From: Gammaproteobacteria bacterium
GTDB taxonomy: Bacteria; Pseudomonadota; Gammaproteobacteria; Thiotrichales; Thiotrichaceae
Direction of reading: 5' to 3'
Assembly (NCBI GenBank): GCA_018822845.1
Contig: JAHJJD010000058.1
Location: 1 to 64,000 of the forward strand
Length of the DNA stretch: 64,000 nucleotides
Below are positions 1 through 64,000 of the stretch, in pieces; the first letter of the stretch is position 1; each line of letters starts with the position of its first letter. The translations under genes and the position numbers were made by a program. Under the pieces are notes generated by a model. The model did no database searches and had not been told where the DNA came from. It saw only the letters and a program-made list of their open reading frames with translations.

Positions 1-2
1 TG

Positions 3-266
3 AAAGAAATTGCCACGCTGGAACCCAAACCGGGCATCCCACCGACTACAGCGCACCTGACCAGCGTGTTGCAGCAACTGCAAACCACCCCGGTCAGCAT
101 GGTGATTTATTCCGCCTACCAGAATCCGCGTTCGGCGCAGTGGCTGTCCGGCAAGGCAGGTATTCCGGCGGTCTTGCTGCCCTCCACGGTTGGCGGTACG
201 CCCGAGGCCAGCGACCTGTTCAGGCTGTTTGACGACATCATCCAGCGCCTGACCGGCGCGGTGTGA
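3..266 (+). CDS. metal ABC transporter substrate-binding protein, C-terminal part
   Basis: This is the C-terminal end (about 87 residues; the 5' end is cut by the window edge) of a periplasmic metal-binding protein of an ABC importer, ZnuA/TroA family. The frame contains LEPKPGIPPT, a stretch typical of this family ahead of the second metal-binding lobe, and a VGG..EASDLFRLFD end like that of family members. It overlaps the permease start by four bases, so the two are probably translationally coupled. No ATPase gene is visible and may lie upstream. Whether the substrate is Zn, Mn or Fe cannot be decided from this fragment. Confidence 0.8.
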   Translation, partial: KEIATLEPKPGIPPTTAHLTSVLQQLQTTPVSMVIYSAYQNPRSAQWLSGKAGIPAVLLPSTVGGTPEASDLFRLFDDIIQRLTGAV

Positions 267-1030
267 CGCGCATGGACTGGGCATTACAATTCAGCATCCT
301 CGCCCCGGCATTCGCCGCAGGGGTGCTAGTGCTGGCGACCCACATCCCGCTAGGGCGTGAAGTGCTGCGCCGGGGCATCATTTTCATTGATTTGGCAATT
401 GCACAGATCGCCGGGTTGGGGGTGATTGCGGCCCACACGCTTGGCTGGGAAGTGCACGGCTGGGAAACCCAACTCATCGCCCTGAGCGCCGCGCTGGCTG
501 GCGCATGGCTGCTGGGCTGGGCGGAAGCGCATCTGCAACAGCAACAGGAAGCCCTGATCGGCATTGTGTTCGTGCTGGCGGCAACCGGTGGCCTGCTGTT
601 ACTGGCGGATAACCCGCAGGGTGGCGAACACCTGCGCGAACTGCTGACCGGGCAGATCCTGTGGGTAAACTGGCCCGACCTGATCCCGCTGGGGGTGCTG
701 GCGGCTGCTTACTGGCTGCTGGCATGGCTGAAACCGCATTGGTTGCCACGGGTGTTTGTGCGGCAAACGTTTTACCTGCTGTTTGCGGTGCTTATTACGT
801 TTTCGGTGCAGGTAGTGGGGGTGTATCTGGTATTTGCCAGTCTGGTGATCCCTGCGTTTGCGGTGTGGCGGGATCAGCGTGCATCCCTGCGTAACGCTTT
901 CCTATTGGGCGTGCTGGGATATGGTGTGGGGATTGCTGTGTCTGCGTGGCTGGATTTGCCGACCGGGGCGAGTATTGTGTGGTTTCTGGCGATGCTGGGG
1001 CTAGGGTATAAATTAATACCTGTCCAATGA
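263..1030 (+). CDS. metal ABC transporter permease (ZnuB/ABC-3 family)
   Basis: This is the inner-membrane permease of a metal importer working with the substrate-binding protein encoded just upstream. The 255-residue protein is almost entirely hydrophobic, with about eight predicted membrane segments. It carries the N-terminal GREVLRRGIIFIDLAIAQ region typical of the ABC-3 family, where the permease contacts the ATPase. The start shown is a GTG in a GTGA overlap with the preceding stop. An ATG at 272 is an equally good start and begins MDWALQF, as I would expect for relatives. There is no clear Shine-Dalgarno for either. Family assignment is solid; the metal is unknown. Confidence 0.85.
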   Translation: MTRMDWALQFSILAPAFAAGVLVLATHIPLGREVLRRGIIFIDLAIAQIAGLGVIAAHTLGWEVHGWETQLIALSAALAGAWLLGWAEAHLQQQQEALIGIVFVLAATGGLLLLADNPQGGEHLRELLTGQILWVNWPDLIPLGVLAAAYWLLAWLKPHWLPRVFVRQTFYLLFAVLITFSVQVVGVYLVFASLVIPAFAVWRDQRASLRNAFLLGVLGYGVGIAVSAWLDLPTGASIVWFLAMLGLGYKLIPVQ

Positions 1031-1087
1031 CTCATTTAGCTTTGCCGCATACTAAATAAGTAATTGTTGCACAAAGAAAATATATAA

Positions 1088-1117
1088 TTGACCACTTTCC
1101 GCTACGGGCGATACGAT
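1088..1117 (+). promoter_or_regulatory. candidate sigma-70 promoter for the bacterioferritin pair
   Basis: TTGACC at 1088-1093 and TACGAT at 1112-1117 are separated by 18 bases, in the 131-base gap ahead of the first bacterioferritin gene. The -35 matches consensus at five of six positions and the -10 at four of six. No Fur-type box was recognised. Prediction by eye only. Confidence 0.35.
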
Positions 1118-1161
1118 GGACATTCGCCTATAAAATCAACCCGAATAATCAGGAGACGCCT

Positions 1162-1632
1162 ATGAAAGGAAACCCCGACATCAACCGTTCGCTGAATCTG
1201 GCGCTACGTAGCCAGCTAACAGCGATCAACCAGTACTTCCTGCATGCCCGCATGTGCAAAAACTGGGGCTTGGGCAAACTCAACGACAAGGAATACAAGC
1301 GTTCCATCAAGGCCATGAAACAGGCCGATGAACTGATTGAACGCATCCTGTTCCTTGAAGCGCTGCCCAACCTGCAAGACCTTGGCAAGCTCTACCTCGG
1401 GGAGGACGTGCCGGAAATCATCGCCAATGACCTGCGTCTTGCCAGTGAAGTGGTGGCGGAACTGCGCAAGGTCATTGCCGAATGCGAGCAAGCCCAGGAC
1501 TACGTTTCGCGCGACATGTTGCAGGAAATCCTGGAAGAGGAAGAGGAGCAGATCGACTGGCTGGAATCCCAGCAATGGGCAATTGGCAACGCGGGCCTGC
1601 AAAACTACCTGCAATCCATGATGAACGATTAA
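1162..1632 (+). CDS. bfr: bacterioferritin, heme-type subunit lacking the ferroxidase centre
   Basis: This is a bacterioferritin subunit (iron storage, cytoplasmic 24-mer) of 156 residues, the usual family length. By position against the E. coli protein, the heme-ligand methionine is present (M52). The dinuclear iron centre is not: E18 is Q18, E51 is A51, H54 is Q54, E94 is A94 and H130 is Q130, with only E127 kept. This is the pattern of the heme-binding partner in two-subunit bacterioferritins. The start has a good ribosome site (AGGAG). It is followed after 12 bases by the complementary subunit, so the two probably form a mixed shell in which this one contributes heme. Confidence 0.93.
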   Translation: MKGNPDINRSLNLALRSQLTAINQYFLHARMCKNWGLGKLNDKEYKRSIKAMKQADELIERILFLEALPNLQDLGKLYLGEDVPEIIANDLRLASEVVAELRKVIAECEQAQDYVSRDMLQEILEEEEEQIDWLESQQWAIGNAGLQNYLQSMMND

Positions 1633-1644
1633 GGAGAAAGCAAG

Positions 1645-2112
1645 ATGAAAGGAAATGACCGTGTGATTGATGTGCTGAAAACCCTGCTGGCAGGTGAGTT
1701 GGCGGCACGCGACCAGTATTTCATCCATTCGCGCATGTGCGATGATTGGGGCTTGAGCAAACTGTACGAACACTATGAACATGAACGTGAGGAAGAAACC
1801 GGCCATGCCGACGCCATTATCCGCCGTATCCTGTTCCTGGAAGGCGTGCCGGATTTGAACAATCAGGATCCCTTGAATGTTGGTTCCGATGTGCCCAGCA
1901 TGTTAAAGAACGATCTGGCGCTGGAATATCACGTGACAGGCGCGTTGAAAGCGGCGATCAAACTGTGTGAAGACGAGCAGGATTACGTTACCCGAGAAAT
2001 GTTGCGCAGCCAGTTGGAAGATACCGAGCAGGATCACGCCTACTACCTGGAAAAGCAGCTTGGTTTGATTGACAAGATCGGCTTGCAGAACTACTTGCAG
2101 TCACAGATGTAA
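1645..2112 (+). CDS. bfr: bacterioferritin, ferroxidase-type subunit lacking the heme ligand
   Basis: This is the second bacterioferritin subunit (155 residues), in one operon with the heme-type subunit. All ferroxidase ligands are visible: E18, E51, H54, E94, and the E-x-x-H pair at 128/131, which corresponds to E127/H130 of E. coli with one inserted residue. The heme methionine is replaced (T52). It should therefore oxidise Fe(II) but not bind heme at the usual two-fold site unless paired with the upstream subunit. The start has AAGGAGAAAGC just ahead. The exact mirror-image loss in the two genes argues for an obligate hetero-oligomer. Confidence 0.93.
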
Positions 2113-2253
2113 CCCTTTCCCTCAATCCTATGTTCAGGCACACGCGGTCTTCGGATGCGGCGCATTACCCAGACAGGGATTTTACTTCTCCCCTCCATCT
2201 CACTATCAGGCTCAGTGTTGTCTGGTAATTACCCCCATTTAGTTGCAAAATAA

Positions 2254-2269
2254 GTATTTGCTTAAATAC
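2254..2269. promoter_or_regulatory. 16-bp palindrome, candidate Crp/Fnr-family operator
   Basis: GTATTTGCTTAAATAC is a perfect 6-4-6 inverted repeat 26 bases upstream of the rhodanese gene start. Its core has the 5-4-5 half-site geometry used by FNR-type regulators, and a Crp/Fnr-family gene is the second gene of the same cluster. The half-site differs from the FNR consensus TTGAT, so binding by the local regulator is an inference. Confidence 0.4.
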
Positions 2270-2295
2270 CTCTAAACAAAATGGAGCGATCAATC

Positions 2296-2766
2296 ATGTA
2301 TGCAGTCAAGGTTTTGGCAATGGTATTGGCGATCAGCACGGCTGCCGGTCTGGGGGCGTGTTCAAAGGCGCAGGGGCTGGGTGAAAAGGCTGGAAACACA
2401 GCTGAAGCATCCGCGCAGCAGGGGAGTGTGAACAATGTTTCCAATGCTGAACTGCAAGCCTTGCTGGACAAGGGGGTAACGCTGGTGGACATTCGCCTGC
2501 CGGAAGAGTGGCAGCAAACCGGCGTGGTGGAAGGCAGCAAGCTGCTGACCCTGTTTGAAAAAAGTGGGGCAGTCGCGCCGAATTTCCTCGCCAATTTGCA
2601 AAAAGTGGCTCCTGTTGACAAGCCAGTGGCGCTGATTTGCCGTACCGGCAACCGTACCCGCGCCGGGGCTGAGATGCTGGCGCAGGCGGGTTACTCGCAG
2701 GTCTATAACGTGACACACGGTATCACCGGCTGGATCAAGGAAGGCAAAGCTGTTGCCCGGCAGTAA
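2296..2766 (+). CDS. rhodanese-domain lipoprotein
   Basis: This is a periplasmic, membrane-anchored sulfurtransferase-like protein of 156 residues. The N-terminus is a lipoprotein signal ending in LGAC, so the mature protein begins at C22. A single rhodanese domain fills residues about 45-150 and has the active-site loop CRTGNR with the catalytic cysteine at C115. The ATG at 2296 was chosen because GGAG at 2283-2286 sits nine bases ahead of it; an in-frame ATG at 2281 lies upstream of that site. It is followed by a Crp/Fnr regulator and a DUF2892 membrane protein, a set often tied to sulfide or persulfide handling. The sulfur acceptor is unknown. Confidence 0.85.
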   Translation: MYAVKVLAMVLAISTAAGLGACSKAQGLGEKAGNTAEASAQQGSVNNVSNAELQALLDKGVTLVDIRLPEEWQQTGVVEGSKLLTLFEKSGAVAPNFLANLQKVAPVDKPVALICRTGNRTRAGAEMLAQAGYSQVYNVTHGITGWIKEGKAVARQ

Positions 2767-2779
2767 TCAGGGGTAATCC

Positions 2780-3454
2780 ATGTCTGGTTTGGCCACATCC
2801 CGTTTTGCTGATGCATTCCCCTTTCTGGCGGGGCTGGGGGAGGAAACCTGCGCCAGCTTCCAGCCACATATCAGCTACGCCACGGTTCCGGCGGGGCAGC
2901 ATGTGTGCTGGGAGGGCGATATTTGCCCGCAACTCGCCATCGTGTTGTCCGGCAGCGTGCGCGTATACAAGGTGGGCGAAAACGGGCGGGAAATCACCCT
3001 GTACCGCATCGGGCGCAATGACAGTTGCATCCTGACCGCTTCCTGCATCCTCAGCCAGACCCGTTTCCCCGCGCTGGCGGTGGTGGAACAGGCCGTGGAA
3101 GTTGCCGTCATTCCCGCTGCCCGACTGCGTGAATGGGTAGCACAACATGAGGTGTGGCGCAGCTATGTGTTTGGCCTGATGTCACAGCGGCTGGCGGAGG
3201 TCATCACGATCCTTAACGAAGTGGCTTTCCGCCGGGTGGATGCGCGGATTGCGGAATTACTGCTGAAACTGGGCGCGCAACAGCCGCAAATAGCCGTCAC
3301 CCATCAGGAAATGGCCTCGGAACTGGGTACGGCGCGGGAAGTGGTCAGCCGCATCCTCAAGGATTTCGAGCGGGAAAACCTGCTGGCCCTGAGTCGTGGA
3401 ACAGTGACGCTGCTGGATCGGGCGGGCTTGCAGCACAAGGCTCAAATCCTGTAG
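2780..3454 (+). CDS. Crp/Fnr family transcriptional regulator
   Basis: This is a 224-residue regulator with an N-terminal cyclic-nucleotide-type beta-barrel (about 15-125), a dimerisation helix and a C-terminal winged helix-turn-helix. The recognition region THQEMASELGTAREVVSRI lies at about 172-190. Five cysteines are seen (C24, C43, C49, C83, C89), but their spacing is not that of the FNR iron-sulfur cluster, so a thiol or sulfide sensor is possible. It follows the rhodanese lipoprotein by 13 bases with an AGGGG ribosome site, and precedes a DUF2892 gene. I infer that it controls this cluster; the palindrome at 2254-2269 is a candidate site. Confidence 0.88.
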   Translation: MSGLATSRFADAFPFLAGLGEETCASFQPHISYATVPAGQHVCWEGDICPQLAIVLSGSVRVYKVGENGREITLYRIGRNDSCILTASCILSQTRFPALAVVEQAVEVAVIPAARLREWVAQHEVWRSYVFGLMSQRLAEVITILNEVAFRRVDARIAELLLKLGAQQPQIAVTHQEMASELGTAREVVSRILKDFERENLLALSRGTVTLLDRAGLQHKAQIL

Positions 3455-3457
3455 TTG

Positions 3458-3472
3458 TGTGACTTAGTTACA
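3458..3472. promoter_or_regulatory. imperfect dyad upstream of the DUF2892 gene
   Basis: TGTGACTTAGTTACA is a 6-3-6 inverted repeat with one mismatched pair. It lies just after the regulator stop codon and about 65 bases ahead of the next start. The TGTGA half resembles Crp-family half-sites. Weak evidence. Confidence 0.2.
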
Positions 3473-3537
3473 GACGGGCCGGTTTGCCTTTTGCCATCAT
3501 GCCAATGTGTTCCATAGATTGGTAAAAGGAGTCCATT

Positions 3538-3720
3538 ATGACGTGCAATGTCGGTTCTACAGATAAAACGCTGCGTATTATCGCAGGTCTGATCATTATC
3601 GCGCTGGGTGTGTACTACCAAAGCTGGTGGGGTGCGGTGGGCGCAGTGCCATTGCTGACTGGTTTGCTGGGTTGGTGCCCTGCCTACCTGCCACTGGGCA
3701 TTTCAACCTGCAAAAAATAG
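3538..3720 (+). CDS. DUF2892 (YgaP-type transmembrane) small protein
   Basis: This is a 60-residue membrane protein with two hydrophobic segments (about 13-30 and 33-50) and three cysteines (C3, C47, C58). It matches the DUF2892 family, the membrane domain that is fused to rhodanese in E. coli YgaP. Here it is a separate gene downstream of a rhodanese lipoprotein and a Crp/Fnr regulator. AAAGGAG lies ahead of the ATG. A role in moving or sensing reduced sulfur at the membrane is inferred from this company only. Confidence 0.8.
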   Translation: MTCNVGSTDKTLRIIAGLIIIALGVYYQSWWGAVGAVPLLTGLLGWCPAYLPLGISTCKK

Positions 3721-3727
3721 TCTGCAA

Positions 3728-3760
3728 GCAAATAATGCACTACACGGGTGCATTATTTGC
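3728..3760 (+). terminator. hairpin after the DUF2892 gene
   Basis: A perfect 13-bp stem (GCAAATAATGCAC and its complement) with a seven-base loop starts seven bases after the stop codon. No T-run follows, so it is a stable 3' hairpin or a weak intrinsic terminator rather than a textbook one. Confidence 0.5.
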
Positions 3761-3853
3761 GTTATCTGTCTGAGCAGGGTTCCATTCACTCCCCCTTTGC
3801 GGCTATTCTCCGATGACTTCCTGCCTTAACGGTACAACCTGCCCTTGAAGCCC

Positions 3854-5527
3854 ATGAAAATCCAAGTCAGCCAAGTCATCGTCAAATTCCTGCAACAGCT
3901 GGGTGTTGACACCATTTTCGGGATGCCCGGTGCGCATATCCTGCCGGTGTATGACGACCTGTATGGCTCCGGCATCCAGACGGTGCTGGTCAAGCACGAG
4001 CAAGGTGCTGCATTCATGGCAGGCGGCTATGCCCGTGTCAGCGGGCGCATCGGTGCGTGCATCACCACTGCCGGGCCGGGCGCGAGTAACCTGATTACCG
4101 GGATCGCCAACGCCTACGCCGACAAGTTGCCGCTGATTGCGATTACCGGCGAAGCGCCGACCCATATTTTTGGGCGCGGTGGCTTGCAGGAAAGCTCGGG
4201 GGAGGGCGGCAGCATCGACCAGACCGCGCTGTTTTCCGGCGTTACCCGTTACCACAAACTGATCGAACGCACCGATTATCTGGTCAATGTGCTCAATCAG
4301 GCGGCGCGCCAACTGGTGGCGGATGTGCCGGGGCCAGTGGTGCTAAGCATTCCGGTGAATGTGCAAAAGGAACTGGTGGATGCATCCATTCTGGAAAAAC
4401 TGCCGACCCTGAATCCGCTGCCCAAACTGCAAATTGCGCCGCCAGTGCTGGAACAATGCGCTGACATGATCCGCCGTGCGCAACATCCGGTGATTCTGGC
4501 AGGGTATGGTTGCCTGCAATCGGCCAAGACCCGTGCCGAATTGCGCAAATTCAGCGACCATTTGCACATCCCCGTCGCCACCAGCCTCAAGGGCAAAGGG
4601 GCGATTGACGAACGTTCCGACCTGTCGCTGGGCAGTCTGGGCGTGACTTCCAGCGGCCATGCCTTGCACTACTTCATGCAGAAAGCCGATTTGATCATCC
4701 TGCTCGGTGCTGGCTTCAACGAACGCACCAGCTATGTGTGGAAGTCCGATTTGCTGAACGAACGCAAGATCATCCAGGTTGACCGCAATGTGGCGCAACT
4801 GGAAAAGGTGTTCAAGGCCGATCTGGCTATCCAGTCCGATCTGGGGGATTTCCTGCGTTCCATTAACGCCTGTTGCGTGCCGCAGGGGCTGGAACCCAAG
4901 CCGCGCCCTGATCTGGCGGCGTTCAAACAGCGCATTGACCAGCAGGCGGTTGAGGAAGGCACAGTTATTTTCGGCGAAAAGTTTGCGCTGGTGAAAAGCC
5001 TGTTTGCGCGGCTGGAGCAGCATTTCGCGGAAGGCATCGTGCTGGTCGATGACAACATCATTTTCGCGCAGAATTTTTACCGGGTGAAAGATGATGACCT
5101 GTTCGTGCCCAACACCGGGGTTTCCTCGCTGGGGCACGCGATACCGGCGGCGATTGGGGCAAAATTTACCACCAGCAAGCCGATTTTCGCCATCCTTGGT
5201 GACGGCGGTTTCCAGATGTGTTGCATGGAAATCATGACGGCGGTCAATTACAACATTCCGTTGAATATCGTGATGTTCAACAACCAGACGCTGGGTTTGA
5301 TTCGTAAAAACCAGCACCAGCAGTATCAGGAACGCTTCCTCGATTGCGATTTCCAGAATCCCGATTATGCTTTGCTGGCGCAATCCTTCGGGATCAATCA
5401 TTTCAGGGTTGAAAGCGAGGCTGATCTTGGTCAGGTATTCGCGCAGGCCGATTTTCATCACGGCATCAACCTGATTGAGTTGATGGTTGACCGCGAAGCC
5501 TATCCGAATTATTCCTCAAGGCGGTAG
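3854..5527 (+). CDS. thiamine-diphosphate enzyme, acetolactate synthase large-subunit family
   Basis: This is a 557-residue ThDP enzyme with the three-domain layout of the acetolactate synthase family. The N-terminal pyrimidine-binding domain contains the catalytic glutamate in KHEQGAAFMAGGYAR, followed by a central domain. The C-terminal diphosphate-binding domain has the GDGGFQM...NN motif. Family enzymes condense two pyruvates to acetolactate, but the family also includes other 2-oxoacid decarboxylases. No ilvH regulatory subunit lies next to it, so a catabolic or stand-alone role is as likely as branched-chain synthesis. The ATG at 3854 was chosen; a TTG nine bases earlier is possible. 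Confidence 0.8.
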   Translation: MKIQVSQVIVKFLQQLGVDTIFGMPGAHILPVYDDLYGSGIQTVLVKHEQGAAFMAGGYARVSGRIGACITTAGPGASNLITGIANAYADKLPLIAITGEAPTHIFGRGGLQESSGEGGSIDQTALFSGVTRYHKLIERTDYLVNVLNQAARQLVADVPGPVVLSIPVNVQKELVDASILEKLPTLNPLPKLQIAPPVLEQCADMIRRAQHPVILAGYGCLQSAKTRAELRKFSDHLHIPVATSLKGKGAIDERSDLSLGSLGVTSSGHALHYFMQKADLIILLGAGFNERTSYVWKSDLLNERKIIQVDRNVAQLEKVFKADLAIQSDLGDFLRSINACCVPQGLEPKPRPDLAAFKQRIDQQAVEEGTVIFGEKFALVKSLFARLEQHFAEGIVLVDDNIIFAQNFYRVKDDDLFVPNTGVSSLGHAIPAAIGAKFTTSKPIFAILGDGGFQMCCMEIMTAVNYNIPLNIVMFNNQTLGLIRKNQHQQYQERFLDCDFQNPDYALLAQSFGINHFRVESEADLGQVFAQADFHHGINLIELMVDREAYPNYSSRR

Positions 5528-5600
5528 CGCCATGCAGGAGAGTGGGTTGTGCTATGATTGCCAATAAGTTTGTGATCCATCAGGATTAATGGGAGAAGCC

Positions 5601-6647
5601 ATGCTGGAACGCTTAGATATTGAAAATTTTACTGTTTTTTCTAAAGCCAGCTTCGAGTTTGCAGCAGGATTGAATGTGATCGTCGGCGAAAATGGTACAG
5701 GCAAGTCGCATGTACTTAAGTTGGCGTATGCGGTGATTGCTGAAAATAACGCACAAGTCAGAAAAGATGGGCAAAATTCAGCATCAGAAGGAAATGGAAG
5801 CACATTAAAAGTTGATTACGTCGACAAACTTATGAATGTATTTCGTGCAGAATCAATGGCAAGTTTTGTGCGAGCTGGAAAACAGCCACCATTCTCAGGC
5901 GGTGCTTCGCTTTCTTTTACCGATGCAAAATTTAATTGCTCATTTACCCATAGAAAGAAATTCAAAGAAGTAGTTACTTTTGAACCTTTCCCGTCTGAGC
6001 AATGGGAAGTAGTAAAGGTTTCTTTTATACCTGCCCGTGAATTATTGACTATTTATCCTGGTTTTATTTCTTTGTACGAAGCACGTTATCTTGAATTTGA
6101 AGAAACGTACCGAGACACTTGTTTGTTGTTGGGAGAGCCACTGTTAAAAAAACCAATGACCGACTTATTGGTTATTTTAGAAGAGGCAATGGGCGGTAAA
6201 GTTTTGCTGGAAAGGGGGCGTTTCTACCTTGTTTGTGATTTTGGAAAAGTGGAAATGCCAATGGTGGCAGAAGGCATTCGCAAGCTGGCGATGTTGGCGC
6301 AGCTTGTCGCTGTTGGCGCATTACAAAAAGACAGCTATCTGTTCTGGGATGAACCAGAAGCGAACTTGAATCCACGACTGATCAAATTGGTTGCTCGTGT
6401 TATTTTGCAATTAGCAAAAGCTGGCATTCAGATATTTATTGCTACCCATTCCCTGTTTCTGTTACGAGAGCTGGAAGTGCTACAAGCAGCAGAGAAAAAG
6501 CCAGTGCCACAACGCTATTTTGCACTGAAGCAAGGCACTGATGGGGTTGAAGTTGAGCAGGGTAATGCTGTTGACGACCTGCAAACGCTAGTGTTGCTGG
6601 ATGAAGAATTACTGCAATCCGACCGTTATATGGCTTTGGAGCAGTGA
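5601..6647 (+). CDS. ABC-type/AAA ATPase of a two-gene ATPase-nuclease module
   Basis: This is a 348-residue SMC/OLD-like ATPase. Walker A GENGTGKS lies at about 29-36, Walker B LFWDEPEANLNP near 250, and an H-loop ATHSLFLL near 280. The start at 5601 has GGGAGA five bases ahead; the ATG at 5589 lies upstream of that site. Codon use is visibly more AT-rich than in the neighbouring acetolactate synthase gene, suggesting acquisition. The stop overlaps the region of the next gene, which encodes a PD-(D/E)XK-like protein. ATPases of this class paired with nucleases are common in anti-phage systems. No closer system name can be given. Confidence 0.75.
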   Translation: MLERLDIENFTVFSKASFEFAAGLNVIVGENGTGKSHVLKLAYAVIAENNAQVRKDGQNSASEGNGSTLKVDYVDKLMNVFRAESMASFVRAGKQPPFSGGASLSFTDAKFNCSFTHRKKFKEVVTFEPFPSEQWEVVKVSFIPARELLTIYPGFISLYEARYLEFEETYRDTCLLLGEPLLKKPMTDLLVILEEAMGGKVLLERGRFYLVCDFGKVEMPMVAEGIRKLAMLAQLVAVGALQKDSYLFWDEPEANLNPRLIKLVARVILQLAKAGIQIFIATHSLFLLRELEVLQAAEKKPVPQRYFALKQGTDGVEVEQGNAVDDLQTLVLLDEELLQSDRYMALEQ

Positions 6648-6649
6648 AT

Positions 6650-7165
6650 ATGCCGCAAGTGATTACCGAAGACCGCTTATGCTTCACTTTTCCTGATAAC
6701 ACTATTGTTAGCAAGTACGATGAATGGGCATTTTATCGCAAACGTTTCAATAATGCGTTTGGCTGCGGCACAAAAGCGGTGGATATTGTGCATATAGATT
6801 CTGATAAAACGGCATGGTTAATCGAAGTAAAAGATTACCGGATTCATCGGCGCACTAAACCGTCTGATTTAGGCGATGAAATTGCCCTCAAGGTTCGGGA
6901 TACATTGGCAGGTGTGGCTGCCGCCCGTTTTGGGGCACAGGATCTTGTCGAGCAAAGTACTGCCAAAAAACTCTTGCAGGCCAAGCGTCTGAAAGTGGTG
7001 TTACATCTGGAGCAACCACAAAAAGCGAGCCGATTATTTCCGCAAATCGTGAACCCTGCCGATCTCAAATTGCGTTTGCAAATGTTATTGAAAGCCGTGG
7101 ATGCTCGCCCACAGGTTGTGAACAGTAGAACCCTTAAGCCCACCATGAATTGGGCGGTGGAATGA
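6650..7165 (+). CDS. putative PD-(D/E)XK nuclease-like partner of the ATPase
   Basis: This 171-residue protein is not recognised by family. Residues about 43-65 read VDIVHID...AWLIEVKDYR, which fits the D...ExK catalytic core of PD-(D/E)XK nucleases, with a preceding F/G-rich strand. The ATG at 6650 was chosen because GGAG at 6638-6641 is eight bases ahead; a GTG at 6644 overlaps the ATPase stop. The gene is coupled to the upstream ATPase and its stop overlaps the next start (ATGA). The ATPase may sense or load DNA and this protein may cut it. That is inference, and nuclease activity is unproven. Confidence 0.55.
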   Translation: MPQVITEDRLCFTFPDNTIVSKYDEWAFYRKRFNNAFGCGTKAVDIVHIDSDKTAWLIEVKDYRIHRRTKPSDLGDEIALKVRDTLAGVAAARFGAQDLVEQSTAKKLLQAKRLKVVLHLEQPQKASRLFPQIVNPADLKLRLQMLLKAVDARPQVVNSRTLKPTMNWAVE

Positions 7166-8691
7166 ATCAGCAAAACCTTAACACAATGACCGATGCCGTT
7201 GATTTTATTCTCAGCATCCCCGTCGCTGACCGCCCCGCGCATTTGCGCCACTGTCTGGAAAGTATCCAGCAGCAACGAGCATTGCACGGCTACCCCGGCA
7301 ACATCACGGTTGTGGTTGCCGAAGACAGCCGAGAACCGCACCACATCGCCGCGCATAAAGCTTTGGTGGCGGAGTACCGTGCGAAAGGGCTGGGGGTGAT
7401 TCACTTTGATTTGCCGGAACAATACCGAGTCTTGCAAGGCATTTCCGCAGAACAGCGCCAGCATTTGGGCAGGTTATTGACCACCCAACCGGCAGAGCGC
7501 TTTTACCGCAAGGGGCAGGCAGCCAACCGCAATCTCAGCTACCTGAAAATGCTGGAGCTGACTCAAGACAAAACCCGCACCCTGTATTATCTGGTGGATA
7601 GCGACCAGTTGTTCCTGCCGGAAATCAATTATTTCCAGCATATCAACGACATTTTCCAGCAGACCGATACCCTGATGCTGACCGGCAAACTGGTGGGTGA
7701 TCCGCCGGTTTCACCATCGGTAATGGCCGCCAATTTTCTCGCTGACGTGACGGCTTTCCTGCATGAAATCGCCGGGTATGCGCCGCACAGTGAGTGCAGT
7801 TTCCACCGTGATACGCCGTTGCCGGGCGATGCCGCTTATCACGACATGGCGAAGATGTTTGGCTTTGAGCCGCAGGTTGAGTATTTCGATTATCGTTGCC
7901 CGCTGACAGGGGAGCACGATCATGCGGCTTGTCTGGAAACGTTTGCCGAGCGTTTGCAGGCGTTCTTTTTTGGTGAACACCTGACCCGCAAGACGGCGTT
8001 CCAGGATGACGGCAAACCGACGCAACTGGCTCCGGCGCGAACCATTTACCCCGGCAATTACATCGTCAATTTCGATGGGTTGAAATACATCATCCCATTT
8101 GGGCATTTACGGCTGCGCATGTCGGGGCCGACGGCGGGGCGGCTGATTCAGGCGGAAATTGGTGCGCGTTTCGCTTCTGCCAACCTGCCGATGCTGCATC
8201 GGCGCACTACGGATGATGCCAGGGATGATTTCCGCCCTGGCGTGGAACAGCAGCAGGATGCCGCCATCGACATTTCCGACGAATTCGAGCGCCAGTTTTT
8301 CGGCGACTTGATGCTGTTCTCGGTGGTGGAATGGCTGAAACATTACACGCTGGAGCAGTTGCTGGATGAAAACCTGCTGCAACAGGTGGTGGGCAAGGTG
8401 GAGGCCGACATGCTGGCGCTGTATCAGGCCAAACATGAGGCAGTGAATGGCCGTTTGCCAGAGCTGGAACAGTGGGTGAGGCAGGAACAGCACTGGTGGC
8501 ATGAGACACCAGCCATGCACAAGGTCTTACAGTTCCTGCGCAATATTGAGCGAAATTTCAGCGATCAGTCGCAGGCTTGGCAGCAAATCCAGTCAGCATC
8601 ACATCGGGAGGCGCGCAAGCGGCAGATTATGGATGCGTTGATGCAGTATCGTGGTGAACGGGCGGTTTGGGATCAATTATTCATTGCATAG
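7162..8691 (+). CDS. GT-A fold glycosyltransferase-like protein
   Basis: This 509-residue protein resembles family 2-type glycosyltransferases at its N-terminus. DFILSIPVADRP opens a Rossmann-like half and LYYLVDSDQLFLP supplies the DxD metal-nucleotide-sugar motif near residue 140. The C-terminal half is long and not recognised. The ATG at 7162 overlaps the stop of the putative nuclease (ATGA); an in-frame TTG lies 12 bases upstream. It is followed, on the other strand, by a sulfotransferase-like gene, so the pair may decorate a surface glycan. Substrates are unknown. Confidence 0.6.
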   Translation: MNQQNLNTMTDAVDFILSIPVADRPAHLRHCLESIQQQRALHGYPGNITVVVAEDSREPHHIAAHKALVAEYRAKGLGVIHFDLPEQYRVLQGISAEQRQHLGRLLTTQPAERFYRKGQAANRNLSYLKMLELTQDKTRTLYYLVDSDQLFLPEINYFQHINDIFQQTDTLMLTGKLVGDPPVSPSVMAANFLADVTAFLHEIAGYAPHSECSFHRDTPLPGDAAYHDMAKMFGFEPQVEYFDYRCPLTGEHDHAACLETFAERLQAFFFGEHLTRKTAFQDDGKPTQLAPARTIYPGNYIVNFDGLKYIIPFGHLRLRMSGPTAGRLIQAEIGARFASANLPMLHRRTTDDARDDFRPGVEQQQDAAIDISDEFERQFFGDLMLFSVVEWLKHYTLEQLLDENLLQQVVGKVEADMLALYQAKHEAVNGRLPELEQWVRQEQHWWHETPAMHKVLQFLRNIERNFSDQSQAWQQIQSASHREARKRQIMDALMQYRGERAVWDQLFIA

Positions 8692-8825
8692 GAACGTGCA
8701 CGAAATAACTTCCCAAAGAGGGCGTATGCAATACGCCCCTACGGAGATCGTCCCCTGTAGGGGCGTATTGCATACGCCCTCTTCACGGTTACGCCGGGTC
8801 GGGGATATTGTTTCGTGCACGTTCC
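8691..8825. repeat. 135-bp nested palindromic element
   Basis: Outer arms of 15 bp (8691-8705 and 8811-8825) and inner arms of 26 bp (8717-8742 and 8757-8782) are perfect inverted repeats. The inner arm contains GGGCGTATGCAATACGCCC-type sequence, itself palindromic. It fills the gap between two converging genes. Its left end contains the last base of the glycosyltransferase stop codon, and its right end codes for the C-terminus of the sulfotransferase. It could act as a two-way terminator, and it looks like a small non-autonomous mobile repeat. Confidence 0.8.
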
Positions 8826-9544
8826 ATAGATGCGTGCCCATTATCAATGAGTTGCTGGCGACATTCTTCGTAGGCCGCTGTTGCCTGCTGCAATAAACCA
8901 GTGTCCAGCACAATGTCGGGATATTCGCTTTCCTGGCGGATAACCTTGCCGCTCTGGATGACCGGTGAGGTATCGCCCGCGCCCGCTACCCCGGTTTTGG
9001 CAAACTTCTGATAGTGCGCGGAAAGTGGTGAATCCAGCCGCAGCCATTCCGCCAGTTTCGCCAGCGCGTTATCGGTATCGGTGCGGATCAGTTCGGCGTC
9101 GAAGTAGTGGTAGCGCTGCGGGTGTTGCTGGCTGAATTCGGCAAGCTTCGCCAGCCGCTCGATGTAATACGCCGTTGCCCCGGCGGGGTTGGCGTACAGG
9201 TCATTCACGTCCTTTTTCGCAAACAGGTTGAGGATGCTTTTGATGGTCGGTTCCGGCTGGCGCAAGGCCAGCAGGATGATGGCGTCTTCCTGCCCGAGGG
9301 CTGGCAGGTTCAGCCCGTAATCATTGTGCAGCAGTTTGTCGAACAGGTAGCGGCTACCGGGTTTCAGGCTGTCTTGCCGGGTATAAAGCTGTTGCTGCTG
9401 CGCCAGATCCTCTGCTGATGCGTAGTTCAGGTGCATTTCGTAATAGCCGTTGATCTGTGGATGCGAGCCAAGGATATGCCCCAACAGGCTGGTGTAGGCG
9501 CGCATGTGGCTGAGCAGGAAAATTCGGGTGTACGGCTGGGACAT
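8789..9544 (-). CDS. sulfotransferase-family protein
   Basis: This 251-residue protein resembles PAPS-dependent sulfotransferases. The N-terminal FLLSHMRAYTSLLGHIL has the place and shape of the 5'-phosphosulfate-binding loop (usually RSGTS), and ALRQPEPTIKS fits the downstream 3'-phosphate region. The loop is not canonical, so activity is uncertain. The last dozen residues are encoded by the right arm of the palindromic element at 8691-8825, suggesting the original end was replaced when the repeat arrived. It lies divergent to a DMT transporter and convergent to the glycosyltransferase. Confidence 0.6.
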   Translation of the reverse strand: MSQPYTRIFLLSHMRAYTSLLGHILGSHPQINGYYEMHLNYASAEDLAQQQQLYTRQDSLKPGSRYLFDKLLHNDYGLNLPALGQEDAIILLALRQPEPTIKSILNLFAKKDVNDLYANPAGATAYYIERLAKLAEFSQQHPQRYHYFDAELIRTDTDNALAKLAEWLRLDSPLSAHYQKFAKTGVAGAGDTSPVIQSGKVIRQESEYPDIVLDTGLLQQATAAYEECRQQLIDNGHASMERARNNIPDPA

Positions 9545-9608
9545 GGGTGCAGGCTCCGGCTGTGCGAGGATGGTGCTGCATGATAGTCTGCCCTCTTGCC
9601 AATGTGAA

Positions 9609-10517
9609 ATGAGTAATATGCCAACCGGTTTGCTTGATCGTGTTTCCCCTTATCTGTTGCTGGTGCTGACCGTGCTGTTCTGGTCGGGCAATTTCAACCT
9701 TGCACGGGCAGTAAATGCGGATGTGCCGCCGCTGGGCTTGTCGTTCTGGCGTTGGGCGGTGGCGGGGCTGATTCTGTTGCCGTTTGCGTGGCGGGCGATG
9801 GGTAATGCGCTGCCATTGTTGCGCACGCACTGGAAGCTGGTCGGTGCACTGGCGTTGCTGGGCGTGGCGGGTTTCAACAGTCTGGTGTATGTCGGCCTGC
9901 AAACCACTACCGCGACCAATGGTGTGCTGCTGCAAACGGTGACGCCCGTGCTGACAGTGTTGCTGGCCAGTGCGGTTTTGCAGGAACACAGCACCTTGCG
10001 GCAGTGGGCGGGTGTCGTCATTTCGCTGCTGGGGGTGCTGGCCATCATTACCCGCGCAGATGTGGCTGTATTGCGGCAACTGGATTTCACCTCCGGGGAT
10101 TTGTGGATGCTGGCGGCGGCGCTGGACTGGGCGCTGTACACCATCCTGCTGCGCAAACTGCCGGGCGGGCTGAGGGGTTTGCCGATCCTCGGTTTCACCG
10201 TGATTCTGGGGGCGCTGGCGATATTGCCGCTGTATGTGCATGAAAGCCTGACCGTGCGCACCATGCCCATCACTCTGGTCAGCTCGCTGAGCGTGCTGTA
10301 TGTGGCGGTGTTTCCGTCATTGCTGGCGTATTTGTTCTGGAACCATGCTACCCAGAAACTGGGGGCAGGGCGTACCGGGCAGTTCAGTTACCTGCTGCCG
10401 GTATTCGGGATTTTGCTGGCGGTGCTGTTTCTAGGGGAGCGCTTGCAGCTTTATCATGTGGCGGGGATGGTGCTGGTGGCTGCGGGTCTGCTGCTGACCA
10501 ACTGGCAGCGTCAGTAG
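9609..10517 (+). CDS. DMT-superfamily (EamA) transporter
   Basis: This is a 302-residue inner-membrane transporter with about ten hydrophobic segments arranged as two EamA repeats. The first repeat includes LFWSGNFNLAR near residue 20. The second includes LDWALYTILLRKL near 175 and ends with FLGERLQLYHVAGMVLV. These are signatures of the drug/metabolite exporter group. The ATG at 9609 gives a start directly before the first membrane helix; the frame stays open further upstream but would overlap the divergent sulfotransferase gene. The substrate cannot be predicted. Confidence 0.85.
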   Translation: MSNMPTGLLDRVSPYLLLVLTVLFWSGNFNLARAVNADVPPLGLSFWRWAVAGLILLPFAWRAMGNALPLLRTHWKLVGALALLGVAGFNSLVYVGLQTTTATNGVLLQTVTPVLTVLLASAVLQEHSTLRQWAGVVISLLGVLAIITRADVAVLRQLDFTSGDLWMLAAALDWALYTILLRKLPGGLRGLPILGFTVILGALAILPLYVHESLTVRTMPITLVSSLSVLYVAVFPSLLAYLFWNHATQKLGAGRTGQFSYLLPVFGILLAVLFLGERLQLYHVAGMVLVAAGLLLTNWQRQ

Positions 10518-10571
10518 GGGCGCGATTTGTGCGCTGTTTTGCTATGCTCGACGCCACACAAAGGAGTGACT

Positions 10572-11369
10572 ATGGATAAGCAAACCATCATCAATATTTT
10601 GGCCGTCTTGGGTGAGCCGCCGGATAATCGGCCATGGCGCGATTACTCAGCCTATGGGTTTACTGCGCAGGATGCGCCTACCTTGGTGGCGTTGGTGGCC
10701 GATAGCCATTTTCTGGAGAGCGAGGAAGCTGATTACTGGGTTCCCTTGCATTCGTGGCGGGCGTTGCTGCATTTGATGCCTGCGGGTTTGCATGAGCTGA
10801 TGGGCATTTTCGATCTGCTGGCAGAAGACGATTGGGCGCAGGATGAAATTCCATCCGTTATTGCAGCAGCGGGCAGTGTGGCAATGGATCCGCTGGTAGC
10901 GTATGTGCTGGATATGAGTAACGATGAGTTCGCAATTCCGTTGGCCTTGCAGTCATTGGTGGAAATCGGCAAAAAGCATGGCAAGTTGCGCAAGCCCGTG
11001 ATTGAGCGGCTGGTGTATTGCCTGCAACATACGGCGAAGCAGGATCGGGGCTTGAACGGGTTGATCGTAGCGGAGTTGGTCGACTTGCAAGCGGTGGGGG
11101 CGATGCCTGCGATTCGTGCTGCGTTTGCGGAAGATGTGCTGGATTGCTCTGTGTGCGGTGATCTGGAAGATGTGGAACTGGGAATGGGCTTGCGCCCGCA
11201 ACGCGATACGCCGCGCCCGAATTACCAGCAGAAGCGGAAAGTGTCAGAGGCTGATGAGGACGAAGAGCCGTTGGTTGAGCAGGTGATCCGTGCCGAACCC
11301 AAAATCGGGCGCAACGACCCTTGCCCGTGCGGCAGCGGCAAGAAGTACAAGAAATGTTGTATGCAGTAA
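10572..11369 (+). CDS. SEC-C motif protein, DUF1186-like
   Basis: This 265-residue protein has a helical N-terminal region resembling DUF1186 and ends in a classic SEC-C zinc-binding tail, [17 protein letters not shown]. That tail is also found on SecA and on many proteins of unknown function. The start has AAGGAG six bases ahead. Sixteen bases after its stop comes an unrecognised gene, and then a type III methyltransferase gene with no gap. Zinc binding is well supported by the motif. The role is unknown, and a link to the restriction locus is only positional. Confidence 0.75.
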
Positions 11370-11384
11370 AAGCCGGGAGAAAGC

Positions 11385-12212
11385 ATGAAATTATCCAGAG
11401 AAGATGCTGACCTATTTTTCAGGCTGATGTGGGAGTTACAGTTTTTCGTCAAGGAAAAGCTGGGGATGTTGCCTGAATACCGCGATGTTGCCAGCTACCA
11501 GAATGATTGTAATTTTGAGGAAAAGGCGCAGGTCAGGGATGCGGTGTATGACAATCTGCACCTGCTTAAACAGTTTGTGCAGGAAAATCCGCAAGGTTTG
11601 TCCCCCGAAGAGCTGGCCATCGTGTCGAGCTGGCAGTGGTTTGTGCGGGGCGAATTTTTCATTGAGCGCCTTTTGAAAAAGTACGCGATTTTCATCCCGA
11701 TGGGGGAAGACAAACAGGTGTATGGCGTGCTGGGGCTTTACCAGTCGCTGGATGAAATGATCCACCCCTCCCAACTGCCAAGAGCGGTGAAAGCCGTATT
11801 GCTGCCATTCAAGGGCAAAATTATCTACGACGGCCTGTTTCACGGTTACAATGTCTATTTTGGCAGCCATTACACTGCCGACCTCAAGGAACGTTATCTG
11901 GTTGCCAAGCAGAATAACCGCATCGTGGAAAGTTTTGATGCCGCTCCTGCCAGCAAACCTGCCAAGCCCAAAGTCCTGCATGATTGGCAGCCGCAAATCC
12001 GCTCCCTACAGGAACAGGCCAAAGCCCTGAAGGCGGGCAATGACTACCCTGCACTGTATGCGCCAGCTTTTGCGCTGGTGAAAGCCAGTCTGGATTTTGC
12101 TGAAGGTGCAACGGCTGCCGAACCGGATTTGGATGCCCTATATAAAGTACTGCGTAAGGTGGAGAGTGCAATGCGCAAGACTTACAAAGTCTTGGATAGG
12201 GAAGAGAATTAA
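11385..12212 (+). CDS. uncharacterised protein coupled to the type III mod gene
   Basis: This 275-residue protein is not recognised. It is soluble, with a well-mixed helical composition and a charged C-terminal third (about 185-275). GGGAG lies ahead of the ATG. Its stop codon shares a base with the ATG of the methyltransferase gene (taATG), so the two are translationally coupled, and it follows the SEC-C gene by 15 bases. It has no obvious nuclease, methylase or DNA-binding motif. It could be an accessory of the restriction-modification locus or belong with the SEC-C protein. Confidence 0.7.
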   Translation: MKLSREDADLFFRLMWELQFFVKEKLGMLPEYRDVASYQNDCNFEEKAQVRDAVYDNLHLLKQFVQENPQGLSPEELAIVSSWQWFVRGEFFIERLLKKYAIFIPMGEDKQVYGVLGLYQSLDEMIHPSQLPRAVKAVLLPFKGKIIYDGLFHGYNVYFGSHYTADLKERYLVAKQNNRIVESFDAAPASKPAKPKVLHDWQPQIRSLQEQAKALKAGNDYPALYAPAFALVKASLDFAEGATAAEPDLDALYKVLRKVESAMRKTYKVLDREEN

Positions 12213-13759
12213 TGCCCCTGCTTGACTGGCTGAACAAGCCTGACTCCCTCCAGACTGCCAGCCGTGTGCCGTACCGCCTGCTCGAAGCTGTGCCGGAACT
12301 CAGCTACGGCGCACCCAATCACAACCTGCTGATTCAGGGCGACAATCTGGAAGCGCTCAAAGCTTTGCTGCCGCTGTATGCCGGGCGGGTGAAATGCGTC
12401 TACATTGACCCGCCGTACAACACGCGCTCCGCGTTTGAGCATTACGACGACAACCTCGAACACAGCCAATGGCTGTCGATGATGTACCCGCGCCTCGAAC
12501 TGCTGCGCGACCTCCTCGCCGAAGATGGCAGCATCTGGGTGTCCATCGACGACAACGAAGGCCACTACCTCAAAGTCATGCTCGACGAAATCTTTGGCCG
12601 CAAAAACTTCATCGCCAACGTTGTCTGGCAAAAAGCCTATGGACCGAGAAGTAATGCTTTTCTGATGTCAGACTCTCATGAGCATGTGCTTGTTTATGGG
12701 ATGAAAAAAGAAAATTTAGTTTTTGGTTTGCTTGAACGCTCAAAGGAGCAAACAAGTAAATACCGCAATCCTGATAATGATCCTCGTGGAATGTGGAAGC
12801 CAGAAAATTCATCTATCAGTTTGCTTTCTGGGCAGCGAGGTAAGCAGTTCGCTAAAACAGGGCAAAGTGACAATATATTTGAGATCATCTCTCCGACGGG
12901 GATTCGGCACTTGCCTCCAAAGAACCGATGTTGGGCATTCTCACCCGTAAAATACCAAGAATTGTTGGCGGATAATCGTATTTTCTTCGGTGATGATGGC
13001 AGTAGACGACCAGCGATAAAGCGATTTTTATCTGAGATTGCTCAAGGCGTTATTCCTCAGAGTATGTGGTTACATGAGGATGTTGGTCATAATCAAGAAG
13101 CAAGTAGAGAAATACAAGATTTGTTTGGTGATGCGCCATTTTCAACACCAAAGCCGGAGCGGTTGATTGAGCGGATTTTGCATATTGCGACGAATCCGGG
13201 GGATTTGGTGCTGGATTCGTTTCTGGGATCGGGGACGACCGCAGCCGTGGCGCACAAGATGGGACGCAGCTACATCGGCGTGGAAATGGGCGGACATGCG
13301 GTGACCCATTGCCAGCCGCGCCTGCAAAAAGTGGTGGACGGCGAACAAGGCGGCATTTCCAAAGCCGTCAACTGGCAGGGTGGCGGCGGATTCACCTTCT
13401 GCCGCCTCGGCGCAACCGTATTCGACGAATTCGGCATGATCGACAAAGCCATTCGCTTTCCCACCCTCGCAGCCTACATCTGGTATCTGGAAACCCGCAC
13501 CCCGTGGATTACACCGCAGACGCTTTCCCCGCTGCTTGGCATCCATGAAGGTACAGCGTATTACTTGCTTTACAACGGCATTCTCGGCGACCGCCGCCCG
13601 CAAGGTGGTAACGTCCTTACCCAGAATGTGCTGGACGGACTGCCCAAACACGATGGCAAGCGCGTCATCTACGGCGAAACCAGCCGTTTCGGGGCAGGAA
13701 GGCTGGCAGCAGAGGGGATTGTGTTCAAGCAGATACCGTATGATGTGCGGGTGGGGTGA
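12212..13759 (+). CDS. mod: type III restriction-modification DNA methyltransferase (Mod), N6-adenine
   Basis: This is a 515-residue beta-class adenine methyltransferase. Motif IV DPPY lies at residues 66-69 and motif I DSFLGSGTT at about 334-342, with the target recognition domain between them. It would methylate one strand of an asymmetric site and confer specificity on the Res subunit encoded downstream. The stretch coding for the recognition domain (about 12640-13160) is clearly more AT-rich than both flanks, which fits exchange of the specificity domain. Unusually, three small genes separate it from res. Confidence 0.9.
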   Translation: MPLLDWLNKPDSLQTASRVPYRLLEAVPELSYGAPNHNLLIQGDNLEALKALLPLYAGRVKCVYIDPPYNTRSAFEHYDDNLEHSQWLSMMYPRLELLRDLLAEDGSIWVSIDDNEGHYLKVMLDEIFGRKNFIANVVWQKAYGPRSNAFLMSDSHEHVLVYGMKKENLVFGLLERSKEQTSKYRNPDNDPRGMWKPENSSISLLSGQRGKQFAKTGQSDNIFEIISPTGIRHLPPKNRCWAFSPVKYQELLADNRIFFGDDGSRRPAIKRFLSEIAQGVIPQSMWLHEDVGHNQEASREIQDLFGDAPFSTPKPERLIERILHIATNPGDLVLDSFLGSGTTAAVAHKMGRSYIGVEMGGHAVTHCQPRLQKVVDGEQGGISKAVNWQGGGGFTFCRLGATVFDEFGMIDKAIRFPTLAAYIWYLETRTPWITPQTLSPLLGIHEGTAYYLLYNGILGDRRPQGGNVLTQNVLDGLPKHDGKRVIYGETSRFGAGRLAAEGIVFKQIPYDVRVG

Positions 13760-13772
13760 TGGAGACGTGAGA

Positions 13773-14213
13773 ATGGATAAAGTGCAAACTTACCGTCGGC
13801 TTGTGATGCAGGTGCTGCAAGAAAAGGCATCTATTGTTCCTGCAATTTCTGGTGTAGAGCGGCAACTATTGTTTGATCTTGAACGTGATCATTATCAGTT
13901 AATGGTTGTTGGGTGGCATAATGATGATCGTTACTACCATTGTTCAGTGCATATTGACATCAAAGATGCGCAGATATGGATTCAGCATGATGTTACAGAG
14001 GATGGTATTACTGCTGAACTTGTAAATTTGGGTGTGCCGAAAGAGGCTATTGTATTGGCCTTTCATGCACCCTATAAGCGGCCTTATACCGGTTATGCGG
14101 TTGGAGGGATGACAGACCAATCTCTGGATGAAATTGCTATTGCATTGACTGCTGAGGCTAGCAGCAATGGGCTGACAGATGAAAAGCTTCAAGAATTACT
14201 AAAAGATGAATAA
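13773..14213 (+). CDS. xisI: XisI-like protein (fdxN element excision controlling factor family)
   Basis: This 146-residue protein matches the XisI family known from cyanobacteria: an N-terminal YRRLVMQVLQE helix, FDLERDHYQLMVVGW, and a central HIDIKDAQIWIQHDVTEDGI block. GGAG at 13761 is eight bases ahead of the ATG. XisI usually sits beside xisH; no xisH is seen here. It lies 13 bases after the mod gene, inside the type III restriction locus. Base composition is AT-rich compared with mod and res flanks. Its role in this setting is unknown. The original excision role is unlikely without an excision element. Confidence 0.8.
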   Translation: MDKVQTYRRLVMQVLQEKASIVPAISGVERQLLFDLERDHYQLMVVGWHNDDRYYHCSVHIDIKDAQIWIQHDVTEDGITAELVNLGVPKEAIVLAFHAPYKRPYTGYAVGGMTDQSLDEIAIALTAEASSNGLTDEKLQELLKDE

Positions 14214-14234
14214 TCAGTAAAATAAAGGGGATAC

Positions 14235-14468
14235 ATGCCAACTTTATTGGTTGAGGAGGGTTTCAGGTTCTTCTTCTACGCGAACGAACATGATCCGAAA
14301 CACATTCATGTGATGAAAGGCGACAGCTTCGCCAAAATTGAACTGGGTACATTGCTGGTGACAAACAACCACATGAAACCCAAAGAGTTGAAAAAGGCGC
14401 TTGCCATTGTTGAGGCAAACCAGGATGAATTCGGGAGACGCTGGGATGAGTACTTTAACCAAGGGTAA
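14235..14468 (+). CDS. DUF4160 protein
   Basis: This 77-residue protein has the DUF4160 signature: FRFFFYANEHDPKHIHV near the start, then a strand-rich middle and a C-terminal helix. AAAGGGG precedes the ATG. It overlaps the following DUF2442 gene. DUF4160 and DUF2442 genes commonly occur as neighbours and have been considered toxin-antitoxin-like; function is not established. Here the pair is inserted between the mod and res genes of a type III restriction locus. Confidence 0.85.
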   Translation: MPTLLVEEGFRFFFYANEHDPKHIHVMKGDSFAKIELGTLLVTNNHMKPKELKKALAIVEANQDEFGRRWDEYFNQG

Positions 14469-14691
14469 ATCAGTCAGGTTCGACGACCGTTACCTGCATG
14501 TCGAGCTAGAAGACGGGCGGGTGATTCTGACGCCGATGTTGTGGTATCGGGAATTACAACAGGCATCTATTACCCAGTTGAAAAATTACACTTTTATCTG
14601 CCAGGGTACGGGCATTGAATGGCCTGATCTGGATTACCAGTTGAGTATTGACAGCATGTTGATGAGCCAACCGCAGCGACAAGCCGCCTGA
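14446..14691 (+). CDS. DUF2442 protein
   Basis: This 81-residue protein matches DUF2442: an N-terminal strand VRFDDRYLHVELEDGRVI, then PMLWYRELQQA, and a C-terminal DLDYQLSIDSML that resembles the IHWPDLDEDIS-type end of the family. The ATG at 14446 lies within the end of the DUF4160 gene and has GGGAG ahead at 14432-14436. Its stop overlaps the start of the res gene (TGATG). It is probably the partner of the DUF4160 protein. Whether it acts as an antitoxin or a DNA-binding co-factor is not visible. Confidence 0.8.
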   Translation: MSTLTKGKSVRFDDRYLHVELEDGRVILTPMLWYRELQQASITQLKNYTFICQGTGIEWPDLDYQLSIDSMLMSQPQRQAA

Positions 14692-17285
14692 TGTTCGAGC
14701 TTAAAAACTACCAGAAAGAAACGCTGCAAACCCTGCGCGAATTCCTCGAAGAAGCCCGCCTGATGCCGGTGGAGGAAGCCTTCACCCGCGCCCAGCAACG
14801 CCAGAACCGCCAGCCCTTGCCGTATCTGCATCACACTTTCGGAAATGTGCCGTATGTGTGCCTGCGCCTGCCGACCGGTGGCGGCAAGACCGTGCTGGCC
14901 TCTTACACTGTTGGGGTGGCGAAGCGCGCGTATCTGGAGCAGGATTTCCCCATCGTGCTGTGGCTGGTTCCTACCAATACCATCCGTGAACAGACGCTGG
15001 AAGCACTGCAAAAACCGGGACATCCTTACCGCGCTGCGCTGGAAGACGAATTCGGTGTCGACCGCCTACTGGTGCTGGACATCGGCGACGTAACCCGCAT
15101 CCGCAAGCAGGACATCGGTGCGAAGACCATCGTGGTGGTTGGCACCCTCGCCACCCTGCGCGTCGAAGACACCAGCGGGCGCAAGGTCTACGCCTACCAC
15201 GAAGATTTCGAGCCGCATTTCGCCGGGGTCAATCCGCACGATGAACGGCTGGAAAAAGTCACCGAAGCCGATCTCAAACCCAATGGACTGACCGCTAAAA
15301 GTTTGGGGCGGATCAAATATTCCTTCGCCAACCTGCTGGCGCTCAAGCAGCCGCTGGTGATCATGGACGAAGCGCACAACGCCCGTACCAAACTCACTTT
15401 CGACACCCTCAAGCGCATCCACCCCGCCTGCGTGGTCGAGTTTACCGCCACCCCGGATGCCAGCCGTGAATCCGCCTCCAACGTACTGCACCATGTTTCC
15501 GCTTCGCAGTTGAAAGCCGCCAACATGATCAAGCTGCCGATCATGCTCAGCGAACACAACGAGTGGGAGGGTGCAGTACGTGATGCTGTGCTGACCCGCA
15601 AGCAACTGGCGCAGGAAGCTGTCAAATCCGGCGATTCCATCCGCCCACTGGTGCTGTTTCAGGCCGAAAACAAAAGCGGCGAAGTCACCCATGAAGTGCT
15701 GAAAACTTTCCTGACTGAACAGTTAGGCGTGGAGCCGCAGCAAATTGCCGTTGTCACCGGTAGCCAGCGCGAACTTGATGGCATCAACCTGTTCGACCCG
15801 GCCTGCCCGATTGAATACATCATCACGGTGGAAGCGCTGAAAGAGGGCTGGGATTGCTCGTTCGCCTATGTGTTCTGCTCAGTAAAGGATGTGAAATCTG
15901 CCAAGGATGCCGAACAATTGCTGGGGCGCGTCTTGCGGATGCCATATGCGCAACGCCGCCAGAATGAAGCCCTGAATCGTGCTTACGCCCATCTGGTTTC
16001 GCCCAATTTCGCCAAAGCTGCCGCCATGCTGACCGACAAAATGGTGCAGGGCATGGGTTTCGACCCACTGGAAATCCCGCAGCATTTGCAGCATGGCAAC
16101 CAATACGGCCTGTTTGATGGCGATGTTGAACAGCCAAAACCCGCTGTTGCCGAAGAACGCGGCGAATTCACCCTGAGTAACGGTGACACCTTTACCGCTT
16201 GCGGCCTGATTGACGAGCCTACCGAAAAGCTGATCCTGCAAGGTCTCAGCGGCAAGCAAAAAGCTGAAGTCCAGCAGCAGGTGGAACAGCACAACCTGCG
16301 GGCCAAAGCCCGGCTCGCCCCGGCGGAACGTGGCGAAATGTTTGCTTCATTGCCCCTGCTGTGCGTGCGTGAAGAAAACCAGTTGCACCTGTTGGAGCCG
16401 GAATCCTTCCTCTACACCAAGGGTGGCTGGTCGCTGCTGGATTTTCCGCTGGAACTGCCGCAGTTCGACATCCGTGAATCCGGGCGCACCTTTGAAGTAT
16501 TCCTGCAAGGCGGGCATGTCAGTTACAAACTGGCTGAACAGAATGACACCCCGAACCTCAACCTGATCGAACTCGACATTGACGAAACCGTGCTGGTGCG
16601 CTGGCTGGATCGGGAAGTGCGGCAGGCGGATGTCAGCCCTGCCGAAATGATCCGCTGGCTGGTACAACTGCTTGGACATTTGATGAAAGAGCGCGGATTT
16701 TCCCTCACGGCGCTGGTGCGTAGCAAGTTCCTGCTGGCGCGCGCGGTCAAGGATCGTATTGCATTTTGCCGTAACAAAGCAGCGCAGCAGGGGTTCCGCT
16801 ACTGGTTGTTTGAGGACGCCAGTTTGCTTGACGTATCAGAAATTTATCGCTGTGCATTCAAGCCCGGCCTGTACCCGGCGCGGCTGCCGTTTTACCGGGG
16901 TAAATACCATTTCAGCAAACACTATTACCCGGTCATCGAAGACCTGAGCGCTAGTGGTGAGGAATTCACCTGTGCCCAGGTCATCGACCTGCATTCCAAC
17001 GTCAGGTTCTGGGTGCGCAATCTGGTTAACCGCGAAGCGTCCTCATTCCGTTTGCCGCTGGCACATGGCTACTTTTACCCCGATTTCGTGGCGGAATTGC
17101 AGGATGGCCGTACCTTGGTGGTGGAATACAAAGGCGCACATCTGGAGACAGCCGACGATGCCCGCGAAAAGGCGGCGGTCGGCACTTTGTGGGCAGAAAA
17201 AAGCAACAACCTGTTCCTGCTGGCGCTGGCGCAAGACCAACAGGGTAGGGATGTTTACCAGCAACTGGATAACCTATTGAACTAA
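14691..17285 (+). CDS. res: type III restriction endonuclease subunit (Res), DEAD/H helicase-nuclease
   Basis: This 864-residue Res subunit cuts DNA with the Mod protein. Walker A PTGGGKT lies at 61-67 and the DEAH box at 226-229. The helicase C-terminal half includes EALKEGWDCSFAYVFCS and a QLLGRVLRMP motif VI. A C-terminal PD-(D/E)XK nuclease has PDF near 797 and EYK at 812-814. All key motifs are intact, so the locus looks functional. Its start overlaps the stop of the DUF2442 gene, tying res translation to the small inserted genes rather than directly to mod. Confidence 0.92.
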   Translation: MFELKNYQKETLQTLREFLEEARLMPVEEAFTRAQQRQNRQPLPYLHHTFGNVPYVCLRLPTGGGKTVLASYTVGVAKRAYLEQDFPIVLWLVPTNTIREQTLEALQKPGHPYRAALEDEFGVDRLLVLDIGDVTRIRKQDIGAKTIVVVGTLATLRVEDTSGRKVYAYHEDFEPHFAGVNPHDERLEKVTEADLKPNGLTAKSLGRIKYSFANLLALKQPLVIMDEAHNARTKLTFDTLKRIHPACVVEFTATPDASRESASNVLHHVSASQLKAANMIKLPIMLSEHNEWEGAVRDAVLTRKQLAQEAVKSGDSIRPLVLFQAENKSGEVTHEVLKTFLTEQLGVEPQQIAVVTGSQRELDGINLFDPACPIEYIITVEALKEGWDCSFAYVFCSVKDVKSAKDAEQLLGRVLRMPYAQRRQNEALNRAYAHLVSPNFAKAAAMLTDKMVQGMGFDPLEIPQHLQHGNQYGLFDGDVEQPKPAVAEERGEFTLSNGDTFTACGLIDEPTEKLILQGLSGKQKAEVQQQVEQHNLRAKARLAPAERGEMFASLPLLCVREENQLHLLEPESFLYTKGGWSLLDFPLELPQFDIRESGRTFEVFLQGGHVSYKLAEQNDTPNLNLIELDIDETVLVRWLDREVRQADVSPAEMIRWLVQLLGHLMKERGFSLTALVRSKFLLARAVKDRIAFCRNKAAQQGFRYWLFEDASLLDVSEIYRCAFKPGLYPARLPFYRGKYHFSKHYYPVIEDLSASGEEFTCAQVIDLHSNVRFWVRNLVNREASSFRLPLAHGYFYPDFVAELQDGRTLVVEYKGAHLETADDAREKAAVGTLWAEKSNNLFLLALAQDQQGRDVYQQLDNLLN

Positions 17286-17297
17286 CTGGCTTCTTGC

Positions 17298-17334
17298 CCC
17301 TCCCCTGACAAGGGGAGGTTGGGAGGGGTTTCTT
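17298..17334 (+). repeat. CTCCCC/GGGGAG palindromic repeat, copy 1
   Basis: CCCTCCCCTGACAAGGGGAG followed by GGAGGGGTTTCTT. The same unit occurs as an inverted pair at 33912-34010. The first part folds as a hairpin, and the TTTCTT end could terminate transcription after res. Confidence 0.75.
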
Positions 17335-17352
17335 CCAAACAAAGGAATACAT

Positions 17353-17712
17353 ATGGCATACAGCGGCAACAAGGGTCTGAAACGTATCATCATGGCTGGG
17401 CAATATTCCTGGCAGGGCTTCCGTGCGGCCTACAAGCACGAAGAGGCATTCCGGCAGGAGGTCTGGGTACTGGCTGTTGCCGTGCCACTGGCGTTGTGGC
17501 TGGGTGAAAACGGGGTGGAAAAGGTTCTGATGATCGGTAGTGTGCTGTTGCTGCTTATCGTGGAATTGTTAAACTCGGCAGTTGAGGCGGTGGTAGACCG
17601 TACTGGCATGGAACCGCACAAGCTGTCGGGACGTGCCAAGGACATGGGTTCGGCAGCCGTTACGGTGGCGATTGTTAATGCTGTTACGGTGTGGGTTTTT
17701 ATGCTTTCTTGA
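17353..17712 (+). CDS. dgkA: diacylglycerol kinase
   Basis: This is a 119-residue integral inner-membrane enzyme that phosphorylates diacylglycerol, recycling lipid left over from membrane-derived glycan synthesis. Three hydrophobic helices and the family signature ELLNSAVEAVVDR (about residues 75-87) are present. Length is as for E. coli DgkA. AAAGGA precedes the ATG. It lies between the restriction locus and the cbb3 oxidase operon. Its stop codon is inside the FNR-type box that probably serves ccoN. Confidence 0.93.
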   Translation: MAYSGNKGLKRIIMAGQYSWQGFRAAYKHEEAFRQEVWVLAVAVPLALWLGENGVEKVLMIGSVLLLLIVELLNSAVEAVVDRTGMEPHKLSGRAKDMGSAAVTVAIVNAVTVWVFMLS

Positions 17713-17722
17713 CCTAGGTCAA
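17709..17722. promoter_or_regulatory. FNR/ANR-type box upstream of ccoNOQP
   Basis: TTGACCTAGGTCAA is a perfect 14-bp palindrome with the TTGAY-N4-RTCAA form of FNR/ANR sites, centred about 155 bases before the ccoN start. Oxygen-responsive FNR control of cbb3 oxidase genes is well known in proteobacteria. The start site has not been mapped, so the exact spacing to -10 cannot be given. Confidence 0.65.
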
Positions 17723-17870
17723 TGTGCGGGGTGTTAACGGGAGAGTGTACCGGGTGGGTGTGTGTTTTCACGCAGTATTAACGTTTTCTTATCTGGTCTT
17801 TTCCTGTATGCTTGCGCCGTTTTAAAGCTTTATTCTTTCTTTTTTAATCTTGTCAACCAGAGGGCATACG

Positions 17871-19316
17871 ATGGCTCATAGTGCTGCACTCTCTTCAGAG
17901 CAATACAACTATGATATCGTGAAGAAATTCGCGATAACTTCAATCTTCTGGGGTATCCTCGGCATGATCGCCGGGGTTTATATCGCGTCAGAACTGGCCT
18001 GGCCATTTCTGAACTTCGATGTTGCCCAGATTACGTTCGGGCGTCTGCGCCCGCTGCATACCAGTGGCGTTATCTTCGGTTTCGGTGGTAACGCGCTGTT
18101 TGCAACTTCCTACTATGTGGTGCAGCGTACTTGTCAAACCCGTTTGGCGGGTGGCACATTCTGGCCCAACTTCACTTTCTGGGGCTGGAACCTGTCTGTC
18201 CTGATCGCTGGTTTGCTCTATCTGCAAGGCTACACGCAAGGCCGTGAGTATGCAGAGCCTGTCTGGTTTATCGACTTGTCGATCACCGTGGTTTGGGTTG
18301 TTTACTTCCTGATCTTTACTGTCACCCTGATCAAGCGTAACCAGCCACACATCTATGTTGCCAACTGGTTCTACATGTCGTTCATCCTGGCGACTGCGCT
18401 GCTGCACATCTTCAACAACCTGGCAGTGCCGGTTAGCCTGACTTCTGCGACGTCTTACAGCCTGTTCTCAGGTGCGCAGGATGCGATGACGCAGTGGTGG
18501 TATGGTCACAACGCGGTAGGTTTCTTCCTGACAGCAGCGTTCCTGGGGATGATGTACTACTTCGTACCCAAGCAAGCAGGTCGTCCGGTTTACTCTTATC
18601 GTTTGTCCATCATCCACTTCTGGGCGCTGAGCTTCATGTACATGTGGGTAGGTACTCATCACCTGCACTGGACTGCGATTCCTGACTGGACTTCTACCCT
18701 GGCAGCGACGTTCTCCATCCTGCTGTTGATGCCATCCTGGGGTGGCATGATCAACGGCATCATGACGCTGTCTGGCGCATGGGACAAACTGCGTACTGAC
18801 CCGATCATGATGTTCATGATCACGGCACTGTCGTTCTACGGTATGTCTACGTTTGAAGGCCCGATGATGTCTTTGAAGAGCGTTAACGCCCTGTCACATT
18901 ACACTGACTGGACGGTTGGTCACGTTCACTCCGGCGCTCTGGGCTGGGTTGCAATGATCTCCATCGCTTCCTTCTACCACATGATCCCGCGTCTGTGGAA
19001 CACTACCCTGTATAGCCTGCAACTGGTTTATACGCACTTCTTCCTGGCAACCATCGGTACCATCCTGTACATCACTGCACTGTGGGTATCCGGTATCGGT
19101 CAAGGTTTGATGCTGCGTGCATTCGACGAGTACGGCAATCTGGCGTACACCTTCGTTGAAACTGTTGCCTTCATGCATGGCCCACTGGTTGCGCGTGCCG
19201 TTGGTGGCCTGTTCTTCCTGTCCGGGATGTTGATCATGGCGTACAACATTTACATGACCATCACACGGGCAAAGCAGGAAGAAAATGTTTCTGCAACTGC
19301 TGCCGCTCAAGCGTAA
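17871..19316 (+). CDS. ccoN: cbb3-type cytochrome c oxidase subunit I
   Basis: This is the 481-residue catalytic subunit of the high-affinity terminal oxidase, embedded in the inner membrane with about twelve helices. It carries the low-spin heme b and the heme b3-CuB site. The histidine-rich stretches GTHHLHW and [10 protein letters not shown] are visible, as is the [15 protein letters not shown] helix. The start at 17871 has AGAGGG ahead; upstream in-frame codons are not supported. It heads the operon ccoN-O-Q-P and follows an FNR-type box. High-level use of T/C-ending codons fits a strongly expressed gene. Confidence 0.97.
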
Positions 19317-19333
19317 TCAGGGAGAGTTGAGAT

Positions 19334-20092
19334 ATGTTTAAACACGAAAGTATCGAAACCAACTCCGGGATGTTGATTGTCCTGACGTTAGTGGCGATTA
19401 GTATCGGTGGTCTGGTTGAGATTGTGCCGCTGCACTACATCAATGAGACAGTGGAAGATGTGAAAGACCCGGCGACAGGTTTTGAAGTCGTGCGTCCTTA
19501 CACACCACTGGAACAGCGTGGACGTGACCTGTACATCCGTGAAGGTTGCTATACCTGCCACTCGCAGATGATCCGCCCGTTCCGTGATGAAGACCTGCGT
19601 TATGGTCACTACTCACTGGCGGCTGAATCCAAGTACGACCACCCATTCCAGTGGGGTTCCAAGCGTACTGGCCCGGATCTGGCACGTGTGGGCGGTAAGT
19701 ACTCCAACGAATGGCAAGTACAGCATTTGACTGCGCCACGTTCAGTTGTGCCTGAGTCCATCATGCCTAACTACCCATGGTTGCAAGCAACGACGCTGGA
19801 TACTTCTGACCTTCAGGGTCGTATGATTGCGTTGAAGCGGGTGGGCGTGCCTTACTCGCAAACCAAGGTTGAATACGAGGCCAATGTGGCAAGGTTTGGT
19901 GAGGAAGTCGCCAAGACGCTCGACATCAACCAGGCAGAAAACAACCTGATGGCTCAAGCCCAGGCAGGCAACTATGATGGCAATCCTTCCAACGTGAGTG
20001 AGATGGATGCTCTGGTCGCTTACCTGCAAGTGCTGGGTACGATGGTTGATTTCAAACAGTTCGATGAAGACCACTTCATCCAGTTCCGTTAA
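19334..20092 (+). CDS. ccoO: cbb3 oxidase mono-heme cytochrome c subunit
   Basis: This 252-residue protein is a membrane-anchored periplasmic cytochrome c that passes electrons to CcoN. One N-terminal membrane helix (about 12-33) is followed by the heme c motif CYTCH near residue 72. A methionine ligand lies in the [10 protein letters not shown] segment. GGGAGAG precedes the ATG. It follows ccoN by 17 bases and precedes ccoQ by 48 bases, consistent with one transcript. Confidence 0.97.
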
Positions 20093-20140
20093 TTTTCTGT
20101 GCTACTGGATAGTGGCTTATGCTGACAAGGTGAGGATCAA

Positions 20141-20365
20141 ATGCTGACAGACTTCTGGACATGGATCATGGATCTGGGTAACAGCAAGACGGTTGCGCTG
20201 CTGATCTTCTTTACGACTTTTGTAGGCATCGTCATTTATGTCTATTCCAGCCGCAAACGTAGCGAGAGGCTTGAGTCCTATCGCTACATGCCGCTGATGG
20301 ACGAAGACGAAGCAGACAAGCGTGTCAAGGCAGCAGAAGCCGCCCGAGCTAAAGGTGAGAAATAG
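20141..20365 (+). CDS. ccoQ: cbb3 oxidase CcoQ subunit
   Basis: This is a 74-residue small subunit with one membrane helix (about 18-36) followed by a charged cytoplasmic tail rich in Glu, Lys and Ala. Family members stabilise the oxidase, mainly at the CcoNO-CcoP interface. The tail is longer than in many CcoQ proteins, which have 50-60 residues. Only two bases separate its stop from the ccoP start. Confidence 0.93.
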   Translation: MLTDFWTWIMDLGNSKTVALLIFFTTFVGIVIYVYSSRKRSERLESYRYMPLMDEDEADKRVKAAEAARAKGEK

Positions 20366-20367
20366 TT

Positions 20368-21318
20368 ATGGCTAATCCTGTAAAAGACCCATTGACCGGC
20401 GCAGAAACTACCGGCCACGTTTGGGATGAAACGCTGCAAGAGTTCAACAACCCGCTGCCACGCTGGTGGTTGTGGACTTTCTACGGCACTATCATTTTCG
20501 CAATTGTTTACTGGATCATGTATCCGGCATGGCCAATGTTTGGTTCCTATACCAAGGGTATCGGTAACAACATTACCTACAAGACTGATGCTGGCGAAGA
20601 GAAATCTACCCACTGGAACATGCGTGCGCTGCTGGCTCACGACATGCAAAACGGTGAGGAAGCCATCAAGCAACAGGAATATCTGGCCAAGGTTGGCGCT
20701 GCGTCCTACGAGCAGATTGCACAAGACCCTGACATGTCTTCATTCGTCCGTTCCTACGGCGTAGGTATGTTCGGTGATAACTGTGCTGCCTGCCACCAGT
20801 CCGGTGGTCAGGGCGTTGTTGGTCAGTACCCGAACCTGGTGGATGACGACTGGCTGTGGGGTGGTGATACGGCAAGCATTGAAACCACCATTCGTGGCGG
20901 TCGCCTGGGTTACATGCCTGCTTACAAAAGCACTTTGAACGAAGATCAGTTGAATCAGGTCGCCAACTATGTGTTGAGCCTGTCTGGTGAAGTTGCTGAT
21001 GCAGCGGCTGCGGCTGAAGGCCAGAAAATCTTCCAGGGTGAAGCGGGTGGTTGCTACATGTGCCACACCAAGGAAGGCACTGGCATGCATGCACAAGGTT
21101 CCGCGAATCTGACTGACAAAATCTGGACGATTGCCAACCTGCCAGCGGCAGAGGCTCCGGAAGCCAAACTGGCAGCAGTGAAAGCGGTTATCAACAACGG
21201 TGTACAGCGCAAGATGCCTGTCTTCGGGGCAGAAGGTCGTAACCTGTCTGATACCGAAATCAAGGTATTGGCTGCTTACCTGCAACAAATGTCTGGTGGT
21301 GCACAAGCTGCCCAGTAA
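20368..21318 (+). CDS. ccoP: cbb3 oxidase di-heme cytochrome c subunit
   Basis: This 316-residue protein accepts electrons from the bc1 complex or soluble cytochromes and passes them to CcoO. An N-terminal FixP-type segment (PRWWLWTFYGTIIF) is followed by a membrane helix. Two cytochrome c domains carry heme motifs CAACH near residue 139 and CYMCH near 229. Methionine ligands are visible as GYMPAY and KMPVFG. It is the last structural gene of the operon; a clear intrinsic terminator follows 26 bases after the stop. Confidence 0.97.
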   Translation: MANPVKDPLTGAETTGHVWDETLQEFNNPLPRWWLWTFYGTIIFAIVYWIMYPAWPMFGSYTKGIGNNITYKTDAGEEKSTHWNMRALLAHDMQNGEEAIKQQEYLAKVGAASYEQIAQDPDMSSFVRSYGVGMFGDNCAACHQSGGQGVVGQYPNLVDDDWLWGGDTASIETTIRGGRLGYMPAYKSTLNEDQLNQVANYVLSLSGEVADAAAAAEGQKIFQGEAGGCYMCHTKEGTGMHAQGSANLTDKIWTIANLPAAEAPEAKLAAVKAVINNGVQRKMPVFGAEGRNLSDTEIKVLAAYLQQMSGGAQAAQ

Positions 21319-21344
21319 GCGCTTGTTTGTAACGCAGATCGAAG

Positions 21345-21369
21345 GGCCGGACCAAGTTCCGGCCTTTTT
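21345..21369 (+). terminator. intrinsic terminator after ccoP
   Basis: GGCCGGA and TCCGGCC form a 7-bp GC-rich stem with a six-base loop, followed directly by TTTTT. It separates the structural ccoNOQP genes from the assembly genes ccoGHIS, which therefore need read-through or their own promoter. Confidence 0.85.
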
Positions 21370-21538
21370 GCGTTGTGCGGCGGCAATTTCCTGTATCCAA
21401 ATATTAGATGATGTTAAAGTTCGCCCCTGAGATTTGATGAAGCGCAAGGCAACCTCGTCAAACCTGCGTAAGATGCAGCTTTTACCGGGTGTCAGGGGTC
21501 TGATACTTGCCGATTTGAACGATTGGATAGTCCAGAAC

Positions 21539-22942
21539 ATGAGTATTGAACAAGTCATTCAGCCGAAAAACAGCATTCAGCCACGTTCCGTGGAAGGGCG
21601 TTTCCGCACCATCAAGACAGGAATTCTGGTATTTGCCTACGCCACCTTCTTCCTGTTGCCGTGGTTGCGCTGGACTCGTGAGGTTGGCCCGGATCAGGCG
21701 ATCCTGTTCGATATTCCAGGGCGTCGCTACTACATGTTCGATCTGGTCATGCATGCGCAGGACATTTTCTGGCTGACGGCCTTGCTGTTCCTGTCTGCGG
21801 TCTTGTTGTTCTTTGTTACCACCCTGTTCGGGCGGGTATTCTGCGGTTATTTCTGCTTCCAGACCCTGTGGACGGATGCTTTTCGCTGGATCGAGAAGTT
21901 TATCCAGGGTGACCGTGTCGCCCGTTTGCGTCTTGAAAAGCAACCATGGAACGGGGAAAAAATCCGCAAGGTTGTTCTGACCCATGCCGCATGGCTGTTT
22001 CTGGCCATGTGGACAGGTTTGAGCTTCGCCCTTTACTGGGGTGATGCCTTCGAACTCACAGGCAAATTCCTGACCGGTCAGGCTCCGGCTGCAATGTATG
22101 CAACCGTATTGATTCTGATGACCACGACCTATCTGGCCGCTGGCTGGGCGAAAGAATATGTGTGCCTGCACATGTGCCCTTACTCCCGTTTCCAGAGTGT
22201 CATGTTTGACCAGGACACCATGATCGTGTCTTACGATGGTAACCGGGGCGAAGGTACGGCAGGGCGTATCAAACCGATCAAGGAAATGCGCGATCAGGCC
22301 GCCCGTCAACAGGCTGGGCACGGCGATTGTGTGGATTGTGGTTTGTGCGTGCAGGTTTGCCCCACAGGTGTCGACATTCGCAATGGCTTGCAGATTGGTT
22401 GTATTCACTGCGCGCTGTGCATTGATGCCTGCGACAATATCATGGACAAGCAGGGCTGGAAACGCGGTCTGGTTCGCTATACATCCGAACATGGCCTGCA
22501 AGGCGAGAAAACCAAAATCCTCAAGCTGCGTACCGTCGGTTATGGTTTGGCAACCCTGCTTGCCACGGTTTATCTGGTCTGGAGTATCGCCAGCAGCAAA
22601 CTGCTGGAAGTAACGGCGGTACAAATTCGCAGCCCATTGTTTGTTACCCTGTCAGATGGCCGTATCCAGAACAGCTATGAGGTCAAGATCAACAACAAGA
22701 CGATGGAGCCAGCCAAATATCAGTTGGCCATTGAAGGTCTGCCGGGTGCAGAACTGGAGATGGGGCAAATTACCGATCTGAGCCTCAAGCCGGATTCCAG
22801 TATGCGGGTGCTGACAAAAATCCGTTATACTATGCAGCCCGGCGATACTCAGAAGAACCGTGAATTCCAGTTCCGTTTGACGCCACTGGAAGGCAAGGTG
22901 ACTGAGCCGGTTATTATTCCTTCACACTTCATGACACCGTAA
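21539..22942 (+). CDS. ccoG: cbb3 oxidase assembly protein CcoG (FixG/RdxA), polyferredoxin
   Basis: This 467-residue inner-membrane iron-sulfur protein is needed for copper handling in cbb3 oxidase assembly. It has about five membrane helices, an NosR/NapH-type CLHMCPYSRFQ motif, and two 4Fe-4S clusters, CVDCGLCVQVCP and CIHCALCIDACD. A C-terminal Ig-like domain follows. The start was placed at the ATG at 21539 (MSIEQVIQPK), because KIQPRSVEGRF-type sequence should lie near the N-terminus. The open frame extends 105 bases further upstream with no homology. A long reverse open frame opposite is a shadow. Confidence 0.93.
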   Translation: MSIEQVIQPKNSIQPRSVEGRFRTIKTGILVFAYATFFLLPWLRWTREVGPDQAILFDIPGRRYYMFDLVMHAQDIFWLTALLFLSAVLLFFVTTLFGRVFCGYFCFQTLWTDAFRWIEKFIQGDRVARLRLEKQPWNGEKIRKVVLTHAAWLFLAMWTGLSFALYWGDAFELTGKFLTGQAPAAMYATVLILMTTTYLAAGWAKEYVCLHMCPYSRFQSVMFDQDTMIVSYDGNRGEGTAGRIKPIKEMRDQAARQQAGHGDCVDCGLCVQVCPTGVDIRNGLQIGCIHCALCIDACDNIMDKQGWKRGLVRYTSEHGLQGEKTKILKLRTVGYGLATLLATVYLVWSIASSKLLEVTAVQIRSPLFVTLSDGRIQNSYEVKINNKTMEPAKYQLAIEGLPGAELEMGQITDLSLKPDSSMRVLTKIRYTMQPGDTQKNREFQFRLTPLEGKVTEPVIIPSHFMTP

Positions 22943-22948
22943 GCCTGG

Positions 22949-23767
22949 ATGGAACATCAAAATATTGCATTGACACTAGGGGTGGGCGTACTGATTTCGT
23001 CCGCCCTGTTTTTTTTCTTTCACAAGACGTTGAAACGTCCAGGCAAGCTGTCCTCCTTGCTGACCATTCTGGTGGTGCAGGCAATCTATATCCCATTGGC
23101 AGCCACGCACTGGGTGGGGCTGGATGTATTTGCCATCCATTTTGCGTTCTATACCATGACGGCAGTTTTGCTCGGGGTGGTTGTTGGTAGCCGCGAAGGC
23201 AAGACGGGTGGCGGTGGTTTCCACTGGGGACATGGCATCATTGTCGGGTTTTTCATGATTCTGGTGATGGTGGATTCAACCATCATTACGTTGGCAAACA
23301 GTGGGGCAAGTGCTGATTTCATCAGGCGTTTCCTGCCGGATCCACAGCGGGAAAGTGCGAAAAACGTAGTCTCGGCATTCCCAGGTACGGTTTCACACAA
23401 TTTCGACAAAAAATACGATCTCTACAATAACTACATTGCGCAACTGAAAACCCAGAAAGAACGTGGCTGGAAAATTGGCGATGGCTGGCTGGAAAAACCC
23501 GTTTTGGGTAAGACCAGCCTGTTCCGTATCCAGATTTCCGACAGGGATGGGCAGGCGGTTACCGGTGGCAAGGTTGTTGTTTCCTTCCTGCGGCCTTCTG
23601 ACAACAAACTCGACGTACAGCTTGAATTGCCGGAAAGCGCTCCGGGACATTATGGCTTGCCGGTTCAGCTACCAGCGCCGGGCATGTGGGGGATGGTGAT
23701 TACCGTCACCCGTGGCGAGGAAGTCCACGAAATCAAGGGTGAAACCTGGGTAGAGGAAAAACCGTAG
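22949..23767 (+). CDS. ccoH: FixH/CcoH-type assembly protein with extra N-terminal membrane domain
   Basis: This is the second assembly gene for cbb3 oxidase. CcoH/FixH proteins usually have one membrane helix and a small periplasmic domain (about 150-170 residues). This one has 272 residues. The first 100 hold three or more hydrophobic helices, including ILVVQAIYIPLAATHW and a histidine-bearing FHWGHGIIVGFF segment. The FixH-like domain (about 125-270) ends WGMVITVTRGEEVHEIKGETW. It sits six bases after ccoG and five bases before ccoI. The assignment rests on the C-terminal domain and the context; the N-terminal domain is unexplained. Confidence 0.8.
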   Translation: MEHQNIALTLGVGVLISSALFFFFHKTLKRPGKLSSLLTILVVQAIYIPLAATHWVGLDVFAIHFAFYTMTAVLLGVVVGSREGKTGGGGFHWGHGIIVGFFMILVMVDSTIITLANSGASADFIRRFLPDPQRESAKNVVSAFPGTVSHNFDKKYDLYNNYIAQLKTQKERGWKIGDGWLEKPVLGKTSLFRIQISDRDGQAVTGGKVVVSFLRPSDNKLDVQLELPESAPGHYGLPVQLPAPGMWGMVITVTRGEEVHEIKGETWVEEKP

Positions 23768-23772
23768 GCCAT

Positions 23773-26199
23773 ATGACCGATAACAGCTTGCATGTGGAAT
23801 CTTCCGACTGTTTTCATTGCGGTCAGCCGATCCCCGCTGGTGCGCATTACCGGGTGGCGATTGATGGCAGCAAGCGGGACATGTGCTGCACGGGCTGTCA
23901 GGCAGTCGCTACGGCAATTGTGGAAAACAACCTGACGGACTATTACCGTTTCCGCACCACGATTGGTGACAAGCCTGAAGATCTGGTGCCGGAAGCATTG
24001 CGCAAGCTACAGGTCTACGATTCGCCGGAATTGCAGAAATCCTTTGTGCGCGATACCGATGGTAATACCCGTGAGGCATCGCTGATACTGGAAGGCATTG
24101 TCTGTGCTGCCTGTGTGTGGCTGAATGAGCATCATGTCAAGCAGTTGCCGGGTGTGATCGACTTTGGCATAAACTATTCCACGCATCGCGCTACTTTGAA
24201 ATGGGACAATAATATCATTCACTTGAGTGATGTTCTTAAGGCTATTTCTGAAATTGGCTATCACGCTCACCCGTTTGATCCGGGTCGTCTGGAATCCCTG
24301 CAAAAGAAGGAAAAATCCGCAGCACTGCGCCGCATTGCCGTAGCGGGTCTGGGCATGATGCAGGTCATGATGATTGCCGTTGCCATGTATATCGGGGTGG
24401 CTTCCGACATGGAAACCGGGATGCGTGACTTCCTGCGCTGGATCAGTCTGGTGATGACCACACCGGTGGTGTTCTATTCGGCACGGGTATTCTTTGCCTC
24501 AGCCTGGCGGGATTTACGGCGCGGGCGTTTCGGCATGGATGTGCCGGTATCGCTGGCGATTGGTATAGCCTACAGCGCGAGTGTGTGGGCAACCATCACG
24601 GGTGGTGGTGAAGTTTATTTCGACTCGGTGAGCATGTTTACCTTCTTCCTGCTGAGCGGGCGTTATCTGGAGATGGCGGCGCGGCACAAGGCAGGGCAAG
24701 TAGCCGAGGAACTGGTGCGGCTGATGCCTGCCACTGCAACCCGCTTGCGGGATGGGGAGCAGGAGGTGGTGCCTGTTAGTCAGTTGGAGCCAGGTGATTT
24801 GCTACTGGTCAGGCCGGGTGAAGTAGTACCAGCAGATGGATTGGTAACGGATGGTGTCAGCAGCACCAATGAGTCCCTGCTGACGGGGGAAAGCCTGCCT
24901 TGCCGCAAGCAGCCCGGCGATGCGCTGGTGGGTGGCACGCTCAATATCGAAAGCCCCCTGACCATGCAGGTCGACAAGGTGGGTGACAATACCGTGCTGG
25001 CTTCCATCATCCGCCTGCTGGAACGCGCCCAGGCTGAAAAGCCGGAACTGGCGAGACTGGCGGAGAAAGTGGCTTCCCGTTTCGTGCCCATTATCCTGCT
25101 GATTGCCGCTGGGGTGTTTGCCTGGTGGTATCAACATGATCCGTCACAGGCGTTCTGGATCGCCCTGTCGGTGCTGGTCATCACCTGCCCGTGTGCTTTC
25201 TCGCTGGCGACTCCGGCAGCGTTGACGGCTGCTACCGGCCTGTTGACATCGCGTGGTGTGCTGACGACGCGAGGGCATGCGCTGGAGACCCTTGCGCGCA
25301 TCAATCACATCATTTTCGACAAGACTGGCACGCTATCTCACGGTCAGCTTGAAGTTGTCGATTTTCAGACACTCGGCAATGCAACGGCCAGTTTCTGCAA
25401 GCATATTGCGGCGGGGCTTGAAACGGCTTCGGAACACCCCGTTGCCCATGCCATTGCAGGACTGAGCGATAGCCCGGCGCGGGTTTCCAACCTGACGGCT
25501 GAATCTGGCCGGGGTGTGAAAGGCATTTATCAGCAGAAGCGTTACCGCATTGGTACGGAAAGTTTTGTGCGTGAACTGACTGGCACCGCCCTGCCAGAGA
25601 TGCGCAGGGGCAGCGACCGTTCTGAAGTATTTCTCGGTTCTGAGGATGGCTGGCTTGCCTGTATCTCGCTTGCTGACAGGCTGCGCGAGGAGGCAGGGAG
25701 TGTCGTGCAGGAGCTGCGTTCCCTGGGCGTTGATGTCACCTTGCTGAGTGGCGATACGCCCGAAATGGTGAACACCGTTGCGCAGCAACTGGATATTCCC
25801 CATGCGCATGGCGGGCAGTTGCCGGATGGCAAGCTGGCATACCTGCGCGGTTTACAGGAGCAGGGTGCTGTGGTGGCCATGGTTGGCGATGGGGTGAATG
25901 ATGCGCCCGTACTGGCTGGGGCGCAGGTTTCCATTGCGATGGGTAGCGGCTCCCAGTTGGCGCAGGCTAGTGCGGACATGGTGCTGTTGTCGGAGAACCT
26001 GCATCAACTGCCTTTCTCCATCCAGACAGCCCGGCGGATGCAGGCTATCATCAAGCAGAATTTTGCCTGGACTATTCTTTATAATTTATTGGCAATTCCT
26101 TTGGCCGCATCCGGGTTAATAGCGCCATGGATGGCTGCAATTGGCATGTCCGCCAGTTCCCTTATTGTAGTCTTGAATGCACTACGTCTTAAAAGCTGA
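23773..26199 (+). CDS. ccoI: copper-translocating P-type ATPase for cbb3 oxidase (CcoI/FixI)
   Basis: This 808-residue P1B-ATPase delivers copper for CcoN maturation. An N-terminal cysteine-rich zone (CFHCGQPI, then MCCTGCQA) is followed by a heavy-metal domain with CAACVWL and eight membrane helices. The intramembrane CPC lies at about 472-474 (ITCPCAFSLATP) and the phosphorylation motif DKTGTL at 516. GDGVNDAPVLAGAQVSIAMG closes the ATP-binding domain. All motifs are intact and length is typical of FixI. It lies between ccoH and ccoS, as in other proteobacteria. Confidence 0.96.
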   Translation: MTDNSLHVESSDCFHCGQPIPAGAHYRVAIDGSKRDMCCTGCQAVATAIVENNLTDYYRFRTTIGDKPEDLVPEALRKLQVYDSPELQKSFVRDTDGNTREASLILEGIVCAACVWLNEHHVKQLPGVIDFGINYSTHRATLKWDNNIIHLSDVLKAISEIGYHAHPFDPGRLESLQKKEKSAALRRIAVAGLGMMQVMMIAVAMYIGVASDMETGMRDFLRWISLVMTTPVVFYSARVFFASAWRDLRRGRFGMDVPVSLAIGIAYSASVWATITGGGEVYFDSVSMFTFFLLSGRYLEMAARHKAGQVAEELVRLMPATATRLRDGEQEVVPVSQLEPGDLLLVRPGEVVPADGLVTDGVSSTNESLLTGESLPCRKQPGDALVGGTLNIESPLTMQVDKVGDNTVLASIIRLLERAQAEKPELARLAEKVASRFVPIILLIAAGVFAWWYQHDPSQAFWIALSVLVITCPCAFSLATPAALTAATGLLTSRGVLTTRGHALETLARINHIIFDKTGTLSHGQLEVVDFQTLGNATASFCKHIAAGLETASEHPVAHAIAGLSDSPARVSNLTAESGRGVKGIYQQKRYRIGTESFVRELTGTALPEMRRGSDRSEVFLGSEDGWLACISLADRLREEAGSVVQELRSLGVDVTLLSGDTPEMVNTVAQQLDIPHAHGGQLPDGKLAYLRGLQEQGAVVAMVGDGVNDAPVLAGAQVSIAMGSGSQLAQASADMVLLSENLHQLPFSIQTARRMQAIIKQNFAWTILYNLLAIPLAASGLIAPWMAAIGMSASSLIVVLNALRLKS

Positions 26200-26244
26200 C
26201 TTTTTCCTGTATAATCAGGGTTCTCTTAAACTGGGATTAAAACT

Positions 26245-26445
26245 ATGGAAGCTCTTTACATGCTGATTCCGATCGCGGTCGGGGTCATGATTATTGTGGT
26301 AATAGCCTTCATCTATACGGTCAAGAGTGGTCAGTATGATGATCTGGAAGGGCCAGCCCACCGTATCTTGATGGACGATGACGACCCACGTATTCCTGGA
26401 CGTGACAAGGAACCTAAAAGCAAAATATCTGATGACGGCGAATAA
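26245..26445 (+). CDS. ccoS: cbb3 oxidase maturation protein CcoS
   Basis: This is a 66-residue single-pass membrane protein: MEALYMLIPIAVGVMIIVVIAFIY, then the family block KSGQYDDLEGPAHRILMDDD and a short charged tail. CcoS proteins are required for insertion of cofactors into cbb3 oxidase. It follows ccoI by 45 bases and closes the assembly operon. Confidence 0.94.
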   Translation: MEALYMLIPIAVGVMIIVVIAFIYTVKSGQYDDLEGPAHRILMDDDDPRIPGRDKEPKSKISDDGE

Positions 26446-26764
26446 ACGGTCATTTAAATATACTTAATAACTGTGTTGATGGTTATACCATGTGCCGCTT
26501 ATCTGGAGTTTGGTTAGCGTTTATCTGTTATGAGAACAAATTCTACACATAGATTTAGCATAATGCAGAAAGTGTTCTATCCTATTTGAAAACGAGTTTA
26601 TTTAAATAGGTAATTTCTAAACGATACATGTTTTTGATCGGCAAATCAGCCGAGATTATCAGGTAACGGATGACCGGTGGGGGAAGCTGGATATATATTA
26701 AAATTATATTCCACGTAGGATCCTTTAACTGGATAACGGTTGATCAAGGAGAATAGGTAACTAT
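26446..26764. other. 319-base AT-rich intergenic region ahead of a LysR gene
   Basis: This gap has no open frame that I can support. It holds small dyads (TCGGC-N6-GCCGA at 26638-26653; ATCC-N7-GGAT around 26719-26733) and several AT-rich blocks (for example TTATTTAAATAGG near 26600). LysR regulators typically bind such sites upstream of their own genes. AAGGAG just before 26760 is the ribosome site of the next gene. No promoter can be fixed. Confidence 0.4.
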
Positions 26765-27670
26765 ATGTCAGACAGAAGATTGCAGGTCTTTCACGCAGTC
26801 GCCAGATTGTTAAGTTTCACCAAGGCTGCGGAGGTGCTGCACATGACGCAGCCAGCCGTAACGTTCCAGATTCGTCAGTTGGAAGATCAGTTCGACACCC
26901 GTCTGTTCGACCGCACCCATAACCGGGTTTCCCTGACAGAAGCAGGCAGGGTGGTTTTCGAGTATGCGGAAAAGATTTTCGAGCTGTATGGTGAAATGGA
27001 AAATGCCATACGGGAAATGACCAACGACATCAGCGGTTCATTGACCATCGGTGCCAGTACGACCATTTCCGAGTACATGCTGCCCGCCCTGCTGGGGGAG
27101 TTCAATTCCCAGAACCCGGATGTGCGCCTGCGTTTGCGGGTTTCCAACACCGAAGGCATCGTTTCCATGGTGGAAAACAATGTCATTGATCTCGGTGTAG
27201 TGGAAGGGTTGGTCAACAACAAGAACTTGCTGGTGGAAGTCTGCCGCAAGGATGATCTGGTGCTGATCGTTCCGCCCAAACACGCTCTGGCAGACAGAAA
27301 AAGCGTCAAACTGAAGGATGTCATGACTTATGCCTTCATTTGCCGTGAGGAAGGCTCCGGTACGCGCGAAGTCATTCTGGACTACATGTACTCGCTGGGC
27401 ATGGACAAGCACGCCATGAACAACTGCCTCGAACTGGGCAGCCCGGAAGCCGTCAAGGGTGCAGTGGAAGCCGGTATGGGGCTTACCATTGTTTCCCGCG
27501 CCAGTATCAGTAAGGAGCTGAAACTGGGCTCGCTGGTAGCGGTGCCGCTTGATCCGCCACTGAGCCGTGACTTTTCATTCGTTCGCCAGCGCCAGAAGTT
27601 CAAGGTGCGTGCGATGGAAGAACTGCTGGAATTTGCCCGCAGTTATTGCGAAAGACACGCCCACGACTGA
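26765..27670 (+). CDS. LysR-family transcriptional regulator
   Basis: This 301-residue regulator has an N-terminal winged helix (residues 5-60, SFTKAAEVLHMTQPAVTFQIRQLE split over helix-turn-helix) and a periplasmic-binding-protein-like effector domain (about 90-295). The helix-turn-helix is very well conserved. The protein resembles CbbR/CysB-like members, but no target gene adjoins: ccoS ends 320 bases upstream and the next gene encodes an unknown small protein. AAGGAG lies ahead of the ATG. The effector is unknown. Confidence 0.9.
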   Translation: MSDRRLQVFHAVARLLSFTKAAEVLHMTQPAVTFQIRQLEDQFDTRLFDRTHNRVSLTEAGRVVFEYAEKIFELYGEMENAIREMTNDISGSLTIGASTTISEYMLPALLGEFNSQNPDVRLRLRVSNTEGIVSMVENNVIDLGVVEGLVNNKNLLVEVCRKDDLVLIVPPKHALADRKSVKLKDVMTYAFICREEGSGTREVILDYMYSLGMDKHAMNNCLELGSPEAVKGAVEAGMGLTIVSRASISKELKLGSLVAVPLDPPLSRDFSFVRQRQKFKVRAMEELLEFARSYCERHAHD

Positions 27671-27685
27671 CCCCGAGTCTGTATC

Positions 27686-27712
27686 TGCCCTGTTCCAGTA
27701 TGAAACAGGGCA
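27686..27712 (+). terminator. hairpin after the LysR gene
   Basis: TGCCCTGTT and AACAGGGCA form a perfect 9-bp stem with a nine-base loop, 16 bases after the stop. No T-run follows, so termination strength is uncertain. Confidence 0.45.
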
Positions 27713-27813
27713 ATTCCTCCCCCAAAAAATGTTTGTGACACGTCGCATCGTTTGTTTGTTAAGATCACTTCCTGATTTTATTTTCCGGTTCCTCTACTCA
27801 TCAGGGAGTCTGC

Positions 27814-28206
27814 ATGTTACCCGGTATGCCCCAACAATCCGGTTCTTCTGAAGAAAAGCGTTTGCGCAAATTGTTCCGCGAGTTGAACCCGCAGGATAAG
27901 GCATCCTTGTTGCGTTTTGCCGAGTTTCTGGCGGCGTCCCCTTCTGAAGATATCGAACCCATGACGGAATTTCCTGTGCCAGAGGCCATGCCGCGCCCGG
28001 AACAGGAAAGTGTAGTCAAGGCCATCAAGCGGCTGACCGCCACCTACCACATGATTTCACGTGATCGTCTGCTCAATGAAACCTCCAACCTGATGGCGGC
28101 ACATGTCCTGCATGGCAAGGCTGCTGCTGCTGTGATTGATGAGCTGGAAATCCTGTTTGAACAGCATTACATCACACTAAAAACCGAATTCGAGCAGAAC
28201 CTTTGA
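27814..28206 (+). CDS. conserved hypothetical protein (130 residues)
   Basis: This is a soluble helical protein that I do not recognise by name. It has an N-terminal charged helix (EEKRLRKLFRELNPQDKASLLRFAEFLA), then a proline-rich link and a second helical part ending in FEQHYITLKTEFEQNL. GGGAG precedes the ATG. It is followed after 22 bases by a PerM-family gene, so the two probably share a transcript. The compact helical make-up might suggest a regulator or adaptor. No DNA-binding motif is certain. Confidence 0.75.
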   Translation: MLPGMPQQSGSSEEKRLRKLFRELNPQDKASLLRFAEFLAASPSEDIEPMTEFPVPEAMPRPEQESVVKAIKRLTATYHMISRDRLLNETSNLMAAHVLHGKAAAAVIDELEILFEQHYITLKTEFEQNL

Positions 28207-28228
28207 GCGCTGGCGAGTCTGAATCCTT

Positions 28229-29302
28229 ATGATCAAGCTACTGAACGACTGGTATAACCAACATTTTTCCAATCCCCAGGTCGCGATCCTTGCCTTCCTG
28301 TTGTTGCTCGGCTTTGGCATCATCGTGCTGGCGGGAAATGTGCTGGCTCCCGTGTTGGCGGCTGTGATTATTGCCTACCTGCTGGATGGCGGGGTGGATT
28401 TCATGCGCACGTTCAAGTTACCGCGTTTTATTGCGGTGCTGATTGTGTTCAATGTATTTGTGCTGGTGTTGTTGATCGTGCTGTTTGTGCTGGCTCCGCT
28501 CATGCTCAAGCAGGCAACCCAGTTTGTGCTGGAAATTCCGGGTATGCTGGCGGCGGGGCAGAGCGCCTTGCTGCTACTGCCAGAAAAGTATCCCAACATT
28601 ATTTCCGAACAATGGATAGTGGAGCTCTTGAATGGTCTGCGCAACCAGTTGACTGAGCTTTCCCAGCGGGTATTGAGCTTTTCACTGTCATCCGTGGTCG
28701 ACCTGATTGCCTTCATGGTGTATCTGGTGGTGGTGCCATTGCTGGTGTTTTTCTTCCTCAAGGACAAGAAAAGCATTATGGAATGGTTTACCGATTTCCT
28801 GCCAGCAGACCGCGAACTGGTGACCGAGGTCTGGAGTGAAGTGAACGGCAAGATTGTGGGCTATGTGCGCGGCAAGTTCATGGAAATCCTGATTGTGTGG
28901 ATAGTGACATTCATTACTTTTCTGGCGTTTGGGTTGGAGTATTCGATGTTGCTGTCATTTCTGGTGGGGATTTCGGTATTGATCCCGTATGTCGGGGCCG
29001 CAGTCGTAACCTTGCCGGTTGCGATCGTGGCGTATTTCCAGTGGGGTTATAACTCGGATTTCATGTACGTGATGATTGCCTACGGTGTGATCCAGTTTCT
29101 TGATGGCAACCTGCTGGTGCCGCTGTTGTTCTCAGGCATGGTGAACCTGCATCCGACTGCGATCATTACCGCCGTGCTAGTATTTGGTGCGCTGTGGGGT
29201 ATCTGGGGCGTATTCTTCGCCATTCCGCTGGCAACCCTGATCCATGCCGTTATCAATGCCTGGCCGCGCAAGGCAGATTTGATGAAAACCGCTGGGGCTT
29301 AG
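28229..29302 (+). CDS. perM: PerM/AI-2E-family membrane transporter
   Basis: This 357-residue integral membrane protein belongs to the AI-2E transporter (PerM/TqsA) family. It has two N-terminal helices (about 18-50), one near 70-90, a soluble amphipathic stretch (100-160) and a C-terminal block of helices. The family motif GISVLIPYVGAAVVTLPV lies near 250 and DGNLLVPLLFSGMVNLHP near 295. Despite the name, most members have other or unknown substrates; several act as ion or small-molecule exporters. It converges on uvrB with a 15-base gap. Confidence 0.88.
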   Translation: MIKLLNDWYNQHFSNPQVAILAFLLLLGFGIIVLAGNVLAPVLAAVIIAYLLDGGVDFMRTFKLPRFIAVLIVFNVFVLVLLIVLFVLAPLMLKQATQFVLEIPGMLAAGQSALLLLPEKYPNIISEQWIVELLNGLRNQLTELSQRVLSFSLSSVVDLIAFMVYLVVVPLLVFFFLKDKKSIMEWFTDFLPADRELVTEVWSEVNGKIVGYVRGKFMEILIVWIVTFITFLAFGLEYSMLLSFLVGISVLIPYVGAAVVTLPVAIVAYFQWGYNSDFMYVMIAYGVIQFLDGNLLVPLLFSGMVNLHPTAIITAVLVFGALWGIWGVFFAIPLATLIHAVINAWPRKADLMKTAGA

Positions 29303-29317
29303 GTTACAGGTTGGGGA

Positions 29318-31342
29318 TTATTCCAGGCCAAACACACGCGCCCGGATGTGTGCAATCTGGTCACGCACTGCTGCTGCCTGTTCGAACTCCAGATTTTTGG
29401 CGTGCTGCAACATTTTTTCTTCCAGCTTCTTGATCTGCTTGAGTGCCTGATCGGGCGTCAGGCTGCGGTATTCAGCCGCTTGTTCCGCCACTTTTTTCTC
29501 CCCACGGGTTTTGCCCTTGCCACGGGTGGCGTTGGCATAAGCGCCTTCCATGACGTCGGCAATGCGTTTGCGGATGGTTTGCGGGGTAATGCCGTGTGTG
29601 ATGTTCCAGTCCACCTGTTTGGCGCGGCGGCGACTGGTTTCGTCCATCGCCTTGCGCATGGAGTCGGTGATCCTGTCGGCGTAGAGGATGGCTCTGCCTT
29701 CTGAGTTGCGCGCTGCCCGCCCGATGGTCTGGATCAGGGAACGTTCGGAACGCAGAAAGCCTTCCTTGTCTGCGTCCAGAATGGCAACCAGTGAAACTTC
29801 CGGTATATCAAGGCCTTCCCGTAGCAAGTTGATGCCGACCAGCACGTCGAATTCGCCCTTGCGCAGGTCACGGATGATTTCCACCCGTTCCACCGTGTCG
29901 ATGTCGGAGTGCAGGTAGCGCACCTTGATGCCGTGATCCATCAGGTAATCGGTGAGATCTTCCGCCATGCGCTTGGTCAGGGTGGTGACCAGCACGCGCT
30001 CGTTGCGTTTTGCCCGCTCACTGATTTCCGACATGACATCATCCACCTGTGACAACACCGGGCGGACTTCCACTTCCGGATCAACCAGTCCAGTCGGGCG
30101 CACCACCTGTTCGGCGATATTGCCGGAATGTTCGTGCTCGTAGTTGCCGGGAGTGGCTGAAACATGGATGGCCTGCGGAATCAGTTGCTCGAATTCATCA
30201 AACCGCAGCGGGCGGTTATCAAGGGCGGAGGGCAGGCGGAAGCCGTAATCGACCAACGTGGTTTTGCGTGAACGGTCGCCCTTATACATGCCACCGAATT
30301 GCGGAATGGTGACGTGTGATTCATCCACGAATACGATGGCGTTATGTGGCAGATAGTCGAACAGACAGGGTGGTGGTGCGCCAGCGGGACGTTTCGACAG
30401 GTAGCGGGAATAGTTTTCGATACCGGAACAGTAGCCAGTTTCGACGATCATTTCGATATCGTACTGGGTACGTTGTTCCAGGCGCTGGGCTTCTACCAGC
30501 CGGTCGTTGTTACGCAATACAGCCAGGCGTTCCTTGAGTTCTGCCTTGATGTGGTCAACGGCTGCCAGCAGTACTTCACGTGGGGTGACGTAGTGGGTTT
30601 TGGGGTAAACCGTCAGGCGTGGCACCCGGCGTAGCACTTCACCGGTGAGCGGGTCGAAATAGCTGAGGCTGTCGATTTCGTCGTCGAACAGTTCAATGCG
30701 GATGGCTTCACGGTCGGATTCCGCCGGGTGGATGTCGATCACGTCGCCGCGCACCCGGAAGGTGCCGCGTTGCAGGTCGAGATCGTTACGGGTGTACTGC
30801 ATTTCCGCCAGTCGCCGCAGCACAGTGCGCTGGTCGATACGGTCGCCGCGCACCAGGATCAGCAGCATTTTCAGGTAGGATTCCGGGTCGCCCAAACCAT
30901 AGATGGAAGATACCGTGGCGACGATGATGACATCCTTGCGTTCAAACAGGTTGCGGGTGGCTGACAGGCGCATCTGCTCGATGTGATCGTTGATGGATGC
31001 ATCTTTCTCGATGTAAACATCCTTGGAGGGAACGTAGGCTTCCGGCTGGTAATAATCGTAATAGGAAACAAAGTATTCCACCGCGTTGTTGGGGAAAAAC
31101 TCTTTCATTTCTCCATAAAGTTGTGCCGCCAGCGTTTTGTTGTGCACAAGAATAATGGCCGGGCGCTGGGTACGGTGAATGATGTTGGCCATGGTGAATG
31201 TCTTGCCGGAACCCGTTACGCCCAGCAGGGTCTGGTGCAGCAGGCCATCACTCAAACCTTCCACAAGTGAACGGATAGCCTCAGGCTGGTCGCCTGCTGG
31301 CTGATAACTGGTATTAAGCTGGAACTGGTTTTCTGTCGTCAT
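29318..31342 (-). CDS. uvrB: excinuclease ABC subunit B
   Basis: This is the 674-residue damage-verification helicase of nucleotide excision repair. Walker [14 protein letters not shown] lies near residue 40. The beta-hairpin region around [11 protein letters not shown] is present, as are the DESHVTIPQ box near 340, helicase motif [12 protein letters not shown] near 545, and a C-terminal UvrC-binding (UVR) domain ([19 protein letters not shown]). Length is as in E. coli. It stands alone, divergent from the lytic transglycosylase gene. Confidence 0.97.
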
Positions 31343-31399
31343 GCAACGGATTGTAGCCCTATACTCGGGTAGTCGGAAATGTCTGTGGAAAGGAAGGTC

Positions 31400-32581
31400 A
31401 TGCGTAATTCTTTGGTGCTAATGGGTTTGATTGCCTCCATGCTGGGCAAACCGGTATGGGCGGATTGTGCTTCCCCCGATTTTGTGGGCTGGCTGGCGGA
31501 TTTCAAGGTGGAAGCGGCTGCGGCAGGTATAAAAGCCGGGGTACTGGACAAAACCCTCGCAGGTCTCAAGCCTGATCCAGCCGTGATCCAGCGCGACCGC
31601 TCGCAACAGACGTTTGCGCTGGATTTCCTGAGTTTCGCAGGCAAAAAGGTCAACAGCCACCGCATGACGCAGGGTAAGGCACTGCTGAAGAAACATGCCG
31701 GGTTGTTCAAGCGTATTGGCCAGGAATACGCTGTACCTGCTGAAGTGCTGGCGGCTTTCTGGGGGCTGGAAACCGATTTTGGCGCAGTGACCGGCGACTT
31801 TTCCACCTTGCGTTCGTTGCTGACCCTGGCACACGATTGCCGCCGCCCGGAATTGTTCCGGGGGGAATTGCTCAGTGCCCTGAATCTGGTGCAGAAAGGC
31901 GATTTGACGCCAGCCAGAATGCGTGGTGCATGGGCGGGGGAAATCGGCCAGTTGCAGTTGCTGGCTTCCCGCTACGACCAATATGCCGTGGATTTTGATG
32001 GGGATGGGCAGCGTGACCTGATCCATTCCAGCGCTGATGCCCTGGCTTCCGGTGCGCGCATGTTGCAGGAAAGCGGTTGGCAGGCAGGCGAGCCGTGGTT
32101 GCTGGAAGTCAGGGTTCCTGCCGACATGGACTGGTCGCAGGCGCGTTTGGATAACAAGCTGCCGTTATCTGATTGGGCGGCGCAAGGTGTCAAAACTGCC
32201 GGTGGTGGGGATTTGAACGGTAGCGGTTCAGCCTCCTTGCTATTACCGATGGGCCGCAATGGCCCAGCCTTCCTCGCTTTTCCCAACTTTGAGGTTTTCC
32301 TGAAATGGAATGAGTCGACGGTTTATTCCGCGACGGCAGCCTATTTCGCTACCCGTTTGGCGGGCGCGCCAGCCATGCGGGCGGGAAATGCGCCAGTACG
32401 CAGCCTGTCGGTGGCGCAAACAAAGCAGTTACAGGCAAAATTGCAGGCGCAAGGTTTCCCCATTTCCAAAGTGGATGGCATTATTGGTGAGGAAACCCGT
32501 CATGCAGTGCGACAGGCACAGCAGAAATTCGGCTTGCCCGCCGACGGCTACCCTGATGCGGTTTTACTGGGGAAGTTGTAA
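31400..32581 (+). CDS. lytic murein transglycosylase (MltB family) with peptidoglycan-binding domain
   Basis: This 393-residue periplasmic enzyme cleaves glycan strands of murein. A signal peptide ([21 protein letters not shown]) is followed by the SLT_2 catalytic domain, in which the glutamate of GLETDFGA (near residue 125) is the expected catalytic residue. A C-terminal peptidoglycan-binding domain (about 335-393; [22 protein letters not shown]) follows. The start at 31400 has AAGGAAGG ahead; an in-frame ATG at 31379 would precede the signal peptide. The domain order matches MltB-like proteins of pseudomonads. Confidence 0.9.
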
Positions 32582-32670
32582 AAGTTTTGATCGCAAAAAA
32601 TTGACTTGGTGTCTTATGTATGCGTTCATCTTGCAGTAACATAGCGCACCGCGAAAAAGGTACCAAGGGA

Positions 32671-32698
32671 CGGCAAGTAAGTCACTGCCGGGGTTTTT
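32671..32698 (+). terminator. terminator or attenuator hairpin in the leader of the aminotransferase gene
   Basis: A CGGCA...TGCCG stem, extended by GT/AC past one bulged A, is followed by GGGTTTTTG. The T-run ends only about 28 bases before the aminotransferase start. It may end the upstream transglycosylase transcript. There is little room for a promoter after it, so it could also be an attenuator for the downstream gene. Confidence 0.5.
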
Positions 32699-32726
32699 GA
32701 AAAAGCACAACACGGTTGGTCTATCA

Positions 32727-33902
32727 GTGGATATACAACTTTCTGCGCGCGTCGGGCGCGTCAAACCATCTCCTACGCTCGCCATTACTGCATTGGCGGC
32801 CCAACTCAAGGCTTCAGGGCGCGACATCATCGGCCTCGGCGCGGGTGAACCGGATTTCGACACGCCAGAGCACATCAAACAGGCGGGTATCGAAGCCATC
32901 CAGAAAGGTGAAACCCGTTACACCGCTGTTGATGGCACGCCAGCGCTGAAACAGGCGATTATCCGCAAGTTCAAGCGCGACAACGGGCTGGATTTCACCC
33001 CGAAACAGATTCTGGTTTCCTGTGGCGGCAAGCAAAGTTTCTTCAACCTGTGCCAGGCACTGCTGGACAAGGGTGATGAGGTCATCATTCCGGCACCGTA
33101 CTGGGTTTCCTACCCGGACATGGTGTTGCTGGCGGATGGTGAGCCGGTAATTGTGGAAGCAGGGCAGAGCGAAGGTTTCAAACTGTCTGCCGAAAAGCTG
33201 GAAGCTGCGATTACGCCCAAAACCCGTCTGTTTGTGATCAATAGCCCATCCAACCCGACTGGCGTGGCCTACACGCTGGAAGAACTGGCTGCGCTGGGCG
33301 AAGTGTTGCGCCGTCATCCGCAGGTGCTGATTGCGACCGACGACATGTATGAACACGTCATGTTCGGTGGTCGTCAGTTCGTCAACATTCTCAACGCTTG
33401 CCCCGACTTGTACGAGCGCACCATTGTGCTGAATGGCGTTTCCAAGGCGTATTCCATGACTGGCTGGCGTATCGGTTACGCGGGCGGCCCGGAAAAGCTG
33501 ATCCAGGCGATGAGCATGGTGCAGTCACAGAGCACTTCCAACCCGACTTCCATTTCGCAGTATGCTGCCGTGGTGGCGCTGGATGGCGACCAGAGTTTCA
33601 TCCAGACCATGGTCAGTGCGTTTGAACAGCGTCATGCGTTTGTGCTGAATGCTTTCAATGCGATGGATGGGGTGGAATGTTTGCCTGCCGATGGCACCTT
33701 CTACAGCTTCCCGAATGTGGAAGGCATGATCAAGCGGCTGGGGCTGGAAAACGACGCCGCATTGGCAAGCTACCTGCTCGATCAAACGGGCGTGGCGGTG
33801 GTGCCGGGGTCTGCATTTGGGCTGGAAGGGCATATCCGTATTTCCTTCGCGACCAGCATGGCCAATCTGGAGAATGCACTGGGGCGGATTGCTTCGGTGT
33901 AA
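32727..33902 (+). CDS. pyridoxal-phosphate aminotransferase, aspartate aminotransferase-like
   Basis: This 391-residue class I/II aminotransferase has the typical N-terminus VKPSPTLAITALAAQLKASG, the substrate region GAGEPDFDTPEHIK, NSPSNPTG near 170, and the PLP lysine in VSKAYSMTGWRIGY near residue 240. The GTG at 32727 gives an N-terminus (VDIQLSARVGRVKPS) like that of relatives. A TTG at 32697 would fall in the T-run of the hairpin just upstream. The likely reaction is aspartate plus 2-oxoglutarate to oxaloacetate plus glutamate, though related enzymes also act on prephenate or aromatic substrates. Confidence 0.9.
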   Translation: MDIQLSARVGRVKPSPTLAITALAAQLKASGRDIIGLGAGEPDFDTPEHIKQAGIEAIQKGETRYTAVDGTPALKQAIIRKFKRDNGLDFTPKQILVSCGGKQSFFNLCQALLDKGDEVIIPAPYWVSYPDMVLLADGEPVIVEAGQSEGFKLSAEKLEAAITPKTRLFVINSPSNPTGVAYTLEELAALGEVLRRHPQVLIATDDMYEHVMFGGRQFVNILNACPDLYERTIVLNGVSKAYSMTGWRIGYAGGPEKLIQAMSMVQSQSTSNPTSISQYAAVVALDGDQSFIQTMVSAFEQRHAFVLNAFNAMDGVECLPADGTFYSFPNVEGMIKRLGLENDAALASYLLDQTGVAVVPGSAFGLEGHIRISFATSMANLENALGRIASV

Positions 33903-33911
33903 AGAAAAAGA

Positions 33912-34010
33912 AAGAAACCCCTCCTAACCTCCCCTTGTCAGGGGAGGGACAAGAAAGTGCCGTCTCTCCTAGCTCCTCCCCTGACAAGGGGAGGCCGGGA
34001 GGGGTTTCTT
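33912..34010. repeat. inverted pair of CTCCCC/GGGGAG palindromic repeats
   Basis: Two units face each other: AAGAAACCCCTCC (33912-33924) and its complement (33998-34010) form the outer arms. Each unit also holds an inner CCTCCCC...GGGGAGG hairpin (around 33929-33948 and 33975-33994). The same unit is present singly at 17298-17334. The arrangement resembles REP doublets, which are non-autonomous mobile palindromes. It separates the aminotransferase gene from the DGR locus. Confidence 0.8.
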
Positions 34011-34049
34011 CTCCCGACGTTCCGCAGAAATTACTTTCAATATGGTTTA

Positions 34050-34076
34050 TGATCCGTTCATCAGAACGAATGATCA
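34050..34076. promoter_or_regulatory. dyad upstream of the TIR-FGE gene
   Basis: TGATC (34050-34054), CGTTC (34055-34059), a four-base centre, GAACG (34064-34068) and GATCA (34072-34076) make an inverted repeat with a three-base asymmetry. It ends ten bases before the start codon of the DGR target gene. An operator or an mRNA hairpin hiding the start are both possible; no Shine-Dalgarno is evident there. Confidence 0.35.
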
Positions 34077-34085
34077 GTAAACCGA

Positions 34086-35741
34086 ATGCACGACATTTTC
34101 CTCAGTTATTCGACACAAGACCGCGAGCGCTTGCAGCCGCTGTTTCAGGCATTGGAACGGCAAGGCTGGTCGGTGTTTTGGGATCACCGCACCATCGACA
34201 TCGGCGAGCACTGGAGTAAAAAGATCAACCGGGCGATACGCACTAGCAAGTGTGTAGTGGTGGTGTGGTCAAAAGCGTCTGTTGATTCTGAATGGGTGCT
34301 GGAAGAGGCAAATATCGGCAAACAACGCAATGTGTTGCTCCCGATCCAGATTGATGCGGTGGATATTCCAGTGGGTTTCACCATGCGCCAGACAGGGGAC
34401 TTTGCTCACTGGGATGGTGATGTCAACGATTTGCAGTTTATCCGGCTGGCTGAAAAAGTCGGGGAGTTGGTGGCGCAGCATGATGCTGAGCAAGCCCGGC
34501 TAGAGGCAGTAGCTGCCGCAGAAAAGACGCAGCTTGCTAATGAAAAGAAAGCTGCTGAGCAACGGGCACGCGAGAAAGCTGAACAACAACGCCGTGCAGA
34601 AGCTGAAGCACGCCAGCGCCACGAAGCCGCAGAACAGGAACGGCGGGCAAAAGAAAAAGCAGCCGCTGAACAAAAAGCGCGTGAAGCCGCCAGGCAAAAG
34701 CAATTGGCGCAGGAACGTGCCGCTGAACAAAAAGCTCGTGCAGAAGCCGAACGCCAAGCCAAAATCAACAACCCAGACTCGCCCGGCAAAAAAATCCCGT
34801 TGATTCCTGTTCTTCTGCTATCCACCGCAGTTCTGGGCGGAGGCGGTTATTACTGGCATCAAAAGGAAAATTCCCCTGTAGGAGCCAGCCCTGCTGGCGA
34901 TTCCCCCGTACAGCAAACCAAGGAAGAATCGCTTGCGGGGCAAGCTCCTACAGTAGCCCCTCAAGCATCAGTAGAAATACCGACTGCCTCTCCTGACAAG
35001 AAACCTTTTGAGCCTGAGATGGTTGCAATTGATGGCGGTACTTTCATGATGGGCTGTGACGGCAAGCGTGACGATGTAGAAGGCGGTTGTGTCGATGATG
35101 AAAAACCTGCTCACAAAGTCACTGTTAACAGTTTCCAGATGGGTAAGTATGAAGTGACGTTTGACCAATGGGACGAATGCGAGAAAGCTAAAGTTTGTCC
35201 CCATGTCGAAGATCAGGGTTGGGGGCGTGGCGACCTTCCAGTGATCAATGTCAGTTGGGATGATATTACCCGGAAATATATCCCGTGGTTGAACAAGGAA
35301 ACGGGTAAAACTTACCGACTGCCAACGGAAGCGGAATGGGAATACGCAGCACGTGGTGGTACGGATACCGCTTATCCTTGGGGCGATAAGGCGAGTCATG
35401 AATTTGCTAATTATGGCAAGGATGAATGTTGTGATGGGTTGGCTAGTGGTAAGGATAAATGGGTCTATACTTCTCCTGTAGGCAGCTTTGCAGCGAATGG
35501 TTATGGCCTTTATGACATGAACGGTAATGTGTGGGAATGGGTACAGGATCGTTGGCATAGTGATTACAAAGGTGCGCCAGTTGATGGTGGTTCTTGGGAG
35601 TCTGGCGATAGCGCCGGCCGCGTGTTGCGCGGTGGCTCGTGGAACTACGCGCCGAGGAACGTGCGTTCTGCTTACCGCAGCGACAGCGCGCCGGGCCACC
35701 GGCACAACCTCTTCGGGTTCCGCTTGGCCTCAGGTCAATAG
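34086..35741 (+). CDS. DGR target: TIR / coiled-coil / membrane-anchor / FGE-fold (C-type-lectin-like) receptor
   Basis: This 551-residue protein is the variable protein of the DGR. Residues 1-135 form a TIR domain (HDIFLSYSTQDRERL) with a probable catalytic glutamate E74 in the SEWVLEEA motif. Residues about 137-232 are a Lys/Glu/Ala/Arg/Gln-rich coiled coil. Residues 236-258 are one membrane helix. A linker then leads to a formylglycine-generating-enzyme-fold domain (308-551: GGTFMMGC, YRLPTEAEWEYAARGG, GNVWEWV). The last 43 residues are the variable repeat. The two active-site cysteines that true FGE enzymes carry after GGS are absent (Y521 and V526 there), so it should bind a ligand rather than make formylglycine. 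The predicted topology is TIR inside, variable domain in the periplasm. Confidence 0.9.
   Translation: MHDIFLSYSTQDRERLQPLFQALERQGWSVFWDHRTIDIGEHWSKKINRAIRTSKCVVVVWSKASVDSEWVLEEANIGKQRNVLLPIQIDAVDIPVGFTMRQTGDFAHWDGDVNDLQFIRLAEKVGELVAQHDAEQARLEAVAAAEKTQLANEKKAAEQRAREKAEQQRRAEAEARQRHEAAEQERRAKEKAAAEQKAREAARQKQLAQERAAEQKARAEAERQAKINNPDSPGKKIPLIPVLLLSTAVLGGGGYYWHQKENSPVGASPAGDSPVQQTKEESLAGQAPTVAPQASVEIPTASPDKKPFEPEMVAIDGGTFMMGCDGKRDDVEGGCVDDEKPAHKVTVNSFQMGKYEVTFDQWDECEKAKVCPHVEDQGWGRGDLPVINVSWDDITRKYIPWLNKETGKTYRLPTEAEWEYAARGGTDTAYPWGDKASHEFANYGKDECCDGLASGKDKWVYTSPVGSFAANGYGLYDMNGNVWEWVQDRWHSDYKGAPVDGGSWESGDSAGRVLRGGSWNYAPRNVRSAYRSDSAPGHRHNLFGFRLASGQ
34876..34953. repeat. inverted pair of REP-like 27-mers inside the TIR-FGE coding sequence
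   Basis: Copy A (34876-34902) begins CTGTAGGAGC and ends GGCGATT. Copy B (34927-34953) is the same element inverted. A third copy is at 58740-58766. Each folds as a hairpin. The pair encodes part of the linker between membrane helix and FGE domain (SPAGDSPV and SLAGQAPT), so the repeat doublet has inserted in frame without breaking the gene. Confidence 0.8.
35610..35738 (+). repeat. DGR variable repeat (VR)
   Basis: This 129-bp segment encodes residues 509-551 of the receptor and aligns without gaps to the template repeat at 37467-37595. There are 17 mismatches. Sixteen are at positions where the template has A (to G, C or T); the last, G35734 against C37591, lies in the 3' invariant part expected to be the IMH. 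Thirteen amino acids differ as a result, clustered at 511, 521-522, 530-538, 540 and 542-543. The stop codon follows immediately. Confidence 0.96.
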
Positions 35742-35950
35742 GCCGCTACTCAGGACGGCGGGATGCCGCAGGCTGCCGGAGGCAGCTCTTGTGGCGCGGC
35801 CAGCGTAGCCAAATGCAGGGGCGTTGTCGGAGCAGCCCCGGCATTTGGTGGAGCAGGACGTGCCACAGCGGGGGTGCAGGGGGCTGCAAGCCCCTTGCTT
35901 CGCGTTTTTTGTTGTTGATAAGCGTGTTTTTTCCACGGAAGGGAAAAGCT
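35742..35950. other. structured non-coding stretch between VR gene and HRDC gene
   Basis: This 209-base gap contains no supported gene but three strong hairpins. At 35766-35795 a GCTGCC-GGA-GGCAGC stem is extended by GCC/GGC pairs. At 35811-35846 the arms are AAATGC-a-GGGGC and GCCCC-g-GCATTT. Near 35877-35895 lies GGGGCT-GC-AAGCCCC. A hairpin or cruciform just downstream of the IMH is a known aid to retrohoming in other DGRs, and the first hairpin begins 28 bases after the VR. The others may be terminators or repeats. Confidence 0.6.
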
Positions 35951-36460
35951 ATGAAACTGAAATTTTTCAGTGTGGATGCGCTGGAGCCTGACGATGATCA
36001 ATCCGTGGTCGATAGTTTCTGTACACGCCACCGTCTGATTTCCATAGACAAACGTTTTGTTGAACGTGGCGATTATTGTTACTGGTCGGTCTGTGTCACC
36101 TATCTGGAGCCATCTTCTTCACCTGCCAAACCCACCAAAGCCGTCGACAAGAAAGGGCGGGTTGATTACCGCGAAGCTCTCCCGCCGGAAGATTTTGCCC
36201 GCTATTCGCGCTTGCGCGATTTACGTCGTGAACTGGCCGAAGCAGAGGGAGTGCCCGTTTATACGGTATTCTCCAACGCGCAACTGGCCAAAATGGTGAC
36301 AGAACGGGTTAACACTGCTGTTGCTTTGGCAAAGATTGACGGGGTAGGTGACGCCAAGCTGGAAAAGTATGGCGCACAGTTTTTGCAGTTGCTGAAAGCC
36401 GAATTCCCACCGGCCAGTAAACCAGTGGATAAAGGCGACAATGAAACGCAGAAAGATTGA
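35951..36460 (+). CDS. HRDC-domain DGR accessory protein
   Basis: This 169-residue protein has an N-terminal part (MKLKFFSVDALEPDDD..., RGDYCYWSVCVTYLE) and a C-terminal HRDC domain. The HRDC domain runs from about 75 to 150: RYSRLRDLRRELAEAEGVP, VFSNAQLAKM, and KIDGVGDAKLEKYG. HRDC proteins replace the usual Avd accessory in some DGRs and are thought to bind nucleic acid for the reverse transcriptase. The start at 35951 has AAGGGA ahead. It overlaps the reverse transcriptase gene by 20 bases. No avd gene is seen. Confidence 0.88.
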   Translation: MKLKFFSVDALEPDDDQSVVDSFCTRHRLISIDKRFVERGDYCYWSVCVTYLEPSSSPAKPTKAVDKKGRVDYREALPPEDFARYSRLRDLRRELAEAEGVPVYTVFSNAQLAKMVTERVNTAVALAKIDGVGDAKLEKYGAQFLQLLKAEFPPASKPVDKGDNETQKD

Positions 36461-37448
36461 CCTTGCAGACATCACAGACTGGCATAATCTCCATCTGGCT
36501 GTATGGAAAGCCGCACGCGGTAAGCGCCATCGCCCCGATGTCATCCGTTTTACCAACCGTCTGGACTACAATCTCGGTAAACTGGCAGATGACATTATGC
36601 AGGCCAAAGTCCCTTATGGCCGTTACCGCGAGTTTCACATCCACGACCCCAAAGAACGCCTGATCCATGCTGCCTGCTTTGAAGACCGGGTGTTGCACCA
36701 CGCCATCATGAATCTGGCCGAGCCAGTGTTTGAACGCACACTGGTTCCGACCACCTACGCTTGTCGCCCAGAGAAGGGGGTACACAAAGCCATCCAGCAG
36801 GTACAGGCTAACCTGCGGCGCTATCCGTGGTATGTGAAAGTGGATATTTCCGGTTATTTTCCCAACATTGACCATCATGTTCTTTACAGGCTGTTACAGC
36901 ACCGTTTCAAGGGGGATGATTTCCTCTACCTGTTGTGGCGGATCATTGATTCTTGTCCTGCCCAACCGGGAAAAGGTTTACCGATTGGCTCCCTGACTTC
37001 GCAGCATTTCGCCAATTATTATCTGGATGGCGCAGACCGTTTCCTGCTGGAGTTTTGTAAGGTATGGGGGCATGTCCGCTATATGGATGATACGCTGTTC
37101 TGCTGCGACAGTCGGGAGGCAGCGCAAGTCAAGCTGGTGGAACTACGTGACTGGCTGCGCGACCAGCGCCAGTTACAGGTCAAACCTGATCCACAAATCA
37201 ACTGTAGCAGCCGGGGAGTCAGTTATTGTGGCTATCGGGTTTTGCCCGGAGCGGTTTTGCTTAGCCGTCGCAAACGCCAGCGTTACCAGCAGTTGCGCCT
37301 GCAATGGGAGCAAGCATGGCTGGATGGAGAAATTACCGAACTGGAATTGCAGCAGGTTTACCAGTCTGTCCATGCCATCACGCTCCATGCTGACAGCGAT
37401 GAATGGCGCAGGCAAAACTTGCGTTTGTACCCGTCACCGGCTATGTAA
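36441..37448 (+). CDS. DGR reverse transcriptase
   Basis: This 335-residue reverse transcriptase should copy the template RNA with errors at adenines and pass the cDNA to the VR. The catalytic YMDD is at 214-217. Motif 4 reads GLPIGSLTSQHFANYYL (near 180-195), with the GxxxSQ form typical of DGR enzymes rather than the QGxxxSP form of group II introns. FERTLVPTTYACRPEKGVHKA and YVKVDISGYFPNIDH are the other RT motifs. No nuclease or maturase domain is present, as expected. It overlaps the HRDC gene, and the template starts 18 bases after its stop. Confidence 0.95.
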   Translation: MKRRKIDLADITDWHNLHLAVWKAARGKRHRPDVIRFTNRLDYNLGKLADDIMQAKVPYGRYREFHIHDPKERLIHAACFEDRVLHHAIMNLAEPVFERTLVPTTYACRPEKGVHKAIQQVQANLRRYPWYVKVDISGYFPNIDHHVLYRLLQHRFKGDDFLYLLWRIIDSCPAQPGKGLPIGSLTSQHFANYYLDGADRFLLEFCKVWGHVRYMDDTLFCCDSREAAQVKLVELRDWLRDQRQLQVKPDPQINCSSRGVSYCGYRVLPGAVLLSRRKRQRYQQLRLQWEQAWLDGEITELELQQVYQSVHAITLHADSDEWRRQNLRLYPSPAM

Positions 37449-37778
37449 ATGAGTGGGTGGTAGTCAAGCGCCAACCGCGTGTTGCGCGGTGGCTCGTGGA
37501 ACAACACGCCAAGGAACGTGCGTTCTGCTAACCGCAACAACAACACGCCGGACAACCGGAACAACAACATCGGGTTCCGCTTGGCCTCAGCTCAAACGTC
37601 AGCAGTAGCGGCAGTTGACCAGACTGCCATCCTGTCCTTGATGCGTTTGCATCATGGCGAAAAGCCAATGCCCCCCGGTATGTTAGTAGGGAGACTGCCG
37701 AACATTTGCCGGTGGGGTTTCTTCCTGAATTTCATACTATTATCAGACTCTAATTCAGGTCTATTTTATGGTGGGAAT
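37449..37778. other. 330-base region holding the TR and the antitoxin leader
   Basis: Apart from the template repeat (37467-37595) I see no gene. The remaining 180 bases run up to the antitoxin start and become AT-rich after about 37720 (TTCATACTATTATCAGACTC), where the antitoxin promoter probably lies. An open frame joins the end of the TR to the antitoxin but has no sign of being translated. Confidence 0.5.
37467..37595 (+). repeat. DGR template repeat (TR)
   Basis: This non-coding 129-bp master copy corresponds to the VR at 35610-35738 (offset 1857). Read in the VR frame it is unusually rich in AAC codons, the signature design of DGR templates, because A-mutagenesis of AAC reaches many residues without stop codons. 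It holds 34 adenines, of which 16 are changed in the current VR. Its 3' end carries C37591 where the VR has G, the expected IMH*/IMH difference. Confidence 0.96.
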
Positions 37779-38027
37779 ATGCCAACCCGAATCCTCGCCG
37801 ATACCGTCGCCAGCATTTCCGAGTTCAAGGCGAACCCGATGAAGGTCATGTCCTATGACAAAGGTAATGTCGTTGCTGTGCTGAACCACAATGAACCTGC
37901 GTTTTACTGCATTCCTCCCACCTTGTATGAAATGCTGATGGAGCGTCTGGATGATCTGGAACTGCTCGCCAAGGTGCGTGAGCGTGAAAATGAACCCAGC
38001 ATCAAGGTGGTGCTGGATGAGCTATGA
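37779..38027 (+). CDS. Phd/YefM-family antitoxin
   Basis: This 82-residue protein has the Phd/YefM form: MPTRILADTVASISEFKANP (DNA-binding N-terminus), then a short central fold VAVLNHNEPAFYCIP and a C-terminal helix MLMERLDDLELLAKVRER. Such antitoxins autorepress and neutralise a RelE/Doc-type toxin encoded directly downstream. GTGGGA lies ahead of the ATG. The following reading frame starts as RelE proteins do but stops after 14 codons, so this antitoxin appears to be without its toxin. Confidence 0.85.
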   Translation: MPTRILADTVASISEFKANPMKVMSYDKGNVVAVLNHNEPAFYCIPPTLYEMLMERLDDLELLAKVRERENEPSIKVVLDEL

Positions 38028-38061
38028 ACTGGCTTTCAAGCAAATTACCAAGCAGCTTTAA
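38017..38061 (+). pseudogene. remnant of RelE-type toxin gene
   Basis: The ATG at 38017 overlaps the antitoxin end in the usual TA arrangement and encodes MSYELAFKQITKQL, then TAA. The first eight residues resemble the opening of RelE-family toxins (MSYELxFK). The remaining 70 or so residues are missing, and nothing RelE-like follows before the convergent gene. It looks like a deletion remnant. Confidence 0.6.
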
Positions 38062-38087
38062 ACGCCTGCACGATGAGTGAGGGGGCT

Positions 38088-38606
38088 TTATTCCATAAAC
38101 TCCAGCCGTTCCGCCAGCTTGTCGAGCGCTGCCTGTGCGCACTCGGCGTCCTTGTCACCGCCCGGTGCGCCACTGACTCCAACCGCACCCAGCAATGAGC
38201 CGCCGCTTTCGATTTTCAGACCGCCATCCAGCACCATGATGCCATCCACCTCGTTCATTTCGTCCTTGATGTCGGCGCGGTTGGTGCGGAAATCGGCAGA
38301 GCTGACGCCTGACATGATGACTGCATTGGCTTTTTCCTCGGCAACCTGGAGGGTGAAGCGGTTGGCCATGGTGTCGCGCAACAGTGCCTGCACGGAAGCA
38401 CTACGGTCAACTACCGCAGCCGCCACGTTGTAGCCTTTTTCCCGGCAGGCGAGTACGGCTTCGCGGGCAATGTCCGTCGCCAGTTCCATGGAAATCTGCT
38501 TGACGTTGATGGCGTCAGGGGCTTTTTTTGCTTCTTCTTCGCCGTGCGCGGCAGTCAGTGAAAGCAGTAATGCAGTGACAAGGGGGGCTATCAGCAGCTT
38601 TTTCAT
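38088..38606 (-). CDS. periplasmic GlcG/HbpS-like (heme-binding family) protein
   Basis: This 172-residue protein has a signal peptide (MKKLLIAPLVTALLLSLTAAHG) and a GlcG/HbpS domain: the DIAREAVLACREKGYNVAAAV helix-strand opening, then RDTMANRFTLQVAEEKANAV and GGLKIESGGSLLGAVGVSGAPGG. Relatives include the extracellular heme sensor HbpS and the GlcG protein; ligands for most members are unknown. The ATG at 38606 was chosen because GGAGA lies six codon-free bases ahead; an earlier in-frame start would put residues before the signal. It ends facing the toxin remnant. Confidence 0.82.
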   Translation of the reverse strand: MKKLLIAPLVTALLLSLTAAHGEEEAKKAPDAINVKQISMELATDIAREAVLACREKGYNVAAAVVDRSASVQALLRDTMANRFTLQVAEEKANAVIMSGVSSADFRTNRADIKDEMNEVDGIMVLDGGLKIESGGSLLGAVGVSGAPGGDKDAECAQAALDKLAERLEFME

Positions 38607-38635
38607 GCGTTTCTCCAATGGCAAGTGATGCAGGT

Positions 38636-40000
38636 TTAGACGGGAAGCATCTCCATCCTGGCAGCTTCGCTTTCCACGGCAACGACCACGCCGCGCAGGG
38701 AGTTGGGCAATGCTTCAGTGATTTTGATGTCGACGAATTTGCCAATCAGGCGTTGATGACCGTCGAAATTGACCCAGCGGTTGTTTTCGGTGCGCCCGGC
38801 AAACTGGTTGGGGTCTTTCTTGGACGGGCGTTCCACCAATACGCGCTGCACCGTGCCGACCATGTTGCGGCTGATGGCGTGCGCCTGTTCCAGAATGCGC
38901 GCTTGCAGGTGTTGCAGACGGGCTTTTTTCACCGCCATCGATACATCGTCGGGCAGGCTGGCGGCAGGCGTGCCGGGGCGGGCGCTGTAAATGAAGCTGA
39001 AACTGAAATCGAATCCGGTGTCGTCGATCAGTTTCATGGTGTCGGCAAAATCCTGCTCGGTTTCGCCGGGGAAGCCAATGATGAAATCGGATGACAGGCT
39101 GATATTGGGGCGAATCTTACGCAGCTTGCGGATTTTGGCCTTGTATTCCAGCGCCATGTGATTGCGTTTCATCGCTGCCAGAATGCGGTCGGAACCACTT
39201 TGCACCGGCAGATGCAGGTGATTGACCAGTTCCGGCACATCTGCGTAAACCTGGATCAGGTTGTCGCTGAATTCATTCGGGTGCGAGGTGGTGTAGCGGA
39301 TGCGGTCAATACCATCCACTGTCGCCACGTAGGTAATGAGTAAGGCAAGGTCAGCGATTGAGCCGTCATCCATTTTGCCCCGGTAGGCATTCACGTTTTG
39401 CCCCAGCAGGTTGACCTCACGCACGCCTTGCGCCGCCAGTTGCGCAACTTCGGCAATCACGTCGTCGAAGGGGCGGGAAATTTCCTCACCACGGGTGTAG
39501 GGCACGACGCAAAACGTGCAGTACTTGCTGCAACCTTCCATGACCGAGACGAAGGCGGTCGGGCCTTCGGCGCGTGGTTCCGGCAGGTTGTCGAACTTTT
39601 CAATTTCAGGGAAGGAAATATCCACCACCGGGGTATGTTCCGAGCGCACCTGCCGGATCATGTCGGGCAGGCGGTGCAGGGTTTGCGGGCCGAACACCAC
39701 GTCGACCACCGGGGCGCGTTCACGCAGGGCTTCGCCTTCCTGACTGGCTACACAACCGCCAACACCGATGACGACGTGCGGGTTGCGCTGCTTGATCTCT
39801 TTCCAGCGGCCCAGTTGCGAGAAGACTTTTTCCTGTGCCTTCTCACGGATCGAGCAGGTGTTCATCAATAAAACATCTGCCTGTTCCGGGTCATCGGTCA
39901 ATTCCATGCCTTGAGCATGATGCAGTACGTCCAGCATTTTGGCGGAATCGTACTCGTTCATTTGGCAACCGTGTGTTTCGATAAAGATTTTGCCTGCCAT
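38636..40000 (-). CDS. miaB: tRNA-2-methylthio-N6-dimethylallyladenosine synthase
   Basis: This 454-residue radical-SAM methylthiotransferase modifies A37 of tRNAs reading UNN codons. The N-terminal cluster domain has [20 protein letters not shown] and GCVASQEGE, supplying three cluster cysteines. The radical-SAM motif is CSKYCTFC near residue 155. A C-terminal TRAM domain ends the protein. The ATG at 40000 gives the canonical [15 protein letters not shown] start; the frame remains open 60 bases upstream. It stands before the hbpS-like gene on the same strand. Confidence 0.96.
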
Positions 40001-40185
40001 CGTATCCGTCGTGTCAGCGTTGAAACGGCTTATTATCCCCGCTCTGCAACAGGCAAACAACCGGCAAATAGTGTGGAAGTTTTTGCATTAATGTGCTTCT
40101 GCCCGGCCAGTTTTGGTGAAAACGGGCTACACTTGTGACTACGCCATCCATTTTTAAAATCAGGTTCAATGATCACGGAGGAAGT

Positions 40186-40857
40186 ATGAAAAAACCTTTC
40201 CTGATTGGCATGTCTGCATTTGCGCTGGCACTGGCAGTTTCCGCAGCCAGTATTCAGCCAGCACAAGCTGCCGAAGTGAAAGTCTATTCTGTTACCAGGG
40301 TTCCGGCGGGACAACAACTCAACATGCGTTCCGGGCCGGGCGTTGGCAACCGGGTGGTCGCCACGATTCCGGCTGGTGGTACGGGTGTTGTCGCTACCGG
40401 TGAAGAACGCAAGGTTGGCCGTTCCGTTTGGGCCAGGGTTTATTGGGCAGGCCAGGGCGGCTGGGTCAACAAGTCTTATCTGACGACGGGAAGCCCCTCA
40501 GTTCCGGGACCTCCTGCCGGTACGCCGACTCCGCCTTCCAGCGGCAGTGGCAGCATCACCCTGAAGTGTGCTGGTACCGAGCCTTTCTGGGGTATTACCA
40601 TTACGGAAAGGCTGTTGAGCGTCGACATGATGGATGGGCCGAAATACAGCGTGCCAGTCACGTTCCGTCAGACTTCCGCCAACAACATCACGATCGCGGT
40701 AATTGCGGGGGCTGATGGCCCTAATGCCACCCAGACCTTCCTGCAAAAAGTACCTGCTTGCAGCGATGGTATGTCGGATACCAATTATCCGTATGCTGCT
40801 ACGGCGGTGTTGAATAACCAGAAAGTGGTTTCGGGCTGTTGTAACGTCCAGCAATAA
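40186..40857 (+). CDS. exported SH3-domain protein with COG3650-like C-terminus
   Basis: This 223-residue exported protein has a signal peptide (about 1-28, ends QPAQAA) and a bacterial SH3 domain (about 30-100: QLNMRSGPGVGNRVVATIP, GWVNKSYL). A proline/glycine linker and a C-terminal domain starting CAGTEPFWGITITE follow; similar sequence is seen in small lipoproteins and COG3650 proteins. Four cysteines in the C-terminal domain could form disulfides. GGAGGAAG precedes the ATG. Likely envelope- or peptidoglycan-associated; the role is unknown. Confidence 0.8.
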   Translation: MKKPFLIGMSAFALALAVSAASIQPAQAAEVKVYSVTRVPAGQQLNMRSGPGVGNRVVATIPAGGTGVVATGEERKVGRSVWARVYWAGQGGWVNKSYLTTGSPSVPGPPAGTPTPPSSGSGSITLKCAGTEPFWGITITERLLSVDMMDGPKYSVPVTFRQTSANNITIAVIAGADGPNATQTFLQKVPACSDGMSDTNYPYAATAVLNNQKVVSGCCNVQQ

Positions 40858-40874
40858 GGGACGGGTTCTTCTGA

Positions 40875-44748
<3,874 letters not shown>

Positions 44749-44774
44749 TTAGCGTTGTAGAATCTGCTATTCTC

Positions 44775-44803
44775 TATGGCGGGCATGTCCCGCCATATTT
44801 TTT
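44775..44803 (+). terminator. intrinsic terminator after eno
   Basis: TATGGCGGG and CCCGCCATA form a perfect 9-bp stem with a five-base loop, followed by six Ts. It lies only 15 bases ahead of ftsB, so transcription of ftsB-ispD depends on read-through or starts within this short gap. Confidence 0.9.
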
Positions 44804-44817
44804 GCTGAAACACCACC

Positions 44818-45162
44818 ATGAACATGACACGTATATTATTCTGGATTCTGGGGCTGCTGGTGCTTGGATTGTTTTTCCGTCTATGGGTAGGCCCAGGCAG
44901 TTACACTGACATTTGGCGCTTGCAGGAAAAAATTGAGGATCAGCAGGTTCAAAATGATGAACAGGCTGAAAAGAAGCTAAGGTTGCAGATGGATGTCAAC
45001 AATCTGTCCAGCGAGGATGCTGCCGTCGAGTCCCATGCCCGCAGTGAACTCGGCATGGTCAAGAAGGGTGAAACGTTTTATCAGGTTATCCTGAAATCTG
45101 ACCCCAAGGCACCTTCCACCGTGCAGGAACAGCCAGCCAAAGCTCCCCCGTATGTCGAGTAA
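44818..45162 (+). CDS. ftsB: cell division protein FtsB
   Basis: This 114-residue single-pass inner-membrane protein of the divisome works with FtsL and FtsQ. A membrane helix (about 5-22) is followed by a coiled coil (WRLQEKIEDQQVQNDEQAEKKLRLQ) and the family segment ESHARSELGMVKKGETFYQV. The C-terminal tail is proline-rich. An in-frame ATG at 44824 is an alternative start. It overlaps ispD by 11 bases. The terminator just ahead of it is notable for an essential gene. Confidence 0.92.
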   Translation: MNMTRILFWILGLLVLGLFFRLWVGPGSYTDIWRLQEKIEDQQVQNDEQAEKKLRLQMDVNNLSSEDAAVESHARSELGMVKKGETFYQVILKSDPKAPSTVQEQPAKAPPYVE

Positions 45163-45862
45163 GGTCTGGATTGTCATCCCGGCAGCCGGGGTGGGTTCGC
45201 GAATGCAGGCAGACCGCCCCAAGCAGTATTTGCTGTTGGCCGGGAAAACCGTTATCGAGCACACCCTGGCCTGTTTCAGCTCTCATCCTGAAGTTGCAGG
45301 CATCGTGGTTGCCATCAGCACAGGCGATCCGTATTGGCCGGAACTGCCGCAGGAAAGTGGAAGGGTATTCACGGCAGCGGGTGGCAAGGAGCGCGCCGAT
45401 TCTGTCCTGAACGGGCTGGATTATCTGGCGAATACCTTGAGCGTAGCGCCGGAAACCTGGGTGCTGGTGCATGATGCCGCCCGGCCCTGTCTTGGCCGTA
45501 CCGATCTGGATCGGTTGCTGGCGGTGCGCAATTCCGCTGAAACTGGTGGAGCGCTGCTGGCCGTACCGGTACGCGATACCATGAAGCGCGCCCAGCCGGA
45601 TTCCCCCCATGTTTCCCACACAGAAGAGCGGAACGGTTTGTGGCACGCCCTGACGCCGCAAATGGCCAGACTCGGCGTCCTGCGGGAAGCACTGACTCAC
45701 GCCTTGAAAAAAGGTGCAAACATTACCGACGAAGCTTCCGCACTGGAACATGCCGGGCTGCATCCCTTGCTGGTGGAAGGCGATGCCCGCAACATCAAGA
45801 TTACCCGCCCGGCAGACCTCGCACTGGCGGAATTTTTCCTGAAAGGGGATAGCGCCGCATAA
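45152..45862 (+). CDS. ispD: 2-C-methyl-D-erythritol 4-phosphate cytidylyltransferase
   Basis: This 236-residue enzyme of the non-mevalonate isoprenoid pathway transfers CMP to methylerythritol phosphate. The nucleotide loop AAGVGSRMQADRPKQYL, the GGKERADSVLNGL motif and VHDAARPC near residue 110 are all conserved. It overlaps ftsB. Its usual partner ispF is 1.6 kb downstream, separated by a degraded fragment and the arsC-wrbA-DUF2069 cluster rather than adjacent. Confidence 0.96.
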   Translation: MSSKVWIVIPAAGVGSRMQADRPKQYLLLAGKTVIEHTLACFSSHPEVAGIVVAISTGDPYWPELPQESGRVFTAAGGKERADSVLNGLDYLANTLSVAPETWVLVHDAARPCLGRTDLDRLLAVRNSAETGGALLAVPVRDTMKRAQPDSPHVSHTEERNGLWHALTPQMARLGVLREALTHALKKGANITDEASALEHAGLHPLLVEGDARNIKITRPADLALAEFFLKGDSAA

Positions 45863-45889
45863 CCGGGCTGCCTTCCTCTCATAAAACCG

Positions 45890-46060
45890 TCAGGGTGAAA
45901 ATCCGCCTTTTACGATATAATTTCCTGCAAAATCAGTATTCAAGGGGTGCAGGATGATATTGCTTACCAACAGGTTGGCATCCAAGCCCGACCCGCCATT
46001 GCCATAAATGGCGTTGCCCAGCGCAGTATTGCCGGTTACCGCGACGCCATTGCCGGTAAT
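45890..46060 (-). pseudogene. fragment of a beta-helix repeat protein
   Basis: The minus strand encodes 56 residues, ITGNGVAVTGNTALGNAIYG and on to KGGFSP with a normal stop. An in-frame TAG directly precedes the first codon shown. The GNxVxGNxAxGNAIYGNGGxGLDAN pattern is that of right-handed parallel beta-helix repeats near the C-terminus of large exported proteins. No start, signal or flanking repeats remain in this 303-base gap between ispD and arsC. It is probably the tail of a deleted surface-protein gene. Confidence 0.55.
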
Positions 46061-46165
46061 CTAATAAGTTGGTTCAATTGCCGCTAATCCTGTAGAAACC
46101 TCCGTTCCTCTTGCACCCCGTCGTTCATCCCGCTAGATTGCACGGCAAATCATCAGGAGGCATAC

Positions 46166-47461
<1,296 letters not shown>

Positions 47462-47465
<4 letters not shown>

Positions 47466-47947
47466 TGCGTATCGGGCATGGTTATGATGTGCATGCTTTT
47501 ACCGAAGGCGACCATATTGTGTTGGGGGGGGTGAAAATTCCCCATGCACATGCGTTCAAGGCGCATTCCGACGGGGATGTGTTGCTGCACGCCATCTGTG
47601 ATGCTTTGCTGGGTGCACTGGCGATGGGCGATATTGGGCAGCATTTTCCGGATACGGCGGCGGAGTATGAAAATATCGACAGCCGCATTCTGCTGCGGCA
47701 TGTTTATGGGTTGGTGAAGGCGCGGGGTTACCGGGTGATCAATCTCGATAGCACCATCATTGCGCAGGCACCGAAAATGATGCCACATATTGCTACAATG
47801 CGGGAACATGTTGCTGCTGATCTTGAGAGCAATGTTGGACAAATCAATGTGAAAGCGACTACGACAGAAAAACTCGGTTTTGCCGGGCGTAAGGAAGGCA
47901 TTGCCGCCCATGCTGTCGTGTTGCTGGGAGAATCAAACAATGGCTGA
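47462..47947 (+). CDS. ispF: 2-C-methyl-D-erythritol 2,4-cyclodiphosphate synthase
   Basis: This 161-residue enzyme of the non-mevalonate pathway closes the cyclodiphosphate ring with release of CMP. The zinc site [32 protein letters not shown] and the end [21 protein letters not shown] are complete. An ATG at 47465, giving [10 protein letters not shown], is the likelier true start by family comparison. It overlaps the next gene by eight bases. Confidence 0.96.
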
Positions 47948-48233
47948 GAAACTGAGTGATGAGGCGCTGGCAGGTATTCTGGAAGGTTTACCGGGTTGGG
48001 TGCTGCGTGAGGGCAAATTACATCGGGTGCTGAATTTTGCGGATTTTGTGGAGGCTTTCGGCTTCATGGCGCAGGTGGCACTGGTGGCGGAGAAGATGAA
48101 TCATCATCCAGAGTGGTGCAATGTCTATAAAACTGTGGCGATCAGTTTGAAGACGCATGATGTGGATGGGTTGACGCAGAAGGATATTACCCTGGCTCAG
48201 GAGATTAACCGGTTGGCGGGGTATCCGGTTTAG
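47940..48233 (+). CDS. phhB: pterin-4a-carbinolamine dehydratase
   Basis: This 97-residue PCD/DCoH-family protein dehydrates the pterin carbinolamine made by aromatic amino-acid hydroxylases. The histidine motif [16 protein letters not shown] is intact, as is [15 protein letters not shown]. The ATG lies inside the ispF end. No phenylalanine hydroxylase gene adjoins, so the protein may instead support another pterin-dependent step. Confidence 0.93.
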
Positions 48234-48257
48234 GTTTTGGGGTGGACTTCGTAGGGC

Positions 48258-48345
48258 GCAGCGTGGGAGGTACTTCCTGAAAACCTTGCGAAACTCGCTG
48301 TGCTCAGACAGCGCTGCGGTTTGCAGGAAGTACCTCCCACGCTGC
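48258..48345. repeat. 88-bp inverted repeat between convergent genes
   Basis: Perfect 22-bp arms (48258-48279, starting GCAGCGTGGGAGG; complement at 48324-48345) enclose a smaller CGCTGT-N6-ACAGCG stem. The element lies in the gap between phhB and a convergent HEAT-repeat gene. It could be a REP-like repeat acting as a two-way terminator. Confidence 0.75.
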
Positions 48346-48365
48346 TGAGGCTTGGTTTGTGCCTG

Positions 48366-48797
48366 TTAAGTGGTCAGGGAGGAGAGGGCGTCGGTGGCTA
48401 CTTCGCGGACTTCGGGGTCTTTGTCTTGTAGGCAGGCTTGTAGATGGGGAAGGGCGGCGCTGTCGCCAGTAAGCCATAGGTAGTGGCAGGCGTCGGCGCG
48501 GATGCTGGCGCTTTTGTGTGTTGTGAGTTTTCCCAGCGTGGGGATTTGTTCACGTAACAGGTCGGTTCCTGCCAGATCTTCCATGACGACGCCGATACCT
48601 ATTCTGACGCTCAGGGCGGTGCGTGTGTCGCCGAGGAGTTGCAGCAGTACAGCTAAGGTTGCCGGGTCTTTGTGGATGCGTGAGGTGACTTCAGTAGCTC
48701 GTCCGGTGGAGAGCTGGGCGCTGAACAGGATGTCGGTTTCGTGTTCTTCCATCATCCAGCGGGGAAATACCCGCCAGTGGTTTGCTGTTGTGTTCAT
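48366..48797 (-). CDS. HEAT-repeat protein
   Basis: This 143-residue all-helical protein has at least two HEAT repeats in its C-terminal half (HKSASIRADACHYLWLTGDS and ALPHLQACLQDKDPEVREVA), suggesting a protein-binding scaffold. The N-terminal half (FPRWMMEEHETDILFSAQLS) is not recognised. Its start overlaps the stop of gluQ (ATGA), so it belongs to the dksA-gluQ transcript. Partner unknown. Confidence 0.75.
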   Translation of the reverse strand: MNTTANHWRVFPRWMMEEHETDILFSAQLSTGRATEVTSRIHKDPATLAVLLQLLGDTRTALSVRIGIGVVMEDLAGTDLLREQIPTLGKLTTHKSASIRADACHYLWLTGDSAALPHLQACLQDKDPEVREVATDALSSLTT

Positions 48798-49699
48798 GTT
48801 GCTATGTCGTCGTCAGTGAATGCCTGGGCGTGTATGCGTGGAACTTTGCTCATGTCCCAATTGGCGATGGCCCAGTCCCAGAATTCCGTGAGTGTGGCAA
48901 AACTGTTGGTGGTGGGGCAAGTCTGACCCAGAAATCGCATGGCGGCAAGCAGTGTGCGGATGCGGTGTTCGGCTGTAATGGCCGGAGCAAGGTTCTGTTT
49001 GCTTAGCTTTTGTCCTTGGGCATTCAGCACCAGTGGTACGTGTGCGTAAACCGGTTGCCGGAAAGCCAGTAGTTGCTGCAAATATAGCTGGCGGGGTGTG
49101 TTGTCCAGCAGGTCTGCGCCACGCACAATCTGGTTTACGCCCTGAAACTCGTCATCCACCACAACGGCAAGCTGGTAGGCGAAAAAACCGTCGGCACGCA
49201 GGATGACAAAATCACCGAGTTCGCTTTCCAGTTGCTGGCAGTATTCGCCGCGTACTGCATCGGTGAAACAGACTGGCTTGTCGTGAGTGCGCAGGCGGAT
49301 GGAATGTTGTTGCGTGGAAGGTGTCTGTTGCCGGTTGCGGCAGGTTCCGGGGTAAATCAGGCCGTATTCGCCCATATGGCCGTGCTGCTGTATATCCTTG
49401 CGGGAGCAGTAGCATGGGTAGGTATGAGGCTTCAGGTGGGCGAGGGCTTCGTGATAGGCGGCAAGACGCTGGCTCTGGTAGAGGATTTCAGCGTCCCACT
49501 CGAAGCCGAAAGCTTGCAGGGTTTGAATGATGCTGTCAGCTGCCCCCGCTTGCTCGCGTGGCTTGTCAAGGTCTTCGATGCGGAGCAACCATTTCCCACC
49601 GACTTGCCGTGCTGCCAGATAACTGGCTATGGCGGCGACAAGTGAGCCGAAATGCAACGGCCCGGTGGGAGATGGCGCAAATCTGCCAACAGTCAACAA
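48794..49699 (-). CDS. gluQ: glutamyl-Q tRNA(Asp) synthetase
   Basis: This 301-residue paralogue of glutamyl-tRNA synthetase lacks the anticodon-binding domain and attaches glutamate to queuosine in tRNA-Asp. RFAPSPTGPLHFGSL carries the HIGH-like signature, and KLSKQNLAPA near residue 235 is the KMSKS equivalent. A zinc-type CYCSR is present near 100. The only plausible start is a TTG at 49699 (or 49696), four bases after the dksA stop, with AAGGAAAAG inside dksA as ribosome site. dksA-gluQ is the classic order. Confidence 0.93.
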   Translation of the reverse strand: MLTVGRFAPSPTGPLHFGSLVAAIASYLAARQVGGKWLLRIEDLDKPREQAGAADSIIQTLQAFGFEWDAEILYQSQRLAAYHEALAHLKPHTYPCYCSRKDIQQHGHMGEYGLIYPGTCRNRQQTPSTQQHSIRLRTHDKPVCFTDAVRGEYCQQLESELGDFVILRADGFFAYQLAVVVDDEFQGVNQIVRGADLLDNTPRQLYLQQLLAFRQPVYAHVPLVLNAQGQKLSKQNLAPAITAEHRIRTLLAAMRFLGQTCPTTNSFATLTEFWDWAIANWDMSKVPRIHAQAFTDDDIAT

Positions 49700-49702
49700 G
49701 GC

Positions 49703-50158
49703 TTAGTAAGCCATTTGCTTTTCCTTGATTTCCTGGGTGGTTTTACAGTCGATGCACATTTCGGCTGTAGGGCGCACTTCCAGGCGCTGCAAGCCGATTT
49801 CAATACCACAGGCATCGCAGTACCCATAGTCGTCCGCATCCAGACGGGCGATGGTTTTTTCGATTTTGCGGATCAGTTTGCGTTCACGATCGCGGGCGCG
49901 CAGTTCAAGAGCGAACTCTTCTTCCTGGGTGGCGCGGTCGGCGGGGTCTGAGAAGTTGGTTGCATCTTCCTTCATGTGATCAACCGTGCGGTCAACTTCT
50001 TCCATCAGGGACTTTTTCCAGGCAATGAGAATATTGCGAAAATGTTCAAGTTGCTTTTCACTCATATACTCTTCACCCACTTCAGGGATGTAGGGTTCGA
50101 TACCTTCAACTGGTAACGCTGACTTCCTTGTCATGTAAGTTACATTGTCAGTTGCCAT
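49703..50158 (-). CDS. dksA: RNA polymerase-binding transcription factor DksA
   Basis: This 151-residue partner of ppGpp binds the RNA polymerase secondary channel. A coiled coil with the DPADRATQEEE tip is followed by the zinc finger CDACG...CIDC (near 118-142). The ATG at 50158 has GGAG six bases ahead. It starts the dksA-gluQ-HEAT transcript. Confidence 0.96.
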   Translation of the reverse strand: MATDNVTYMTRKSALPVEGIEPYIPEVGEEYMSEKQLEHFRNILIAWKKSLMEEVDRTVDHMKEDATNFSDPADRATQEEEFALELRARDRERKLIRKIEKTIARLDADDYGYCDACGIEIGLQRLEVRPTAEMCIDCKTTQEIKEKQMAY

Positions 50159-50300
50159 TTTTTTCTCCAACAAGCTAATGAATCAGGATGGACGATGGCG
50201 TAAATACCGCGTCATTCCTGGCGTTCGAGGCAGGCATGAATGGCTGCAAATTTTGCGCGCGGATTATAGCCGAATTACTTGTGGTAAACACCTGGTTTTT

Positions 50301-51095
50301 TCACATAAAGCGAAACTGAAAACGGACAGCTTCTTCCCCCGGATCAGAAATATTTAGTACCAATTCGCTAGGAATGCCAGTTTCCATAAGATCTTCATTG
50401 AAATTATTTATATATTCTTCAGGTGTGAACCTCCTCAGCGCAACAACCTGATTATTTTTATCGAGGAAGCTAATTTCAATTAGTGGATAAGGTTGCGCAA
50501 AAACTGCGTCATTTTGGATGGAAACACTGATCGTTAATACATCAGGCGTATTGGGGTGGGAGTAAACATTGCGGCTAAGTAAATTGATTCTGGAGACATC
50601 GCGTGGAGTTTTGATCTCGCAGCCAAGTATGCTGCATGCCTGACGGGTGAATGTAGACGTCAGGGGGTTACGGGCAAGCCAGTTACGTTCTGTGTACAGA
50701 AATTGCAACATGAGGAGTAAGGCTAGCGCGACAACGCCGACAAGCAGGAAATTGCGTGAGCTGAAAATCCTGTGGGCAAGCCTGGAGTCAGTTTTGCGCG
50801 GCATGGGTGTTTTGCTGGTGGCCGGATTTAACGTTTTTTTACTGAAAAAACTGCCATCCGTTACAATATGGCCAAATTCTTTCCCATCCGTTTCAGGCGT
50901 GGCAGGAATCCCTGCGGTAGTGGCTGGTTTGTCCGCATGGGCAAAGCGTCGCTCTTCCGGCAGGGTCGTGCTTAGATTTTTCATGGCGTCAAATATTGCG
51001 TCACACTCACCGCAGCGCAGGAGCCCCTGAGCGGCTGTGAGTTCTTTCATGGTAACGCGGAAAATCGCCTTGCAGTGATTACACTGTGTATACAT
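50301..51095 (-). CDS. zinc-ribbon / DUF3426 membrane protein
   Basis: This 264-residue protein has an N-terminal MJ0042-type zinc ribbon (CNHCKAIFRVTMKEL, CGECDAIFDAM), a low-complexity linker, one membrane helix (about 115-133: NFLLVGVVALALLLMLQFLY) and a periplasmic DUF3426 domain (about 140-264, ending ISDPGEEAVRFQFRF). Genes of this type sit next to prmA in many gammaproteobacteria, as here. Function unknown. The cytoplasmic zinc ribbon with a periplasmic domain suggests a signalling or anchoring role. Confidence 0.85.
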   Translation of the reverse strand: MYTQCNHCKAIFRVTMKELTAAQGLLRCGECDAIFDAMKNLSTTLPEERRFAHADKPATTAGIPATPETDGKEFGHIVTDGSFFSKKTLNPATSKTPMPRKTDSRLAHRIFSSRNFLLVGVVALALLLMLQFLYTERNWLARNPLTSTFTRQACSILGCEIKTPRDVSRINLLSRNVYSHPNTPDVLTISVSIQNDAVFAQPYPLIEISFLDKNNQVVALRRFTPEEYINNFNEDLMETGIPSELVLNISDPGEEAVRFQFRFM

Positions 51096-51207
51096 GACTC
51101 CATGCCATTTTAAGTATTCGCTTTATTTTAGTCATAATTATTCAGGAATACATGCCTGAGGGTGTAGAAATTAACACCGCCAGCAGGTTGTGGGCAAAAA
51201 ATACGGA

Positions 51208-52085
51208 TTAACGGCGAACCCCTGAAATCCTGATCCAGTCGTCTTTTTGCTCAATACCCAGATTATCCAGTGAACCCCGGTACGTATCGGTAATGGAATC
51301 AACCTGTTCCGCCAATATGCCAGAAAGAATGAGTTGGCCGCCTGGGCGCAAGGCTGCCAGCAAGGCAGGCGCAAGTTCAGCCAGTGGGCCAGCGAGGATA
51401 TTGGCCATGACCACATCGTATGTCTGGCTGGGAAGGTCTTGCGGATAACAGGTGTGCAGGCTCGCCGGGGCAATGCCGTTACGTTCTGCATTGTCGTGGG
51501 TGGCTTGCAATGCCTGCGGGTCAATGTCAGTGCCAACCGCATGCTTTGCGCCGAGCTTGAGGGCGGCAATGGCCAGCACACCGGAACCACAACCGTAGTC
51601 CAGTACGGTTTTTCCATCCATGTCCTGCCCGTCCAGCCATTCCAGGCACAATGCCGTGGTAGGGTGGGTGCCGGTACCGAAAGCAAGGCCGGGGTCGAGC
51701 AGCAGTTTTACTGTGTCATCATCCGGTATTTCAATCCAGCTTGGGTAAATCCACAGGCGTTTGCCGAAGCACATGGGCTGGAAGCTGTCCATCCAGGCGC
51801 GTTCCCACGGTTGGTCTTCGATAGTTTCCAGTTGCACGGAGCCAATCTGCCAGTCACCCTTGTTGAGCTCCAGCGTCAGCAGCAGGGAACTCAGGTCGAC
51901 GTCGATCTCGTACAGGGCAGTGATGACCAGATTGTCCCACAGGCGCATTTCGCCCGGTTTGGGTTCGAGAATGGGGTCATCTTCGGCATCCTGCCAGGTG
52001 ATGGAAACCGCATCAGCGGCTTCCATCTGCCCCACGATGGTATCCTGAAAGCGGGAAGTGGTTTGGCAAATGATTTGCTGCCAAC

Positions 52086-52089
<4 letters not shown>
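51208..52089 (-). CDS. prmA: ribosomal protein L11 methyltransferase
   Basis: This 293-residue SAM-dependent enzyme trimethylates L11. A substrate-recognition N-terminal domain precedes the methyltransferase domain. The SAM loop is [15 protein letters not shown] near 165, FGTGTHPTT lies near 140, and NILAGPL near 228 is the NPPY-like substrate motif. Its start overlaps the accC stop (ATGA), placing it last in the aroQ-accB-accC-prmA series. Confidence 0.96.
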
Positions 52090-53432
<1,343 letters not shown>

Positions 53433-53468
53433 GTTTTCACCTCAAGGGTGGCTTGCCCAATCACAAAC

Positions 53469-53930
53469 TTACTCAATGATAAACAGCGGCTGGCCAAATT
53501 CGACCGGCTGCTCGTTCTCAACCAGAATGGCCTTGACGATGCCAGCCTTGTCGGACTGGATCTGGTTGAGCATTTTCATGGCTTCGATGATGCAGAGCGT
53601 GTCGCCAACCTTGACGGATTGGCCAATTTCCGCAAACGGCTTGGAGCCGGGTGAGGAAGACCGGTAGAAAGTGCCTACCATGGGTGATTCAACAGTGTGG
53701 CCGGATGGGGGGACAGCGACTGGTACAGCTTCGGCAGTTGGTGCTACGGGAGCCGCAGCGGGCGGCGCGGGTGGAGCATAGTAATGTTGTGGTGCTGGTG
53801 CGGCAAGGGTCATGCCAGTGTTGATGCGGCTGATACGGACGGAATCCTCGCCTTCCTTGATTTCGATTTCAGCAACATCGCTGCCTTCCAGCAGGCTGAT
53901 GAGTTTTTGTATTTTACGAACGTCCATCAT
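53469..53930 (-). CDS. accB: acetyl-CoA carboxylase biotin carboxyl carrier protein
   Basis: This 153-residue carrier has an N-terminal helical domain ([20 protein letters not shown]), a Pro/Ala-rich linker (about 42-76) and a C-terminal biotinyl domain with the biotin lysine K119 in EAMKM. The thumb segment of the biotinyl domain ([18 protein letters not shown]) is present, as in E. coli. Two adjacent ATGs could serve as start; 53930 is better spaced from AGGG. The start overlaps the end of aroQ by 17 bases. Confidence 0.96.
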
Positions 53931-54387
53931 GGGTTAATGCCCTGTCATGTTTGTTGAGTTTCTGTATAGCGGCATACAGTGCAAGTTCATAGCCCAATGC
54001 GCCGAGGCCCAGGATGACGCCCTCAGCAATATCTGACAGATATGAATGGTGGCGGAAAGGCTCCCGTCTGTGCACATTGGACAGGTGTATTTCGATAAAA
54101 GGAATTGCAACCCCCAGCAGGGCGTCCCGCAAAGCAACACTGGTGTGGGTGTAAGCGCCAGGGTTGATCAGGATGAAATCAACCTGCTCGTCCATGGCCT
54201 GATGAACCCGGTCTACCAAGCCACCCTCGGAATTGCTTTGGTAACACAGCAGCGTTTGCTGCTGCTGGTTGGCCAGTGAGGTCATGCGGGTTTCGATTTC
54301 GGGCAGGCTCAAACTACCGTAATGGCCCGGTTCGCGTTTCCCCAACAGGTTCAGATTTGGTCCATTGAGCAAAAGGATCGTCGCCAT
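53914..54387 (-). CDS. aroQ: type II 3-dehydroquinate dehydratase
   Basis: This 157-residue shikimate-pathway enzyme has the type II start [21 protein letters not shown] with the catalytic tyrosine at about 24 and the flexible-loop arginine before it. [17 protein letters not shown] and [17 protein letters not shown] follow. The ATG at 54387 is the start. It heads the aroQ-accB-accC-prmA operon, a conserved proteobacterial arrangement linking shikimate and fatty-acid genes. Confidence 0.96.
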
Positions 54388-54428
54388 CAAACATCCGCCC
54401 TATGTTGCAGATACCTTAAATTGGCGGC

Positions 54429-54467
54429 ATTCTACACCGAATTGTCACGATATGCAGCAATTCGGTG
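54429..54467 (-). promoter_or_regulatory. dyad operator and -10 element ahead of aroQ-accBC
   Basis: Perfect 10-bp arms CACCGAATTG (54435-54444) and CAATTCGGTG (54458-54467) are 13 bases apart, so their centres lie two helical turns apart. Directly downstream on the minus strand is TAGAAT (54434-54429), a good -10. The dyad therefore covers the -11 to -43 zone of a likely promoter for aroQ. No good -35 is seen. The regulator is unknown. Confidence 0.5.
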
Positions 54468-54497
54468 CAAAACTGGCGCGTTTTGCCGGGAACGTGT

Positions 54498-56000
54498 TTA
54501 ACGCCCCTTGAACAGTGAACCAAGGATTCCACGCACGATTTGTGTACCTATCCGGCGGCCTGCGCTGGAGGTGGCGGCACGCACGGCATTTTTCAGCAAA
54601 CCTTCGGCAATATCACCCATCATGCTGCTTTCTTCGCGCTTGCTGCTGGTGCTGTAGCGGCGCGCTGCTTTCTGCTCTTCTTTGGCGGCTTGCTGGGCTG
54701 CGGCTTCTGTGGCGGCTTGTTCGGTACGGCGTTGCAATAATTCGTAGGCGGATTCGCGGTCAATCATATTGTCGTAGCGGCCTGCAAACGGGCTGGTGCG
54801 TAACACATTAGCGCGTTCAGCATCGGTCAGTGGGCCGATACGGGATTGTGGCGGGCACATCAGGGTGCGTTGCACGACGCTGGGGATACCTTTTTCTTCC
54901 AGTACGGAAACCAGTGCTTCGCCGACACCCATTTGCATGATGGTTTCGGCAGTGTCCAGGTTCGGGTTCTGGCGGAAGGTGTCGGCAGCAGTATGCACGG
55001 CTTTCTGGTCACGCGGGGTGAAAGCGCGCAGGGCGTGCTGGATACGGTTGCCGAGCTGGCCGAGGACGGATTCCGGTACATCCAGCGGGTTCTGGGTAAT
55101 GAAATAAATGCCCACGCCCTTGGAACGGATCAGTTTCACCACCTGTTCCACCTTGTCGACCAGTGCCTTGGGGGCATCATCGAACAACAGGTGGGCTTCG
55201 TCGAAGAAGAACACCAGACGAGGCTTATCCATGTCGCCGACTTCGGGCAGGTCTTCAAACAGTTCGGACAGCAGCCACAGCAGGAAGGTGGCGTACAGGC
55301 GCGGAGTATTGATCAGGCGGTCGGCAGCAAGGATATTGACGTTACCGTAACCACCGGCACCGGTGCGCATGAAATCCCACAAATCCAGCGCTGGTTCGCC
55401 GAAGAACTTGTCAGCACCTTGTTGTTCCAGCACCAGCAGTTGCCGCTGGATTGCACCGATGGAGGAGGAACTGACATTGCCATAGCTATTGCTGAATTGC
55501 TTGCTGTTTTCACCGACGTACTGGAGGATGGCACGCAAATCCTTCAGATCCAGCAACAACATGCCTTGATCGTCGGCAAATTTGAACGCGATGTTCAACA
55601 CGCCTTCCTGCGTGTCGTTCAGGTCAAGCAGCCTCGCCAATAGCAGCGGCCCCATGTCGGAGATGGTGGCGCGCACCGGATGCCCACGTTCGCCGGACAA
55701 ATCCCAGATTACGGTTGGGCAGGCTGCAAATGTGAAATCATCGATGCCGATTTTCTGGATACGTTCATCTACCTTGGGATGGGGGTTGCCGGGGGCGGCA
55801 ATGCCAGTCAGGTCACCCTTGATGTCAGCCATGAATACGGGCACGCCGATACGCGAAAAACCTTCCGCCAGCACTTGCAGGGAAATGGTTTTACCGGTGC
55901 CGGTTGCGCCAGCAATGAGGCCATGGCGGTTGGCAAAGCGCGGGTTCAGGTAAACCTTGTCTTCGCCCTTGCCGAGCAGAATACCGCTCTGTTCTGACAT
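54498..56000 (-). CDS. DUF853 / HerA-like ATPase (YjgR family)
   Basis: This 500-residue protein matches the E. coli YjgR family of HerA/FtsK-like ATPases. Walker A GATGTGKTISLQ lies near residue 33 and Walker B VFFFDEAHLLF near 265. DALRAFTPRDQ-like FTPRDQKAV follows, and a Gln/Ala-rich, charged C-terminal part (about 415-470) precedes a Gly-rich end. AGGAGT precedes the ATG. Cellular role unknown in spite of wide distribution. Confidence 0.9.
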   Translation of the reverse strand: MSEQSGILLGKGEDKVYLNPRFANRHGLIAGATGTGKTISLQVLAEGFSRIGVPVFMADIKGDLTGIAAPGNPHPKVDERIQKIGIDDFTFAACPTVIWDLSGERGHPVRATISDMGPLLLARLLDLNDTQEGVLNIAFKFADDQGMLLLDLKDLRAILQYVGENSKQFSNSYGNVSSSSIGAIQRQLLVLEQQGADKFFGEPALDLWDFMRTGAGGYGNVNILAADRLINTPRLYATFLLWLLSELFEDLPEVGDMDKPRLVFFFDEAHLLFDDAPKALVDKVEQVVKLIRSKGVGIYFITQNPLDVPESVLGQLGNRIQHALRAFTPRDQKAVHTAADTFRQNPNLDTAETIMQMGVGEALVSVLEEKGIPSVVQRTLMCPPQSRIGPLTDAERANVLRTSPFAGRYDNMIDRESAYELLQRRTEQAATEAAAQQAAKEEQKAARRYSTSSKREESSMMGDIAEGLLKNAVRAATSSAGRRIGTQIVRGILGSLFKGR

Positions 56001-56066
56001 GATGACTCCTTATGTTTCGGCTATTTTTAAGTATGCGCCAGTGTAACAGGAAACAACTCCAACTCT

Positions 56067-56999
56067 CTATCGCAGTTGCAGTTTTTGCAGGGTTTCCAGG
56101 GTAATGGCACCGCTGGCGAGACGGTTTTCTTCCTGATAGCGGGTCACGGCGGCGCGGGTTTTGGGACCCAGTTCCCCATCAGGAGAGTCCTGGTAATAGC
56201 CGAGCTGGTGTAGATGCTGTTGCAGTCGCATGATTTCATCCTTTCCAGCAGTGCTTTCACACAGGGCGGGCATTTGGCGGAAGGTTTCCGGGTGGATTAT
56301 CTTTTCGGCAGGAATATGTTGTACTTTGGATGCGCTGCGGGATGCCAGTATTTTGGGCGGTTCCTCGACGCGGGTCAGTTTGACGCTTGCATATACGGCA
56401 GGAATTTCCTTGCGCACGACTTTGGCAGGCTCCACCTGTACCTTGCGGGTAATGGTTTCAGTGCGTGCCGGAATGATCTTTTTGATGGTGCGGGCAGGCA
56501 TGTCAATGATTTCACGGGTGACTTCGGTGTATTCCGCCGGAACTTCGAGCAGGCAGTTGGCGGGGATGCTTGCCTGACTTTCAGCAAGCACTGGCGTACA
56601 GGCCGGATTCCAGCGCTTGGTGGCGTCCCTGGTCTTGATGCGCTTGGTTTCGGTGCGGTAAGTGGCGGGCAGCGTCTCGATTTCCACCCGTTCGCGTTCG
56701 ACTTCAATGGTTTCGGTCACTTCCTTGAAGCTTGCGGGGATGATTTCGTACTCGACGTAGGCATCGACAACCTTGATTTTGCGTTCACCATAGCCGAGTT
56801 TTACCGGCGTAGTGCTATAGGTGCTACTACCTTCGTAGACAGTAACCTGTTCGGACGCTGCGCTATACTGGGCGGGAACAATAACTTGTGACATGCATAT
56901 GCCGGATTGGTTGGCAATTGCCTGGTTGGCCACCAAGAGTGTCGCCACAATGCCCAGCCTGTATGTACGGCTGGGGTGGAAATGGATAATCTGTTGCAT
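56067..56999 (-). CDS. exported repeat protein with C-terminal peptidoglycan-binding domain
   Basis: This 310-residue exported protein has a signal peptide (about 1-29) followed by roughly 200 residues of degenerate repeats centred on (I/V)PA.Y..V...: VIVPAQYSAA, IIPASFKEVTE, TLPATYRTETK, VPAEYTEVTRE, DMPARTIKK, IIPARTETITRK, and IPAVYASVKL. A PG_binding_1 domain (about 250-310: LGYYQDSPDGELGPKTRAA) ends it. Four cysteines lie between. The beta-rich repeats may form a rod that the C-terminal domain tethers to murein. Family not recognised. Confidence 0.75.
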   Translation of the reverse strand: MQQIIHFHPSRTYRLGIVATLLVANQAIANQSGICMSQVIVPAQYSAASEQVTVYEGSSTYSTTPVKLGYGERKIKVVDAYVEYEIIPASFKEVTETIEVERERVEIETLPATYRTETKRIKTRDATKRWNPACTPVLAESQASIPANCLLEVPAEYTEVTREIIDMPARTIKKIIPARTETITRKVQVEPAKVVRKEIPAVYASVKLTRVEEPPKILASRSASKVQHIPAEKIIHPETFRQMPALCESTAGKDEIMRLQQHLHQLGYYQDSPDGELGPKTRAAVTRYQEENRLASGAITLETLQKLQLR

Positions 57000-57108
57000 T
57001 AACTGGTTTCTGCTGTCAGGGTTAGGAATTTTGTCGAGTCGGATTGTAGACAGTAACAGGTGGAAAGTACCACCCGGTAGTAAATAACAGTATCAGGAAG
57101 CACAAAAC

Positions 57109-58143
57109 ATGCAAGTCCGCGCCGAACAGATTGAAGACCACCTCCGCCATACGCTGGCATCGGTTTACCTGATTGCCGGGGATGAACCCCTGCAAGTGAT
57201 GGAAACCGCCGACGCCATCCGCCGGGTGGCGCTGGAACGGGGTTTCAGCGAGCGTGACATCTTCAACGTTGATGCCCAGTTCGACTGGAATGTGTTGTAT
57301 GACGTGGCCGGGGCGCTTTCCCTGTTTGCCGATAAAAAGCTGTTGGATGTGCGCATGCAGACCTGCAAGGCGGGTGTTTCCGGCAGCAAGGCGTTACAGC
57401 ATTACCTCGACTATCTGCCTTCTGACAAGGTGTTGTTGCTGCAAACCGGCAGGCTGGACAAAGCCTGCAAGAGTGCGGCGTGGGTGAAAAAGGTCGAGCA
57501 GGTGGGCGTGCTGGTGCAGGTATGGGATTTGTCGCCCGCGCAAACCCAGGCGTGGATTGCCAAACGGATGCGCAACGCAGGATTGCAGCCGGACAACGAA
57601 GCGGTGCGTTACCTGACCGAACGGGTGGAGGGTAACTTGCTGGCAGCGGTGCAGGAAATCGGCAAACTGGTCTTGCTGTTCGGCAAGCGTCCGATTTCTG
57701 CCGACAATATCATGAGCGTGGTGGCGGATAATTCCCGGTTCAGTGTGTTTGACCTGAGTGAAGCGGTTCTGGCGCAGGATGCGCGCCGTATCCGCCACAT
57801 CATGCAGGTCTTGCAGGAAGAAGACACTGCCCCGCCATTGATGATCTGGGCACTGGCCGACCTGCTGCGCCAGCTTTACACGGCGTGCGAAAATGTGCGC
57901 AACAATGCATCCAATCAGGGCATCCTGATGCGCATGCCGAAAAACCGGCAGGCGCTGTTCCAGAATGCCTTGCGCCGCATGATGACAGTCGACTGGACGC
58001 TGCTGTTTACCCATGCCGCCCGCCTTGACCGCCACAGCAAAGGGGTAGGGCGTGATGTTTCCCGCCACCCGCAGCGCCTGTGGGATGACATGCTGGAACT
58101 GGCGCTGAAACTGGCCGGGCGGCCTGTGATGGCAGCCGCCTAG
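57109..58143 (+). CDS. holA: DNA polymerase III subunit delta
   Basis: This 344-residue clamp-loader wrench subunit opens the sliding clamp. The N-terminal AAA-like fold starts with ASVYLIAGDEPLQVMETADAIR. Domain II/III features LTERVEGNLLAAVQEIGKL (near 166-185) and FSVFDLSEAVL are typical of HolA. Length matches E. coli (343). lptE, the usual upstream partner, is not here; the gene is preceded by a divergent exported-protein gene. Confidence 0.94.
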   Translation: MQVRAEQIEDHLRHTLASVYLIAGDEPLQVMETADAIRRVALERGFSERDIFNVDAQFDWNVLYDVAGALSLFADKKLLDVRMQTCKAGVSGSKALQHYLDYLPSDKVLLLQTGRLDKACKSAAWVKKVEQVGVLVQVWDLSPAQTQAWIAKRMRNAGLQPDNEAVRYLTERVEGNLLAAVQEIGKLVLLFGKRPISADNIMSVVADNSRFSVFDLSEAVLAQDARRIRHIMQVLQEEDTAPPLMIWALADLLRQLYTACENVRNNASNQGILMRMPKNRQALFQNALRRMMTVDWTLLFTHAARLDRHSKGVGRDVSRHPQRLWDDMLELALKLAGRPVMAAA

Positions 58144-58147
58144 TTGC

Positions 58148-58232
58148 CTTCGACTCTACTTCGACAGGCTCAGCACAAGCGCTCAGGCAACGGGTCGTGC
58201 CACCCAACCGAGGGCTGAGCGGAGTCGAAGCC
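58148..58232. repeat. TTCGAC-type palindromic repeat
   Basis: CTTCGACAGGCTCAGCACA (58160 region) and GGGCTGAGCGGAGTCGAAG (58214-58232) are imperfect inverted halves of a hairpin element found widely in bacterial intergenic DNA. It fills the gap between holA and a convergent gene and could terminate both. Confidence 0.65.
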
Positions 58233-58241
58233 CGGCGACGC

Positions 58242-58652
58242 TCACTCCACCATCAGACCATGGCTGGAATACCAGCTTTTGTCGATTTCCCACTGTACTT
58301 CCTGAACGCCGGGCTGTTCCTTCACCAGCTTTCCGGCCTTTTCCTGTAAATGAGCCAGCCGTTTCTGTGCTTCAATCATTTCTGGCGTGTCAGGGTTGCT
58401 GGTGTCCAGGTTTGGGAACGCGATGTTGAAGAATTGCAGTACAGAAACCTGCGGTGAACGCGGGCTGCTGAGGGTGGCAACACCATTTTCCAGCTTGATT
58501 GCCCGGAACTGGTAAGGGTAGGCGGAAAGTTCTGGATCTGCTTTCAATGCATTGTTCAGGTTGTTGAATTCAGGGTCTTGCCGGGCGAACCACAAGAGCG
58601 CAAGAGCAAGAAAAATAGCCAGGACAATCAATCCCTGCTTTGTGTTGGACAT
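58242..58652 (-). CDS. uncharacterised single-pass membrane protein
   Basis: This 136-residue protein has one N-terminal membrane helix (about 7-24: GLIVLAIFLALALLWF) and a periplasmic domain that I do not recognise (FRAIKLENGVATLSSPRSPQVSVLQFFN, then helical MIEAQKRLAHLQEKAG). It has no cysteines, so it is not a lipoprotein. It lies downstream of the MsbA-like exporter on the same strand with an 80-base gap. Confidence 0.65.
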   Translation of the reverse strand: MSNTKQGLIVLAIFLALALLWFARQDPEFNNLNNALKADPELSAYPYQFRAIKLENGVATLSSPRSPQVSVLQFFNIAFPNLDTSNPDTPEMIEAQKRLAHLQEKAGKLVKEQPGVQEVQWEIDKSWYSSHGLMVE

Positions 58653-58734
58653 GGGTGCAATCCTTGTTGAAAACTGTTTTGTAAATGACCCGTCAAGCGG
58701 GAGCCATGGGAAAAATCAAAATGCAGCATCGAGG

Positions 58735-60546
58735 CTACCCTGTAGGAGCCTGCCCCGCAGGCGATTCTTTCATCTCCCGCTCCCCGGTTTGCAAACGCCA
58801 CAAGGCAGCATACGTGCCATTGCGTTGCAGCAGGGCATCATGCGTGCCGGATTCGCTAATACGCCCGTGTTCCAGCACATGAATGCAATGCGCATGGCGT
58901 ACCGTCGAGAGGCGATGCGCAATGATCAGGCTGGTGCGCCCGACCACCAGCCGGTCGAGGGAACGCTGGATGGCGGCTTCGGTTTCATTGTCCACGGCTG
59001 AAGTGGCTTCATCCAGAATCAGGATGGGTGGATTTTTGAGGATGGCGCGTGCTAATGCCAAGCGTTGGCGTTGCCCGCCGGAAAGTTTCATGCCGCGTTC
59101 GCCAACCTGGGTGTCGTAACCTTGCGGCAACTGGCTGATGAACTCGTGTGCTTCGGCGGCTTGGGCTGCTGCAATCACGGCGTTGCGGGGCGTAGCGTGG
59201 CTGCCGTAGGCAATATTTTCCGCGACACTGGCATCGGCGAGAAAGGTGTCTTGCGCAACATAGCCAATGGTGCGGCGCAAATCCTGCAACTGAATACCGG
59301 CAATCGCTTGCCCGTCGAGCTGGATGCTGCCTTGTTGTGGATCGTGGAAGCGTAGTAGCAACTTGATCAGGGTGCTTTTGCCACCACCGGTACTGCCAAC
59401 AAAAGCCACCGTTTCACCGGCTGCAATTTTCAGGTTCAGGTCACTGATGGCGGCCTGGTTCTGTCCGGGATAGGTGAAGCTCACGCCGGTAAATGCCAAC
59501 TCGCCTTTCACCGTGCTGGTTTCCAACGCTACACCGGCGTAGCTGATTTCAACCGGGGTATGCAGCAAATCCAGCACGCGCTGGATGGAGGCCATCGAAC
59601 GCTGATACAGATCGGTCATGTCCGCCAGTCGTGTCAGCGGCCACAACAGGCGCTGGGTCAGGTAGACCAGCACCGAGTAACTGCCCACGCCAATTTCGCC
59701 ATTCAGTGCCATGAAGCCACCGTACAACAGGGTGACGGTGAACCCAGCCAGAATCGCCATGCGGATCACGGGGGTAATCGCCGATGACCAGCGGATCGCT
59801 TCGGCGTTGCGGTTGCGGTAATGGTCGGAACCTTGCCGAATCTGTTCGGCCTCGAAATCTTCCGCCGTATACGCCTTGACGGTGGCAATCCCGCTCAGGT
59901 TGTTGTTGAGGCGGGTCGCCAGTGCCCCGGCAGCTTCGCGCATCGCGGTATAGCGCGGAGCCAAGCGTTTCTGGAACCAGAATGCGCCATACAAAATGAA
60001 CGGAATCGGTAACAGGGCGAGGGCTGCCAGACTGCTGGTGAGGGCGAAGAATACTCCGCTGACCATCAAGGTGCCGACGAATACCTGAATCAGGTCATTT
60101 GCGCCGCCATTGAGGAAACGTTCCATCTGGTTGATGTCTTCGTTGAGCACCGAGAGCAGGTTGCCGCTGCGGTTGCGTTCAAACCAGGCCATGTCGAGCT
60201 GTTGCACGTGGCGGTAGGCATCCATGCGCAGGTCGTGTTGCAGGTTTTGCGCCAGATTGCGCCACTTGAGGTTGTACAGGTACTCGAACAGCGATTCGGC
60301 AATCCACACAATTGCGGTGAGGATTGCCAGCGCCACGATCTGCTGCTTGGGGTCGGCAATGCCCAGCTTGGCGACGAAAGAATCCTGCTGGTTGACCACC
60401 ACATCGACCGCTACCCCGATCAGCACTTCCGGCAATACGTCGAAGAATTTGTTGAGGATGGAGTAGAGCGACGCCCTGATTACGTCGGGGCGGTATTGGC
60501 GGGCGTAGGTGAACAGGCGTTGCAGGGGGTGGACGGGGTTGTCCAT
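58735..60546 (-). CDS. ABC exporter, fused membrane and ATP-binding domains (MsbA/LmrA-like)
   Basis: This 603-residue half-transporter has six membrane helices (about 25-310) followed by an ATPase domain. Walker A is VGSTGGGKST near 380, the signature LSGGQRQRLALARA near 485 and Walker B PILILDEATSAVD near 508. The ATG at 60546 has GGAA upstream; a longer frame upstream is unsupported. The last ten or so residues (ESPAGQAPTG) are encoded by a REP-like repeat at 58740-58766. It probably exports lipids or drugs as a homodimer; the substrate is unknown. Confidence 0.92.
   Translation of the reverse strand: MDNPVHPLQRLFTYARQYRPDVIRASLYSILNKFFDVLPEVLIGVAVDVVVNQQDSFVAKLGIADPKQQIVALAILTAIVWIAESLFEYLYNLKWRNLAQNLQHDLRMDAYRHVQQLDMAWFERNRSGNLLSVLNEDINQMERFLNGGANDLIQVFVGTLMVSGVFFALTSSLAALALLPIPFILYGAFWFQKRLAPRYTAMREAAGALATRLNNNLSGIATVKAYTAEDFEAEQIRQGSDHYRNRNAEAIRWSSAITPVIRMAILAGFTVTLLYGGFMALNGEIGVGSYSVLVYLTQRLLWPLTRLADMTDLYQRSMASIQRVLDLLHTPVEISYAGVALETSTVKGELAFTGVSFTYPGQNQAAISDLNLKIAAGETVAFVGSTGGGKSTLIKLLLRFHDPQQGSIQLDGQAIAGIQLQDLRRTIGYVAQDTFLADASVAENIAYGSHATPRNAVIAAAQAAEAHEFISQLPQGYDTQVGERGMKLSGGQRQRLALARAILKNPPILILDEATSAVDNETEAAIQRSLDRLVVGRTSLIIAHRLSTVRHAHCIHVLEHGRISESGTHDALLQRNGTYAALWRLQTGEREMKESPAGQAPTG
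58740..58766 (+). repeat. REP-like 27-mer, third copy
   Basis: It has the same element type as the pair inside the TIR-FGE gene (starts CTGTAGGAGC, ends GGCGATT; hairpin CCTGC-CCC-GCAGG). Here it forms the 3' end of the exporter coding sequence on the minus strand, including the bases just before its stop codon. Confidence 0.8.
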
Positions 60547-60695
60547 GAGGGTGTTCCTTTCGGGTGGGTCAGGGGGGAGTTTAGCATAAGGCAAGGAAGA
60601 GCCCGTCTGATTGGCAGTGAGCTTTAGGGAACCAATGCGCCAAATTTTCTAGTACACTCGACCTATTACTACTACCCATTACACAAGGCTGATTC

Positions 60696-61838
60696 ATGAA
60701 CGAATCAATACTCAAAGGCTATCTGGATCATGTCGAGATTCGGGGTTTCCGTAGCCTCAAGGATGTTTCGGTTGAGCTGTCACCACTGACAGTGCTCATT
60801 GGTGCAAATGGTGCAGGCAAATCCAACTTCATCAAGTTTTTTGAGATGATGCGTTGGCTGATGGATGGGCGTAGCTTGAGGGAGTGGGTATTGCGCGAAA
60901 GTGGCGCAGATGACAACCTGTTCATGGGCAAAGATACCACGGATAGCGTGACTTGCCAATTGAGCTTGACTATCGAAGGTCAGCAAGACCGCTATGAGTA
61001 CCAATCCAAACTACTCGCCGATACCTCAGATCAGATGAGCATTGTGTATGAACATACGCGCTTAAGTGATGAAAAATGGATGATGTTACCATCGGCTTCA
61101 ACTGATGTATCCAGCGTATTTTATCAAGGAATTAGAAAACCTGTTCTGGCTGATGGCAAGCTGTTGAAAAGCGGAATTCCACAAGTGTTGGGGTATTTTC
61201 TGCAACGTTGCCGGGTCTATCAATTCCATGATACTGCCAGAAATGCTGGCATCAAGAAGCACCATGACACCAGTGATTCGGTGTTTCTGAATTCTGATGG
61301 CGATAATTTGGCGGCTATATTGTTGGCCTTGCGTGAAAATCATGCCAAACGCTTTAAGCTGATAGAAAAGCAAATCAGCCGTGTATTGAGCAGCTTCGAT
61401 GGCTTTGTGCTTGAGCCGCAGCACGGTAAAGTCATGTTGCGCTGGCGGCATAAGCAGGGTGATAAAATCATGGGGGCGCACCTGACTTCTGATGGTTCGT
61501 TGCGTCTGTTTTGCCTGATTACTTTGTTAAACCTTCCCGTTGAACAATTGCCGGACATTATTTTGTTGGATGAGCCAGAGTTAGGTTTGCATCCCAATGC
61601 GATTACCCTGATTGCTGCGATGATCCAAAGGGTTTCACATACTTCTCAAGTTATTCTGGCGACACAATCGCCCTTTATGGTGGATTGCTTTGAGCTGGAC
61701 AATATTGTCGTCGCTGATCTTGAAGAGGGCGCTACCCGGCTACGCAAATTAGCCAAAGAAACCTATCAGCAATGGCTGGATGATGAGTTTTCAGTATCCG
61801 AACTTTGGTTGAGTAATGTGCTGGGGGGGCAAGTATGA
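60696..61838 (+). CDS. AAA_21-type ATPase of an ATPase/DUF4276 pair
   Basis: This 380-residue SMC/RecF-like ATPase opens HVEIRGFRSLKDVSVELSPL. Walker A GANGAGKS lies at 36-43, SDGSLRLFCLITLL (signature-like) near 268, Walker B LLDEPELGLHP near 290, and an ATQSPFMVD switch near 320. A strongly AT-leaning composition and isolation between housekeeping genes suggest horizontal gain. It overlaps the next gene by four bases. ATPases of this type with DUF4276 partners are a recurring putative defence pair related in plan to Abi-type and OLD systems. Confidence 0.85.
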   Translation: MNESILKGYLDHVEIRGFRSLKDVSVELSPLTVLIGANGAGKSNFIKFFEMMRWLMDGRSLREWVLRESGADDNLFMGKDTTDSVTCQLSLTIEGQQDRYEYQSKLLADTSDQMSIVYEHTRLSDEKWMMLPSASTDVSSVFYQGIRKPVLADGKLLKSGIPQVLGYFLQRCRVYQFHDTARNAGIKKHHDTSDSVFLNSDGDNLAAILLALRENHAKRFKLIEKQISRVLSSFDGFVLEPQHGKVMLRWRHKQGDKIMGAHLTSDGSLRLFCLITLLNLPVEQLPDIILLDEPELGLHPNAITLIAAMIQRVSHTSQVILATQSPFMVDCFELDNIVVADLEEGATRLRKLAKETYQQWLDDEFSVSELWLSNVLGGQV

Positions 61839-62449
61839 GTCGGGTGTTGGTGATCTGTGAGGGGCAAACAGAAGCGGCATTTGTCCGGGATTGTCTGCAA
61901 CCTTATCTGCTCGACAAAGGCGTCTATGTGTTTGTGGAAAACCTGCGTGGGAATGTTTCCAGCCAGCGGGTTGCCCATTTTGTCCGTAACAATTTCCGGT
62001 CTTTCGATAAGATAACGACGTTACTGGACTTTTATGGCTTTCAGGATCGTGAACAGGATTCACGGCAAGCACTTGAGGCGTTTATAGCAATGATGGCTCA
62101 GGGCATCATGCCGCAAGCCGATATAGCTGAAAAGTTTCTTCCCTACGTGCAAATGTATGAGTTTGAAGGCTTGTTATTCAGTGATGTCAGTCAGTTTGAA
62201 TGGGTGCAGGACGGTTGGAACACTGATGCGGAACGACAGTTACAGGCAATATGCAATGCCTTTGATAATCCTGAATTGATTAATGATAGCCCTTTAACTG
62301 CACCCTCTAAACGTTTGGGGGCGATCTTTGCGCATCATTACAAGAAAGTGGAGCATGGTTCAATTATTGCGGAGAGTATCGGTCTGCAAACCATTCGTGA
62401 ACAATGCCCGAACTTCAACGAGTGGCTGACATGGTTGGAATCGTTGTGA
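61835..62449 (+). CDS. DUF4276 (TOPRIM-like) protein
   Basis: This 204-residue protein starts [22 protein letters not shown], the EGxTE motif that marks DUF4276 and TOPRIM-like folds. [10 protein letters not shown] near 70 supplies acidic residues of the kind TOPRIM domains use for metal, and [11 protein letters not shown] follows near 110. It is expected to be a nuclease or nucleotide-acting effector controlled by the upstream ATPase. Activity is not proven. Its end overlaps the arfB start (GTGA), which may be chance juxtaposition at an insertion point. Confidence 0.85.
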
Positions 62450-62865
62450 CCCATTCAACGCGCTATAGCCAAATCAAAATACCCCCCGAAGAAATCGACC
62501 TCCAGCCCATCCGCGCCCAAGGTTCCGGCGGACAGAACGTCAACAAGGTTTCAACCGCCATCCACCTGCGTTTCGACATCCACGCCTCATCCCTGCCGGA
62601 AGTCTGGAAGGAAAAGCTGCTGATCTACCCCGACCAGCGCATTTCCAGCGATGGCGTGATTGTCATCAAGGCGCAAACCCACAACAGCCAGGAAAAAAAC
62701 CGTGCCGACGCGCTGGAACGCCTGCGCCAGCTCATCCTTGAAGCCACCAAAGTGCAGAAAAAGCGCAAGGCGACCCGCCCAACCCGCAGTTCCCAAACCA
62801 GGCGGCTGGACAGCAAGAAAAAACACAGCCAGACCAAAGCCGGGCGCGGCAAGGTGGATTATTAA
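62446..62865 (+). CDS. arfB: alternative ribosome-rescue factor ArfB
   Basis: This 139-residue peptidyl-tRNA hydrolase frees stalled ribosomes without stop codons. The catalytic GGQ is in [20 protein letters not shown] near residue 25-45, followed by [19 protein letters not shown] basic C-terminal tail ([18 protein letters not shown]) enters the mRNA channel. The GTG at 62446 best matches the short N-terminus of E. coli YaeJ; ATGs at 62404 and 62431 are in frame upstream but inside the DUF4276 gene. Confidence 0.93.
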
Positions 62866-64000
62866 CCATACCCACCGCCACCCGGTGTAGCCACCGTCAG
62901 CACATCGCCCGCTTCCACCTCTACCTGCGCAATCCCTTCCAGCGTTTGCAGATAACCATCCGCCCGTAACACCCGGTTGACCCCGCGCTGCCCATGCCTG
63001 CCGCCCGCCATGCCATACGGCGCAACCTTGCGATGCCCCGACACAAGGCTCACGGTCATCGGTTCCAGAAAGCGGGTCTTGCGCACCACGCCATCGCCGC
63101 CGCGCTGTTTGCCTTTGCCGCCAGAATGCGGGCGTATGTGGAAAGCTTCCAGCCGCACCGGAAAGCGCGTTTCGAGAATTTCCGGGTCAGTCAGACGCGA
63201 ATTGGTCATGTGGGTATGCACCGCACTCGCGCCATCCGCATTCGCCGTCGCACCCGCGCCGCCACACAGGGTTTCGTAATACTGGTGGCGGGCATTGCCC
63301 CACGTCACGTTGTTCATCGTACCTTGTGCCGCTCCCATGATGCCGAGTGCGCCGAATAGCGCATCCACCACGTATTGCGAGGTTTCCACATTGCCCGCCA
63401 CCACTGCCGCCGGGTATTGCGGGTTGAGCAGGGAGCCGGGCGGAATGATGATATTGAGCGGCTTGAGACAACCTTCGTTGAGCGGGATATTGTCCGCCAC
63501 CAAACAGCGGAACACGTACAGCACCGCCGCACGGGTAATCGCCGTCGGTGCATTCAAGTTGCCGGGGTGCTGCGGGCTGGTTCCCGTGAAATCCAGCGTG
63601 GCGGAACGGCTTGCCGTATCCACGGTAATTTGCACGCACACAAGGCTGCCATCATCCATCTCATACTGGAAACTGCCATCACGCAGACTGCCGATCACGC
63701 GCCGCACCGAGGCTTCCGCATTGTCCTGTACATGGCGCATGTAGGCTTGCACCGTTGCCAACCCCATCTGCCCGATCATGCGCCGCAGTTCGGATTCGCC
63801 GCGTGCGCAAGCCGCCAGTTGCGCCTTCAGGTCGGCAATGTTGTAGTCGATATTGCGGGCGGGGTACGTGCCAGATGCCAGCAAGGCACGAATTGCTTCC
63901 TCGCGGAAATGGCCTTGCTCTACCAGCTTGACATTGGTGAGCAGGATACCTTCCTCCTCAATCGTGCGGCTTTGCGGCGGAATTGATCCGGGGGTAACCC
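62862..64000 (-). CDS. hydantoinase B / 5-oxoprolinase family protein, C-terminal part
   Basis: This is the C-terminal 379 residues of a HyuB/OplB-type ATP-dependent amidase; the 5' end lies beyond the window. [17 protein letters not shown] is readable at the window edge, followed by [17 protein letters not shown] and [26 protein letters not shown]. The protein ends in the glycine-rich [10 protein letters not shown]. It hydrolyses hydantoins or 5-oxoproline together with a HyuA-type half, which may be fused upstream. It overlaps the arfB stop by four bases, tail to tail. Confidence 0.92.

What the first reader, a model, noticed from the sequence alone, without database searches (positions are those of the whole stretch)
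34086..37595. Complete diversity-generating retroelement with an adenine-specific mutation record
The sequence shows two 129-bp repeats, VR at 35610-35738 and TR at 37467-37595, aligned without gaps. They differ at 17 positions, and 16 of these are A in the TR (to G, T or C). The remaining change (G35734/C37591) lies at the 3' end, where IMH and IMH* normally differ. Between the repeats are a reverse transcriptase with YMDD and a DGR-type SQ motif, and an HRDC accessory gene. Adenine-targeted mutagenesis is the defining trait of DGRs. The presence of all parts, with thirteen altered amino acids in the present VR, indicates that the system has been active.
Basis: partly seen in the sequence, partly recalled or inferred. 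Interest (0 to 1): 0.88.

Follow-up and report, generated by a model that had tools for sequence, protein, structure and literature searches.

The report
Bacterial receptor rewritten by mutating retroelement
A filamentous sulfur bacterium (genus Thiothrix) carries a genuine diversity-generating retroelement that rewrites the tip of a membrane protein with a TIR (immune-signalling) domain, and the same genome has two such machines and at least six differently wired target proteins, much as already described for other multicellular bacteria.

Summary
VR 35610-35738 and TR 37467-37595 differ at 17 of 129 positions, 16 of them TR adenines (P = 3e-10); the other is the IMH/IMH* base. The cassette is target (TIR / charged linker / predicted TM / FGE C-type-lectin domain with the VR at its C-terminus), HRDC accessory, DGR-type RT (38% identical to BPP-1 brt), TR. 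The DGR call is right but incomplete. (1) The genome, a Thiothrix, has two complete RT-TR cassettes and six VRs that match TR1 or TR2 at nearly all non-adenine bases, in proteins with different effectors: TIR, caspase, two kinases, CHAT, TIR-nSTAND1; three lie away from any RT. (2) A ~140-nt RNA follows the TR (37588-37728), with strong covariation, kept beside HRDC-type DGRs of Proteobacteria and an Acidobacteria MAG, absent from Rfam: the probable counterpart of the BPP-1 spacer RNA. (3) A GC-rich hairpin with a constant GGA triloop and varying stem follows many VRs, inside a block found only after VRs: the probable target-site cruciform. Present activity is not shown. New member of a known kind, closest to the DGRs of Thiohalocapsa PB-PSB1; RNA and hairpin are the newest parts.

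The parts
34086..35741 (+). Target gene, 551 aa: TIR domain (aa 4-109), charged linker, predicted TM (aa 237-255), FGE-sulfatase / C-type-lectin domain (aa 310-548)
   Evidence: Pfam TIR_2 7e-23, FGE-sulfatase 7e-58; hydropathy; PDB relatives include the DGR variable protein TvpA 2y3c
35610..35738 (+). Variable repeat (VR), last 43 codons of the target gene, ends at the stop codon
35734..35734 (+). IMH* base (G; C in the TR), shared by all six VRs of the genome
35772..35786 (+). GC-rich hairpin GCTGCC[GGA]GGCAGC, probable target-site cruciform
   Evidence: compensatory stem changes in paralogues
35742..35935 (+). Non-coding block found only downstream of VRs in this genome; contains a 78-nt long hairpin at 35790-35867
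   Evidence: DNA fold z = -4.3; six copies, all after VRs; more conserved than the FGE coding sequence next to it
35951..36460 (+). HRDC-domain accessory gene (169 aa), overlaps the RT start
   Evidence: Pfam HRDC 1e-18
36441..37448 (+). DGR reverse transcriptase (335 aa)
   Evidence: RVT_1 5e-18; best PDB relative 8ub7 2e-48; 37.9% identity to BPP-1 brt
37467..37595 (+). Template repeat (TR1)
37588..37728 (+). Conserved structured RNA directly after the TR, proposed RT/HRDC-binding and priming domain of the DGR RNA (Sp-like)
   Evidence: covariation; model hit 111 bits; no Rfam family

Best explanation
A chromosomal, HRDC-type diversity-generating retroelement. A transcript across TR and the structured RNA behind it is bound by the RT (with the HRDC protein), primed near the TR 3' end and copied with errors opposite adenines. 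The cDNA replaces the VR at the 3' end of FGE-domain genes, guided by homology, the IMH* base and a hairpin just downstream of the VR. The product is a receptor repertoire: one diversified FGE ligand-binding domain fused to different effectors. In the window protein the FGE domain is predicted outside the membrane and a TIR domain with a glutamate at the catalytic position inside, so that ligand binding would trigger TIR signalling, most likely as a phage or competitor sensor of a filamentous bacterium. Shown by sequence: cassette parts, adenine-specific changes, six targets, covarying RNA, hairpins. Inferred: RNA binding and priming, hairpin use, trans-writing, topology, immune role.
For: 16/17 changes at TR-A, P 3e-10. 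Five more VRs with 13-23 adenine changes; against the better-matching TR four of them have only 1-2 non-A changes, and more only in the C121 VR, which carries a partial duplication; FGE paralogues outside this system show 22-32 non-A changes. Same pattern in related genomes: 12 A/0 other, 12/1, 15/1, 19/1. RT closest in PDB to 8ub7 and 38% identical to BPP-1 brt. HRDC-RT-TR order kept in relatives. RNA: 123 double-change cells against 47 shuffled and 22-38 slid; 84 against 30 in 11 sequences not used to build the model. GGA-loop hairpin after 14 of 31 VRs against 0.47% of control windows. Effector domains.
Against: No population data, so no direct sign that VRs change now. Two further DGR loci in the genome are decayed, so loss of function is common. 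C3 and C76 VRs have triloops other than GGA at the main hairpin. Helix 1 of the RNA is weak in the window's own lineage (47-57% of cells paired overall). Ligand and immune function are untested.
Confidence: 0.87

Rival explanations
1. A fossil DGR: the VRs were diversified in the past, the machinery is intact by chance or recently silenced, and the target is now a fixed receptor.
For: Decayed cassettes in the same genome (C76 with RT deleted, C16 with RT remnants) and in relatives.
Against: Two full-length RT genes 89% identical with all motifs; none of the 34 TR1 adenines is altered in the G008 TR; non-A VR positions are still nearly identical to the TR.
Confidence: 0.15
2. The repeats are ordinary paralogous FGE gene ends that diverged by point mutation or gene conversion.
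For: FGE genes are abundant in the genome.
Against: FGE paralogues outside the system differ at all bases, 22-32 non-A changes; the 16/17 adenine bias has P 3e-10; the TR lies outside any such gene, after the RT.
Confidence: 0.01
3. The DGR is real but the targets serve cell-cell recognition or attachment within filaments, not defence.
For: C-type-lectin folds also serve attachment in other DGRs (established knowledge, e.g. BPP-1 Mtd); kinase-FGE targets need not kill the cell.
Against: TIR, caspase, CHAT and TIR-nSTAND1 effectors are typical of conflict systems (PMC10907252, PMC7159879).
Confidence: 0.3
4. Each remote VR was written by its own cassette that was later lost, rather than in trans by the two existing RTs.
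For: C76 and C16 show cassettes being lost.
Against: C29, C9, C121 and C3 carry the TR2-specific T at position 87; C39 and C76 carry the TR1-specific C.
Confidence: 0.3

Closest known systems
DGRs of Thiohalocapsa sp. [quoted passage not shown] 2024, PMC10907252)
   Same: Several DGR loci per genome, complete plus degenerate copies, apparent trans-writing, C-type-lectin/FGE sensors fused to TIR, CHAT, kinase or NACHT/nSTAND1 domains, multicellular host.
   Different: Different genus; single genome, no population data; a TIR-TM-FGE receptor and a caspase-FGE target; the RNA and hairpin elements are described here.
BPP-1 DGR of Bordetella phage
   Same: RT homologue (38% identity), TR/VR adenine bias, IMH difference, hairpin downstream of VR, structured RNA next to the TR 3' end.
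   Different: Accessory is Avd, not HRDC; TR lies before the RT; the hairpin has a 4-nt GRNA loop (PMC3240598) instead of GGA.
Treponema denticola DGR (PMC4891356)
   Same: HRDC accessory overlapping the RT gene, remote targets, FGE-like variable protein TvpA.
   Different: Gene order (accessory gene between TR and RT) and target domains; TvpA has no TIR domain as far as known.
Ternary and NTPase conflict systems with DGRs (Kaur et al. 2020, PMC7159879)
   Same: DGR-diversified FGE domains linked to immune-type effectors in multicellular prokaryotes.
   Different: No MoxR-vWA-VMAP set was recognised directly beside the window cassette; the target carries sensor and effector in one chain.

Membership tests
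Diversity-generating retroelement | TR/VR pair with substitutions confined to TR adenines | tested here: met
   16 of 17, P 3e-10; replicated in other VRs
Diversity-generating retroelement | RT of the DGR kind (SQ in motif 4, related to BPP-1 brt) | tested here: met
   GLPIGSLTSQ and YMDD; best PDB relative 8ub7; BPP-1 brt 37.9%; far below NCBIfam cut-offs for group II, retron and DRT RTs. No RT tree was built.
Diversity-generating retroelement | IMH/IMH* difference at the repeat 3' end | tested here: met
   C in both TRs, G in all six VRs
Diversity-generating retroelement | Accessory protein beside the RT | tested here: met
   HRDC, also in 14 relatives
Diversity-generating retroelement | VR in a C-type-lectin/FGE or other variable-protein fold | tested here: met
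   FGE-sulfatase Pfam hits in all targets; by sequence, the structure model was too poor
Diversity-generating retroelement | Hairpin/cruciform downstream of VR | tested here: met
   (sequence only, not structure probing)
Diversity-generating retroelement | RT-dependent mutagenic homing | not testable with these tools
   needs culture or reads
Avd-type (BPP-1-like) DGR | Avd accessory and TR between avd and RT | tested here: not met
   HRDC instead of Avd; TR after RT
Clade 5 DGRs of multicellular bacteria (Dore et al. 2024) | RT inside Roux clade 5 | not tested
   no reference RT set was at hand; close RTs in Thiothrix, Nitrosomonas, Methylococcaceae and Desulfobulbaceae are consistent
TIR NADase effector | TIR domain with catalytic-position glutamate and NADase activity | tested here: inconclusive
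   Pfam TIR and a WxxxE stretch (SEWVLEE) by reading; activity untested

The most novel reading that the evidence does not exclude
HRDC-type DGRs use their own class of structured RNA (about 140 nt after the TR, matching no Rfam family) and a portable target-site module (VR plus a GGA-loop hairpin block). In Thiothrix this module has been grafted onto TIR, caspase, kinase, CHAT and STAND effectors, giving a combinatorial hypermutated receptor repertoire served in trans by two RTs.
Probability: 0.6. Interest if true: 0.68.

Novelty: new member of a known kind. Interest (0 to 1): 0.52.

Why it matters
It adds a filamentous, partly cultivable genus to the few where DGRs diversify immune-type receptors, with one TM-anchored TIR receptor that resembles a Toll-like receptor in its parts though not in orientation or descent. 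The covarying RNA and the GGA-loop hairpin give concrete, testable parts for HRDC-type DGRs; the experimental DGR system in the papers read here (BPP-1) is Avd-type. Thiothrix fructosivorans and T. eikelboomii carry relatives of the cassette, so activity and function could be tested in culture.

Tried and rejected
AlphaFold model of the FGE domain with 19 sequences: mean pLDDT 65 and below 50 over the VR, so not used. A single-sequence RT query found no genome contigs; the alignment query did. Rfam: only chance matches below threshold. Plasmid near search: no match. In one search the '250..450' column is an artefact of free end gaps and is disregarded. Wu et al. 2018 (PMC5758913) was not held, so prior mention of the RNA or hairpin there could not be excluded. 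Group II intron, retron and DRT readings of the RT were rejected on scores and the TR/VR pair.

Full report
Observation. They differ at 17 positions, 16 of them adenines of the TR. The chance of at least this concentration on 34 adenines is 3e-10. The seventeenth is C in the TR and G in the VR at repeat position 125, the usual place of the IMH/IMH* difference. The TR is built for safe variation: 31 of 34 adenines are at codon positions 1 or 2 and no TR codon can become a stop.

Cassette. The target gene 34086-35741 has an N-terminal TIR domain, a charged linker, one predicted transmembrane segment and a C-terminal FGE-sulfatase domain that ends with the VR. Then follow an HRDC gene (35951-36460), an overlapping RT gene (36441-37448) and the TR. 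The RT has the motifs GLPIGSLTSQ and YMDD, is nearest in the PDB to entry 8ub7, which I know as the BPP-1 bRT complex, and is 37.9% identical to BPP-1 brt. The FGE domain is related to PvdO, formylglycine-generating enzymes and the Treponema DGR protein TvpA (2y3c).

Organism. The window lies in a 4.0-Mb, 130-contig genome. The host is therefore taken to be a Thiothrix; Thiothrix species are filamentous (my knowledge).

Genome-wide repertoire. A second complete HRDC-RT cassette lies on C3; its TR continues on C20 through a 125-bp exact overlap of the contig ends. C76 ends in a third copy in which most of HRDC and RT are missing before the TR; it also overlaps C20, by 119 bp, so an assembly junction cannot be excluded. 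C16 holds an older decayed locus with RT fragments, a TR-like repeat and two VRs that share its non-adenine differences. Six VRs match TR1 or TR2: C39 (window), C3, C76, C29, C9 and C121. Measured against the better-matching TR, C39, C29, C9, C76 and C3 differ at 16, 17, 18, 20 and 22 adenines and at only 1 or 2 other positions. C121 carries a 39-bp in-frame partial duplication of the VR and is less clean. FGE genes of the same genome outside this system (C29_8398, C29_13k, C70, C59) show 22-32 non-adenine differences in the same comparison. The target proteins are TIR-TM-FGE (C39), caspase-FGE (C3), kinase-FGE (C29, C76), CHAT-FGE (C121) and TIR-nSTAND1-FGE with an in-frame stop between TIR and nSTAND1 (C9). 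At repeat position 87 the TRs differ: C39 and C76 carry the TR1 base; C3, C29, C9 and C121 the TR2 base. This suggests that TR2 has written three remote genes in trans, although loss of local cassettes is an alternative.

Relatives. In the genus, 10 of 16 genomes match the RT at E 1e-10 or better, some only through other RT types; full-length relatives at 52-86% identity are in G008, G012, G004 and G010. VRs beside relatives of the TR show 12 adenine and 0 other changes (G012), 12 and 1 (G004), 15 and 1 and 19 and 1 (G010). The TR of G008 has no change at any of the 34 adenines of TR1, as expected if the TR is conserved while VRs vary. TIR-FGE genes about 57% identical to the target occur without RT in the stretches read from G005 and G006.

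RNA element. About 140 nt directly after the TR are conserved among cassettes and then the similarity stops. Seventeen sequences from Thiothrix, Methylococcaceae, Desulfobulbaceae, Nitrosomonas, an endosymbiont and an Acidobacteria MAG share a five-helix fold. For the named structure 123 cells change on both sides and keep pairing, against 47 in shuffles and 22-38 when partners are slid. A covariance model finds the element in 13 of 63 genomes of the family and, among 397 other genomes drawn from the phylum, in five, all of one genus: three have a DGR RT (whole or part) beside it, one a TR-like repeat at a contig end, and one an FGE gene that runs straight into it. In 11 sequences not used for the model the covariation holds (84 against 30), with the caveat that this alignment was fitted to the model. 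Rfam has no family for it. In BPP-1 a spacer RNA 3' of the TR folds, recruits the RT-Avd complex and primes cDNA synthesis (PMC12875486); the element here has the same position relative to the TR and probably the same role. That role is inferred. Some relatives keep the RNA without a matching RT (G006, G053, G060), which I read as decayed cassettes.

Target site. After the VR stop lies a GC-rich hairpin, GCTGCC-GGA-GGCAGC at 35772-35786. Across 31 VR ends, 14 have a stem of five or more pairs with the loop GGA within 75 bp; 16 of the 20 such triloop hairpins have GGA; control windows of the same loci have it at 0.47%. The VR ends are related to each other, so the binomial P there (7e-25) overstates independence. 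Stems vary while the loop stays. BPP-1 needs a hairpin/cruciform downstream of VR whose stem sequence is free and whose loop (GRNA) is fixed (PMC3240598). In this genome the block 35742-35935 occurs at six places, all after VRs, and its first 140 bp are 85-95% identical between targets, against 62-83% in the neighbouring FGE coding sequence. It contains a long hairpin; the single-strand DNA fold of the region has a z-score of -4.3. VR plus block looks like a portable homing address.

Function. The same diversified FGE sensor joined to TIR, caspase, CHAT, kinase and STAND parts fits the antigen-sensor proposal of Dore et al. (PMC10907252) and the conflict systems of Kaur et al. (PMC7159879). 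In the window protein the linker and TM would place TIR inside and FGE outside; this rests on hydropathy and the charged stretch before the segment. Defence against phage or competitors is the most likely use, but recognition within the filament cannot be excluded.

Novelty. All main parts are known: DGR, HRDC accessory, FGE targets, TIR effectors, several loci per genome with trans-writing. It is a new member of a known kind. What I did not find described in the papers available here is the covarying RNA of HRDC-type DGRs, the GGA-loop target hairpin and the VR-linked block. A search for Thiothrix together with DGR in the paper library gave none, and one important survey (Wu et al. 2018) was not held.

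Noticed in passing
L078:5052-5762 and L107 (G008 second locus); also L109:744-1645 (G080): An FGE target gene whose VR runs directly into the TR-side RNA, with no RT or HRDC between: it looks like recombination between VR and TR that deleted the cassette.
   Followed up: partly
L015:7250-7417 (C121): The VR of the CHAT-FGE gene carries a 39-bp in-frame partial duplication at its 5' end, as if the cDNA 5' end had integrated at a wrong place.
   Followed up: partly
L016:6960-9718 (C16): A third, older DGR locus: RT fragments with an internal deletion, a TR-like repeat at 7260-7364 and two VRs that share its non-adenine differences.
   Followed up: partly
L017:6364-7413 (C70): A 1313-aa protein with two FGE domains whose ends resemble two VRs of one unknown template; no TR for them was looked for.
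   Followed up: no
L084 (Thiothrix fructosivorans plasmid pTfr446): A related DGR with two targets lies on a 446-kb plasmid, so these cassettes can travel.
   Followed up: no
window:37779-38027: Gene for a Phd/YefM-like antitoxin (weak Pfam match, YafN-like) after the TR; no toxin gene was recognised directly downstream.
   Followed up: no
L013:8019-10814 (C9): TIR-nSTAND1-FGE reading frame interrupted by one in-frame stop between TIR and nSTAND1; either two proteins or a broken gene.
   Followed up: no
L103, L102, L105 (G006, G060, G053): The TR-side RNA is retained without an RT beside it, between FGE genes.
   Followed up: partly
Alignment A2, helices 1 and 5 loops: Hairpin loops of the RNA in several lineages contain GGA (UGGAU, GUGGAU), the same triplet as the loop of the DNA hairpin after VRs; whether this is chance was not tested.
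   Followed up: no

Follow-up and report, generated by a model that had tools for sequence, protein, structure and literature searches.

Organization of the locus

The window, a stretch of 64,000 nucleotides from a gammaproteobacterial genome (4.0 Mb, 130 contigs), contains an intact diversity-generating retroelement (DGR) with an HRDC-domain accessory protein, a reverse transcriptase (RT) and a template repeat (TR), located directly behind its target gene (Table 1). The target ORF proposed in the initial annotation was confirmed. Pfam matched TIR_2 to residues 4-109 (E 6.7e-23) and FGE-sulfatase to residues 310-548 (E 6.9e-58) of the target. The domain order, the targeting by the DGR and the idea of a binding surface could be retained from the earlier interpretation; the coiled coil could not.

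Table 1 Features of the DGR locus and its target gene
Feature	Position	Strand	Evidence
DGR target, TIR / long charged helix / membrane segment / FGE fold, 551 aa	34086..35741	+	ORF, Pfam
TIR domain	34086..34490	+	Pfam TIR_2, AbTIR alignment, AF2, Foldseek
Unbroken charged helix, residues 116-228	34431..34769	+	AF2, periodicity test
Single membrane-spanning segment, residues 237-258, borderline alone	34794..34859	+	KD19, controls, relatives
FGE-fold (C-type lectin-like) domain, predicted extracytoplasmic	35013..35729	+	Pfam, AF2, Foldseek
Variable repeat (VR); its 3' part is the IMH	35611..35733	+	VR/TR mismatch pattern
Inverted-repeat (hairpin/cruciform) element 3' of VR, common to remote targets	35734..35905	+	Genome search, folding
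Accessory protein with HRDC domain	35951..36460	+	Pfam HRDC E 1.3e-18
DGR reverse transcriptase (YMDD; IGSLTSQ)	36441..37448	+	Pfam RVT_1 E 5.2e-18
Template repeat (TR); also matches VRs on C3, C9, C29, C76, C121	37468..37590	+	DNA scans

VR and TR differed at 16 of 123 nucleotides, and all 16 mismatches coincided with TR adenines, which occupy 31 of the 123 positions (hypergeometric P 6.3e-12). At the level of sequence, this pattern confirmed the gene as a DGR target and demonstrates the rewriting of 17 of its codons by adenine-mutagenic retrohoming. The 17 VR codons with an A at position 1 or 2 allow approximately 1e17 protein variants, and no VR codon can become a stop. As a stand-in for the burial of variable residues, the codons were compared with conservation in a 76-row alignment: a TR adenine at position 1 or 2 occurred in 0 of 11 near-invariant FGE-fold positions versus 17 of 29 others (Fisher P 7.8e-4). 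This codon layout is the usual DGR design.

IGxxxSQ is a DGR-type RT motif, and HRDC-type proteins are one kind of DGR accessory protein beside Avd. The motifs IGSLTSQ and YMDD were invariant across eight aligned RTs. A prophage origin of the DGR was considered and rejected. RT relatives on viral contigs (best 80 of 115) were at most 39% identical versus up to 69% for named cellular ones (best 80 of 269, obtained by alignment scan), which favours a cellular RT lineage. Among these best 80 of 269 were RTs of Thiothrix, Accumulibacter and Nitrosomonas; a scan of genome contigs with the single RT as query gave no match. Directly 3' of the TR, an orphan Phd/YefM-like antitoxin is encoded at 37776-38027; it scored just under the curated cut-offs and is followed, as judged by eye, by the apparent start only of a toxin gene.

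Domains of the target protein

The TIR domain was modelled by AF2 with a pLDDT of about 95 and matched AbTIR (7uxu) and TRR-2 (4w8g) in Foldseek. E74, singled out in the initial annotation, is indeed the Glu of the motif W70-x-x-x-E, and in the alignment it pairs with the corresponding Glu of AbTIR. The WxxxE Glu is the conserved catalytic residue of catalytic bacterial TIR domains, and the target may perform NAD+ chemistry. In the full-length AF2 model (21 rows, mean pLDDT 73.6), residues 116-228 form one long helix, with 44% charged residues across 131-232. A coiled coil had been assigned to residues 137-232; the helix lacks heptad periodicity (power at 3.5 residues was matched by 71% of shuffles), and this assignment was dropped. 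In comparison with Thoeris, the TIR domain matched ThsB_TIR weakly (Pfam, E 5.5e-5), and no ThsA-like family was detected by Pfam in the neighbouring ORFs at 35951-38024. The NTPase of Avs/STAND proteins was not detected by Pfam in the window protein but is present in the paralogues on C9 and at C121:43570.

The FGE-fold domain (residues 301-551, modelled on 76 rows) reached a pLDDT of 94.5 and a pTM of 0.93. Foldseek ranked PvdO (5hha) first with an E value of 9.7e-24. TvpA of Treponema denticola (2y3c, E 3.2e-15) is likewise a DGR variable protein with an FGE/CLec fold; unlike the target, it is without a TIR domain and exposes the FGE domain outside the membrane without an effector. TvpA is a lipoprotein. 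The two C-terminal-loop cysteines characteristic of the formylglycine-generating enzyme are missing from the target, where Y521 and V526 occupy ungapped positions as annotated before; in the phmmer alignment to FGE, this region contains gaps. The loss had been taken to mean that the fold serves as a binding surface. The loss itself was confirmed, but it cannot exclude catalysis on its own because PvdO is also without cysteines in the aligned stretch. Cysteine pairs, although suggestive, were rejected as proof of export for lack of specificity: the N-terminal pair was present in 8 of 12 proteins with a hydrophobic segment and in 2 of 9 without.

The linker between membrane segment and FGE domain is encoded by a palindromic repeat at 34877-34953 (TGTAGGAGC...GCTCCTACA). 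A 9-mer of this repeat occurred 16 times in 20 scanned sequences against 2.5 expected, and by eye similar stretches were seen in the linkers of other FGE proteins.

One template and six targets

Pfam matched 31 FGE, 18 TIR_2 and three RVT_1 domains in the window genome; of the latter, those on C39 and C3 belong to intact RTs and the one on C16 is a fragment. A 115-nt core of the TR was scanned against the window and 19 regions of the same genome. Besides the VR of the TIR protein, with 0 non-A and 14 A mismatches, the TR matched five further effector fusions that the initial annotation had overlooked. According to Pfam these are two Pkinase-FGE proteins (C76, 0/18; C29:26149, 2/17), an nSTAND1-FGE protein (C9, 1/18), a Peptidase_C14-FGE protein (C3, secreted and caspase-like, 1/21) and a CHAT-FGE protein (C121:15378, 7/12). 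Within the limits of DNA comparison, the same TR is thereby shown to match the sensor face of five further proteins. A whole-genome DNA search with the TR recovered the same six VRs; it also hit copies of the TR or its ends on C20, C3 and C76, and other families gave weaker matches. C3 ends inside a TR and C20 starts with one; how the two contigs are ordered is a matter of assembly. When the six VRs were compared with each other, the variable codons differed in 185 of 240 comparisons and the remaining codons in 10 of 330. The cassette on C76 has lost most of HRDC and RT, and its target therefore needs an RT in trans.

Several further loci of this genome deserve mention. TR/VR pairs at L045 (C121:43211-44316; 0 non-A and 16 A mismatches) and L036 (C22; 4 and 16) had no RT or HRDC relative nearby; since only two intact RTs were found in the assembly, they may be either fossils or targets of an RT in trans. 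L035 (C16:6405-10309) holds a second TR with its own two VR targets (0 non-A/17 A and 1/14) and a broken RT of another type. In the CHAT-FGE target (L044 7250-9793), the start of the VR is partly duplicated in tandem, with two VL-GG-W stretches. A TIR_2 match lies in a separate ORF just upstream of the nSTAND1-FGE target (L043, C9:18433-18786), so the C9 gene may be a TIR-nSTAND1-FGE gene split by a frameshift.

The inverted-repeat element downstream of the VRs

Inverted repeats of approximately 170 nt directly follow the VR in the window. A genome search located this element at six places (seven pieces), each adjoining one of the six VRs; the C9 copy is partial and that of C121 is reduced to two fragments. 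With gaps counted, the window element was 91-93% identical to the copies on C76, C3 and C29, 76% to that on C9 and 49% to that on C121, while the coding DNA just upstream was 52-64% identical between the window and C76, C3 and C29. The DNA downstream of the element was unrelated on C9, C29 and C121 (14-31%), but not on C3 (93%, same cassette) or C76 (59%).

Folded as DNA, the element gave a z score of -4.27, and none of 200 shuffles folded as well. RNAalifold, applied to five copies without the degraded one of C121, predicted 59 pairs. Three of them had a compensatory change, one of these (C:G to T:A) in the small hairpin. The covariation term was slightly unfavourable (+0.92), which makes covariation weak evidence for the element.

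In the DGR target site of BPP-1, an inverted repeat likewise comes after the IMH, downstream of the VR (Guo et al. 2011, PMC3240598; here and below, statements refer to the accessible parts of the papers cited). This hairpin is required for efficient retrohoming, and IMH and hairpin together redirect targeting to a new gene (PMC3240598). Phage-type hairpins have a stem of 7-10 bp, a 4-nt GRNA loop and a distance of 4-34 bp from the VR (PMC3240598), unlike the compound inverted repeat of about 170 nt in the window with its 3-nt loop in the first small hairpin. By analogy with BPP-1, the element is likely an address label for retrohoming in trans. Alternatively, it may derive from a recent copying event at the VR end.

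Membrane topology

The hydropathy of the target peaked at residues 237-255 with a KD19 value of 1.61, the highest in the protein. Control segments were taken from six window proteins regarded as cytosolic; none of these 101 segments reached 1.6, four reached 1.35 and 11 reached 1.25. The membrane helix annotated at 236-258 was borne out as a hydrophobic segment that is borderline alone, and AF2 speaks against it by leaving residues 228-302 disordered (pLDDT <50). The segments preceding the FGE domain in the remote targets had KD values of 1.97 (C121), 1.44 (C29), 1.35 (C76) and 1.25 (C9), and the C3 target begins with a signal-peptide-like N-terminus (KD 2.01). The C9 segment proves nothing alone because 11 of the 101 control segments reach its value. 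A membrane or signal-like segment precedes the FGE domain in all six targets of the window TR; two kinase-FGE proteins of another type had values of -0.44 and -0.14 at this place.

Relatives of the target carry a membrane segment at the same place with KD values of 1.25-3.03. For those with the order TIR, membrane segment, FGE the values were 2.11 (G058), 1.80 (G051), 1.39 (T. eikelboomii) and 3.03 (G257). The earlier placement of the TIR domain inside and the FGE domain outside is supported mainly by relatives, namely G058, G257 and the split forms of G056 and G059. In the target, a variable sensor outside the cytoplasm is likely coupled to a TIR domain inside the cell; comparison supports both the predicted export of the FGE domain and its coupling to the TIR domain.

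Relatives and distribution

In the family, 14 of 63 genomes contained an RT match at E <= 1e-20, and the TIR-membrane-FGE order also occurs in other Thiothrix. The TIR domain of the G058 gene is 81% identical to that of the window. In G059 and G056, an ORF for TIR and membrane segment overlaps the next ORF, an FGE target whose N-terminus resembles a signal peptide (KD 1.81), and HRDC and RT come next. One species has the membrane TIR and the exported variable FGE domain in a single protein and others have them as separate but coupled proteins, which argues that they act together. Such loci often decay: the RT of G056 is truncated, a 64% identical homologue in G053 contains an in-frame stop in a genome without RT match, and the HRDC-RT deletion on C76 lies in the window genome itself.

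The window TIR was matched at E <= 1e-24 in 10 of 369 genomes drawn from the class, the window genome included. Outside the latter, the TIR-matching genomes contributed 12 loci. Three of these have an FGE domain in the TIR ORF (G257 and G107 with a membrane segment, G187 without), and for one no ORF was obtained by motif. No TR was found near the genes of G107 and G187, nor any RT match at E <= 1e-15 in these genomes. G257, a gammaproteobacterium of another family, has an unambiguous membrane helix. Downstream of its gene come a bAvd-like ORF, whose score (E 7.2e-6) falls short of the Pfam cut-off, and a TR. VR and TR differed by 21 mismatches, 20 of them at TR adenines, and one 3-nt gap (P 2.9e-14). 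G257 has the same architecture with an independent DGR type.

Among 90 RT loci (L068-L077 and L115-L194, with one T. eikelboomii contig present twice, as L070 and as L115), TIR and FGE profiles matched one ORF together only in the T. eikelboomii contig; the home-made profiles were narrow and may miss other TIR-FGE fusions.

Relation to known systems

FGE sensors that are diversified by DGRs and carry TIR or other effectors have already been published. Because such targets, some of them membrane-located, are in print, the window system is a variant rather than a new category. DGR targets were proposed as antigen sensors, including TIR-bearing and some exported ones, with the remark that invader sensing 'remains to be experimentally tested' (Dore 2024, PMC10907252). 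The corresponding trait is present here, with VR-bearing FGE domains joined to TIR, kinase, CHAT, nSTAND1 and C14 effectors. In Thiohalocapsa PB-PSB1, the DGR likewise writes a C-terminal CLec/FGE domain fused to TIR, CHAT, kinase or NACHT/nSTAND1, degenerate loci share TR classes, and some targets have membrane or signal segments (PMC10907252). Unlike in the window, TIR occurs there as N-terminal effector of STAND targets, with CHAT (DGR 2), or as neighbour. The accessible part of that paper describes no receptor of TIR, membrane segment and FGE for this strain, and its main text contains 0 occurrences of Thiothrix.

Cyanobacterial DGR proteins similarly combine an N-terminal kinase, caspase-like, TIR or CHAT domain with one CLec; targets with kinase, TIR and CHAT domains are remote, the VRs are served in trans, and cis elements near their 3' ends were suspected (Vallota-Eastman et al. 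2020, PMC7517822). Most were predicted to be cytosolic, in contrast to the membrane or signal-like segments of all six window TR targets, for which an extended 3' element was identified in addition. Membrane-located FGE-sulfatase targets were noted early (PMC3521204, 2012), most cellular DGR target clusters have a membrane or signal segment (Roux 2021), and FGS domains are known from conflict systems (PMC7159879, 2020; PMC8195603, 2021). Within the open-licence literature searched, no paper mentioned both a diversity-generating retroelement and Thiothrix.

Proposed function

As far as sequence can show it, the DGR pattern, the domain order, the catalytic Glu and the shared TR are established. 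On this basis we consider it probable that the target is a single-pass receptor with a DGR-varied FGE ectodomain and an NAD+-based TIR response, part of a panel of six sensors addressed by the hairpin. The protein would reside in the inner membrane with its C-terminal FGE fold outside the cytoplasm, where the adjacent DGR rewrites the 17 codons. Its ligand would be extracytoplasmic, most likely a phage part, the toxin or secretion machinery of a competitor, or the surface of a foreign cell. Binding may cause clustering or re-orientation, transmitted by the membrane segment and the long charged helix. The TIR domains would thus be brought together, and E74-dependent NAD+ chemistry could lead to suicide or dormancy, with a putative role in immunity. 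The same TR would write the sensors of two kinases, an nSTAND1 NTPase, a CHAT protease and a secreted caspase-like protease, so that one mutagenic template may supply a sensor panel with different outputs; that the six targets function jointly is what we infer from their common template.

If true, this would be a Toll-like layout in bacteria, with a variable ectodomain outside, a TIR domain inside and a binding face that is rewritten within a lineage, while sister receptors with other outputs are fed from the same template. The DGR-based adaptive immunity proposed for multicellular bacteria would become directly testable in a culturable genus. More tentatively, one template might feed randomised extracytoplasmic sensor domains to at least six receptors of one bacterium via the 3' hairpin and so maintain a somatically diversified, multi-output repertoire of antigen receptors at the surface, the TIR-membrane-FGE architecture having been adopted by two DGR types.

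The same anatomy could instead serve the recognition of kin or neighbours, or attachment, in filaments and rosettes, with the TIR domain adjusting behaviour or killing upon mismatch. Thiothrix is multicellular, and the host genus forms filaments. Most cellular DGR targets are membrane-anchored binders of extracellular substrates (Roux 2021), and kin recognition was raised as an alternative by Dore 2024 (PMC10907252). We nevertheless regard this as unlikely: the effectors linked to the common template (TIR, CHAT, caspase-like, nSTAND1) are of conflict and cell-death types, and the Pfam matches of the six targets include no adhesin-type domain.

Less probable still is a hydrophobic segment that does not cross the membrane, with the FGE face detecting invader proteins inside the cell in the manner proposed for STAND-FGS systems. 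The borderline hydropathy and the AF2 model, in which the segment is not resolved, are compatible with this, published FGS systems were described as intracellular sensors (PMC8195603), and the window genome also encodes FGE proteins without any hydrophobic segment. The clear membrane segments of same-order relatives (G058, G257) and the signal-peptide-like N-termini before FGE in the split forms argue against it.

About as improbable is an inactive, decaying or fixed DGR with the TIR-FGE gene as its relic. Stops, frameshifts and deletions occur in relatives and in the C76 cassette, and only two RVT_1 genes of the window genome are intact. In the window, however, the cassette is intact and every VR mismatch lies at a TR adenine; for four of the five remote genes, the TR-linked VR shows 0-2 non-A mismatches.

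That the FGE domain remains an enzyme like PvdO or FGE, with the TIR domain in a regulatory role, is very improbable. PvdO, the nearest solved structure, is indeed a tailoring enzyme that lacks the FGE cysteines over the aligned stretch, but randomisation affects the active-site end of the fold, with variable codons differing in 77% of the six-paralogue comparisons.

Apart from the FGE fusions, proteins with a TIR domain and a membrane segment at L308, L315, L318, L082 and L069 have other C-terminal parts (SPOR-, DUF1566- and Sel1-like, by eye) and may represent a wider gammaproteobacterial family of membrane TIR proteins with exchangeable ectodomains.
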